A stretch of 41,272 bases of DNA from contig JAIUNY010000026.1 of NCBI GenBank assembly GCA_020161505.1, positions 1 through 41,272 of the forward strand. The letters run 5' to 3'. The notes under the pieces are model-generated. The model saw only the letters and a program-made list of their open reading frames with translations, did no database searches and was not told where the DNA came from. Every line of letters begins with the position of its first letter. Within the stretch, counting starts at the first letter, position 1. This stretch comes from Armatimonadota bacterium (GTDB lineage: Bacteria; Armatimonadota; Fimbriimonadia; Fimbriimonadales; Fimbriimonadaceae). Shown in pieces: positions 1 through 41,272 of the stretch. Position numbers and translations under genes: made by a program.

Positions 1-908
1 GCCCACAGACGGTGGATGCCGTGCCGGAACAGGCCAATCGTGGGAGTTTGCGTGCTGCACGCTAGGTGGAGAATGCCGTTGTCAATCGTCACCACCAGCT
101 TCGCCAGGCTCAGAGCCCCCGCGACTTCCGGCAGAGTGAAAGCCCCCCGATGATCATTCACCGCTCCCTTGGCGATGATCTCTTCTTCCTCGGCGGCCCC
201 TTTCCAAAACTGCCCCTGCGCGCTCGGTTTCGCCCCGAGCAAACCGACCGAAAGCCCTCGACTCTGCAGAGCCTGGGCCAGCTCGATCCACTTCTCGACC
301 GGCCAGAGTTTGGAATCCAAACTCGCGGCGGTGGCGATCAGCACATCGCTGGCCACAACGCCTTCGGTCTTTCGCGGCAAGTTGTAGCCAGGGATGACGC
401 CTTCGAACCCAAAGCTGCGGCAGAAAATCTCCCCGATGAATCCTGACTGCAGCAGAGGGTGCCGCTCCCGCACCTTCTCGTCCAGCCATTTCTCGTCCGC
501 CCAGAGCCTTTGCATCGGCAGATCGCCCCACGGAAGATCACCCCGCCCATCCTTGTTCACGCACGGCCCGACGACCGATCCATCCTCCTTCACAATCAGC
601 CCCGCGACGGTTTTCGCGAAAGCCGAGTTCTCCAGATTCACGACCAAATCATAAGCCTGCCCGGGAAGACCCGCCACGACATCGTACGGATTTGGCCCAT
701 ACAGCGTGCGGATCTGGTGCTTCCACGTGCAATCCTGCGCCATCTCCGTCACCCGCGAGCCCGTGTAGAGCGTTAGAAACCCCTCGGGATACTGAGCCCG
801 CATCGCCTGACCCACCACCGAGGACATCGCAAAGTTCCCTAGCGCGTCGTTGGCAATCAGAGCCATGCGGGGGTGTCGGACATTCAGATTGCCGTCAAAG
901 CGATGCAT
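1..908 (-). CDS. Glycosyltransferase family 9 (heptosyltransferase-like), 3'-truncated by window edge
   Basis: The minus strand is open from ATG 908 to base 1, about 302 residues with no stop, so the C-terminus lies outside the window. Family-9 features are visible: an N-terminal segment NDALGNFAMSSVVGQAMRAQ like the usual GDxxLTxPxxxxL start, then DSKLWPVEKWIELAQALQ, and near the edge TIDNGILHLACSTQTPTIGLF, matching the nucleotide-sugar site of heptosyltransferases (usually NDTGxMHLAAA). Such enzymes add sugars to LPS core or other surface glycans at the inner membrane face. It is transcribed divergently from the murK-like gene. The start is uncertain: ATG 866 (MALIANDALG) and an upstream TTG at 968 are alternatives, and none has a clear ribosome site. 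Confidence 0.75.
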   Translation of the reverse strand, partial: MHRFDGNLNVRHPRMALIANDALGNFAMSSVVGQAMRAQYPEGFLTLYTGSRVTEMAQDCTWKHQIRTLYGPNPYDVVAGLPGQAYDLVVNLENSAFAKTVAGLIVKEDGSVVGPCVNKDGRGDLPWGDLPMQRLWADEKWLDEKVRERHPLLQSGFIGEIFCRSFGFEGVIPGYNLPRKTEGVVASDVLIATAASLDSKLWPVEKWIELAQALQSRGLSVGLLGAKPSAQGQFWKGAAEEEEIIAKGAVNDHRGAFTLPEVAGALSLAKLVVTIDNGILHLACSTQTPTIGLFRHGIHRLW

Positions 909-976
909 CGGGCGCAGTTTATCGCAGGCAACATCCAACCCGACGGGCGATTTTCTGGGTAACGTCAATCGGCCTC

Positions 977-1876
977 ATGCCCTTGTACCTTGGCCTTGAT
1001 TGCGGAGGATCGAGCACCCGCGCGCTCATCACCGATGAACACAGCAACCCGGTCTTCGAGGGCAAATCGGGCTCCGCCAACCTGGCCTCCACGCCCATCG
1101 AGGTCATCCGCGATCATCTACGCGAGGCCCTCAGGGATGCGCCGCCCGTTTCCCACGTCGCCGGATGCTTCGCCGGACTTCTCACCCACGCGGATCGCCA
1201 CCGAGCCACGATGCTCCTCGAAGAGCAGGTTCCCGGAGCAAACTGCCGCGCCTACCCCGACTACTACGCGACCCTGGCTGCCGCGCATGATTCCGATTTC
1301 ATCGCCATCTCCGGCACAGGAACCCTCATCGCCAGTCGATCCCAGGGAGTCGTAACCAAATCGTCGGGCGGTGGCCCCCTGATCGGCGACGAAGGATCCA
1401 CCTTCGATCTTGTCCGCCGAGCTCTGCGCCGACTCCTCCTCGCCCCGAACCAGCCCCATTGCAGCCCGATGTTCTGGGAATCACTCGTCGAGCATTTCGG
1501 CACCGAGAGTCGCCCGGAAATGGTCGCCGCGATCTACCGCGCTCCTTCTCCAGCGGGATTCGTGGCCCGACTCGCTCCCGATGTCTTCCTGGAAGCCAAC
1601 CGTGGCGAGCCCTTCGCTGCTATTAGCCTCCGAGAAACGCTGATCACGCTTGCTCAGGCGATTCTTCTTCATCTGGAGCAGGTGCTCCCCCATCTCGAAG
1701 CCCCTCATGGAGCCCTCGCCGGCGGCTTCTGGGAAATTGACGAGAGCCTTGTTGGGCGCCTGTCGGAAGTCCTGACTGACCTCGCGGGCCCACGCGGGTC
1801 AAGCCTTAGATTGCATAAAATGGAAACCCCGCCCCTTTACGGTGCGGTTCGTCTTGCGCGAGAACCCTGGTCATGA
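977..1876 (+). CDS. murK: N-acetylglucosamine/N-acetylmuramate kinase-like, BadF/BadG ATPase family
   Basis: A 299-residue protein of the BadF/BadG/BcrA/BcrD ATPase family (ASKHA fold). The N-terminal phosphate loop is LGLDCGGSSTRALITD (about 5-20) and the second loop ISGTGTLIAS (111-120) is followed by GGGPLIGDEGS (131-141), typical of GlcNAc kinases. The next gene is murQ, overlapped by 4 bp (ATGA), so the substrate is probably N-acetylmuramic acid and/or GlcNAc released by wall turnover, phosphorylated at C6 as in clostridial MurK. The frame is open far upstream, but homology begins at ATG 977 (MPLYLGLDCGG). A TAACGT at 960-965 could be a -10 box. The kinase family is clear; the exact sugar is inferred from context. 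Confidence 0.8.
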   Translation: MPLYLGLDCGGSSTRALITDEHSNPVFEGKSGSANLASTPIEVIRDHLREALRDAPPVSHVAGCFAGLLTHADRHRATMLLEEQVPGANCRAYPDYYATLAAAHDSDFIAISGTGTLIASRSQGVVTKSSGGGPLIGDEGSTFDLVRRALRRLLLAPNQPHCSPMFWESLVEHFGTESRPEMVAAIYRAPSPAGFVARLAPDVFLEANRGEPFAAISLRETLITLAQAILLHLEQVLPHLEAPHGALAGGFWEIDESLVGRLSEVLTDLAGPRGSSLRLHKMETPPLYGAVRLAREPWS

Positions 1877-2691
1877 GCACTGAAGCCCGCAACCCCCGTT
1901 CCATCGGCCTCGATACGATGTCCCCCGTGGAAATCGTCCGCCTGATGAATGAAGAAGAATTGGCGGTGATACGCTCCCTCCAGCAGGCCGAATCTGAGAT
2001 AGCCCAGGCCATGCAGAAAGCCGCCGAGGCTTATCTCAACGGGGGCCGAATCATCTATGTCGGCGCCGGCACCAGCGGACGAATTGCCACCATGGACGCC
2101 GCCGAGATGCCCCCCACGTTTGGCACCGATCCCTCTCAGTTCGTGGCCATTGTCGCCGGTGGAGAAACCGCCGGAGTCCGCGCCGTCGAAGACGCTGAAG
2201 ATGACGACCACGCTGCCGTCACCGCGCTGAATGACCTCAAGATTTCAACCTCCGATGTCGTCATCGGCCTCGCCGCAAGCGGTCGAACCCCGTTTGTGAT
2301 CGCGGCCTGCCGACATGCCCGGCAGAAGGGTGTTTGGACGTGCGGCATCGCGAACAACCGCCATGCTCCGCTGCTCGACCACGTCGATCTCCCAATCCTC
2401 CTGGAAACCGGCCCAGAAGTTCTCACCGGTTCGACCCGACTGAAGGCGGGCACCGCCCAAAAACTGATCCTCAATCGAATCAGCACTGGGGCGATGGTGC
2501 TGGCGGGCAAGGTCATCGAAAACCTCATGGTCGATGTCAAAGCAAAGAATTTGAAGCTCAAAGAGCGCTGCGTCCGCATTGTCCAAGAGCTCACCCCCGC
2601 CACTCAAGAGGAAGCCACTCACCTCCTGGAAACCAACGAGTGGAATGTCCGCCGAGTCCTCGAAGAGCTCAAATCCCGTAGTGGATCGTGA
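1873..2691 (+). CDS. murQ: N-acetylmuramic acid 6-phosphate etherase
   Basis: 272 residues, slightly short of the usual ~300. MurQ cleaves the lactyl ether of MurNAc-6-phosphate to GlcNAc-6-phosphate and D-lactate in the cytoplasm. The SIS sugar-phosphate fold is shown by IIYVGAGTSGRIATMDAAEM (60-79), where E79 is the expected catalytic Glu. Also family-typical are VIGLAASGRTPFVIAA, the TGPEVLTGSTRLKAGTAQK block and NLMVDVKAKNLKLKERCVRI. It is translationally coupled to the kinase, giving a two-gene wall-recycling operon. No terminator is evident in the 137 bp that follow. Confidence 0.95.
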   Translation: MSTEARNPRSIGLDTMSPVEIVRLMNEEELAVIRSLQQAESEIAQAMQKAAEAYLNGGRIIYVGAGTSGRIATMDAAEMPPTFGTDPSQFVAIVAGGETAGVRAVEDAEDDDHAAVTALNDLKISTSDVVIGLAASGRTPFVIAACRHARQKGVWTCGIANNRHAPLLDHVDLPILLETGPEVLTGSTRLKAGTAQKLILNRISTGAMVLAGKVIENLMVDVKAKNLKLKERCVRIVQELTPATQEEATHLLETNEWNVRRVLEELKSRSGS

Positions 2692-2828
2692 GAGGATCTT
2701 CCACGGTATCCATCATTCTCTGTCACCCCAGGCCGGAAGCCACCAAATCCTCACATTCTCTATGAGGATCAAGCCGCCATCTGCCAACCATTAACCACGG
2801 GACAATGTCTCTTCAGGGTTAGGGCTTT

Positions 2829-3425
2829 ATGCAAGATGCAATCATTGGCGCAGGTTTGCGCCTCACGGAACAGGATAGTCCGAGGCACGCGTACTCTCGG
2901 TGCGTCAAGACTATTCAGGATCAATGGGTGGCTCAGTATCTCGAAACCGAGCGACGCCGCGTCAAAGGTGAAATCCGATTTGTCGCCTTCAACCAGGGCC
3001 ACATGTGGTTTGGATTCGCCAAAGTTGTCACGGAAATGAGGGACAAAGTCTTCCTCGCCGTCCAAGGACAACCCACCCAATTCGATGTGGAGTACTCGCT
3101 GATCACCCTGACCTCGGACAAGCTGTTCCAACCCGACTGCGAAGAGCTGGGGGGCAAGGGCCTGTCGCCGGTAGGCTGGTGCTCGAAAGGTTTCATTGCG
3201 GCTGTCCCGCAGGGCATTGAAATCGAGACCGAAGTGGGCCTGATTTACAACGGGCCGAGCAGCGACGTTCCCTTCCGGGCCAAGCTGACCAAAACCTACT
3301 CCCTGCCTCACATCACCTTTGGATTCTACGAAGTGACCCAAATGGAAGAGTCGCACAAGAGCGTGTGGCACCTCCTGGCCGACGCTCAACCGGTGGGCTA
3401 CGCTTCGCCGCGCATGGCCAGTTGA
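2829..3425 (+). CDS. Hypothetical protein, 198 aa
   Basis: I do not recognise this protein. It is soluble-looking, without signal peptide or membrane segment, rich in aromatic residues (YSLPHITFGFYEVTQ near 165-180), and mixed alpha/beta. Codon use resembles its neighbours, and it ends just before a strong GC hairpin. The ATG at 2829 is preceded by a weak purine stretch (AGGGTTAGGG); an ATG at 2836 lies in another frame. It stands alone between murQ and an unrelated membrane protein. Confidence 0.6.
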   Translation: MQDAIIGAGLRLTEQDSPRHAYSRCVKTIQDQWVAQYLETERRRVKGEIRFVAFNQGHMWFGFAKVVTEMRDKVFLAVQGQPTQFDVEYSLITLTSDKLFQPDCEELGGKGLSPVGWCSKGFIAAVPQGIEIETEVGLIYNGPSSDVPFRAKLTKTYSLPHITFGFYEVTQMEESHKSVWHLLADAQPVGYASPRMAS

Positions 3426-3455
3426 ATCCCAAACCCAGTCTATAACCCAGTACAC

Positions 3456-3480
3456 GGGGCCGCGCACATCGCGCGGCCCC
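3456..3480 (+). terminator. GC-rich perfect hairpin, possible transcription end
   Basis: GGGGCCGCGC (3456-3465), loop ACATC, GCGCGGCCCC (3471-3480): a perfect 10-bp stem 30 bp after the stop of the 198-aa gene. No T-tract follows (GTGATACTAT), so it is not a canonical intrinsic terminator; it may pause polymerase or protect the 3' end. Confidence 0.45.
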
Positions 3481-3496
3481 GTGATACTATATCAAG

Positions 3497-4480
3497 GTGA
3501 GGTTAACGGAAGGTCTCGGACTGGGATCCGGCGAAGCCCCGATCCGGGCAAGCAGTGGGTGGCGACTCAGTTCTCGGCTCGAAGAACACGTGCTCAAGAC
3601 GAGCCAAGACACTCAGTGGCTCCGAACCGTCTGCTGGTTCATCCTGGGACTCAGCGCAACGTACGCCCTGGTCTTCCTCCGCCGATCCGACCTCACCGAC
3701 GACATCGCCTGGATTCTCCACCTCAAAGCCTATGCCCTGGTCGTCGCGATGCACGCGGCGCTGATCTACGCCTACCACCGGGTGACCAACTCGATTCACA
3801 TCGGACCAGGCGTGCGAAAGCTCAAAACCAAAATTCCGACCGAGGATGCTCTGCCGGTACGAATCCAGATCCTTCAAGAGGACTCGATCACCGGGCTCGA
3901 TGAAGGATACATGTGGATCGAGGACGGAACCATCTTCTTCAAGGGAATCCAAACGGTTTTCCGCATCAACTGGGACGACGTCCCTCCCATGAGTCTCTGG
4001 AAGAACTCCGACCGCCCGCAACTCGCGAAAAACCGAGTCCCGGAAATCATCCCCGTTCCCAGTCTGGGCCACGACCTGAAGGTGCGATTCGAGGTGCTCG
4101 ACCGATTCGACGATTACGGCACCCGGCGTCGCGCCGCCGAGTTTTACAGCACCTACTGCCGATGGCTCACCGATCGCCCGAAGGGCTCGTTGGAGTCGCT
4201 GCTCCCGCCGAGCCAGCTCCATCCCGCTCTCAACCGGAGCGGATTCCCCAAGTGGGAACCCGTGATCGGCCTGGCTCTTCTCGCCATCCTCGATGTTGCC
4301 TTGGCGATCTCCTTAAATCTCGGCGTCCGGTACCAAGGCACGTCGCTTGGATTCGCGATCATCGCCACCGCGATGTACCTTGGCCTCGCCCTTTGGGCCG
4401 CGAAACAGTTCCGGAAGACGCTTCGCACGGAAAAGCTCCGCACCGAGCTCGCGGCTTCCGATCCGATCGCCGGGGCATAA
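3497..4480 (+). CDS. Membrane protein of unknown function, 327 aa
   Basis: Two hydrophobic segments near residues 45-65 and 73-93 and two near 255-275 and 283-303 flank a soluble middle region with GYMWIEDGTIFFKGIQTVFRINWDD. The layout (membrane pair, soluble domain of about 150 residues, membrane pair) loosely resembles YcxB-like proteins, but I cannot assign a family. The start is ambiguous. GTG 3497 has GATACT at 3483-3488, 8 nt before it, fitting the short-leader pattern of this genome. GTG 3590 (VLKTSQDTQW) would remove a poorly structured N-terminus. It sits 55 bp upstream of guaB, which has its own promoter. Confidence 0.55.
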   Translation: MRLTEGLGLGSGEAPIRASSGWRLSSRLEEHVLKTSQDTQWLRTVCWFILGLSATYALVFLRRSDLTDDIAWILHLKAYALVVAMHAALIYAYHRVTNSIHIGPGVRKLKTKIPTEDALPVRIQILQEDSITGLDEGYMWIEDGTIFFKGIQTVFRINWDDVPPMSLWKNSDRPQLAKNRVPEIIPVPSLGHDLKVRFEVLDRFDDYGTRRRAAEFYSTYCRWLTDRPKGSLESLLPPSQLHPALNRSGFPKWEPVIGLALLAILDVALAISLNLGVRYQGTSLGFAIIATAMYLGLALWAAKQFRKTLRTEKLRTELAASDPIAGA

Positions 4481-4535
4481 CCCGTCTCCAACAGACCCGC
4501 CCCAAAAGGGATCAGTGCCATACTGAATTGCACGT

Positions 4536-6011
4536 ATGCCCGAGTTCCGAGAAGGTCTGAGCTTCGACGACGTGCTGCTGGTTCCCCACCGCACGGATGT
4601 CCTCCCAAGCGATGTCAGCACGAGTACGGAACTCCTGCCTGGCATCATTCTCACCGTTCCGATTGTCAGTGCCCCGATGGACACGGTGACGGAAGCCCGC
4701 CTCGCCATTGCCATCGCCCGGGAAGGCGGCGTCGGTGTGATCCACCGCAACATGCCGATCGAAGAGCAAGCCCGGCAAGTTGATCGCGTCAAACGCAGCG
4801 AGCACGGGGTCATCACCAATCCGATCCAGCTCACCGCCGACAAAACGCTCCAAGAGGCAGTCAACCTCATGGAGCATTTTCATATCAGCGGCGTGCCGAT
4901 CACCGATGAGAATGGGCTTCTCGTCGGCATTCTCACCAACCGAGACATTCGGTTTGAACACGATTTCACAAAGAAGATCGCCGAGCGCATGACGACGAAA
5001 AATCTCGTCACCGGCCGCCCGGGAACCACGCTCGACCAAGCTGAGAAGCTCCTGGGCGAGCATCGCATTGAAAAGCTCCCGATTGTCGACGAAGAAGGAT
5101 TCCTGCGCGGACTCATCACGATCAAAGACATCGAGAAGGTGAAGCGCCACCCCAACGCCACCAAGGACGACAAAGGCCGTCTGGTCTGCGGAGCCGCCAT
5201 CGGCCCTCTCCGCGAGCCCTACGAGCGCGCGCTGGAACTCCAGAAAGCCGGCGTTGACTTCATCGTCATCGACGCCGCCCACGGCCAAAGCCGAGGCGTC
5301 ATCGAGTGCGTGAAGATGCTCAAGAGCAAGCTGCCCGATCTCAAGGTGATCGCCGGAAACGTCGCGACCAAGGCAGGTGTCCGCGACCTCCATGCGGTTG
5401 GAGCGGATGGCCTGCGCCTCGGAATCGGCGCGGGATCGATCTGCACCACGCGCGTCGTCGCGGGTGTCGGTGTTCCCCAGTTCACCGCCGTGCTCGATTG
5501 CGCCGAAGAAGCCAACAAGCTCGGCCTGCCCACCATCGCCGATGGGGGCGTGCGCAGCAGCGGTGACCTCGTCAAGAGTCTCGCCGCCGGAGCCAGCGCG
5601 GTGATGATGGGCAACATGTTTGCCGGATGCGAAGAATCTCCGGGCGAAATGGAGATTTATCGCAACCGGGCTTACAAGGTCTATCGCGGTATGGGCAGCA
5701 TCGGGGCGATGAAGCAAGGCTCCAGCGACCGATACTTCGCGGTGAAAGAAGCCGGGGCGACCCTGGTTCCCGAAGGCGTCGAAGGGCGCGTTCCGTTCAA
5801 GGGCCCGCTCGGCGACACCGTCGAGCAAATTCTGGGCGGACTCCGAAGCGGCATGGGCTATTGCGGCGCCGCCACCTTGCAAGAACTCCGCGACAAAGCG
5901 GAGTTCATCAAGATCACCAACGCGGGTCTGCTCGAGAGCCATCCCCACGATGTCTGGATCACCAAAGAGCCGCCCAACTACAGCTCGCCATTCGCTCGGC
6001 AAGCCGAGTAA
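4536..6011 (+). CDS. guaB: Inosine-5'-monophosphate dehydrogenase
   Basis: 491 residues, normal length. It oxidises IMP to XMP with NAD+, the committed step of GMP synthesis. The N-terminal barrel part has VPIVSAPMDTVTEARLAIAI. Two CBS domains occupy about 95-215 (ISGVPITDENGLLVGILTNRD and IEKLPIVDEEGFLRGLITIKD). The catalytic loop GIGAGSICTTRVVAG carries nucleophile C303, followed by IADGGVRSSGD, the GMGSIGAM flap region and the DRYF segment. A CATACT box at 4519-4524 lies 11 nt before the ATG and there is no Shine-Dalgarno sequence, so the leader is probably only a few nucleotides. A strong hairpin follows the stop. Confidence 0.97.
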   Translation: MPEFREGLSFDDVLLVPHRTDVLPSDVSTSTELLPGIILTVPIVSAPMDTVTEARLAIAIAREGGVGVIHRNMPIEEQARQVDRVKRSEHGVITNPIQLTADKTLQEAVNLMEHFHISGVPITDENGLLVGILTNRDIRFEHDFTKKIAERMTTKNLVTGRPGTTLDQAEKLLGEHRIEKLPIVDEEGFLRGLITIKDIEKVKRHPNATKDDKGRLVCGAAIGPLREPYERALELQKAGVDFIVIDAAHGQSRGVIECVKMLKSKLPDLKVIAGNVATKAGVRDLHAVGADGLRLGIGAGSICTTRVVAGVGVPQFTAVLDCAEEANKLGLPTIADGGVRSSGDLVKSLAAGASAVMMGNMFAGCEESPGEMEIYRNRAYKVYRGMGSIGAMKQGSSDRYFAVKEAGATLVPEGVEGRVPFKGPLGDTVEQILGGLRSGMGYCGAATLQELRDKAEFIKITNAGLLESHPHDVWITKEPPNYSSPFARQAE

Positions 6012-6039
6012 GAATATTCTCACATCCCCCTGAAATTCG

Positions 6040-6064
6040 GCGGTGCAAGTTCAACTTGCACCGC
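6040..6064 (+). terminator. Perfect 11-bp hairpin after guaB
   Basis: GCGGTGCAAGT (6040-6050), loop TCA, ACTTGCACCGC (6054-6064). The stem begins 29 bp after the guaB stop but no T-run follows, so it may be a pause or factor-dependent end, or a binding palindrome in the 181-bp gap before the prepilin gene. Confidence 0.45.
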
Positions 6065-6192
6065 TGTCTCGGAACATTTCCGTTGAAAACTGGTCGAATT
6101 CCAAGGAAGGATGTCGTATACTTTGGACTGGCATCATTCTTGCGAATCGCAAAATTCGCATCCGACGCTATTATCTGACACAGGTGTCATTC

Positions 6193-6999
6193 ATGAAGAA
6201 AGCCTTTACCCTTATCGAGCTGCTCGTGGTTATCGCAATCATCGCGATCCTCGCCGCCATCCTGTTCCCGGTCTTTGCTCAGGCAAAGATGGCCGCCAAG
6301 CGAACCGCTGCTCTCAGCAACACCAAGCAGATGCTCCTGGCATCGCAAATGTACGCCATCGATTACGATGATATGTACCACCTCATCCGAGCTCGCGTCG
6401 ACACGGGCGATCCGCTCAACTGGGCGTTTGGTGCCGAAGATGCCCTGAACCCCTACATCAAGAGCTATGAGCTCCAAAAGGATCCCAGCGACTCCGTGAC
6501 TCGTGATGACTGCGGCACGCCCACCGGCGGAACCACCTCGTTCAGCTGGACTCACTACCGCAACGACGACATCCGAACCTTCGGCGTCCACGGCTACAAT
6601 GCCCCGACTTGGACCCCCGCCCAAGCTCGCCCGTCTCTGACGACGACGGCGGTTGGTGCTCCGGCCCAAACCATCAACATGTATCCGCTCTGGACGACCG
6701 CGTCATACAAGAACGGCTTCGCCTACTACCGCTACTACACCGACGATCTCGGCCCGCGCGGACCGATCCCGACCTTCCCGAGAGCTCTCTCGTTCACGTG
6801 GTGCTCGGCTTCCCCAGGCGCTGGCCGCATGTCGATTGGTGCATACAACGACGTGATCAACTACGGCTTCGCCGATGGTCACGCCAAGGGCCTGAAGCGC
6901 GATACCACGATGGGCAACACCAGCCACCCCTGGACTGCCACCAACGTGACCAACCGCACTCGCAACCTGTTCCACTACGACGACGCGTTTAAGCAATGA
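6193..6999 (+). CDS. Prepilin-type N-terminal cleavage/methylation protein (type IV pilin-like, H-X9-DG type)
   Basis: 268 residues. It starts MKKAFTLIELLVVIAIIAIL: a short positive leader, prepilin peptidase site before F5 and the conserved Glu at mature position 5, then the N-terminal helix ending ILFPVFAQAKMAAKRTAALS. This long-pilin form, with a globular domain ending in YGFADGHAKGLKR, is abundant in Armatimonadota and Planctomycetota and is thought to be secreted or assembled as pseudopilins. The frame is open 150 bp upstream, but the leader fixes the start at ATG 6193, with AGGTG as a weak ribosome site and TATTAT at 6169-6174 as a possible -10. The next gene overlaps by 4 bp. Confidence 0.9.
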   Translation: MKKAFTLIELLVVIAIIAILAAILFPVFAQAKMAAKRTAALSNTKQMLLASQMYAIDYDDMYHLIRARVDTGDPLNWAFGAEDALNPYIKSYELQKDPSDSVTRDDCGTPTGGTTSFSWTHYRNDDIRTFGVHGYNAPTWTPAQARPSLTTTAVGAPAQTINMYPLWTTASYKNGFAYYRYYTDDLGPRGPIPTFPRALSFTWCSASPGAGRMSIGAYNDVINYGFADGHAKGLKRDTTMGNTSHPWTATNVTNRTRNLFHYDDAFKQ

Positions 7000-7229
7000 A
7001 CGAAAAAACCAAGCAAGCTCTCGCCATTGTCGCGGCCATCGTCGCGGTGGGTGTAGCCGCCTTTATGGGTGTGCAAGCCCTCGGAACTCCGGGCGGTGAC
7101 GGCACCGTCGTCGTCGGCGAACTGCCGATGGGCGAAGGGGGCGGTCGAGACGCCGAAGCGGGAGCCAGCGGAGCACCGGCAGCGGATCCCGTCAGCGGAA
7201 TGCCCGCCGACAAAGCCGCTGGAAACTGA
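6996..7229 (+). CDS. Small single-pass membrane protein downstream of the prepilin, 77 aa
   Basis: The start overlaps the prepilin stop (ATGA), so the two are probably co-translated. Residues 8-30 (ALAIVAAIVAVGVAAFMGVQAL) form one membrane anchor after a short charged N-terminus. The rest is Gly/Ala/Pro-rich and low complexity (VVGELPMGEGGGRDAEAGAS). No family is recognised. Coupling suggests an accessory or partner of the pilin, but that is inference. An intrinsic terminator follows 20 bp after the stop and closes the two-gene unit. Confidence 0.75.
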   Translation: MNEKTKQALAIVAAIVAVGVAAFMGVQALGTPGGDGTVVVGELPMGEGGGRDAEAGASGAPAADPVSGMPADKAAGN

Positions 7230-7249
7230 GCTCGTTTGGCTCGTCGACT

Positions 7250-7280
7250 GCGGGTCTGCCGAAAGGCAGACCCGCTTTTT
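7250..7280 (+). terminator. Rho-independent terminator of the prepilin operon
   Basis: GCGGGTCTGCC (7250-7260), tetraloop GAAA, GGCAGACCCGC (7265-7275), then TTTTT: an 11-bp perfect stem with a U-tract. Confidence 0.93.
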
Positions 7281-7340
7281 CATGCGTCCCGCCCCTATCC
7301 CGTACCCACAACATCGCCCCGGTAAACTCACCGAACCGAT

Positions 7341-8519
7341 ATGGCACTCAGCAAGAAAACCGTCCGCGATCTGCAAGCTCAGGGCAAGCGTGTCCTCGTA
7401 CGATGTGACTTCAACGTGCCGCTCGAGAACGGCGCGATCACTGACGACAACCGCATCGTCGCTTCCCTGCCGACGATCCAGCACCTGGTGAAGCACGGCG
7501 CGCGCGTCATCCTGTGCAGCCACCTCGGTCGACCCAAAGGCGGCCCCGATCCGAGTGCTAGCCTCGCTCCCGTTGCAACCCGGCTCTCCGAACTCCTCGG
7601 TCAGAGCGTGCCCCTTCTCCCCGACTGCATCGGCGAAGAGGTCACCGCCGCTGTCGCCCAAATGAATGACGGCGATGTCGTCCTTCTGGAAAACGTGCGG
7701 TTCTATGCCGAGGAAGAAAAGAACGACCCGGCCTTCGCCGCCAGCCTGGCCAGCCTTGCCGAGCTCTATGTAAACGATGCCTTTGGCACCGCCCACCGCG
7801 CCCACGCCTCCACTGAAGGAGTGGCCCACCACCTCCCCGCCGTCGCGGGATTCCTGATCGAGAAGGAGATCAACTACCTCGGTCAAGCGCTCGAGAATCC
7901 CAAGCGCCCCTTCGTCGCCATCATGGGCGGCGCGAAGGTGAAGGACAAGATTCAGGTCATCGATTCCCTCCTCCCGAAGGTCGATCAGCTCGTGATCGGT
8001 GGCGGCATGGCGTACACATTCTTCAAGTCGCAGGGCCATGAAATCGGCACCTCGCTTCTCGATGCCGACAGCCTGGAGTACTGCAAAAAGCTTCTTGATG
8101 AGTACAGCGACAAGATCATTCTCCCCGTGGACATCCGCATCGCTCCCGAGTTCAAGGCGGACGCCCCGTCAACGGTAGTCGCCATCGACGGCATCCCGGC
8201 GGATCAGATGGGTCTCGACATCGGCCCTCAAACGCAAGAGCTCTTCGCAGAAGTCATCCGAAAAGCCGGCACCGTGATCTGGAACGGCCCGGTCGGAGTA
8301 TTTGAGTGGGACGCCTTTGCAGCCGGAACGATCAGCGTCGCGAAGGCCCTCACCGAATCGGGCGGAACGACCATCGTCGGCGGCGGCGATAGCGCGGCAG
8401 CGGTCGAAAAGTTCGGCTTCGCGGACAAGGTCAGCCATGTCAGCACGGGCGGCGGCGCCAGCCTAGAGTTCCTGGAAGGCAAAGCACTGCCAGGAATCGT
8501 CGCCCTTCAAGACGCCTAA
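7341..8519 (+). CDS. pgk: Phosphoglycerate kinase
   Basis: 392 residues, normal for bacterial Pgk. It transfers the acyl phosphate of 1,3-bisphosphoglycerate to ADP in glycolysis and runs in reverse in gluconeogenesis. The signature [14 protein letters not shown] (18-31), SHLGRPKGG, the [10 protein letters not shown] segment, [20 protein letters not shown] and the C-terminal nucleotide region [17 protein letters not shown] are all present. TAAACT at 7323-7328 sits 12 nt before the ATG and there is no clear ribosome site. A 183-aa gene follows 19 bp downstream and may be co-transcribed. Confidence 0.97.
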
Positions 8520-8538
8520 CTCCCCGAAATTCTCGACC

Positions 8539-9090
8539 ATGCAAGACGCACCACAGAGCCCGGATCCCCGGCTGGTGGTGCGTTTTGATGTTGAAATCCA
8601 GCTCATTGAGTGGCCCCGCAAGCGCGTGGCGACTCTCGCTGCCTCCGTGCCTCTGGCCCTGGAAGCCTGCCTCGCTCTTGGGGTGAAGGCGCATTTCTTT
8701 GTCGGACGCGGGGCCCTGGCGATGCTCCCCGCGCTCATCGAACGGATCCTCGCCGAAGGCCACGATCTCGACCTCCTCCTCGGCCCCCTCGATGACCCCG
8801 AGGAAGCCTGGGAGGAGGCCGTCTCGATTCTCCGAGCTCACGAGCACAATCTGCGAGGGATCGCCGGACCGGCGCGACCCAGTCAAGCCGCGTTTGCCCT
8901 CCCGGCGCTCTCTGCATCCACACCCGGGATCCACGTCTTCCCCGGCCCACCGGAGGTCATCGCCCGAAACCTCACTCTCCACGGCGAAAAACCCGAACAG
9001 TGGCCCGACTGGGAAGCCGCGATCCGCACAAAAATCGAATCCGGATCCCGCATCCGCACCATGCGCGAAATCCTTCACGAATCGCTCTGA
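8539..9090 (+). CDS. Polysaccharide-deacetylase-like (NodB fold) protein with degenerate active site
   Basis: 183 residues. RFDVEIQL (15-22) followed by LALEACLALGVKAHFFVGRGALAML and ILAEGHDLDLLLG (71-82) follows the NodB pattern of a FDDGP strand, a helix then KATFFxxG, and AEGHEIGxHT. The key residues are not kept: the DD metal/base motif is reduced to one Asp (D17), and GHxxxxH has become GHDLDLL with no second metal His. The protein is also shorter than a full NodB domain. It may be an inactive deacetylase relative with a binding role. It lies 19 bp after pgk on the same strand. The fold is inferred from pattern only. Confidence 0.6.
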   Translation: MQDAPQSPDPRLVVRFDVEIQLIEWPRKRVATLAASVPLALEACLALGVKAHFFVGRGALAMLPALIERILAEGHDLDLLLGPLDDPEEAWEEAVSILRAHEHNLRGIAGPARPSQAAFALPALSASTPGIHVFPGPPEVIARNLTLHGEKPEQWPDWEAAIRTKIESGSRIRTMREILHESL

Positions 9091-9200
9091 GACGAACGAT
9101 TCCAAGGGGGTGGGCTTGGAGAGCGAAACCCCGACCCATTCTGAGGGAAGGTCTCGCTGACCCGGAAGAGGCGTAAGCTTTTTGTACTCGCCCGCCACCG

Positions 9201-9249
9201 ACTCCCGTCGGGGGAGGGTGGCCCGAAGGGTCGGGAGGGGGAAATCCGT
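9201..9249 (+). repeat. Copy of a dispersed intergenic repeat
   Basis: The stretch around GGGGGAGGGTGGCCCGAAGG and GGGAGGGGGAAATCCGT matches the core of the two 134-bp repeats at 24648-24949 with a few changes. It lies in the 254-bp tail-to-tail gap between the NodB-like gene and sucD. A separate perfect hairpin, CCGTCCTCCTC-GAA-GAGGAGGACGG (9246-9270), overlaps its end. Confidence 0.6.
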
Positions 9250-9283
9250 CCTCCTCGAAGAGGAGGACGGCCGCCGGGGGCCC

Positions 9284-9323
9284 AAAAAAGAGAACGGCGC
9301 AGAGGCAGCACCCCCACGCCGTT
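9284..9323 (-). terminator. Rho-independent terminator of sucD
   Basis: Read on the minus strand, AACGGCG (from 9323) pairs with CGCCGTT ending at 9293, followed by CTCTTTTTT. It lies about 20 bp after the sucD stop. Confidence 0.75.
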
Positions 9324-9344
9324 TCCCTACTTACTCAAAAAGCG

Positions 9345-10229
9345 TCAAACGCCTGCAGCCACGAGCGAGGCACGCACGAGATCCGCGACTTGGCTTGTCG
9401 TGTCCGCCACCTTCGCGCCTGCATCGAGCAACGCATCGACCTTGCTTTGCGGCGTTCCCAGCTTGCCGCTGATAATCGCCCCAGCGTGCCCCATGCGCTT
9501 GCCCGGAGGAGCCGTTCGACCGCTGATAAAGCTCACCACCGGCTTGGACATGTGGTGCTTGATGAACTCCGCACCCTTCTCTTCGTCCGTTCCGCCGATC
9601 TCGCCGATCATGACAACCGCCTTGGTCTCTGGATCATTCTCGAACATCTCAAGCGCGTCCACAAATCGAGTGCCAATGATCGGATCACCGCCGATGCCGA
9701 CGCAGGTGGATTGACCAAGATCAGCTCGGGTGAGCTCCCACGCCACTTCGTAAGTCAAGGTGCCAGAGCGGCTGACCATGCCGATCGGGCCTTTCTTGAA
9801 GATGTGCCCGGGCATGATTCCCATCTTGCACTCTTCCGGAGTGATGATCCCCGCGCAGTTGCCCCCGAGCAGAATCGATCTGCCGTTGGCCTTGATCTTG
9901 TTCGCCACCCGGGTCATGTCGGCGATGGGCACGCCCTCGGTAATCAGGGTGATGAACGGAACCCCCGCCTCCTCGGCTTCCAAAACGGAATCAGCCGCGA
10001 ACGGCGCAGGAACGAAGACGATCACCGCATCGCCGCCGGTTTTGGCGACGGCTTCTTCCATCGTGTTGAACACCGGCACGCCGAACAGCTCGGTTCCACC
10101 CTTACCCGGTGTCACACCCGCGACCACTTTCGTGCCGTACTTGATCATCTGCTCGGTGTGGAAGCTCCCTTCCTTCCCCGTCATTCCCGCGACAATCACC
10201 TTTGTATCTTTGTTGACCAGTACCGACAT
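9345..10229 (-). CDS. sucD: Succinyl-CoA synthetase (ADP/GDP-forming) alpha subunit
   Basis: 294 residues from ATG 10229. The alpha subunit binds CoA and carries the phosphohistidine of the TCA-cycle enzyme. Visible are [19 protein letters not shown] (CoA-binding Rossmann start), [52 protein letters not shown] and [10 protein letters not shown], where H248 is the phosphorylated residue. The start is fixed by homology and by CGGAG 6 nt upstream; an in-frame ATG at 10256 precedes it. The beta-subunit gene sucC, usually directly upstream, is absent here; the upstream neighbour is divergent. Confidence 0.96.
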
Positions 10230-10291
10230 TGCAACTCCGTTGTAGCGTGAGAGCATACCGAACCGGACACCCCTTTCCTGGGATTCGCTGG

Positions 10292-10900
10292 ATGAACCAT
10301 ACTACGGCAAGGATGCGTTTGGATCGCTGGAGCATCGCGGTAGGGGGTGGACTCGTAACCGGAATATTTTTGACCGCACTGGCCCCTCAGCTTCTTGGTC
10401 ACTTCGACCCCGAGTACCTCACCTCCAAGCGGTCAACAAGATTCACGAGTGACGCGCCCTACCGTGTAGACAGCAACGATACAGCAGAGGAACGGGCCAC
10501 CAAGCGTGAGAGGATACGAAAGAAGAACGCAACCTTCAATTTCCTCTACCCGGCGGTCTTTTACGGGGGGATCGTCACGACCCTGATCTCGCTCGGCACG
10601 GGGCTCGTCATCGCGTTCGGCGTCGGCCCTCGCTGGATGGGGAGCATCGTCAACGGAACCGTCTCGGAGCGATTTGTCGATTACCAAGGTACGCAGCACT
10701 TTGGAGTTCCCGAGTATGTGTCGGAAGGCGCGAGGTTCTACGTACGCTTCCAAACCGCCGCCGGGCACAGCGATGAAGTCGCAACTTCGCCCGAGGTCTA
10801 TGGCCTTCTCGCACCCGGGACGGTGTTTCGGGGTCGAGCCCTGGGCTCTCGCCTCACCGAACTCCACTCCCCGCTGACCCCGCCGGATCCCGACGCATGA
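10292..10900 (+). CDS. Membrane protein, tandem paralogue A
   Basis: About 202 residues with hydrophobic segments near 16-35 and 90-110. The C-terminal part, from GVGPRWMG through EGARFYVRF, aligns almost without gaps with the next protein (GIGPRWFG ... PPGARRYLIV), keeping V, G and H at matching places; they look like a duplicated small beta domain behind a membrane helix. The family is unknown. Start options are ATG 10292 and ATG 10313 ([12 protein letters not shown]); CATACT at 10298-10303 would make 10313 near-leaderless, so the true protein may be 7 residues shorter. It overlaps the next gene by 4 bp. Confidence 0.65.
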
Positions 10901-11274
10901 TCGCCCTCATTATCTCGCTGGGGTGGATTCTCCTGTACTTTCTCGCAACTCTTGCGGTTCTCATGGCTGGACTCTTCGCCGCCATCTATTGCTGGGGAAT
11001 TGGGCCGCGATGGTTCGGCTACCGCCTCAAGTTCCGGGTCGCCAAAAAGATGTTCATCGACGACGGCATGGCCCACTATGTGGGGAACTTCGACAACCTC
11101 CCTCCAGGGGCCCGTCGCTATCTCATTGTCCGCGAAGAGTCGGGGAAGGAGCGCACCTTTCTCGCCCTCACGGCGGCTGCCGCGGATGTCGCGGTTGGTC
11201 AAGAATGTGTAGCCTTTCTGATAGGCGCGCGGATCATCGAAATCACTTGGAAAGAACCCTGGCCCGGGGCCTGA
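10897..11274 (+). CDS. Membrane protein, tandem paralogue B, 125 aa
   Basis: One long N-terminal hydrophobic stretch (residues 2-33) leads into the shared motif GIGPRWFGYRLKF, then a small soluble domain with PPGARRYLIVREESGKERTF ending VAFLIGARIIEITW. It starts in the ATGA overlap with paralogue A, so both are made together. The topology suggests a membrane anchor with one small folded domain. No function can be assigned. A short weak hairpin follows the stop. Confidence 0.7.
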   Translation: MIALIISLGWILLYFLATLAVLMAGLFAAIYCWGIGPRWFGYRLKFRVAKKMFIDDGMAHYVGNFDNLPPGARRYLIVREESGKERTFLALTAAAADVAVGQECVAFLIGARIIEITWKEPWPGA

Positions 11275-11277
11275 AAA

Positions 11278-11297
11278 CCTGAAAAGTCAGGCATTTT
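11278..11297 (+). terminator. Weak hairpin after the paralogue pair
   Basis: CCTGA-AAAG-TCAGG (11278-11291) followed by CATTTT. The stem is only 5 bp, so efficiency is doubtful. Confidence 0.35.
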
Positions 11298-11320
11298 GTC
11301 GAATCGATTCGCCCAAGTGT

Positions 11321-11347
11321 TTGAACTCCCCGGAATGCCCCTATAAT
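11321..11347 (+). promoter_or_regulatory. Promoter of the DUF1800 gene, probable leaderless start
   Basis: TTGAAC (11321-11326), 15-bp spacer, perfect TATAAT (11342-11347). Only 6 nt separate the -10 box from ATG 11354, which would place the transcription start at or next to the start codon. Confidence 0.7.
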
Positions 11348-11353
11348 AGAGTC

Positions 11354-12832
11354 ATGGCGCTCACAGATCGTCAGAAGGTCGCCCACTTGCTCCGCCGATT
11401 CGGCTTCGGAGCGAGCTTGCCCGAGATGGAAGAATATGTGCCTCTCGGACCCGATGGAGCCCTCAGCCGTCTCCTCGATTTTTCCGCGAGCAAAGACATC
11501 GGATTTGTCCCCCAATGGGCCTTCAAAAAAGACGAAGAAGCTGAGCCAGGCGGCTACCGATTCCGCCTCCACTGGATTCTCCAGATGGCCGTCACGAAGA
11601 CGCCTCTGAAGGAGAAACTCGCGCTCTTTTGGCACGACCATTTCGCGGTCAACGAAGAGGATGTGGAGCACGGGATCGCCATGATGGACTACCTGGAAAC
11701 CATCCGCAAAAATCCAGGCGGCAAATTCAAAGACATCCTCACCTCGATGATGACCAACGTCGCCTTGATGCGGCAGCTCAACGTGGAGATGATCAGCCGC
11801 GCGACCCCGAACGAAAACTTCGCGCGCGAACTCCTGGAGCTCTACACCCTCGGCGAAGGCAATTACACCGAAAAAGACATCAAGGAGATCGCGCGAGCGC
11901 TCACCGGGCACTCCCACTACGACGCCTTCTGGCGCATGGGTCAGGAAAACACCGAGCGGATGAACCACATCATCAAGCACGATACGCCGGGTGTTTTTGC
12001 CATCTACGCCGACTCCGTGCACATCCCCGGGCCGAAGAGCGTTCTCGGTCAGACCGTGGAATCCTCCGCCGACGTCGTGGCGATGCTCAGCAAGCACCCC
12101 CAAACCGCCCGTTACATCTGCGGCAAGCTCTGGGAATGGTTCGCTTATTCGAGTCCCGAGCCGGAAACCGTCGAAAAGCTCGCGAAGAAATTCCTTGCCC
12201 ACGATGGCAGCATCCTCGAAACCCTGCGCAGCATGGCAAAGATGGACGAGTTCTGGAGCGAGAAATGCGTTCGCAATCTCGTCAAGAACCCGGTCGACTA
12301 TGTCGTGGGAATCGTCCGCGCGCAGAACTCTCGTGAACGGATTCTGCGCGAGTTTCCCAAGGAGAACACCAAATCCACTCCGATTCCCGAGGACATCATG
12401 GGGTCCACCAGCGCGATCATGTACTACCTCAGCGAGTGCGGCATGAACCTCTTCTTCCCCCAAACGGTGGCCGGATGGGACTGGGGCAAGGGCTGGATCA
12501 GCACGAATACACTCATTCAGCGCAAGCGATTCACCGGCGTCCACACCTACTATCGGGTTGAAAATGACGGAAAAGAACAATGGCTCCCCGATCTCCCCAT
12601 GCAGTACGTGACCAGCGAGATCAAGAAGCGCAATCCGCAGTCGATCGAGGCCATCGTTGCCGCGTTCTGCACCATCTATGATTGTCCATTGAGCATCGAG
12701 CAAAACGCGGTGCTGGTCAAGCACTTTGAAAAGATGGGAGGAGTCGCGGTTCTTGAGGCCGGGCACTTTGCCTGGGCGTGCACACTGGCACTCCAACTTC
12801 TTGGATCCGCTCCGGAATTCCACATGTGCTAG
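11354..12832 (+). CDS. DUF1800 family protein
   Basis: 492 residues from ATG 11354. DUF1800 hallmarks are the N-terminal HLLRRFGFGAS, LFWHDHFAVNEEDVEH, QLNVEMISRATPNENFARELLELYTLGEGNYTEKDIKEIARALTG split across 148-193, and the C-terminal LLGSAPEFHMC. The family is often encoded beside DUF1501 proteins and is suspected to act at the cell surface, but its biochemistry is not established. No DUF1501 partner is next to it here. No signal peptide is seen. The upstream in-frame ATG 11321 is rejected because it overlaps the -35 box. It is followed by a terminator shared with the convergent PEP-CTERM gene. Confidence 0.88.
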   Translation: MALTDRQKVAHLLRRFGFGASLPEMEEYVPLGPDGALSRLLDFSASKDIGFVPQWAFKKDEEAEPGGYRFRLHWILQMAVTKTPLKEKLALFWHDHFAVNEEDVEHGIAMMDYLETIRKNPGGKFKDILTSMMTNVALMRQLNVEMISRATPNENFARELLELYTLGEGNYTEKDIKEIARALTGHSHYDAFWRMGQENTERMNHIIKHDTPGVFAIYADSVHIPGPKSVLGQTVESSADVVAMLSKHPQTARYICGKLWEWFAYSSPEPETVEKLAKKFLAHDGSILETLRSMAKMDEFWSEKCVRNLVKNPVDYVVGIVRAQNSRERILREFPKENTKSTPIPEDIMGSTSAIMYYLSECGMNLFFPQTVAGWDWGKGWISTNTLIQRKRFTGVHTYYRVENDGKEQWLPDLPMQYVTSEIKKRNPQSIEAIVAAFCTIYDCPLSIEQNAVLVKHFEKMGGVAVLEAGHFAWACTLALQLLGSAPEFHMC

Positions 12833-12850
12833 CCCTCTGTGCTCCGCAGC

Positions 12851-12886
12851 AAAAAAAAAACGGGCTCGCTGGATTCAGCGAGCCCG
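12851..12886 (-). terminator. Strong intrinsic terminator of the PEP-CTERM gene (possibly bidirectional)
   Basis: CGGGCTCGCTG (12861-12871), loop GATT, CAGCGAGCCCG (12876-12886). On the minus strand the hairpin is followed by ten T residues (A-run 12851-12860). On the plus strand AATTTATT follows, so it may also end the DUF1800 transcript. Confidence 0.92.
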
Positions 12887-12918
12887 AATTTATTCAAGAT
12901 AAGGAATTCGCGGAAGGG

Positions 12919-13596
12919 TTACTTCTTGCGACGCTTCAGCATCGCGGCGGCACCCAGGCCGAGCAGCGCCATGGTGGTCGGCTCCGGCACCGCTTGGTAG
13001 CTCAGAGTGTCAATTCCGATGAAGTTCCCGGAGGTTGTGATGTCTTCGGCGAAATACCGGAGGGCAAGGCGCCCACTCGTCGGGCCGGTGAGCCCGGAGA
13101 GGGTGACCGTAAATTGCGTCCAGGCCAGCGGGTATCCGGTCTGCAGTTCCGTCGGGTTGATATCAAGGAGCACAGTGCTGAACGCCGACGCCGTTGTGCT
13201 GTTTCCGCTCGTGCTGAGTCGAACCTGAAGTCGATCCGAGAAATCGTGAGTGGCAGTTCGGGTGAAGAACGAGAGCGTATCGCCATTGTTCAGGGTTGCC
13301 GTGGGCAACATCATCCAGTTGCTGATTTGTCCGGTACTTGATCCCGCGAAGAAGTTTGTCGCGATATAACCACCCGACAAAGCGGGAATCGTGGCGTTGC
13401 CTTGGAACCAGTCTTCCGGACCGAGATTCGTCGAATCGTTGAGCAAGAACCAGCCGAGAGCCTCCAAATTGGCCCCGGCGGTTTGTCCGTTGGTCGTGGT
13501 ACCCCCGATGTCGTCGAAGTTCTGAGTGAAAGAGGTGGCGAAGCTGGCGCTCGCGGCAAGTACAGCCACGGAAGAGGCAAGAACCTTAAAGCACAT
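12919..13596 (-). CDS. PEP-CTERM sorting domain protein, choice-of-anchor J-like
   Basis: 225 residues. Signal peptide MCFKVLASSVAVLAASASFA. The body runs TQNFDDIG (start of a jelly-roll-like choice-of-anchor J domain), ALGWFLLNDS, ISNWMMLPTATLNNGDTLSF, LQVRLSTSG and GNFIGIDTLSY. The C-terminus (203-225) is VPEPTTMALLGLGAAAML then KRRKK: the PEP motif, membrane helix and basic tail recognised by exosortase for surface sorting. No exosortase is in the window. The long upstream open frame is ignored because the signal peptide fixes ATG 13596, which has GGAGA 9 nt before it. TATACT at 13663-13658 (minus) is a likely -10, giving a leader of about 50 nt. Confidence 0.9.
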   Translation of the reverse strand: MCFKVLASSVAVLAASASFATSFTQNFDDIGGTTTNGQTAGANLEALGWFLLNDSTNLGPEDWFQGNATIPALSGGYIATNFFAGSSTGQISNWMMLPTATLNNGDTLSFFTRTATHDFSDRLQVRLSTSGNSTTASAFSTVLLDINPTELQTGYPLAWTQFTVTLSGLTGPTSGRLALRYFAEDITTSGNFIGIDTLSYQAVPEPTTMALLGLGAAAMLKRRKK

Positions 13597-13657
13597 ATTT
13601 GTTTGTCTCCGAATAACGATGGCAGACCGGAAAACCCGACCCCAACTGAGGTTCTCA

Positions 13658-13663
13658 GTATAC
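13658..13663 (-). promoter_or_regulatory. -10 box upstream of the PEP-CTERM gene
   Basis: TATACT on the minus strand, with a loose TTGCTT 15 bp upstream. Unlike most genes here it leaves a real leader containing CGGAGA. The remaining 180 bp to the HerA-like gene show no other feature I can support. Confidence 0.5.
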
Positions 13664-13841
13664 GAAAAAGAACACCCAAGCAAAAACACTGACCGCGCAT
13701 TTAACAGCCTTGTTCCGAAAGCTAGTAAAAATAATGGGGGAAACTCATCGCCAAGCACGTCGCGGGAAGCCACGGAGGAGGCTTTGTAACTCGGCAGGGC
13801 TCTCACCCAACCGAGTTGCACGAACGACCAGGGCGAAGCCC

Positions 13842-15368
13842 TTAGCGGCCCTTGAACAACCCGCCCAAAATCCCGCGAAGGAGCTTCGGCGCACTCTTGC
13901 TGATTTCCCGACCGAGCGTCGTTCCCGCCGATCGCATCGCGCTCTTCATCATGGCGTCCACCGGAGAATCACTCGCCCGAGACCGCCCACGCGAGGTCAC
14001 TCGCGATTCCTTCTCCGCTTGTTTTCGCGTCGCTTCTTCGGCCTTCGCCTGAGCCTCTGCGGCCTCCGCCGCCTCTGCCTCCTGAGCCGCCTTCTCGGCG
14101 CGTGCGCTCAGAATCTCGTAGGCGGATTCGCGATCCACTTCCTTGTCGTAAGTCATTCCGACGGGACTGGAAGCCATCAGAGCTTTTCGCTCCTCCGGAG
14201 TCGCTGGCCCGAGCCGACCAGAAGGCGGCCGAATCAGAGTCTTCTGCACGATAATCGGCGTTCCCTTCCCTTCGAGTGTGCTCACCAAAGCCTCGCCGAC
14301 GCCCAAATTCGTGATGACTTCGTCCGTCTTGAACGCAGGATTCGGCCTAAACGTGTCGGCCGCCGAATTCACCGCCTTCTGATCACGCGGTGTGAATGCT
14401 CGCAACGCATGTTGGAATCGGTTGCCCAGCTGCCCTAAAACCGCATCCGGCAAGTCGAGCGGATTCTGCGAGCAGAAGTAGACCCCCACCCCCTTCGAGC
14501 GAATCAACCGAACCACCTGCTCGACCTTCTCTACCAAAGCCTTCGGCGCATCATTGAAGAGCAGGTGCGCCTCGTCGAAGAAGAAAACCAGCTTGGGCTT
14601 CTCGAGGTCGCCGACTTCCGGGAGTTCTTCGAACAACTCACTCAACAGCCACAGCAAGAAGGTGGAATAGAGCCGAGGATTCGCCATCAGCTTGTCGCTT
14701 GCGAGAAGACTGACGACACCCTTTCCGTCCGAAGTGGTACGCATCAGATCGCTGAGTTCCAGTGCGGGCTCCCCGAAAAATGATTCGGCTCCCTGTTGCT
14801 CAAGTACCAAAAGCGACCGCTGAATCGCACCCACTGAAGTCGAACTCACCTGCCCATACTCCGCCTGAATCTCCTTCGAGTGATCGGCGATGAAGGTCAG
14901 CATCGACCGCAAGTCCTTCATATCCAGCAGGAGCAGCCCTTGGTCGTCGGCGAGTTTGAAGGCAATGTTCAGCACGCCCTCCTGCGTCTCATTCAAGTCA
15001 AGCAATCGAGCCAGCAGAAGGGGCCCCATCTCGCTGATCGTGGCGCGGAGGCGATGGCCTTGCTCACCAAAAACATCCCAGCAGATCGTCGGACAACCAG
15101 AATACGTCAGAGTTCCCAGTCCGATTTCCGCGGCTCGTTCCTCCAGTTTTGGCTTTCCGCCCCCCGGCTGGCTGATCCCGCTCAGGTCTCCCTTGACGTC
15201 GGCCATGAAGACCGGGACGCCCATCTGGCTAAATTGCTCAGCGAGAACCTGGAGGGTGACGGTCTTGCCCGTACCGGTTGCCCCGGCAATCAGTCCGTGA
15301 CGGTTCGCCAGTTGCGGGAGCAAATGTACAGGTTGATCAGATTTTCCTACAAAGATAGGTTCAGCCAT
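13842..15368 (-). CDS. HerA-like ATPase, DUF853 family (YjgR-like)
   Basis: 508 residues. Walker A is GATGTGKT (29-36) and Walker B is [13 protein letters not shown]. Other family blocks are [54 protein letters not shown] and [20 protein letters not shown]. The C-terminal 90 residues are charged, with an alanine/glutamate-rich coiled-coil stretch ([20 protein letters not shown]). HerA/FtsK-type ATPases are ring translocases; E. coli YjgR has no settled role. GAGAGG lies 5 nt before the ATG, one of the better ribosome sites here. It is divergent from the oxidoreductase gene. Confidence 0.9.
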
Positions 15369-15507
15369 TTCTGCCTCTCAAACGATGCCTTGCAGGGTAC
15401 CGCAGGAGACGATTCTCCGACCACGCCACAGGAAATTCGCCAGTTTGCGAACCGTTTCGATTCAGACCTTGAACCCCGCGCTCTCAATCGGTATGCTCAC
15501 TCTCACC

Positions 15508-16581
15508 ATGGCTAAGAAACTGAAGGTCGGCATCATTGGTAACGGCATGATCGCCCGTCACGCCCACATTCCTGGATATCTCGCGCTCCCCGAAGAATGC
15601 GAAATCGTTTGGGCTTGCGATATCAAGGAAGAGCGTGCCAAGGAAGTCTCGAAAGAGTACGGCATCGCCAAAACGACCACCGACTACAAGGATCTCCTCA
15701 ACGATCCCGAAATTGACGCGGTCAGCGTTTGCACCCCCAACATGGCTCACATGGCGATCACCGTGGATGCCCTCAAGGCCGGCAAGCACGTTCTGTGCGA
15801 AAAGCCGCTCTCGATGAACGGCGACCAATCCCGAGCCATGTGCCGAGCCGCCAAGGATTCCGGCAAGATCCTGCAAGTCGCTCTCCAAATGCGATTCAGC
15901 GGCCCTGGTCTATTCATGCGCGATTACATCGCAAACGGCCACATGGGCGACATCTACTACGCACGCGCTCAAGCCCTGCGACGCCGAGGCGTCCCGGCCT
16001 GGGGTGTGTTCATTGATAAGGAGCAACAAGGCGGCGGTCCGCTCATCGACATCGGTGTGCACGTCCTCGACTTCACCCTCTCCATGATGGGCTATCCGAA
16101 GCCAGTCAGCGCGAGCGGCAAGGCCTGGGACACCCTGGGCAAGAATCCGGATTTGTTCAACTTCTGGGGCGACTACCCGCGCGATAAGTTCACGGTTGAA
16201 GATATGGCCGTTGGATTTATCCGATTCGAGGATGGTCAAGTCGTGGTGCTGGAAAGCAGCTTCATGAGCAACATCCAAGAAGAGATCTTCACCACCCAGC
16301 TCTTCGGCACCAAGTCGGGTGCGCAGGTCAAGGCTTCGGGCGACAACCCGGTGCAGATCTACACCGAAATCGACAAGCAACTGTTCGACTTCGCGCCGCG
16401 CAACATCCCCGACGTGAAGAGCTCCTATAACGGAGAGGTTGCGGCGTTCCTCGATGCGATCAAGAACGGCAAGCCGTCCCCGGTTCCGGGCGAGAACGGC
16501 CTGACCCTCAACGCAATCTTCGATGCTCTCTACAAGAGCAGCGAAACCGGTCAAGAAGAAAAGATCGACGTCAGCTACTAA
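15508..16581 (+). CDS. Gfo/Idh/MocA family oxidoreductase
   Basis: 357 residues. The N-terminal NAD(P)-binding fold begins KVGIIGNGMIARHAHIPGY, followed by VWACDIKEERAKEVSKEYG and the family-typical VSVCTPNMAHMAITVDALKAG and HVLCEKPLSMN (catalytic EKP). The second half is the alpha/beta substrate domain with GGGPLIDIGVHVLDFTLSMMG (active-site D and H). Substrates of this family are sugars, inositols or related polyols; this one cannot be named. ATG 15508 follows TATGCT (15492-15497) by 10 nt; an in-frame ATG at 15493 overlaps that box. A terminator follows. Confidence 0.9.
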   Translation: MAKKLKVGIIGNGMIARHAHIPGYLALPEECEIVWACDIKEERAKEVSKEYGIAKTTTDYKDLLNDPEIDAVSVCTPNMAHMAITVDALKAGKHVLCEKPLSMNGDQSRAMCRAAKDSGKILQVALQMRFSGPGLFMRDYIANGHMGDIYYARAQALRRRGVPAWGVFIDKEQQGGGPLIDIGVHVLDFTLSMMGYPKPVSASGKAWDTLGKNPDLFNFWGDYPRDKFTVEDMAVGFIRFEDGQVVVLESSFMSNIQEEIFTTQLFGTKSGAQVKASGDNPVQIYTEIDKQLFDFAPRNIPDVKSSYNGEVAAFLDAIKNGKPSPVPGENGLTLNAIFDALYKSSETGQEEKIDVSY

Positions 16582-16602
16582 ACTCGACTGTTGCGAGACT
16601 CT

Positions 16603-16644
16603 GGGGTTTCTTGGTCAAGATCGACCAAGAAACCCCGTTTTCTT
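16603..16644 (+). terminator. Intrinsic terminator after the oxidoreductase
   Basis: GGGGTTTCTTGGTC (16603-16616), loop AAGATC, GACCAAGAAACCCC (16623-16636), then GTTTTCTT: a 14-bp perfect stem. Confidence 0.88.
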
Positions 16645-16701
16645 GACAAAACTTTCATATTTCGGCACTTCTGTCCCCTGATTCCGTGTATTGTGAGGAT
16701 C

Positions 16702-17337
16702 ATGCTGAGACCCGCATTGTTGGCCGCTGTCTCGATGCTTGCCGTCGCTTTTGGCCAGGCGACCACGACCGCGACTCCCCTCAAGCCCGGCGCCGACGCT
16801 CCTCCCCTGAAGGTGAGCGAATGGGTGAAGGGCAAAGAGATCAAGAGCTTTGAACCCGGCATGGTGTATGTCGTCGAGTTCTGGGCAACTTGGTGCGGCC
16901 CTTGCAAGACCTCGATTCCTCACATCACCGAACTTGCCAAGAAGCACAAGGGCAAGGTCGAAGTCATCGGCGTTTCCATCTGGGAGCGCGGCGATGACAT
17001 CCCGACCATGGTCAAGGACTTCGTGAAGGAATTCGGCGACAAGATGGACTACAACGTGGCCATCGATAGTGCCGACACCCACATGACCAAGGCCTGGATG
17101 GAAGCGGGCTACCGCAACGGAATCCCCAGCGCCTTCATCGTGAATGGCGAAGGCAAGGTCGCTTGGATCGGTCACCCGATGCAAATGGACAAGCCGCTCG
17201 AAGACACGATCAACGGCACCATCGACATCGAGGCCAACGCCAAGGCGTACGACAAGTACATCGAAGGCCGCAAGCTGGAAGTCGAAATCAACGCCAAGAT
17301 GGGTGCCGCCAACAAGGCGATGGCCGCCGGGAATTAG
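16702..17337 (+). CDS. Secreted TlpA/thioredoxin-like protein, truncated by an in-frame amber codon
   Basis: 211 residues up to TAG 17335-17337. The signal peptide is MLRPALLAAVSMLAVAFGQA. A thioredoxin domain follows with VEFWATWCGPCKTS (C65, C68 redox pair), the cis-Pro region NGIPSAFIVNGEGKVAWIGHP, and an N-terminal GADAPPLKVSEWV as in TlpA/AhpC-type proteins, so it probably acts as an extracytoplasmic thiol reductase. After the stop, the same frame stays open for another 150 codons encoding a helical repeat region, so the full gene appears to be 362 residues with a nonsense codon at position 212. A single change from TAC or TAT (Tyr) would explain it. TATTGT at 16689-16694 lies 7 nt before the ATG. 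Confidence 0.85.
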   Translation: MLRPALLAAVSMLAVAFGQATTTATPLKPGADAPPLKVSEWVKGKEIKSFEPGMVYVVEFWATWCGPCKTSIPHITELAKKHKGKVEVIGVSIWERGDDIPTMVKDFVKEFGDKMDYNVAIDSADTHMTKAWMEAGYRNGIPSAFIVNGEGKVAWIGHPMQMDKPLEDTINGTIDIEANAKAYDKYIEGRKLEVEINAKMGAANKAMAAGN

Positions 17338-17790
17338 GCCGAAGCCGACGCTCTCTATGCCGAAGCCCAAAAGCTGAATCCGAACCTCGCCGGAAGCATC
17401 CGACTGAACCGCATCGTCTCCGCAAGCCAGCACAGCACGGAGCTTGCGACCAAGGCCTTCAGTTCGGCCAAGGATTCGATGACCGGCCCGGACATGGCTC
17501 TGCTGGCCTTCAACCTCAGCCGACAGCAAAGCCCGAAGGCCGATCTGGTCGCCGTCGTGGCGGACGCTGGACTCGGAAAGGTGGACGCGAAAACCGAAGT
17601 CTTGGCTTACTACTACACCGGCATGGCGTACACCAACGTGGCCAAGTGGGATAAGTCAGTCGAAGCCTTCGAAAAGGGCATCGCCAACTTCGACGGCGGC
17701 CCGATGGCCACCGACGAGCGCAACAAGGGTCTGCGCGAAGCCATGGTCAAAGCCCGCGACGCCGCTGCCGCCAAGAAAGCTGGAAACTAA
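17338..17790 (+). pseudogene. In-frame continuation of the thioredoxin gene: TPR-like C-terminal half after the amber codon
   Basis: 150 codons directly after TAG, in the same frame and with the same codon style, ending at TAA 17788-17790. It begins AEADALYAEAQKLNPNLAGS and holds helical, TPR-like sequence such as YYYTGMAYTNVAKWDKSVEA, ending KARDAAAAKKAGN. Both halves end in a similar AAGN/KAGN tail. No convincing start or ribosome site lies just after the stop; the first in-frame ATG is 17479, which would drop 47 codons of evident coding sequence. It is either a recent nonsense allele, a sequencing error, or a site of amber readthrough. A strong terminator 20 bp after TAA shows the transcription unit ends here. 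Confidence 0.7.
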
Positions 17791-17809
17791 GCGTCGTCAA
17801 CGCAAAATC

Positions 17810-17850
17810 AAGATGGGCGGCCTCCACTCGGAGGCCGCCCATCTTTTTTC
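17810..17850 (+). terminator. Intrinsic terminator between convergent thioredoxin and argH genes
   Basis: AAGATGGGCGGCCTCC, loop ACTC, GGAGGCCGCCCATCTT followed by TTTTC: a 16-bp stem. It lies tail-to-tail before argH and may work in both directions. Confidence 0.93.
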
Positions 17851-17863
17851 TTTCCGTTCCGGC

Positions 17864-19258
17864 TCACGACCATAGACGGGTGAATCCCGCTTCTTCGAGG
17901 AGCGACTGAGCAAGGTCAAGCTGACTCCGCACCGCAACTGGCCCCGTGCCACCTTGCGACTCCCGACGCGTCCGACTCGACTCGGGGGTCAAGGCCGAAA
18001 CAGTTGACTCATCGGCGAGCTCAGAGAACCCTTTGAGCTGCTCCAACGAAAGATCCTCCAACCCGATCCCGGCCTCAAGACAGAACCGCACCGCCTTCCC
18101 GGCAATCTCATGCGCTTCCCGGAACGGAACTCCTTTCGCCGCGAGTGCATCCGCCAGATCAGTGGCGGTGGAGAAATCACCATGGATCGCGGCTCGCATC
18201 CTCTCCGGCCGAAACTCCGCCGCGACGACCATTCTGGTCATCCCTTCGAGACACGCTAGGGTCATCCGATGCGCCTGGAACATCGCCGGCTTGTCCTCCT
18301 GAGTGTCCCTGTTGTAGCCCAGAACCAGCCCTTTCATCATCATCGAAAGCTGACTGTAGGCTCCCAAAGGCACGCCACTCTTCCCGCGAATCAACTCCGC
18401 GATGTCGGGATTCCGTTTCTGCGGCATGATGCTGCTTCCGGTGGTCAACTCGTCTGGCAAACGCAGATAGCCGAACTCCGGGGTCGTCCAGAGCACAAAC
18501 TCCTGAGCCATTCGCGAGAGATCGAGCATCAGCAAATTCGACACGTGCAGAAAATCCAGGATGAAACTCCTGTCGCTCGTGCCATCGAGAGCGTTGGGTG
18601 TGGGCGCATCAAAACCCAGCTCGGTCGCCGTCATCGCGCGATCAATCCCAAAAGGAGTCCCCGCTAAAGCCGCCGATCCAAGAGGACATCCCCCCGTCGA
18701 TTCCGCGACCCACCCCAGCCGATGCCCATGCCTCTGAAAGGCGAAGAAAAGCGCCAGGAAATGAAACCCGAGAGAAATCGGCTGCCCGTGCTGCTGATGA
18801 GTCACGCCGGGCATCAGAGTATCCGCGTGCTTCTTCGCCTGCTCCAGCAAACCCGATTGCAGTGCTTTGATCCCAGCCTCCAGCACCGGCAACTGCCCCC
18901 GAATCCAGAGTCGAACATCCGTGGCGACCTGGTCGTTGCGGCTTCGCGCTGTGTGCAGCTTTCCCGCCACATCGCCCACCAATTCACCGAGGCGAACCTC
19001 GACCGCGGTGTGAATATCCTCGACATCTTTTGGGAGCCTTTGGGGTCCTTCTTCCAGGATCTGACCAAGACCCGCCAGGAGCAATTCCCCCTCTTCCGGA
19101 GAGAGAATCCCCACTGAGGCAAGCATCCGCGCATGGGCCATGGAGCCCCGGACATCCTCGGCGAAGAAGGTCAGATCGCTCGCCAAAGATTCGCCGAAGG
19201 CGACGGCAAATGCTTCGCCGTCGCCTTCGCCAAACACCCCGCCCCAGAGCTTGCGCAT
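17864..19258 (-). CDS. argH: Argininosuccinate lyase
   Basis: 464 residues. It splits argininosuccinate into arginine and fumarate, the last step of arginine synthesis. Family blocks are MRKLWGGVF at the N-terminus, DVEDIHTAVEVRL, KLHTARSRNDQVATD, MPGVTHQQHGQP with a candidate catalytic H154, and the fumarase-superfamily signature GSSIMPQKRNPD (274-285). It starts 5 bp after the argG stop, so the two are co-transcribed. Confidence 0.97.
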   Translation of the reverse strand: MRKLWGGVFGEGDGEAFAVAFGESLASDLTFFAEDVRGSMAHARMLASVGILSPEEGELLLAGLGQILEEGPQRLPKDVEDIHTAVEVRLGELVGDVAGKLHTARSRNDQVATDVRLWIRGQLPVLEAGIKALQSGLLEQAKKHADTLMPGVTHQQHGQPISLGFHFLALFFAFQRHGHRLGWVAESTGGCPLGSAALAGTPFGIDRAMTATELGFDAPTPNALDGTSDRSFILDFLHVSNLLMLDLSRMAQEFVLWTTPEFGYLRLPDELTTGSSIMPQKRNPDIAELIRGKSGVPLGAYSQLSMMMKGLVLGYNRDTQEDKPAMFQAHRMTLACLEGMTRMVVAAEFRPERMRAAIHGDFSTATDLADALAAKGVPFREAHEIAGKAVRFCLEAGIGLEDLSLEQLKGFSELADESTVSALTPESSRTRRESQGGTGPVAVRSQLDLAQSLLEEAGFTRLWS

Positions 19259-19263
19259 GATGG

Positions 19264-20460
19264 TTACAAGGCTCCGGACGACTTGAGCTTCGCGTAGAGC
19301 AAGCTCGCCATGCCGTGGGTCTTCACCATGCCCGTCATCTGCGATTGCTCCAGAGCTTCGACATCATCAAAGCTCGCCGCCGCCTCGCTGTAGAGCGCGA
19401 ATGGCGATGATCGCTGCATGATCTGCATGGAGCTCTTAAAGAGCCGCAGCGTGACGTCACCCGTCACCCGAGTCTGCACCGATCCGATAAACGCGTTCAG
19501 ATCCTCCATAAACGGATCCCACCAGAGGCCCTGATAGGCCATCTCTGCCCACTGCTGATCCACTTGAGCCTTAAATCGTCGCTCGGGGTGCGTAGTCACC
19601 AGAGCTTCCAGGCCCTTGTGGGCATGAATGAGCATGGTCGCACCCGGGCACTCGTAGTTCTCGCGCACCTTGAGACCGATCATGCGGTCTTCCATCATGT
19701 CGATCCGGCCAACCCCGTTGCGCCCGGCGATTTCGTTCGCCTTGGCGACAATTGCCGCCGGGGCCAGAGCCTCGCCGTTGATCGCGACGGGATTCCCCTT
19801 CTCAAAGGAGATCGTCACCGATTCCGGCTCGTTCGGGCAGGCATCGAAGCCTCGCGTCCATTGGAAAATCTCCTCCGGCGGCGCATAGCTCGGATCTTCC
19901 AGTCGACCGCCCTCGATCGAGCGTCCCCAGAGGTTTTCGTCAATGGACCAAATCTTGTCCTTGCTCTGGCCAATCGGAGCCCCGACTTTCTCGGCGTACT
20001 CGATTTCCCAGGTTCGGGTGAGGTTGGCGTCCCGAATCGGCGCAATGATCGGGATTTCTGGAGCAAACATGCGCAGTCCAAATTCGATGCGGAACTGGTC
20101 GTTCCCCTTACCCGTGCAGCCATGGACGAACGCATCTGCCTTCACTTTGAGTCCGTAGAGTGCCGCTTGTTGCCCAATGATCGGGCGAGCAATCGCCGTG
20201 CTGAGGGGGTATCCGAAGTAATCCGCGTTGGCGTGAATCGCCGGGAAACAGTGCTGCGCCGCGAACTCTTCCTTCACATCCAAAACCACGTGCTCGGTGC
20301 CCATGATCTTGGCGCGCTCGGTGGCTTGGTCGATGTCGGCTTGGGGCTGGCCGACGTCGATGCACACGGTGGAAATCCGCTCAAATCCCCGCTCCCGCAT
20401 CAAGGGTACGCAGACCGTTGTGTCGAGACCGCCGGAATAGATAATGAGCGCATGCTTCAT
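19264..20460 (-). CDS. argG: Argininosuccinate synthase
   Basis: 398 residues. It joins citrulline and aspartate using ATP. The PP-loop is ALIIYSGGLDTTV (4-16). Further markers are DVGQPQADIDQA, ARPIIGQQAALYG, VHGCTGKGNDQFRIE and GRNGVGRIDMMEDRMIGLK. It is first of the argG-argH operon. On the minus strand CAGAAT (20473-20468) lies 7 nt before the ATG and could be the -10 of a leaderless transcript. No ARG-box-like operator was recognised. Upstream, on the same strand, is a VapBC-type pair. Confidence 0.97.
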   Translation of the reverse strand: MKHALIIYSGGLDTTVCVPLMRERGFERISTVCIDVGQPQADIDQATERAKIMGTEHVVLDVKEEFAAQHCFPAIHANADYFGYPLSTAIARPIIGQQAALYGLKVKADAFVHGCTGKGNDQFRIEFGLRMFAPEIPIIAPIRDANLTRTWEIEYAEKVGAPIGQSKDKIWSIDENLWGRSIEGGRLEDPSYAPPEEIFQWTRGFDACPNEPESVTISFEKGNPVAINGEALAPAAIVAKANEIAGRNGVGRIDMMEDRMIGLKVRENYECPGATMLIHAHKGLEALVTTHPERRFKAQVDQQWAEMAYQGLWWDPFMEDLNAFIGSVQTRVTGDVTLRLFKSSMQIMQRSSPFALYSEAAASFDDVEALEQSQMTGMVKTHGMASLLYAKLKSSGAL

Positions 20461-20521
20461 GCCTCGGATTCTGGCACCCTGGGGGAGCCCGGGCGGGGCT
20501 TTCTGTGGGTAGTCCGACGAC

Positions 20522-20881
20522 TTACAAGATCGATATGGCAGGGGTAACTCGCAGGCCCGGTACGTTCAGGAATCCCTTGTCCATGGTCATCAATTCTGCT
20601 TGAGCCACAATCGCGGTCGCGGCAATGATCGCATCGGGGAGGCGGAGAGAAGTAGCCCGTTTCAGCTGGATAGCCTGCGCGACAACATCATCATCGAGCC
20701 CGACGATAGTCAAATCTTGAATCAAGTCCAGAAGCGCCCGCTCTTCCTGGGCGGTGATTCTCGGGAATGCAAGCATTTCAATTTTCGAAATCACACTGAC
20801 CAGGTAGGTTTGAGGGGGGAGTTGTGTTGCGAGCTTTCCCGTTGCCAGCAGGATGAGCACATTCGTATCGAGAACAGTCAC
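20522..20881 (-). CDS. vapC: PIN-domain toxin, VapC-like
   Basis: 119 residues if translation starts at GTG 20881, which overlaps the antitoxin stop as GTGA; GTG 20890 would add MGS. The PIN ribonuclease core is complete: VLDTNVLI with the first Asp, SKIEMLAF with the Glu, LRLPDAIIAATAIVAQ with the third acidic residue, and LMTMDKGF with the fourth. VapC toxins cleave tRNA or rRNA. It is directly downstream of a small antitoxin-like gene, the standard VapBC order, and 61 bp upstream of argG. Confidence 0.87.
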   Translation of the reverse strand: MTVLDTNVLILLATGKLATQLPPQTYLVSVISKIEMLAFPRITAQEERALLDLIQDLTIVGLDDDVVAQAIQLKRATSLRLPDAIIAATAIVAQAELMTMDKGFLNVPGLRVTPAISIL

Positions 20882-21090
20882 CGATCCCACTCAGCCCGCA
20901 TCTGATGCTGCCACTCGAGTGCATCGCCATCAAAGTGAAGCTTGCCAGCGTGGCGACTCAGATCGACGATCTTCGTCGGAAAGCGCGACGTGCGGTTCGA
21001 CTCAAGCAGGTGATGAGCAAGCTCAATTTGCTCTGCAGCGGAAAGCCTCTCAAGCTCCTTCTTGATTTCGGACAATTTCGGGTTGTTCAT
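20878..21090 (-). CDS. Probable VapB-type antitoxin, 70 aa
   Basis: A small charged protein, MNNPKLSEIKKELERLSAAE then QIELAHHLLE, ending DALEWQHQMRAEWDR. The N-terminal helical part resembles the short DNA-binding/dimer helices of antitoxins paired with PIN toxins, while the C-terminal aromatic/acidic part would bind VapC. No clear AbrB or RHH motif is seen, so the subfamily is uncertain. The start may instead be GTG 21102, with TATTGT (21115-21110, minus) 7 nt before it, or TTG 21126. The toxin gene overlaps its stop. Confidence 0.7.
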   Translation of the reverse strand: MNNPKLSEIKKELERLSAAEQIELAHHLLESNRTSRFPTKIVDLSRHAGKLHFDGDALEWQHQMRAEWDR

Positions 21091-21119
21091 ATAGTCGCAC
21101 ACCCATTTTACAATACTCC

Positions 21120-21141
21120 GAGGCAAAACGACTTTTGCCTC
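21120..21141. other. Perfect 9-bp palindrome upstream of the VapBC pair
   Basis: GAGGCAAAA-CGAC-TTTTGCCTC, 21120-21141. It lies just upstream of the antitoxin -10 candidate, between divergent genes, so it could be the autoregulatory operator of the toxin-antitoxin complex. Confidence 0.45.
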
Positions 21142-21239
21142 CTCGACCCGGCAAATTCATCTCGCAGAACCGTAGTATCCAGACAGGTCAGGATCGGTAT
21201 AGTTATTGCTTCTCCTGCTTTTTCTTGGTGGACAAATCT

Positions 21240-22058
21240 ATGATCGGTGCGGTTCCCTCCTCTCGCTGGACGCGTGGACTGGTGGTCGCGGCAGTGGCCG
21301 CGAGCGCCTATGCCTTCGCGACAACTAGCAACCCCACGACTTCCCCGCGGCGGGTCATTGACTCGCGCACACAAATCGCCATCGACTGCTCAATCCAGCC
21401 CGACATGTTCCCGCGCGAATGGCGATCTCCTGAGATCCGCGCCTCCGCTGTCGAACTCAGCGACACCGAAGTCGAGCGTAGCCACACCATGATCTCCGCC
21501 GCGATGGCGAAGTATCCCGACGAGGTGCTGAAACGCAACTTGAAGGCCGTCTTCGTGGCCCGCGAACTCCGATTCTTCGATCTCCCCTACGGAGGCACCA
21601 ACAGCCTGGACACCGTCTACATTGCCAACGATGGCGTGCGCAACGGATTCAGCAATCGATTCCTCGAAGGCGCTTTCCACCACGAGTTCAGCAGCATCCT
21701 GCTCCGCAACCACGACCGAGAATTCCCCAAGGACGAATGGCAATCCGCCCTTCCGAAGCACTTTGAGTACCGGGGCGACGGCACGCAATCCGTGCGCGAA
21801 GGAACCGCCAGCACCTGGTACGACCCTCGCCTTAACGAACAAGGATTCCTCAGCCAATACTCCACCAGCAGCAAGGAAGAAGACTTCAACATGATCGCCG
21901 AGGCCCTCATGACCGGCGACAATCGCTTCTGGATGCGCGTGGAGCGATACCCCGCTTTGCGCAAGAAAGCCGAACTCGTCGCCAAGTTCTACGGGCGCAT
22001 CGATTCCGCCCTCACCTGGGAGCGACTCCAGAGTTTTGCCCAGGCCCGAGAGGACTGA
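21240..22058 (+). CDS. Exported protein resembling zinc metallopeptidases
   Basis: 272 residues from ATG 21240. The N-terminal segment RGLVVAAVAASAYAFATTS looks like a signal peptide or anchor. The middle holds NRFLEGAFHHEFSSILLRNH and, 55-60 residues later, FLSQYSTSSKEEDFNMIAEA. The order of an HE-containing helix followed by SxxEEDFxxxAE resembles gluzincin-type metallopeptidases, where HExxH and a later Glu bind zinc. Here the second His of HExxH is replaced (HEFSS), so activity is uncertain. TATAGT at 21198-21203 is a possible -10. The upstream in-frame extension to 21135 is rejected because it lacks the signal-peptide form. The family call is inference. Confidence 0.6.
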   Translation: MIGAVPSSRWTRGLVVAAVAASAYAFATTSNPTTSPRRVIDSRTQIAIDCSIQPDMFPREWRSPEIRASAVELSDTEVERSHTMISAAMAKYPDEVLKRNLKAVFVARELRFFDLPYGGTNSLDTVYIANDGVRNGFSNRFLEGAFHHEFSSILLRNHDREFPKDEWQSALPKHFEYRGDGTQSVREGTASTWYDPRLNEQGFLSQYSTSSKEEDFNMIAEALMTGDNRFWMRVERYPALRKKAELVAKFYGRIDSALTWERLQSFAQARED

Positions 22059-22080
22059 TCCGCCACACTAAAGCAATCTG

Positions 22081-22500
22081 ATGCCGGTCACGATTGCCAA
22101 GGAGTTCCGATGGGAAATGGGTCACCGTCTTGCGTTTCATACGCAAGGGTGCCAGAACCTGCACGGGCATTCCTACAAGGTGATTTTGGAGCTCACGGGT
22201 GAGCCCGATGCCAACGGCATGGTGCTCGACTACGGAGATCTCGGCGTGCTCATCAAGCCGATCCTGGCCCAGTGGGATCACTCGATGATGCTCGATGAAA
22301 CGGACGAGCCGATGGTCGGCGTCCTGAAAGAGAGAGGAATGAAGCTCACGCTTGTTCCCTTCCCTCCCACCGCCGAGAACATCGCCCTCGATCTTCTGAC
22401 CCGGCTCTCCCCCGACATCCATCTCCCTGGCGGCACAAATTTCGCCGTCACCGTTCTGGAGACCTCCAACTCCAGTGCCCGCGTGGAAACAGTTTTATGA
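22081..22500 (+). CDS. queD: 6-carboxy-5,6,7,8-tetrahydropterin synthase / 6-pyruvoyl-tetrahydropterin synthase family
   Basis: 139 residues. Zinc ligands H15 (EMGHR), H28 and H30 (LHGHSY) and the catalytic C24 (QGCQNLHGH) are present, as are DYGDLGVLIKPIL, the WDHSMMLD segment and VTVLETSNSSA with the substrate-binding Glu. QueD makes 6-carboxytetrahydropterin for queuosine/7-deazaguanine synthesis. A PTPS role is possible, but the compact form fits QueD. No other que genes are nearby. It overlaps hpt by 4 bp (ATGA), pairing two GTP/purine-linked enzymes. Confidence 0.9.
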   Translation: MPVTIAKEFRWEMGHRLAFHTQGCQNLHGHSYKVILELTGEPDANGMVLDYGDLGVLIKPILAQWDHSMMLDETDEPMVGVLKERGMKLTLVPFPPTAENIALDLLTRLSPDIHLPGGTNFAVTVLETSNSSARVETVL

Positions 22501-23027
22501 AGCCTCACCTCGAAGTCCTGATCACTGAAGAGCAAATCGCCCAGCGCGTCAAAGAGATGGCCTCCGAGATCCGCGCCGAAGTCGGGCCGGAGCCTTTGAT
22601 CCTCCTCTGCGTGCTGAAGGGCGCATTCCCGTTCCTCGCCGATCTCTCCCGCGCCCTGGATGGGGATGTGCGGGTGGACTTCGTCCAAACCTCCAGCTAT
22701 GCGGGGGGACGCAGCTCGAGTGGCGCTGTGCGCATCGTGAAGGATCACGAGATCGACATCACCGGTCACCATGTGGTCATCGTCGAAGACATCGTGGACA
22801 CGGGGCTCACCCTGGCGTATCTTCGAGAGCTTCTCAGCACCCGGCAGCCGAAGAGCCTGCGTGTGGCCAGTTTCCTCTCCAAACCTGAAGCCCATCAGCA
22901 TGAAAACCTCGCTGATTTCATCGGGTTTGAGATTCCCAAGAAGTTTGTGGTAGGATATGGCTTAGACGACGGCGAACTGTATCGCAATCTGCCATACGTC
23001 GCAGTCCTCTCCGAAAGTGCTCCCTGA
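22497..23027 (+). CDS. hpt: Hypoxanthine phosphoribosyltransferase
   Basis: 176 residues. It salvages hypoxanthine and guanine to IMP and GMP with PRPP. The PRPP-binding motif is HVVIVEDIVDTGLTLAYL, with LILLCVLKGAFPFLADLSR upstream (the PPi loop) and FIGFEIPKKFVVGYGLDDGE near the C-terminus, all typical of HPRT. It is translationally coupled to queD. No terminator was found in the 119 bp before rho. Confidence 0.95.
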   Translation: MKPHLEVLITEEQIAQRVKEMASEIRAEVGPEPLILLCVLKGAFPFLADLSRALDGDVRVDFVQTSSYAGGRSSSGAVRIVKDHEIDITGHHVVIVEDIVDTGLTLAYLRELLSTRQPKSLRVASFLSKPEAHQHENLADFIGFEIPKKFVVGYGLDDGELYRNLPYVAVLSESAP

Positions 23028-23146
23028 TTCTCAGGAGTCATTTCTCTTCTCTGAATCGCCTCTCGGGGCGTGGCCTTTTCGGGGTGCGGACGCGTGGTCT
23101 GTTCTCTTGAACCCCTCTCCTTTCACATCTGTGAAACCCAATTCCC

Positions 23147-24532
23147 ATGAGTCACACCTTTCGTCCGCGAAAATCCGATGGCGGCAATCGCAACAATAAC
23201 AACCGACGGCGCGGCCGCAACGATCGCCCGCGAGATAACGATCAGGCCGATCTTGAGGGCCTGCCAGAAATCGATTTCAACCACCTTGATCAGCTCGGCC
23301 CTGCTGACCTCGCCAAGCTCGTTAAAAAACACAAGCTGAGCCTGGACACCGACAAGAGCCTGCTCATCGAGACCCTGCTCCCCATCGTCAACGCCGAGCA
23401 GGAAGCGGTTTACAAAAAGGGGATTCTCGATCTCCTCCCCGATGGCTGGGGATTCCTCCGCCGACCCAACTACCAACCCTCCCCCGAGGATGTGTACGTC
23501 AGCCAGAGCCAGGTCAAGCGATTCGGTCTGCGATCCGGCGACACCGTTTTCGGCCAGGTTCGCCTGCCGAAAGAGGGCGAAAAGTACATGGGCATGCTCC
23601 GCGTCGAGAGCGTTAACGGGTTCGCGACTCAATCGCCGGAGATGCAAAATCGCCGCGATTTTGAGAATCTCACCCCTCTCTTCCCCGACACCCGATTCCG
23701 CCAAGAAACCGAGCCGGAGAAGATTGTCGGTCGGATCATTGATCTCATTGCCCCCATCGGTATGGGTCAACGCGGTCTGATTGTCGCCCCGCCCAAGGCC
23801 GGTAAGACAACGATCGTCAAGTCGATTGCCAACAGTATCGCCGTCAACCACCCGGATGTCGTGCTCATGGTGCTCCTCGTGGACGAGCGTCCGGAAGAAG
23901 TCACCGACATGCGCCGCTTTGTGAAGGGCCAGGTGATCTCCTCGACCTTCGATGAGCCCGCCGACAACCACATGCGCGTCGCCGATCTTTGTCTGGAGCA
24001 AGCCAAGCGACTCGTCGAAGCGGGCAAGGATGTTGTCATTCTCCTCGACTCGATCACACGTCTGAGCCGCGCCAGCAACCTGACCATCAACCCGAGCGGA
24101 CGAACCCTTTCCGGTGGTCTCGACCCAGCGGCCCTCTATCGCCCGCGCCGATTCTTCGGTGCCGCGCGCAACATCGAGGAAGGCGGATCGCTCACGATCA
24201 TCGCCACCGCACTCGTCGATACGGGCTCCAAGATGGACGATGCGATCTTCGAGGAGTTCAAGGGCACGGGCAACATGGAAATTGTTCTCGACCGCGACCT
24301 CGCCGAGCGCCGCATCTGGCCCGCGATTGATGTCCGCAAGTCGAGCACCCGCCACGAGGAAGCCCTCTTCGGCGGCGAAACACTGGAGGCGGTCTACCAC
24401 CTCCACCGTATGCTTGCCAACAGCAAAGACACCGTCGACGCCACCGAGTCCCTCATCAAGCTCCTCAAGCGCACCCCCAGCAACGAGGCCTTCCTCGCCG
24501 GGGTCATCGCGAAGACAAAAGCCACGGTCTAG
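23147..24532 (+). CDS. rho: Transcription termination factor Rho
   Basis: 461 residues. The N-terminus is a short Arg/Asn/Gly-rich tract ([20 protein letters not shown]), as in many high-GC or deep-branching Rho proteins. A Rho-N helical domain follows ([20 protein letters not shown]), then the RNA-binding cold-shock-like domain with [20 protein letters not shown]. The RecA-like motor has Walker [28 protein letters not shown], Walker [16 protein letters not shown] and the Q/R-loop region [20 protein letters not shown]. An intrinsic terminator follows directly. No clear ribosome site precedes ATG 23147. Confidence 0.97.
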
Positions 24533-24563
24533 GGTTCTCACGGACTCTCAGGAGAGAGGTTCA

Positions 24564-24600
24564 CCCCCGGGAAGCACACTCGCTCCCGGGGGATTTTCTT
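24564..24600 (+). terminator. Intrinsic terminator of rho
   Basis: CCCCCGGGA (24564-24572), 11-nt loop, TCCCGGGGG (24584-24592), then ATTTTCTT. Confidence 0.85.
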
Positions 24601-24647
24601 CCCAAAAGCACCAACCCCCAATATGCCCTGTCCCGGTTGCCCCGGGG

Positions 24648-24781
24648 GCCCCGATGCCTTCAGGGTCGGGAGACCACCAACTCCCAATCGACGCCCTCTC
24701 CCAGAATTCCCATTCTGAGGGAGGGTGCCCGAAGGGCGGGTGGGGGAAATCCGTACTCGGTTGGGCGGTAGCCCAATCGAG
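24648..24781 (+). repeat. 134-bp intergenic repeat, copy 1
   Basis: It runs from GCCCCGATGCCTTCAGGGTC to the AATCGAG at 24775-24781 and is near-identical to copy 2. Its centre is an imperfect palindrome around CAGAATTCCCATTCTG (CCCTCTCCCAGAAT/ATTCTGAGGGAGGG, two positions changed to wobble or mismatch). It is non-coding and lies in the 443-bp tail-to-tail gap between rho and deoC. Confidence 0.85.
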
Positions 24782-24815
24782 TCTGCCTACTGCTTGATGT
24801 CAGCCTCTCCCGGGT

Positions 24816-24949
24816 GCCCCGATCCCTTCAGGGTCGGGAGATCACCAACTCCCAATCGACGCCCTCCCCCAGAATTCCCATTCTGGGGGAGGGTGCCCGA
24901 AGGGCGGGTGGGGGAAATCCGTGCTCGGTTGGGCGATAGCCGAATCGAG
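24816..24949 (+). repeat. 134-bp intergenic repeat, copy 2
   Basis: The same 134-bp unit in direct orientation, starting 168 bp after copy 1 (34-bp spacer). Its central hairpin is perfect here: CCCTCCCCCAGAAT (stem), TCCC (loop), ATTCTGGGGGAGGG. The part GGGTGCCCGAAGGGCGGGTG plus GGGGAAATCCGT is the section also found near 9.2 kb. Confidence 0.85.
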
Positions 24950-24975
24950 CCCTACGCCATTAAAACCGAATCCCC

Positions 24976-25698
24976 TCAATACCCAGCCGGAGCATCCGAA
25001 TCGACGTCGATCTGCTCCATGCCGAGCCGCTCGCGGGCCTCGTTGAGGATCCCCGCCGTCGCGCTCGCTCCGCACCGCGACACCCCCAGCTCCCGAACCT
25101 CCAGAAGCCGATCCAGCGTACGAACGCCGCCCGCCGCCTTCACCTGAACATGCGCGGGAGAGTGCTTCCGCATCAAGACCAAATCCTCCGTGGTCGCGCC
25201 GGTCGGAGCATAGCCGGTGCTGGTTTTCACCCAATCCACCCCGATCTCGTCGCAAATTTCACAAAGCCGAATCTTCTGCGCCTCATTCAAGTAGGCGTTC
25301 TCAAAGATCACCTTGAGTTTCTGCCCCGCTGCATGGGTCACCGCACAGATATCCCGAATCTCTGCGGCCACATAGTCATAGTTTCCGCTCAGAACTTGAC
25401 TGATGTTGACCACCATGTCCAGCTCCTCGCACCCATCGGCCAGAGCCTGCTCGGCTTCTTTAACCTTGATGACATGAGTGTGACCGCCATGCGGAAACCC
25501 GATGACCGTGCTGACCTTGACGGTCGATCCCGCCAGCATCTCCGCACAGAGCGGCACCGCGTAGGGCATGATGCACACACTTGCGACATCGAACGCCCGC
25601 GCCAACTTCAGGCCATTCACAAAGTCCGTCTGAGTCATCACCGGGTTCAGCAATGAATGGTCGATCATCTTGGCGAGGTCGGAATAGGAGGCGTTCAT
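24976..25698 (-). CDS. deoC: Deoxyribose-phosphate aldolase
   Basis: 240 residues from ATG 25698; TTG 25722 is an alternative. It cleaves 2-deoxyribose-5-phosphate to glyceraldehyde-3-phosphate and acetaldehyde. The TIM-barrel markers are IDHSLLNP, STVIGFPHGGHTHVIKV, EELDMVVNIS with D94, VKTSTGYAPTGAT with Schiff-base K158, and VQVKAAGGVRTLDR with K187. It stands alone on the minus strand, with repeats at its 3' side and a TlpA-like gene upstream in the same direction. Confidence 0.96.
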   Translation of the reverse strand: MNASYSDLAKMIDHSLLNPVMTQTDFVNGLKLARAFDVASVCIMPYAVPLCAEMLAGSTVKVSTVIGFPHGGHTHVIKVKEAEQALADGCEELDMVVNISQVLSGNYDYVAAEIRDICAVTHAAGQKLKVIFENAYLNEAQKIRLCEICDEIGVDWVKTSTGYAPTGATTEDLVLMRKHSPAHVQVKAAGGVRTLDRLLEVRELGVSRCGASATAGILNEARERLGMEQIDVDSDAPAGY

Positions 25699-25764
25699 AA
25701 CGGCAAGAGACAGAGATTCCAATCGAAATCTCTGCCTCCACGATACCCGCGCTGAGCGGAGAGC

Positions 25765-26319
25765 CTACTTAACGTTCGCCTTGCTCGCAGCGATGATTTG
25801 GGCGAGCTTCTCGGTCGTCAGCTTATCTTCCGCCAGACCGGGGAAGCCTTGCCAGCGCACAATTCCATCCGCTGAGACAACGATCACGTGGGGAATCCCT
25901 TTGATGCCAAGTTCCTTGGACATCCGCTTCTGAGAATCAATCGCGACCGTGTATTCCATCTTGGTCTTCTCCATAAATTGGGAGACCACTTCTTCCTTTT
26001 CATCACTGAGCCCGATGATGACCATGTCTTTTTCGAACTTGTGCTTCCACTCATTGACCTCAGGGATCGACCGAACGCACGGCCCGCACCAGGTGGCCCA
26101 AAAATCAATGAGAATGACCTTGCCCCGCGTATCCGGCATCGATCCATTCAGAACCTTCTCCAATGCCAGCTTGGGCATGGCCTTGCCCCGGAAGTCGCTG
26201 TCGGCATACAGCTCTTTGTCCACCTTGGACGGATAGCTCGGCGAAGCTTGACCGATTGCCGAAAAAGGCGCGGCGAGCATCAAGCAAGCGACCGCAGACA
26301 GCGAAACAAATTTCATCAT
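25765..26319 (-). CDS. TlpA-like exported thioredoxin-fold protein
   Basis: 184 residues. Signal peptide MMKFVSLSAVACLMLAAPFSAIGQA. The thioredoxin fold has VILIDFWATWCGPCVRSIPE (C78, C81), VIIGLSDEKEEVVSQFM and the cis-Pro loop GIKGIPHVIVVSADG. It probably keeps extracytoplasmic thiols reduced, as in cytochrome c or cell-envelope protein maturation; the partner is unknown. It differs from the 16.7-kb thioredoxin gene in lacking any C-terminal extension. AAGAG 5 nt before the ATG may act as a ribosome site. Confidence 0.9.
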   Translation of the reverse strand: MMKFVSLSAVACLMLAAPFSAIGQASPSYPSKVDKELYADSDFRGKAMPKLALEKVLNGSMPDTRGKVILIDFWATWCGPCVRSIPEVNEWKHKFEKDMVIIGLSDEKEEVVSQFMEKTKMEYTVAIDSQKRMSKELGIKGIPHVIVVSADGIVRWQGFPGLAEDKLTTEKLAQIIAASKANVK

Positions 26320-26412
26320 GATTACTCTTATTGACGCCGCAATCGCGGCGGGGATTCACCGCGCTCGAGGTTTTCGCTTGGGGTATCGCGGGGGTATCAC
26401 GGGGCTCGCAGG

Positions 26413-26418
26413 TATAAA
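26413..26418 (+). promoter_or_regulatory. -10 box of the 192-aa gene, probable leaderless GTG start
   Basis: TATAAA, with only 6 nt before GTG 26425; no Shine-Dalgarno sequence is present. It supports both the promoter and the GTG start. Confidence 0.55.
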
Positions 26419-26424
26419 CGGGCG

Positions 26425-27003
26425 GTGAGCCTATCCTTTGGTGCCGAATGTGTGGCGGCGGTGCGGCGCCGATTCGAGGCCTTCTCCCCTTCCCTGCTCA
26501 CTCTGGATGCGGTTGGAAAATCGGTTCGCTTCGTCCCCGAAACGGACCCCAGTTTCCCGGTGAGCGTCTACGATCTCGGCGACGAAGTGATGGTGGCTTG
26601 TTCCCGCTGGCACACCCACTGCGAGACAATTGAAGAAGCGGAAGCCTGCGTCTGGTGGCTTCTCACCCCCTACGCCCGCATCGTTCACGAACTGAAAGGA
26701 GGCATTCTCGCCGCCGTGTGGCTCGAGCGATTTGAAGGCTCGGAGTGGTTCGCCAGCGATCCCGTCTATTTCATCAACCCGGAATATCCGCCGGATTGGC
26801 GACTCGGGCCAGGGCAGATTTATCGTCGCAGGCGATACCAGCAAGCGGTGCTTCCGCCACCGATTGCGCCCGAAGACTTCTGCGAAATCGCACTGCTTGA
26901 CGAGGGATTCTTCCCACCCGACTCGAGGCTCGGAGAGCGATGGGAGGAGAGCAAGACACCCGTCGGGCCCTCACTCTTTGAACCAGAGCCCGAAGACGAC
27001 TAG
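26425..27003 (+). CDS. Hypothetical protein, 192 aa
   Basis: I do not recognise the family. It is a soluble, acidic protein with many aromatic residues (VACSRWHTHCETIEEAEACV then WWLLTPYARIVHELKGG) and a proline-rich C-terminal third ending EPEPEDD. The HTHCET segment could bind metal, but nothing else supports that. Its TAG stop overlaps the TAG stop of the convergent B12 regulator through the palindrome CTAG, leaving no intergenic space. Confidence 0.65.
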   Translation: MSLSFGAECVAAVRRRFEAFSPSLLTLDAVGKSVRFVPETDPSFPVSVYDLGDEVMVACSRWHTHCETIEEAEACVWWLLTPYARIVHELKGGILAAVWLERFEGSEWFASDPVYFINPEYPPDWRLGPGQIYRRRRYQQAVLPPPIAPEDFCEIALLDEGFFPPDSRLGERWEESKTPVGPSLFEPEPEDD

Positions 27004-27941
27004 TTACGACTCGAGCTGGAAGCCTGCTTTTCAAGCTCGCTCAGCTGATGCTCGGTGAAGTGACTCAGGCTCCGGGCCACAAACGCAATCCCGTGCTTGC
27101 GCGCTTCGCCTTCGTTCTCGACAAACGCCCGACCTCCTCCGCCAAGGACAAACGGACGACTCTTGTGGAGCTCGTTCAGTTGCCCGAGCAGATTCCAGGC
27201 TGCCGGAAGCTGATCATCAAGCGGACACGAGACAAGCACGACGCTCGGTCGGTGCTCGCGCACCGCAGAAACAAACGATTCGGTTGGAACATTGGCACCC
27301 AGGTAGAACGTGCGCCAGCCGGAGAGTCGCATGACATCCGCCACCATCCGCAGCCCCAAACTGTGCCAGTTTCCTTCAACGCAACCCAAAACAACAGAGT
27401 GAGCCGTCGCCTTCGGCGGTGCGCTGTGGTGGAGCACGCGAGCCATCAGACGCTCGATAATCGCGCTCGCCATGTGCTCTTGCCCCACGTCAATCGCGCC
27501 GACTTCCCACCACTTGCCGATCATCACCAGGGAGTCAGCGAACAGACTCTCGTAGACGTGGACAATGTCAATGCGCTGACGAACGAGAGTATCGACCAAG
27601 CGCGTGCACTCGAATTCATCGCCCGCAACCGCAGCCTTGCTGAAAGCCTTGGTGAGGTCTTCGCCGAGGGTCAGATCTTCGCCCGGAATCTCCTCATTGA
27701 TGACGAGACCGTCGAGCGCTTCCCCGATTTCCGCGGTAGCCAAAGAGTAATAGACCTGCCGGCCGACCTTGGTGGCGCGCACGAGTCCCTTGGACTTCAT
27801 CCGCGCGAGGTGGTTGCTCACGTTCGGCTGCTTCATGCCCGTCGCATCGACAAGTTCGCCGACGCTCTTCGGCCCGGACTTGATGAGGCCAAGGATCGTC
27901 CGTTTGCTGGGTTCGGCGAGTTCTTTAAGGAGATCGATCAT
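27000..27941 (-). CDS. ArsR-type winged-helix regulator fused to a CarH-like B12-binding light-sensor module
   Basis: 313 residues. Residues 1-75 are an ArsR-type winged helix: LAEPSKRTILGLIKSGPKSV, MKQPNVSNHLARMKSKGLV (recognition helix) and VGRQVYYSL (wing). Residues 95-170 form a four-helix B12 cap with W145, nine residues, then E155-H156: the W-x9-EH motif of CarH/LitR photoreceptors. Residues 180-300 are a Rossmann B12 domain with NWHSLG (191-196), where H193 fits the lower cobalt ligand (usual DxHxxG, Asp here Asn), and FVLGGGGRAF. In CarH the residue after the Trp is His132, the light-state upper ligand; here it is E146. Known CarH proteins use a MerR head, so the ArsR head is unusual. 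It probably binds adenosylcobalamin and regulates the divergent promoter. TATTGC lies 6 nt before the ATG. Confidence 0.88.
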   Translation of the reverse strand: MIDLLKELAEPSKRTILGLIKSGPKSVGELVDATGMKQPNVSNHLARMKSKGLVRATKVGRQVYYSLATAEIGEALDGLVINEEIPGEDLTLGEDLTKAFSKAAVAGDEFECTRLVDTLVRQRIDIVHVYESLFADSLVMIGKWWEVGAIDVGQEHMASAIIERLMARVLHHSAPPKATAHSVVLGCVEGNWHSLGLRMVADVMRLSGWRTFYLGANVPTESFVSAVREHRPSVVLVSCPLDDQLPAAWNLLGQLNELHKSRPFVLGGGGRAFVENEGEARKHGIAFVARSLSHFTEHQLSELEKQASSSSRN

Positions 27942-27947
27942 GCGCGA

Positions 27948-27978
27948 GCAATACGAGAAGGGCTAACACGACAGTCAA
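27948..27978 (-). promoter_or_regulatory. Promoter of the ArsR-B12 regulator
   Basis: On the minus strand TTGACT (27978-27973), 19-bp spacer, TATTGC (27953-27948), then 6 nt to the ATG at 27941. The -35 box overlaps the palindrome ACAGTCAACTGT, which would allow autoregulation. Confidence 0.5.
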
Positions 27979-28007
27979 CTGTGTTTATTATAGACGAAAC
28001 ATTCGTC
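27963..28007 (+). promoter_or_regulatory. Divergent operator: two palindromes around a plus-strand promoter
   Basis: CTAACA (27963-27968; 4 of 6 with TTGACA), 17-bp spacer, TATTAT (27986-27991). Inside the spacer is ACAGT-CA-ACTGT (27971-27982), and over the expected start site is GACGAA-ACA-TTCGTC (27993-28007). Palindromes placed over spacer and start are typical for repressor operators; the divergent B12 regulator is the likely ligand-responsive repressor. TAGAAT at 28074-28079, 12 nt before the dehydrogenase ATG, is a second candidate -10. Confidence 0.55.
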
Positions 28008-28091
28008 CCCCGTAGCCTCTTTCTTTTTTCCACCCCGACCTAACGGCGGGCCGACTTCGCCCGAACCAATCAGTAGAATAGAGAATCCATC

Positions 28092-29249
28092 ATGGTTACC
28101 GAGTCGCTTACCCAAGGGATCGACGATATGATCCCCCTCATCAACGCTGATGAATCCGCGTTCCTCGACCAAGTTCGAGCCTTCGTGGCTTCGGAAGTCC
28201 TTCCTTTCACTCGTGATTGGGAGAACGCCACCGCCTTCCCCGACGAAATTTGGCCCAAGCTCGGCAAAGCCGGTCTCCTCGCGATGACCGTGGCCAAGGA
28301 GTGGGGCGGACGCGATTACTCCTGCCGCGCCTACGTGGAAGCCTGCCGCGAGCTCGCCAAAGGCGATCCTGCTCTCGCGATGAATGTCGCCGCGATCAAT
28401 GCTCTCGTGGCCGCTCACATTGAGCACTTCGGCAGCGATGCCCAAAAGGAGAAGTATCTCCGCGCCGCCACCGAAGGTCATGTCAAGCTGGCTTGGGGTC
28501 TCACCGAGCCGGATGCCGGCAGTGACGCCCGCCGCGTGCAAACCCACGCCACTCCGATCGAAGGCGAGGCTGGTTGGTACCACCTCAACGGTGAAAAGAT
28601 GTTCATCACTAACGGCGGCAAGGCCGACCTCATCGTGATGGTCGCGCGGACGGGTGAGAAGGAACTCTCTGCCTTCCTGATGGAGACCAATCAACCAGGC
28701 TTCGAGCTCGTCCAACGAATCCACACCGTGGGTGTGAAGGCGAGCAACACCGTTCACTTCAAGCTGACCAATGCCCGAGCCTGGCACACCCCCTGCACCT
28801 TCGAGCAAGCGATCTCGCTTCTCTACCGAGGTCGACTCGGAATTGCTGCCATGGCGGTCGGGATTGCCGAAAAGGCCTTTGAACTCGCCCTGGAATATTC
28901 CCAGCAGCGCGAGCAGTTCAACCGACGCCTCTGCGACATGCAAAGCGTACAAAACATGCTCGCCGACTCTGCGATGGAGATCGAAGCCGCTCGGCTCCTG
29001 CTCCTCAAGGGTGCGAGCCTGTATGACGCGGGCAAGGATGTCGTGAAGGCCAGTTCCTACGCCAAGCTCTACGCGAGCGAGACCGCCAATCGGGTCACCA
29101 ACCGAGCGATCCAGATCCACGGCGGACGCGGCATGACCGATTTCTCCCTCGTCGAGAAGCTCTGGCGTGACGCCAAACTGACCGAAATCGGCGAAGGATG
29201 CAGCGAAATCCAACGTCTGGTGATCTCGAAGCAACTCTTGAAGGGCTAG
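28092..29249 (+). CDS. Acyl-CoA dehydrogenase
   Basis: 385 residues, full length. This FAD enzyme introduces the alpha,beta double bond in acyl-CoA. Visible are the N-terminal helical domain (LPFTRDWENATAFPDEIWPK), the flavin-binding segment WGLTEPDAGSDARRV, MFITNGGKADLIVMVAR, YSQQREQFNRRLCDMQSVQN and the C-terminal IQIHGGRGMTDFSLVEKLWR followed by AKLTEIGEGCSEIQRLVI, with E368 as catalytic base. Chain length preference cannot be told. Its promoter region is shared with the ArsR-B12 regulator, so its expression may be set by B12 or light. Confidence 0.94.
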   Translation: MVTESLTQGIDDMIPLINADESAFLDQVRAFVASEVLPFTRDWENATAFPDEIWPKLGKAGLLAMTVAKEWGGRDYSCRAYVEACRELAKGDPALAMNVAAINALVAAHIEHFGSDAQKEKYLRAATEGHVKLAWGLTEPDAGSDARRVQTHATPIEGEAGWYHLNGEKMFITNGGKADLIVMVARTGEKELSAFLMETNQPGFELVQRIHTVGVKASNTVHFKLTNARAWHTPCTFEQAISLLYRGRLGIAAMAVGIAEKAFELALEYSQQREQFNRRLCDMQSVQNMLADSAMEIEAARLLLLKGASLYDAGKDVVKASSYAKLYASETANRVTNRAIQIHGGRGMTDFSLVEKLWRDAKLTEIGEGCSEIQRLVISKQLLKG

Positions 29250-29272
29250 AGACGTCAAACTTGAGCAAGGCC

Positions 29273-30268
29273 ATGATGACCACTCTCGCACTCGCGACGG
29301 CACTTGGTGGTGCGGTGCTGGGGACTCCGTTGAGTCCCCAGGCCGAAACCACCGACCTCAGCCGTGTTTTCAAAAAGGGGCAGGTTTACAACTACCAGCT
29401 TCGCTCTCATCTGCAGATCGAGCAGCGACAAGCAGAACTTGACACCTTCATCCCCGAAGACGTCGATATCAACTACGATTTCAACTACAAGGTCGACGAT
29501 GTCAAGCCCTCCGGCTTTGCCCTCATCACCTACAACCGTCCGACCATGACCCAGATTCTGGGTGAGAATAACGAGCGCGGCCCCGTGTCGGAAAAGATCC
29601 CGGTGAACTACAAACTCGCCATGGAGATCTCGACGATCAACGAGGTGATCTCACTAAAGGATCTGAACCCGGTCAAGGCTCATCGAATTCAGCGATCCGC
29701 CAAGCTGAACGCGGCATTCGCCGCTGCCCCGATGGCCCCTGTCGCTCAGGGAATCTTGAACGAGTGGGCCGGTGAACTCCAGCGGCTTGCCCTGTTCATT
29801 GGCTCTCTGGATAGTTCGCTCGACTTCAACCCCAAGCTCCCATACGAGGAGACCAAGGTCGGAGAAACCTGGAAGCGAACGATGAGCTACCAGCCGCAAG
29901 TCATCAAGGGCGAAGGCGACCGCCAGGCCGTCCAACGTCTCGACATGACCTACACCTACGCTGGAATTGTAGAAGTTTCCGGCAAGAAGTACCACCGGGT
30001 CAACGCCAAGATGAGTCTGGACACCGACGCGGCGGGCTACATCAACCAGCAAATGCGGATGAAACCGGAGCAATCAGGAATTGGAAAGATTCCTCTGAAA
30101 CTGCAAAGCGAGATCACCTTCGACCTCGATCTGCAAAATCGTGCTCCTGTCAACACCATCGCAAAGACCACCGGCGGCTGGTCCCTCACCCTCCACGGTC
30201 AGTCCATCGCAATGGTTGAGGAGCGGATCAAGGGTCGCGTGACGATGAAGCTCGCCTCCATGAAGTAA
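29273..30268 (+). CDS. Exported protein of unknown function, 331 aa
   Basis: Starts at ATG 29273 or 29276, with AAGG just upstream, 23 bp after the dehydrogenase stop, so possibly co-transcribed with it. The N-terminus MMTTLALATALGGAVLGTPL looks like a signal peptide. The mature part is beta-rich with repeated YxYxL/F strands (VYNYQLRSHLQIEQ, DINYDFNYKVDDV) and GETWKRTMSYQP. It resembles DUF6263-like extracytoplasmic beta proteins in style, but this is only an impression. No catalytic motif was seen. Confidence 0.7.
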   Translation: MMTTLALATALGGAVLGTPLSPQAETTDLSRVFKKGQVYNYQLRSHLQIEQRQAELDTFIPEDVDINYDFNYKVDDVKPSGFALITYNRPTMTQILGENNERGPVSEKIPVNYKLAMEISTINEVISLKDLNPVKAHRIQRSAKLNAAFAAAPMAPVAQGILNEWAGELQRLALFIGSLDSSLDFNPKLPYEETKVGETWKRTMSYQPQVIKGEGDRQAVQRLDMTYTYAGIVEVSGKKYHRVNAKMSLDTDAAGYINQQMRMKPEQSGIGKIPLKLQSEITFDLDLQNRAPVNTIAKTTGGWSLTLHGQSIAMVEERIKGRVTMKLASMK

Positions 30269-30299
30269 GGGATTCCCTGACGCCCTACCGGCAATTCGG

Positions 30300-30305
30300 T
30301 ATATT
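30300..30305 (+). promoter_or_regulatory. -10 box of the GT-C glycosyltransferase gene
   Basis: TATATT, 8 nt before ATG 30314, no Shine-Dalgarno sequence: another probable leaderless or near-leaderless start. Confidence 0.5.
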
Positions 30306-30313
30306 CCGAATCC

Positions 30314-32131
30314 ATGAAAGGCCAATTCAATCGTGTGACAGCATCGGTTGGATTGGCCGTTTTTCTTGTCGCTTTCCTTCTCCGGCTGATGGGCCTCGGA
30401 TGGGGATTGCCCACCCCCGAGCGGTACCACTCTTATCACCCTGATGAGGAAATCGTGCTTGGGTACAGCCAGATGATTCAGCCTGCCAAGGGGCAGTTCA
30501 CGCCTGGGTTCTACAACTACGGCACATTTTTCCTGACACTCAACAAGATCGCGAGCGATGTCGTCAGTGCCTACGCGGGCCTCGGTGACCCCAAATCACC
30601 CGAGGAGGCGATCGCGGAGAAAGCCACCCTCTTGCGCACGGGACGAATGCTGAACGTGATCGCGGGAAGCGTGACCGCCCTGCTCGTGTACCTGATCCTC
30701 CTGAGACGCACCCATCTCATCGGGGCGGCATTGGGGGGCGCAGCCATCGCACTGACCCCGGCGTTCGTGGTTCATTCCCGATTTCTCACCGTCGATGTCG
30801 TGGCAACTTGTCTCCTCACCGCCTCACTCTACTGGGCAACGAGGGTGGTGCCCGACACGGGATCGGAGGAGGTTTTCGACGCAAAGTTCATCCAAAAGGC
30901 CGCCATCCTCGCTGGACTCTTTGCGGGACTCAGCGCGGGGACCAAGTACACAGGGATTCTTGCCGTCGTCGCGTTTACGGTCACGTACCTGATCGCCTAC
31001 CACAAGGAGAGTATCGCGACGAAGCTCAAGAACCTGTTGATCCACGGAGCGACCGCCGCCGTCACCTTCCTGCTGGTGACCCCCGGGATGCTGCTGGATT
31101 CCGAGAAGTTTTGGCGTGACTTCTCCTACGAAATCACTCACACCTCCACGGGCCACGGCCTGGTTTTCGCCGGGATGGGATCAGGATTTGTGGTTCATCT
31201 CAACCACCTCGTCATCGGCTACGGTGGACTCCTGCTCCTGTTCAGTCTTTTCGGAGTCGGTCGAGGATGTGCCCGCAAGCACTCGTGGATGATCGGTCTG
31301 GCGGCATTTGCCGTGATCGTTTACCTGCTCATTGGGCGCGCCGAAGTGCTGTTCCTGCGCTACATCTTCCCGCTTCTCCCCGTGCTCGCGGTGGGCTTCG
31401 GCTGGGTGATGGGTCAGGGGCACTTACGGGGAACAAACCAGGCGAAAGCTGTCGTCGCTCTCGGGGTGGTCTCGCTGGGCGGAATGGGCGGAGGCCTGGT
31501 GAGCACCGCCAACATGACCAAGTGGATGACCGAGCCGGATGTCCGCACCCACATGGCCAAGGTGATCCGGGAGATCGCGCCCGAGGGCTCGACCATCGGC
31601 CTCGTCAGCGACCCTTGGTATTACACGCCCGACTTCTACCCGCAGGCTCAATCGGGCCCGGCCATGGGGCGCATTGAACAACGCCTCACCTGGATGAGCG
31701 AAGCCCCCGGCCTGCGCCTGATCCGATACACCGAGGCTGATCCCAACCAACGAATGGACTGGGATGAGCGCCTCATCACCGAAGCCCGGCCGGACTTCAT
31801 CGTGTTCTCAAGCTTCGAGATGGAAGGGTTGATCCGCTTCTCCGGCGAGAACGTGACGGTTCCGGACCAATATGCCGACCAGTTCGGACGCTTCCGCGCC
31901 TTTATGAATCGTCTGAATGATGAGTACGAAAAGGTCGCGGTTCCCGGGATTGGCACCGGGGTCGAGGATCCTCTGGGGGCCAGCGCCCGTCAGTACACGA
32001 ACGACATTCACGATCTTGCCTATATCCGACCGCAACTGTGGCTATGGAAGCGAAAGACCAGCTCCTCAACGACGCCGAGTGGTTCCTCGACACCCTCCGG
32101 GTCGACCGAGGTGCCAGCCCCCACACGGTAG
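30314..32131 (+). CDS. Integral membrane glycosyltransferase, GT39/ArnT-like (GT-C fold)
   Basis: 605 residues with about ten hydrophobic segments in the first 430. Just after the first membrane helix comes the GT-C motif LGWGLPTPERYHSYHPDEEI, where the PDEE acidic residues are the likely catalytic site in the first extracytoplasmic loop. Further on are FVVHSRFLTVDVVAT and GLSAGTKYTGILAV, typical of PMT_2 proteins that use lipid-linked sugars. The C-terminal 170 residues are extracytoplasmic and end in a Ser/Thr/Pro-rich tail (SSSTTPSGSSTPSGSTEVPA). The acceptor is unknown. Its last 88 bases overlap the Xer recombinase gene. Confidence 0.85.
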   Translation: MKGQFNRVTASVGLAVFLVAFLLRLMGLGWGLPTPERYHSYHPDEEIVLGYSQMIQPAKGQFTPGFYNYGTFFLTLNKIASDVVSAYAGLGDPKSPEEAIAEKATLLRTGRMLNVIAGSVTALLVYLILLRRTHLIGAALGGAAIALTPAFVVHSRFLTVDVVATCLLTASLYWATRVVPDTGSEEVFDAKFIQKAAILAGLFAGLSAGTKYTGILAVVAFTVTYLIAYHKESIATKLKNLLIHGATAAVTFLLVTPGMLLDSEKFWRDFSYEITHTSTGHGLVFAGMGSGFVVHLNHLVIGYGGLLLLFSLFGVGRGCARKHSWMIGLAAFAVIVYLLIGRAEVLFLRYIFPLLPVLAVGFGWVMGQGHLRGTNQAKAVVALGVVSLGGMGGGLVSTANMTKWMTEPDVRTHMAKVIREIAPEGSTIGLVSDPWYYTPDFYPQAQSGPAMGRIEQRLTWMSEAPGLRLIRYTEADPNQRMDWDERLITEARPDFIVFSSFEMEGLIRFSGENVTVPDQYADQFGRFRAFMNRLNDEYEKVAVPGIGTGVEDPLGASARQYTNDIHDLAYIRPQLWLWKRKTSSSTTPSGSSTPSGSTEVPAPTR

Positions 32132-32943
32132 AAAACTACGCCCGAGACCTGGATCTCGCGGCGGGTTTCTTTGTCGATCGCGGCAGGAGTGGCTGGTCTG
32201 AGCTGGTTCCGGCGGATATCCTCGATTTCCAGATCTTTGCTGCTTCCGGGGTCGCGCCTTCAACAACCCGGCGGAGGATCAGTGCCCTTCGGTCGTTCCT
32301 CAAGTTCCTGAAGAAGCAAGGCCTTGGGCCGAGTGCTGACTTGCCCACGACCAGTGGCATCCGGCTCCCCAAGCGACTCCCCAAAGCGCTCACTCCGGAG
32401 ATGCTGGAGCGGCTGCTGGCCTCCCCGGATCTCGGAACGCTCCAGGGCCAGCGCGACCGAGCTCTGATGGAGGTGGTCTACGGCACGGGTCTCCGGGTGA
32501 GCGAAGCCATGGGGCTCCGAGTCGAAGAGGTGCATCTGGAACAGGCGGCGTTCCGCGTGACGGGCAAGCGGGGCAAAACGCGCGTCGTGCCGATCCCTCG
32601 CCACACGATTCCGTGGATTGAGAAGTATCTCACCGAGATCCGTCCGCAACTCGTGCGGCGTCCCGTTGCCTCTCTGTTCCTGGGCGATCGCGGCGGCGCT
32701 CTCAGCCGACAATCCGCCTACGGAATTCTCGAAAAGCACCGCCGCCATGCGGGCATCCCTCAGGCCGTGAGCCCCCACACGCTTCGCCACACCTACGCGG
32801 TGCATTTGGTGAGAGGCGGAGCCGATTTACGCGTCGTGCAGGAGCTTCTGGGCCACGCGAGCATCGCAACCACCCAGGTCTACACCCAACTCGACATGGA
32901 GCAGGTGCGCGCCGTCTACGACCGCGCGCACCCTCGAAGGTAG
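32044..32943 (+). CDS. Tyrosine recombinase, XerC/XerD family
   Basis: 299 residues from ATG 32044 (GTG 32038 is an alternative). The N-terminal SAM-like DNA-binding domain has VDRGASPHTVENYARDLDLA. The catalytic domain holds all residues: R151 (GTGLRVSEAMGLR), the K in the RVTGKRGKTR hairpin, H245 and R248 (HTLRHTYAVHL), H271 (LLGHASIATT) and Y280 (TQVYTQLD). Length and sequence fit chromosome-dimer-resolving Xer proteins rather than phage or integron integrases; whether it is XerC, XerD or a lone Xer cannot be told. It overlaps the glycosyltransferase gene by 88 bp, so it is read as part of that transcript. Confidence 0.92.
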   Translation: MEAKDQLLNDAEWFLDTLRVDRGASPHTVENYARDLDLAAGFFVDRGRSGWSELVPADILDFQIFAASGVAPSTTRRRISALRSFLKFLKKQGLGPSADLPTTSGIRLPKRLPKALTPEMLERLLASPDLGTLQGQRDRALMEVVYGTGLRVSEAMGLRVEEVHLEQAAFRVTGKRGKTRVVPIPRHTIPWIEKYLTEIRPQLVRRPVASLFLGDRGGALSRQSAYGILEKHRRHAGIPQAVSPHTLRHTYAVHLVRGGADLRVVQELLGHASIATTQVYTQLDMEQVRAVYDRAHPRR

Positions 32944-32944
32944 A

Positions 32945-33280
32945 TCAGTAACCCGGTGGAATCCGCTCTAGCGCGGATTGGTAGGAGGTAAGCGCGAGGT
33001 AGTCTGCGCCCGCTATCCCGAAGACTGAGAGTGAGAGCATCGTAACAGCCGCCGCGATGTAACACTTGAGCGACAAACGATCACGCGCAAACTTCCGAAG
33101 GAGAACTGCACCGAGGAAAACGAATAGGCATGACGAGGAAATCGCCAGACGATAGAGAACGTGGTTTGTCTCGCCGACCGAAAGATGACGCAAAACTGCA
33201 ACCAAGAGTAGGCCAGCTGCAACGCTTGTCAAAGCTATGGCAAGGCATCTTAGAACTTGCTGGAGAATGTCGTTCTTCAT
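32945..33280 (-). CDS. Small three-helix membrane protein, 111 aa (cassette gene 3)
   Basis: Hydrophobic segments near 10-30, 42-62 and 72-95 with charged turns (RKFARDR) and a short soluble tail. No family is recognised. It lies 93 bp after the 105-aa gene on the same strand and in the same AT-richer stretch. Small multi-helix membrane proteins beside a secreted hydrophobic peptide are typical of immunity or export functions; that is inference. Its stop is 1 bp from the Xer stop. Confidence 0.65.
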   Translation of the reverse strand: MKNDILQQVLRCLAIALTSVAAGLLLVAVLRHLSVGETNHVLYRLAISSSCLFVFLGAVLLRKFARDRLSLKCYIAAAVTMLSLSVFGIAGADYLALTSYQSALERIPPGY

Positions 33281-33373
33281 TCCATCACCGCTCTATAAAT
33301 AGCATTCGATACCGAAAACTTGTAGCAGTCTTCGCGCCGCAAGTCCTCATAGAGCAGCACATTTGGAATCACA

Positions 33374-33691
33374 TCACTGCAAGTACCTGACATACTCGCC
33401 TACGGAAAGGAACGATAGAATACTTAGAAACGCCATCACTACGAGTAGACAAAATGGCATATAGTTAGTACTTTGCCGCCCCTTCCTTACCATATGTGGC
33501 ACAACCATTGCTACAGGAATAGCAGATAGAATAGCAACTAGCACCCAACCTATAGAAGTCTCTGGAGAAGGTAGCACAGGCCTATGGGCCATGAAGGCAA
33601 CCACTGCACCGAGCGAGCCTAAACCGCAAGCTGCTGCAGCGACAAGAATTGACCGTAATCTCAGCATAAATTCACTTTCTCGCCTATTCAT
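33374..33691 (-). CDS. Small three-helix membrane protein, 105 aa (cassette gene 2)
   Basis: Segments near 14-34, 48-67 and 78-97 are hydrophobic, with a positive N-terminus (MNRRESEFMLRLRS) and VRKGRQ between helices 2 and 3. It starts inside the stop of the glycine-zipper gene (ATGA, 33691-33688), so the two are translationally coupled. The line 33421-33480 has 25 G/C in 60 (42%), against 36 in 60 for a groEL line, suggesting different ancestry. Function unknown; immunity protein or transporter subunit are the simplest guesses. Confidence 0.7.
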   Translation of the reverse strand: MNRRESEFMLRLRSILVAAAACGLGSLGAVVAFMAHRPVLPSPETSIGWVLVAILSAIPVAMVVPHMVRKGRQSTNYMPFCLLVVMAFLSILSFLSVGEYVRYLQ

Positions 33692-34779
33692 TCAAGCCGC
33701 TCCTGGGCCTGGCTCAATTGGAGGCAGAATTCTGTTCGTGCCTGCTTATCCGACAGAGCTGTATTCATCCGTGTTACCCTTGCCTGTTCACAAATTGCCT
33801 CATGAGCATACGAGGCTCGCAGGCAAGCGTAAGCAGCGACGGATCCTCCAATAAAAAAGCCACCAACTGCACCTCCAACGGTCCCAATCGCAGGCACAAC
33901 TGAACCGAGAAACCCTAGAGCAGCTGCACCAGAAATCGCTCCAGCCGTCACAGCAGTTCCAAGACAGGAAGCCAGGCTTGCCGCACTTTCTTGCATGCAC
34001 TCTTGGTACTTCTCACTTGCGGCAAGCAGCTCAGTCTTGTACAGAATATCACTCACTGCCAGACAATCATTTCGATTTGCAAATGGATTCGGCTTACCAG
34101 CCCAAGCAGGCCCCCAATGTGCATCCAAAAAGTCGTTCTGCTGCAATTGCACCATCCTACGTCCAACCATAAAGTTTTCTGCATGAGTAGGTTCGACTCC
34201 GTTGGTTGTATAGAAAACCTCGCCCGTGGGTTCAAAAGTCGCCGACAGAATTCGGCCCTGCACATCCCTCGTTGTGGTGATGATGTCCGTGAACGTGTGA
34301 TACCCAACAAGGGGAGCCTTCAACGCGAACCCGCCATATGGGCGATCAGGTACGTGGTACTGGACTTCCACCGTGCCGTTCCGCAAACCAATCAGCTTCG
34401 CGGACGAGTCCATGCGATACTCGATCTGCTTCCCGTCCTTTACGTAAGACAAGAGAGTTGGGAAACTCTGGTGCAATGAACCTGCTGGTACCCCCAAACT
34501 CGCCATCTCTTCGAGAGCATGCTCTTTCCACAGCTGGAACCGCTGCTCCGCAGAGATTTCCGCAGGAACACCCTGGAAGGCCATCAGACCAGTAGGCTGA
34601 AATCCTTTAGCCCTGGGTGTCCCGGACGGACAAAGACAATCTGGCACCTTTGACGGCGCATGACTCGACTTCGGAACCTCAGCTTGGGCAACAATTTGCG
34701 GCTCTTTCGCAGGTTGAAAGCCCAACACAATTCCAGCAACAGCGGCAAGACATGCGGAGAGTATATGCCCCTTTTTCAT
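33688..34779 (-). CDS. Secreted glycine-zipper protein with six mirror-spaced cysteines, candidate bacteriocin-like toxin
   Basis: 363 residues from ATG 34779, where a signal peptide MKKGHILSACLAAVAGIVLG begins; the open frame upstream to 35040 is ignored. Residues 25-235 are a soluble, mainly beta region with CLC at 48-50. Residues 236-363 are helical with cysteines at 239, 261, 272, 319, 330 and 352: spacings 22, 11, 47, 11, 22, a perfect mirror. Between C272 and C319 is a glycine/alanine zipper (AISGAAALGFLGS, GTVGGAVGGFFIGGS). This fits an antiparallel helical hairpin stapled by three nested disulfides with a membrane-active tip. Pore-forming bacteriocins can have such zippers, but I recognise no family. 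It is first of a three-gene AT-richer cassette. TATGTT 8 nt before the ATG (minus) may be its -10. Confidence 0.8.
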   Translation of the reverse strand: MKKGHILSACLAAVAGIVLGFQPAKEPQIVAQAEVPKSSHAPSKVPDCLCPSGTPRAKGFQPTGLMAFQGVPAEISAEQRFQLWKEHALEEMASLGVPAGSLHQSFPTLLSYVKDGKQIEYRMDSSAKLIGLRNGTVEVQYHVPDRPYGGFALKAPLVGYHTFTDIITTTRDVQGRILSATFEPTGEVFYTTNGVEPTHAENFMVGRRMVQLQQNDFLDAHWGPAWAGKPNPFANRNDCLAVSDILYKTELLAASEKYQECMQESAASLASCLGTAVTAGAISGAAALGFLGSVVPAIGTVGGAVGGFFIGGSVAAYACLRASYAHEAICEQARVTRMNTALSDKQARTEFCLQLSQAQERLE

Positions 34780-34927
34780 CGTGAGAAAACATACCTGTGA
34801 TAATTCTTCGCAACGAAACTGCCCACGATATATTACACACATATAAACGGAAAGAAGGGGTCTCAACCATCCAATACCTAACGGAAATCTTGCCCGCCAA
34901 TATATACGCCGATACAAAATTTCAAGC

Positions 34928-35434
34928 CTAGTGGTAGTCTCCAATCCCCGTTTTCGGGAAGCCGGGGGCGGTGCGGATGAGGTGAACCTGGCCCTGGTGG
35001 TACCCCGCGTGGAAACCCAGCCGGGCAAAGGCGCCGTCACCAGAAATCACCGGCCCGAGGGCGCTCACGAGTTCCCCACCACGGACCTCCGCAGTAGCCT
35101 CCGTGATCACTGGCTCCACCATCGACTTCGCCAGTCCCATCGCCTCTGCCACAAACTCCGGAGTCATCTCTTCGACCGAAAACGGGAAAGGATTCGCGTT
35201 CACAACGCCCTCAGTCGCGCATTTCGCAATGGTTGCGGCCACACCCTCGGGGGTCTGCTTCAGCAGTTGGGTCGTGAAGTAGATTTCGACGCCTGCAACG
35301 TGTAAGGCCATCTCAGCAATCGTCAGAGTCTCGTCGTGGAGGCGCCAGTTGATCTGCTCGTGGTTGAGATCGGAGAATGAATCAAGAAACCGCGAGCGGC
35401 TCAGCGCCCAGCTTTGGGAGAAATCGGATGCCAT
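34928..35434 (-). CDS. DinB superfamily protein
   Basis: 168 residues, the usual size for the DinB four-helix bundle. The metal-binding histidines are in place: H45 (EMALHVAGVE), H142 and H146 (LGFHAGYHQGQVHLI). Members include bacillithiol- and mycothiol-dependent transferases and many proteins without known role; nothing here narrows it. It lies upstream of the cassette on the same strand. The 148-bp gap between them is AT-rich (24 G/C in 60 at 34801-34860) and contains the cassette promoter. Confidence 0.85.
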   Translation of the reverse strand: MASDFSQSWALSRSRFLDSFSDLNHEQINWRLHDETLTIAEMALHVAGVEIYFTTQLLKQTPEGVAATIAKCATEGVVNANPFPFSVEEMTPEFVAEAMGLAKSMVEPVITEATAEVRGGELVSALGPVISGDGAFARLGFHAGYHQGQVHLIRTAPGFPKTGIGDYH

Positions 35435-35518
35435 GGGGCGATTGTATCCGGGATCATGCCCTCACCCCCGAAAATGCCCCCAGAAACACCCCCTCACAGC
35501 CCTGCCGCAAACGAAAAT

Positions 35519-35542
35519 CTCCTCCCCATCGAAGGGGAGGAG
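35519..35542 (-). terminator. Terminator of the second PEP-CTERM gene
   Basis: CTCCTCCCC (35519-35527), loop ATCGAA, GGGGAGGAG (35534-35542). On the minus strand ATTTTCG follows the stem. Confidence 0.75.
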
Positions 35543-35570
35543 AGTGATGCAAGCAAGTCGAGCGAGAGGC

Positions 35571-36479
35571 TCAGCTCTTCTTGCGTCGGCGCAGAGCCGC
35601 CAGACCGCCCAGGGCGAGCAGAGTCATCGTTGCCGGCTCGGGCACGGCTTCCACTTGAACGTTGTCGTAGACCACGAACAGGTCGGTCGCGGAACCCAGG
35701 GAGGCACTGAACGGATCTTGGTATCCGATGAAGACGGAACCGCTGGTCGGACCGGTGTTCACGACGTCCGAAACGAGGGTGTTGTTCAGGAACAACTTCA
35801 CATTTCCGCCCGATTCTTCGATGCGAACACGCACCCAGCTGTTGCCCGGCGCGCCCGCCAGAGGACCGTTCGGGAAGAGGGTCAGGAACGGCTCTTCGGC
35901 ATTGTCCTTTCGGTCAGCCACGCCGTTGTTGATGTAGTTCACGTAGTCGCGACTGTTCGGGGTGGTGCTGGTGTTTCCGTAGCCACCCTCGTTCGCGAGG
36001 TGATACCACACGCCATCGGCACCCGTCTGAGTGGCACCAGTTCGGCTGTTCACGCCCGCCCCATCGGTGTTGATGCCGAAGAGAGCTTGCTCGGTCGAGT
36101 TGGTCAGGGCACCCACGCCCATCCACATATCGAAGCTGAAGATGATTTCTTGGCCAAAGTTGATCGCCACGCCACCGCTAGAAGCGGTCAGGTTCAGACC
36201 ATTGATGACGCCCGTCGCGCCCTTGTTGGCTTGCAGGAAAAGACCACGCGTCGCCGCATCGCCGACGATCGTGCCGGGAGCTTCTGCGAGACCCTTGGTG
36301 CTGTAGTCGAAGCCGAAAGTGACCACGTCGCCCGCGCCAGCAGCAGCGGAGGTCGTGGTGAGGAAGTTAGAGGACGAAGACGCCGAGTTGAACGCATCGC
36401 GGAAGAGTTGAGCCGAAGCCGCGCCAGGAATCACAGCGAGGAGAGCCGCGGAAAGCGGCAAAAGCACTTTTTTATTCAT
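35571..36479 (-). CDS. PEP-CTERM sorting domain protein, lectin/LamG-like
   Basis: 302 residues. The signal peptide is MNKKVLLPLSAALLAVIPGA then ASAQ. The middle is a beta-sandwich-like region (VAINFGQEIIFSFDMWMGVG, WVRVRIEESGGNVKLFLNNT, VFIGYQDPF) of the kind seen in concanavalin-like exported proteins. The C-terminus (279-302) has AVPEPATMTLLALGGLAAL followed by RRRKKS, the exosortase-processed signal. ATG 36479 is chosen for the signal peptide; GGAGA sits 9 nt before it, the same distance as in the other PEP-CTERM gene. Confidence 0.9.
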   Translation of the reverse strand: MNKKVLLPLSAALLAVIPGAASAQLFRDAFNSASSSSNFLTTTSAAAGAGDVVTFGFDYSTKGLAEAPGTIVGDAATRGLFLQANKGATGVINGLNLTASSGGVAINFGQEIIFSFDMWMGVGALTNSTEQALFGINTDGAGVNSRTGATQTGADGVWYHLANEGGYGNTSTTPNSRDYVNYINNGVADRKDNAEEPFLTLFPNGPLAGAPGNSWVRVRIEESGGNVKLFLNNTLVSDVVNTGPTSGSVFIGYQDPFSASLGSATDLFVVYDNVQVEAVPEPATMTLLALGGLAALRRRKKS

Positions 36480-36884
36480 TTCCTTTGATCTCCGAAAAAA
36501 GAGAGGCAATCACGATCAGGAATTGCACGCACAATCACCTGCTCGAATATCGATATCTTAACCAAAAAGCAGGGTCGTCGTCAGCAAATCCCGCATTCTT
36601 TCTGGTGGTATTTTTGCGGGTTTTTGGGGGCAGGGACGCTCAGCCCGCCCGGACAACTCATGAGGCAGGTCATCCGGAGGCTTCATGGAGGGGCCGTGCA
36701 GGAACCGTGCCCTCACTGATCCAGGTTTTTTTGGGGGGACGTCGTTGAGGGGTGGGGTGGCGAGCGCGAGACTTCCCGAGCCTCAAGGGATCAGGGCACC
36801 CTGAGCGTGAGTGCCCGAACAAAGAAAAACCCGCCCCAGAGAAACCTCTGGAGCGGGCTCGATTCGGCTGGATCAAGAGCGGAC
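36480..36884. other. 405-bp intergenic region with leader, decayed repeat copy and groEL terminator
   Basis: The left part is the PEP-CTERM leader and promoter area (AT-rich ATATCGATATC). Around 36730-36805 is a stretch resembling the 134-bp repeats in reverse orientation: a G-run with CGTCG, then TTCCCGAGCCTCAAGGGATC and AGGGCACCC, against CTCCCGACCCTGAAGGGATC and GGGGCACCC in the complement of copy 2. The right part is the groEL terminator. No gene is supported. Confidence 0.5.
36821..36857 (-). terminator. Rho-independent terminator of groESL
   Basis: On the minus strand CCCGCTCCAGAG, loop GTTT, CTCTGGGGCGGG, then TTTTTCTTTG; one G-T pair in a 12-bp stem. Confidence 0.92.
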
Positions 36885-38531
<1,647 letters not shown>

Positions 38532-38542
38532 CTAAATGGGTG

Positions 38543-38833
38543 TCAGTTAACGACTGCGTAGATTTGGTCTTCGTCGAGGATGGTGTAGTCGGTGCCATCG
38601 AGCGAAACTTCATTCCCGCCGTACTTGCTGAAGATCACGCGGTCGCCGACCTTCACGCTGAGTTCGTTGCGTTGACCATTGTCGAGCACGCGTCCGGTGC
38701 CGACGGCGATGACTTCGCCTTCTGTCGGTCGCTTCTTCGCCGAGTCGGGCAGGATGATGCCGCCAGCCGTTTTCTCTTCGGCTTCCAGCACCTTCACAAC
38801 AACCTTGTCCCCGAGGGGTCGAATCATGGACAT
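38543..38833 (-). CDS. groES: 10-kDa co-chaperonin GroES
   Basis: 96 residues from ATG 38833; an internal ATG at 38827 (MIRPLGDKV) is an alternative. Typical segments are [20 protein letters not shown], the mobile loop [34 protein letters not shown] and [12 protein letters not shown]. It caps the GroEL ring. First gene of the groES-groEL operon. CGGAGA lies 13 nt before the first ATG. The longer frame upstream to 39034 runs through the regulatory region and is not coding. Confidence 0.97.
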
Positions 38834-38880
38834 AGTGGTTCGTAGTTCTCCGTGTGTGACGCCGACGCAAAGTGACACCG

Positions 38881-38907
38881 TTGGCACTCTCGTGCGGCGA
38901 TTGCTAA
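38881..38907. promoter_or_regulatory. CIRCE element, proximal (HrcA operator)
   Basis: TTGGCACTC, 9 bp, GATTGCTAA: one mismatch per half to the CIRCE consensus TTAGCACTC-N9-GAGTGCTAA, with exact spacing. It lies at the expected groES transcription start, where HrcA would block transcription. Confidence 0.88.
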
Positions 38908-38909
38908 CT

Positions 38910-38915
38910 ATTCTA
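38910..38915 (-). promoter_or_regulatory. -10 box of groESL
   Basis: TAGAAT on the minus strand, between the two CIRCE elements. The hexamer 17 bp upstream, CTAAAT, is a poor -35 and lies within the distal CIRCE. Confidence 0.55.
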
Positions 38916-38934
38916 CTGATCTCGGCCGTGGGAT

Positions 38935-38961
38935 TTAGCAGAGATGGGACCAGAGTGCTAA
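38935..38961. promoter_or_regulatory. CIRCE-like element, distal
   Basis: On the minus strand a perfect left half TTAGCACTC, 9 bp, then CTCTGCTAA: the outer six bases match (TGCTAA), while the inner three are CTC instead of GAG. Spacing is exact. It is a second, half-degenerate HrcA site overlapping the -35 region. Confidence 0.72.
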
Positions 38962-39053
38962 TGATGCAGACCTTCGGCGAGAGCCCGCATATTTGCCTGC
39001 TTTTCCTCCAAGCAATCCCGAATTGCCGGGTCATGTGATAAAGTTTCGATATT

Positions 39054-39088
39054 GCTCTTGCCGATGCAAGAGCCGATCCGTTTGGATC
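39054..39088 (+). other. Two tandem leader hairpins before a small ORF
   Basis: GCTCTTGC-CGAT-GCAAGAGC (39054-39073) and GATCC-GTTT-GGATC (39075-39088), directly followed by ACCCGGAGACGAGAAA and ATG 39105. This could be a structured leader RNA. I do not recognise a known riboswitch class. Confidence 0.4.
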
Positions 39089-39104
39089 ACCCGGAGACGA
39101 GAAA

Positions 39105-39218
39105 ATGAGTATTTCCCCCTTAGCCGTTCGTTTTGTCGGTGCGACGCGCCCGACCTCTGTCCTGCGCCTCTGGTTGGGTGAAGCCGCCCTGCGATTCGTC
39201 GGGCGACTTGCCAGCTAA
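39105..39218 (+). CDS. Possible small protein, 37 aa
   Basis: ATG 39105 follows CGGAGA with a 7-nt spacing, the same ribosome-site type used by the PEP-CTERM genes and groES. The peptide reads [18 protein letters not shown] then [19 protein letters not shown], mildly amphipathic and basic. It fills part of the 451-bp gap between groES and the cNMP-binding gene. It could be a leader peptide or small membrane-active protein, or chance; only the ribosome site, the paired hairpins and the position support it. Confidence 0.35.
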
Positions 39219-39272
39219 CCAAGAATCCAAACGATCCACGGAAAAACGTGGACGAAACCCAAGCGTGCCGTT

Positions 39273-39278
39273 TATACT
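39273..39278 (+). promoter_or_regulatory. -10 box of the cNMP-binding gene, probable leaderless start
   Basis: TATACT with 6 nt to ATG 39285 and no Shine-Dalgarno sequence. Confidence 0.6.
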
Positions 39279-39284
39279 GAGGCC

Positions 39285-39737
39285 ATGTCCATGGCCCTTG
39301 ATCTGCACGCTGCCCTTTCGTCCAACTATTTGATGAGGGATCTCGATCCGCGGCAGATCAGCGAAGTGGCCGCCCTTGCCTCGACCAAAGAGTTCGGCGG
39401 CGGCGAAACCCTGGTCCGCCAGTTTGCCAAGGATGCCGACCTGATGATCGTGCTCGAAGGCCGCGCCAAGATCAAGTCGTTCAGCGGTGAAGAGATCGCT
39501 GAAGCTGGCCCGGGGAGCGTGATCGGCGAAATGAGCCTGATCGATGACAAGCCGCGATCCGCTACCGTCACAGCGGCTGGCCCGGTCACTGTGGCGCTCA
39601 TCAGCAACTCTGCGCTCTGGGGACTCATGGATCGCGAGCCGCAAGTCGGCAAGACGATCCTCCTCAACGTGGGCCGAATCCTCGCCGCCCGACTCCGCGC
39701 CGCCAACGTTGCCCTCGACAGCGTGGTTGAGAGATAA
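39285..39737 (+). CDS. Cyclic nucleotide-binding domain protein, 150 aa
   Basis: A single cNMP-binding beta-roll. The phosphate-binding cassette is GEMSLIDDKPRSATVTA (81-97) with E82 (ribose) and R91 (phosphate) conserved, so binding of cAMP or cGMP is likely. The C-terminal helix (RILAARLRAANVALDSVVER) resembles the CRP dimer helix, but no DNA-binding domain follows: it is a stand-alone sensor domain rather than a CRP regulator. An alternative ATG at 39291 would drop two residues. A terminator follows, so it is probably monocistronic. Confidence 0.88.
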   Translation: MSMALDLHAALSSNYLMRDLDPRQISEVAALASTKEFGGGETLVRQFAKDADLMIVLEGRAKIKSFSGEEIAEAGPGSVIGEMSLIDDKPRSATVTAAGPVTVALISNSALWGLMDREPQVGKTILLNVGRILAARLRAANVALDSVVER

Positions 39738-39763
39738 GCCGCAAAACCTCACAATATCAACGC

Positions 39764-39799
39764 GAATCCTGCCAGGTTTAGGCAGGATTCTTGTCTTTT
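39764..39799 (+). terminator. Intrinsic terminator after the cNMP-binding gene
   Basis: GAATCCTGCC (39764-39773), 7-nt loop, GGCAGGATTC (39781-39790), then TTGTCTTTT. Confidence 0.85.
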
Positions 39800-39865
39800 G
39801 GCGTCCAACTTGCTGCGCCTACGCTCTGCCCAGGGTTGGGGAAACCTTGGCAAGCGAGCACCAGC

Positions 39866-41032
39866 ATGTCCACGATGCCCAGCACCCTCGAACAATGGAT
39901 GGAATGGTTGACCCCGGAAGCAAACGCACTTGTCTTCCTGCCGACCTCCGCCGCCCAATCGCACGGACTGCTGCCCATGCGCCTCACCGCCACGCAACTC
40001 ATCTGCGCAGCCTCCGAGAGCGTTGATCTGGCTCGGGTAGGGGAGCTTCAATTCCAAGTGCAACGCCAGATCCTCGTGGTCAAGGTGCCCGCCTCAGCTC
40101 TTGATCTCGCCCTCGACCGAGCCTATGGTCGAAGAGTGTTGCCCCAGGCCACCGATCTGCTCGGCGCCGTGACCGATTCTGCCAAACCCCTGCCCGCCGA
40201 CCGAGCCTGCCACGCCGACCTCGGCTGGAGCACCGAGCCCCTGCAAGTCATCGCCGTGACAAGTGGCAAAGGTGGGGTCGGAAAGACCACGGTCTCCGCG
40301 AATCTCGGCCTGGCACTTTCCCAACTGGGCCGCCGCGTGGCAATGATTGATGGCGACTTCGCCATGCCCAATCTCCACGTAGCTCTCGGGATGAATCCCA
40401 AGCGAACTCTGAACGACGTCATGGAAGAGCGTGCAACCCTTTGGACCGCTCTCGAACGGGGCCCCACGGGAGTGCGGATCATCGCCGGAGAGCTGGGCGC
40501 CGGTCACCTGGCTTCTCTTGGCTACAACGATTTGTGCGAGAAAGGTTTGGCCTATTCGCAGTTTGGTGCCCACTTCGATGTTCTGCTCGTCGACACCGCC
40601 GCCGGGGCCACTGCGAGCAATCTGAGCCTGTTGCAAATGGCCGACGAAGTGTTGGTCGTGGTGACTCCGGAGCCCAGTAGCTTGCAAGATGCCTATGCGA
40701 TGATCCACATGACCGTGCATCAACGTCCTGGTCGCAAGATTGGCATTCTTGTGAATCAAGCAAGGTCGGAATCGCAAGGAAAGCTGGTTTATCTCAAGCT
40801 GATGAGCTTCCTCCGCGTACTTCCTGCGTCGATTTCTTATCGGGGATGCTTGATGGATTCTTCGCATGTCCGCAAGGGTGCGCAGTCTCGTCAGCCCGTG
40901 CTGCTGTCCCAACCTCGGTGCGATACCTCGCGCCGGTTCCAGGCTCTTGCGCGAGCGATGGTCGGCTTGAAAGTTGTCGATGCGCCACGCGGGATCGTCA
41001 GCCGCGTGTTCCGTTCAGCCGCCGGGGCGTAG
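39866..41032 (+). CDS. MinD/FlhG-type ATPase with N-terminal GspE-N/MshEN-like domain
   Basis: 388 residues from ATG 39866 (ATG 39875 is possible; the frame is open to 39791). Residues 27-88 (PTSAAQSHGLLPMRLTATQL ... LALDRAYGRR) follow the pattern of the second half of the T2SS GspE/MshE N-terminal domain: A...H..LP, L..A.....D, and a closing helix AL...YG. Residues 126-350 are a MinD/ParA ATPase: deviant Walker A SGKGGVGKTT (133-142), IDGDFAMPNLHVALG, and FDVLLVDTAAGATASNLSLL. The sequence is nearest in style to FlhG/MinD positioning proteins. The fusion suggests placement of a type IV pilus or secretion motor at the membrane. TTGGCG-N16-TACGCT at 39798-39825 is a possible promoter. Confidence 0.82.
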   Translation: MSTMPSTLEQWMEWLTPEANALVFLPTSAAQSHGLLPMRLTATQLICAASESVDLARVGELQFQVQRQILVVKVPASALDLALDRAYGRRVLPQATDLLGAVTDSAKPLPADRACHADLGWSTEPLQVIAVTSGKGGVGKTTVSANLGLALSQLGRRVAMIDGDFAMPNLHVALGMNPKRTLNDVMEERATLWTALERGPTGVRIIAGELGAGHLASLGYNDLCEKGLAYSQFGAHFDVLLVDTAAGATASNLSLLQMADEVLVVVTPEPSSLQDAYAMIHMTVHQRPGRKIGILVNQARSESQGKLVYLKLMSFLRVLPASISYRGCLMDSSHVRKGAQSRQPVLLSQPRCDTSRRFQALARAMVGLKVVDAPRGIVSRVFRSAAGA

Positions 41033-41115
41033 TCGGAAAGTTCGCCAATCTCGTGCGCAATCGACCGAGTCAGAAAGTTTCTCAAAATATTCCAACAGGA
41101 TTGCAAACACTCTGT

Positions 41116-41121
41116 TATACT
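41116..41121 (+). promoter_or_regulatory. -10-like box in the gap before the IS element
   Basis: TATACT in an AT-richer stretch. It is about 100 bp before the transposase ATG, and what it serves is unclear. The 185-bp gap 41033-41217 otherwise holds a C-run (CCCCCCCC, about 41147-41154), near which the IS end probably lies. Confidence 0.3.
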
Positions 41122-41217
41122 TACCGTGTTGTGCTGAGCAACATAGCCCCCCCCTGGTCACCGTTGGAGTGCGCCCCAAATTGTGGACACGTCATCTACA
41201 CTTTGTGAGGTGTACCA

Positions 41218-41272
41218 ATGCGTCGTAATCACACCCGCGAATTCAAGTTAGAGCTGTGTCGCCGGATTGCTG
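41218..41272 (+). mobile_element. Start of an IS3-family transposase OrfA, cut by the window edge
   Basis: ATG 41218 follows GAGGTG with good spacing and reads MRRNHTREFKLELCRRIA, the N-terminus typical of IS3/IS911 OrfA helix-turn-helix proteins (R-x-Y/H-T-x-EFK). The insertion sequence end probably lies between 41150 and 41190, near GCGCCCCAAATTGTGGACAC, which resembles IS3-type terminal repeats; the exact boundary needs the other end. The rest, including OrfB, is outside the window. Confidence 0.75.

Follow-up and report, generated by a model that had tools for sequence, protein, structure and literature searches.

The 313-aa open reading frame at 27000–27941 (minus strand, ATG start) of the window, the 41,272-nucleotide stretch of Armatimonadota DNA analyzed here, is a real and conserved gene whose product joins an ArsR winged helix to a cobalamin-binding domain (CBD) of the CarH type. 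Comparison of relatives indicates that this regulator controls one ECF sigma gene. It is likely to act as a dark repressor loaded with adenosylcobalamin (AdoCbl), photolysis freeing an ECF-sigma/photolyase response; here we infer AdoCbl as the ligand, light as the signal, repression rather than activation, and the dimer stoichiometry. On balance we also favor a separate lineage of B12 photoreceptors, in which a palindrome-bound ArsR dimer would form a light-released ECF-sigma/photolyase switch with no bis-His lock and mostly no capping Trp.

Domain composition and predicted fold of the regulator

Pfam searches located HTH_5/ArsR at aa 11–55 (41.8 bits, cut-off 22), B12-binding_2 (PF02607) at aa 98–168 (48 bits, cut-off 23) and B12-binding (PF02310) at aa 182–288 (69 bits, cut-off 32.1). 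The NCBIfam ArsR/SmtB subfamily model NF033788 also matched (73.2 bits, cut-off 55), so that the ArsR head and B12 module named in a first-pass annotation were both recovered above cut-off, the head in both collections. All three Pfam domains are present in 50/50 members of the family alignment, and the fusion is therefore not a product of chance. Curated models of single families were not reached: the regulator scored 54.7 bits against a cut-off of 400 for the CarH equivalog NF052513 (NCBIfam), 44 bits against 215 for the corrinoid methyltransferase model TIGR02370, and far under the cut-offs of the NCBIfam MtgC and MtaC models.

The ArsR/SmtB-type DNA-binding head (aa 1–80; 27702–27941, minus strand) was delimited by HTH_5, NF033788 and the residue list. 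Q38, P39, N40, S42 and H44 of its recognition region are invariant in the family alignment. As aa 1–90 lack Cys and have H44 as their only His, the head has no recognisable ArsR metal site; metal-binding head residues are not universal among ArsR members. The regulator shares the winged-helix head, the expected dimer and the two-fold operator with the ArsR/SmtB metalloregulators (NmtR, CmtR, SdpR), but its head lacks their metal-ligand residues and sensing would be shifted to the fused CBD.

The AlphaFold2 model, calculated with the family alignment as input, has a mean pLDDT of 94.7 and a pTM of 0.77. Confidence is lowest in the linker (aa 81–93; 27663–27701, minus strand), with a pLDDT of 68 for block 81–90; given this weak linker and the pTM, the placement of the head relative to the CBD stays loose. 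The four-helix-bundle half of the CBD (aa 94–170; 27432–27662, minus strand), which corresponds to PF02607 and would cap the upper face, has modeled helices at 94–105, 109–121, 126–146 and 152–170. In the Rossmann half (aa 178–311; 27009–27410, minus strand), which corresponds to PF02310, strands alternate with helices in the model.

Foldseek returned CtMerR, the photocobilins and CarH as the best matches. VIA-align gave Z 25.8 for photocobilin 8j2w (1.8 Å over 204 residues), 24.5 for CtMerR 8jbs and 21.1 for CarH 5c8e, and the whole CBD superposes on these three at 1.8–2.8 Å with the helical cap and Rossmann halves arranged as in CarH. Corrinoid methyltransferase proteins and MetH also matched in VIA-align, at lower scores or over one half only, and monomethylamine corrinoid protein and MetH fragments came near CarH in Z with a larger rmsd. 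Since corrinoid proteins share the fold, the fold alone is no proof of light sensing. The profile ranking placed CtMerR first (2.6e-34), followed by SasPcob (1.9e-32), MttC (1.8e-22) and CarH (4.5e-15); together with the signature residues described below, it points to a light-type CBD. The CarH-like module proposed in the annotation is thus consistent with structure prediction and structure search, both of which give a CarH-type fold carrying the signature residues.

It seems very improbable that the regulator senses a signal other than cobalamin, be it heme or redox as in the SCHIC domains of AppA, or is a light-blind, CarA-like form. AppA SCHIC structures do match the model at Z about 20, PF21966 (AppA_SCHIC) matches 3/50 family members, and one relative, L084, lacks EH and His193. 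The window protein nevertheless retains EH, H193 and the CarH-type signature, and it is much nearer in sequence to CtMerR and the photocobilins (E 1e-32 to 1e-34) than to AppA (E 1e-9).

Signature residues of light-responsive CBDs

The SignatureFinder study found that GxxW, EH, GxxH and GxxxP distinguish light-responsive CBDs from other CBDs (PMC11796333). All four occur in the regulator, in which the residues G142, W144, W145, E146, E155, H156, G190, N191, H193, G196, G215 and P219 were read. The GxxW signature is G142-K-W-W145 (27507–27518, minus strand); in the alignment with CtMerR and SasPcob (GVLW), W145 takes the position of CarH W131. E155-H156 (27474–27479, minus strand) is the adenosyl-contacting pair. 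G190-N-W-H193 (27363–27374, minus strand) forms the GxxH signature, with H193 the lower axial cobalt ligand predicted from the alignment, and G215–P219 (27285–27299, minus strand) forms GxxxP, which in CtMerR is a dimer-interface loop (PMC11796333). Across the 50-member family alignment A1, E155 and H156 never vary, and conservation is at least 90% at G142, H193, G196, G215 and P219. The residues that the annotation had named (W145-x9-E155-H156, H193 and Glu146) are as it gave them.

The W-x9-EH motif of CarH/LitR is present in the regulator, but its Trp is often Tyr across the clade: the 59 aligned sequences have Tyr 37 times, Trp 17 times and Phe twice at the CarH W131 position, so that W145, correctly identified, is no family constant. 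On the CBD tree, the ArsR-CBD proteins form a clade of 52 rows with support 100/100 that mostly has Tyr at this position. Trp occurs in two groups, and the window regulator belongs to one of them; Tyr looks ancestral within the clade. From the classic D/ExHxxG motif the regulator keeps H193 and G196 but has Asn191 at the D/E position, where most family members have Asn or Ser. Both the Tyr in place of the capping Trp and the Asn/Ser beside the predicted lower-ligand His count against the preferred reading of the regulator. In myxobacteria, B12-independent CarA is marked by loss of the capping Trp and flanking residues (PMC9304148).

Glu146 (27504–27506, minus strand) aligns with CarH His132, which is the upper cobalt ligand in the light state, and the position of Glu146 varies freely (E 21, Q 8, K 8 and M 7 in the 59 sequences). 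The annotation had expected different light-state chemistry from this substitution. The substitution is real, but light-active CBDs without His132 have precedents: the equivalent residue is Arg in CtMerR, Gln in SasPcob and Tyr in AbDPcob (PMC11796333). A water- or hydroxide-ligated light state is accordingly predicted, which is not unheard-of chemistry. Dissociation largely fails in CarH-H132A (PMC10442372), so DNA release by the regulator would have to go another way, as in SasPcob, where a shift of the Glu71/His72 helix in light breaks the dimer (PMC10979010).

One relative, L084 (6932–7993, minus strand; genome G083), retains the ArsR head, whereas its EH pair and its lower-ligand His have been lost. 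The ECF promoter of its host still has a 15.5-bit operator. The L084 product is perhaps a B12-blind, CarA-like form.

Predicted operator and the ECF sigma gene

A 24-bp palindrome, ATATATCAnTGnnCAnTGATATAT, was found upstream of the regulator genes. When 47 non-redundant regulator upstreams were submitted to expectation maximization (EM) under a palindromic model, atatATcAnTGnnCAnTgATatat emerged; at width 24 its log-likelihood was 133, and shuffled controls reached 42–44. Of the 47 upstreams, each held out once in five-fold cross-validation, 23 had a candidate site at p<0.05 and 20 at p<0.01. The CarH operators described so far consist of 11-bp direct repeats in tandem (PMC9304148); upstream of the regulator and ECF genes the predicted operator takes the form of the palindrome and not of such repeats. 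Its two-fold symmetry fits an ArsR dimer and lends weight to the "different oligomer logic" that had been suggested for this protein.

A pattern scan of the Fimbriimonadaceae showed that the palindrome recurs just 5' of one ECF sigma gene, which is unlinked to the regulator and lies on a separate contig in the window's genome. The ECF family (alignment A2) is found in 67/85 genomes at E<=1e-45. Scored with a matrix built from regulator upstreams alone (some of the genomes scored had also served to find the ECF gene), the ECF promoter reached at least 10 bits in 42/43 genomes with the regulator (median 18.0) and in 2/24 without it (median 3.0; Fisher 2e-14), counts that are only partly corrected for shared ancestry and include as regulator-positive G087, whose CBD is truncated at a contig edge. 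The two regulator-negative genomes with an operator, G141 and G099, are incomplete MAGs, and in the sole regulator-positive miss, G122, the ECF match is non-orthologous. Contrasts within genera g1, g6, g14 and g31 guard against shared ancestry: in g1 the promoter scores 13.4 bits in the window's genome (G000), 14.5 in G151, 14.7 in G152 and 19.3 in G153 against 3.6 in G156, in g31 16.5 (G147) against 0.2 (G146), and in g14 15.1 (G116) against 3.1–4.8. Comparison across these genomes shows a link between the predicted operator and the ECF gene.

In the window's genome the predicted operator, TTACATCACTCTGTTGTAATATCA, is at contig C6:120196–120219. It overlies the spacer and -10 element of TTGACT-N17-TAATAT, the near-consensus sigma70 promoter of the ECF gene, which is the position expected of a repressor. 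This bears on whether the regulator, though light-responsive, is an activator in light or exerts bidirectional control, as might be proposed by analogy with Streptomyces LitR, described as promoting litS transcription in light (PMC12705666). The geometry at the ECF promoter is that of a repressor and makes such control quite unlikely. Most members of the ArsR family are repressors, which also speaks against activation.

A conserved protein of about 121 aa (MKFVVITKD...) is encoded divergently to the ECF gene in L163, L170, L173, L181, L183 and L225, and is a possible partner of the ECF factor. The operator palindrome also occurs immediately 5' of fasciclin-domain-like genes in L185, L186 and L187 (genomes G129, G130 and G131), possible further targets, and in L180 (genome G111) an RpoD-like (group 2) sigma factor gene is preceded by an operator-like palindrome. 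Another palindrome, ATATATCGATnnnnATCGATATAT, found 4–5 bp before SDR-family dehydrogenase-like genes in L164, L166 and L177 (G083, G085 and G099), would be the operator of another regulator.

Photolyase genes and the CGTAG motif

At least two photolyase-family matches were found in 26/40 high-quality genomes with the regulator and 0/30 without it, G087 being entered as regulator-negative in this count and in the PduO and mutase counts below. Genes of a DPRP-like second photolyase family, as well as additional class-I paralogues, have the motif CGTAG a few nucleotides before their start; the background frequency of CGTAG is 18/464 genes. The test was made on genes collected later, one top-ranking class-I photolyase per genome. 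CGTAG preceded this gene in 43/45 scored ECF-positive genomes (32/34 with the regulator, 11/11 without), where it was also the commonest 5-mer in the upstreams, and in 1/10 ECF-negative genomes (1/9 without the regulator, 0/1 with it). With the single regulator-positive, ECF-negative genome left out, the association of CGTAG with the ECF gene (43/45 vs 1/9) has a Fisher p of 3.7e-7. Because the motif is equally present in all 11 regulator-negative, ECF-positive genomes, the comparison tests the ECF step and not the light step. Within genus g1, CGTAG is present in ECF-positive G151, G152, G153 and G156, and missing in ECF-negative G154, G155 and G157. Both photolyase genes of the window's genome have CGTAGAG.

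This comparison shows a link between CGTAG and the class-I photolyase genes, and we infer that this ECF factor reads CGTAG. A -35 element was not found in the CGTAG promoters: EM came modestly above shuffles and the spacing was not fixed. Direct control of the DPRP-like family by the regulator was considered and rejected, since its upstreams are without an operator (their best scores fall in the background range) and have CGTAG instead.

Distribution and cobalamin supply

The window's genome is that of a Fimbriimonadaceae species, in keeping with the annotation of its nearest loci. A regulator match was found in 69/291 Armatimonadota genomes, with about 53 full-length ArsR-CBD proteins, and in 43/85 Fimbriimonadaceae genomes. 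Among the 397 "relatives" genomes, full-length matches were confined to Armatimonadota and other phyla gave CBD-only matches. About 620 genomes from outside the Armatimonadota, of ~900 searched overall and with two further phyla (321 and 195 genomes) among them, yielded no ArsR-CBD fusion, nor did plasmids at >=80% coverage; a wider contig collection was scanned with close-relative patterns only. The ArsR-CBD proteins L090 and L091 (families f28 and f16) have long branches among other CBDs, off the main clade, and perhaps record a second, independent fusion event.

PduO-type adenosyltransferase is encoded in 70/70 high-quality Fimbriimonadaceae genomes, so AdoCbl is available. This universality would also suit a sensor of B12 status that reports AdoCbl supply, photochemistry being incidental or absent, as would the presence of Tyr instead of the capping Trp in the majority of members and the co-occurrence of some B12-dependent mutases (16/43 regulator-positive vs 5/42 other genomes, p=0.011). 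We regard such a sensor as unlikely. Methylmalonyl-CoA mutase, present in 21/85 Fimbriimonadaceae genomes, is missing from most of those with the regulator; the light-specific signature set is kept; and an indirect output of photolyase genes, with co-occurring extra photolyases, would be odd for a vitamin gauge.

Proposed mechanism and related systems

The preferred reading, a light-released repressor, would work as follows. In the dark, an AdoCbl-loaded dimer with paired ArsR heads and docked CBDs would repress the unlinked ECF gene by occupying the 24-bp palindrome that overlies its sigma70 promoter; roughly half of the relatives would have the dimer on the regulator's own promoter as well. 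Green or blue light would cleave the Co–C bond, and the loss of adenosine would reorganize the E155/H156 helix and the CBD–CBD contact so that DNA is released. Since Glu146 stands for His132, release would take place without the bis-His lock of CarH. The freed ECF gene would then supply the ECF factor, which would transcribe the class I and DPRP-like photolyase genes from their CGTAG promoters. The B12- and light-responsive repressor that the first-pass annotation had envisaged gains support from the predicted fold, the signatures and this putative ECF-sigma/photolyase circuit. The window's own regulator promoter, with weak operators only, counts against this reading, as does L084, in which EH and the lower-ligand His are gone although the ECF operator persists in its genome.

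CtMerR of Chloracidobacterium thermophilum (PDB 8JBS/8JBT), the best profile match, resembles the regulator in its CBD fold, its four light signatures, its lack of His132 (Arg, where the regulator has Glu) and a CBD placed C-terminal to the DNA-binding head. Its head is of the MerR type, whereas that of the regulator is ArsR and the predicted target is an ECF-sigma promoter. The photocobilins (SasPcob, AbDPcob; PDB 8J2W/8J2X/8J2Y), the best structural match, have a light state with water or hydroxide on cobalt and not bis-His (PMC10979010), and the same is predicted for the regulator. Their biliverdin-binding globin domain is absent from the regulator, whose chain ends at aa 313 after the Rossmann half, and their output is enzymatic or stand-alone where that of the regulator would be DNA binding. 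CarH and class I LitR (Thermus, Bacillus, Myxococcales) share the AdoCbl-type CBD (Z about 21), W-x9-EH and a His at the lower-ligand position, and repress in the dark, as the regulator would; they differ in having a MerR head, where the regulator has an ArsR head, no His132 and a palindromic predicted operator.

The closest logic is that of Streptomyces LitR and LitS, in which the response genes are driven by an alternative sigma factor whose gene is under a B12 light regulator (PMC12705666); the circuit proposed here follows it by genomic footprint only. LitR is MerR-headed, and the regulator differs in its ArsR head, its unlinked sigma gene and a predicted output of photolyases. Photolyase output is known from Pseudomonas class II LitR (PMC9758184) and is likewise proposed here.

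B12 photoreceptor transcription factors in the literature searched have MerR heads; data mining lists further HTH fusions, in which ArsR is unnamed. No publication naming an ArsR-CBD fusion was found, a weak absence because subscription journals lay mostly outside the search. If the proposed mechanism is true, a B12 light switch can be built on two-fold symmetry and not on CarH tetramers and direct repeats, and the AdoCbl light module would prove portable between DNA-binding families. The compact palindromic operator would offer a simpler green-light switch for optogenetics, and the Armatimonadota would have a light-responsive circuit whose target genes are predicted. Natural variation at two key positions (Trp/Tyr and Glu/Gln/Lys/Met) provides a testable series from light-state chemistry to release.

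Divergent neighbor and the regulator's own promoter

An acyl-CoA dehydrogenase gene (28092–29249, plus strand) is divergent to the regulator, an adjacency seen in 35 loci and thus in most genomes of the family. Its promoter has its own conserved sigma70-like AGTAGAAT box, AGTA[GAC]AAT, and operators in the divergent region sit towards the regulator start, apart from that box. The two genes belong to a longer syntenic block, together with a hypothetical protein, a glycosyltransferase-like protein and XerD. Control of this dehydrogenase or of fatty-acid oxidation, with a coincidental photolyase link, is scarcely credible: the divergent pair is kept in 35 loci and a FadB-like gene lies close by in 16, but the operators avoid the dehydrogenase box, genes other than acyl-CoA dehydrogenase adjoin the regulator in f12/f13 genomes, and it is the ECF link that is almost perfect. 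The dehydrogenase was therefore rejected as the main target, which it probably is not, and its adjacency is read as synteny first and regulation second.

The region 27942–28091, which the annotation had suggested for gel shifts, has weak candidate operators only in the window's genome. The family matrix gave one at 27966–27989 (6.9 bits, held-out p = 0.065) and another, of 9.7 bits, at 27933–27956 across the regulator start codon. A perfect inverted repeat, GACGAA-ACA-TTCGTC, at 27993–28007 in the divergent promoter region is not in register in relatives. At 28011–28015 (plus strand), some 77 nt ahead of the dehydrogenase start, stands a CGTAG that may have arisen by chance or may mark an additional ECF-type promoter. 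The same motif precedes the regulator start in L059, L062, L066, L075 and L081, several of which are without a good palindrome, and raises the question of whether feedback by the ECF factor replaces direct autorepression at these genes. Elsewhere in the window, two secreted proteins (12919–13821 and 35571–36509, both minus strand) have a PEP-CTERM-like C-terminal sorting signal (VPEPxxM...RRRK).
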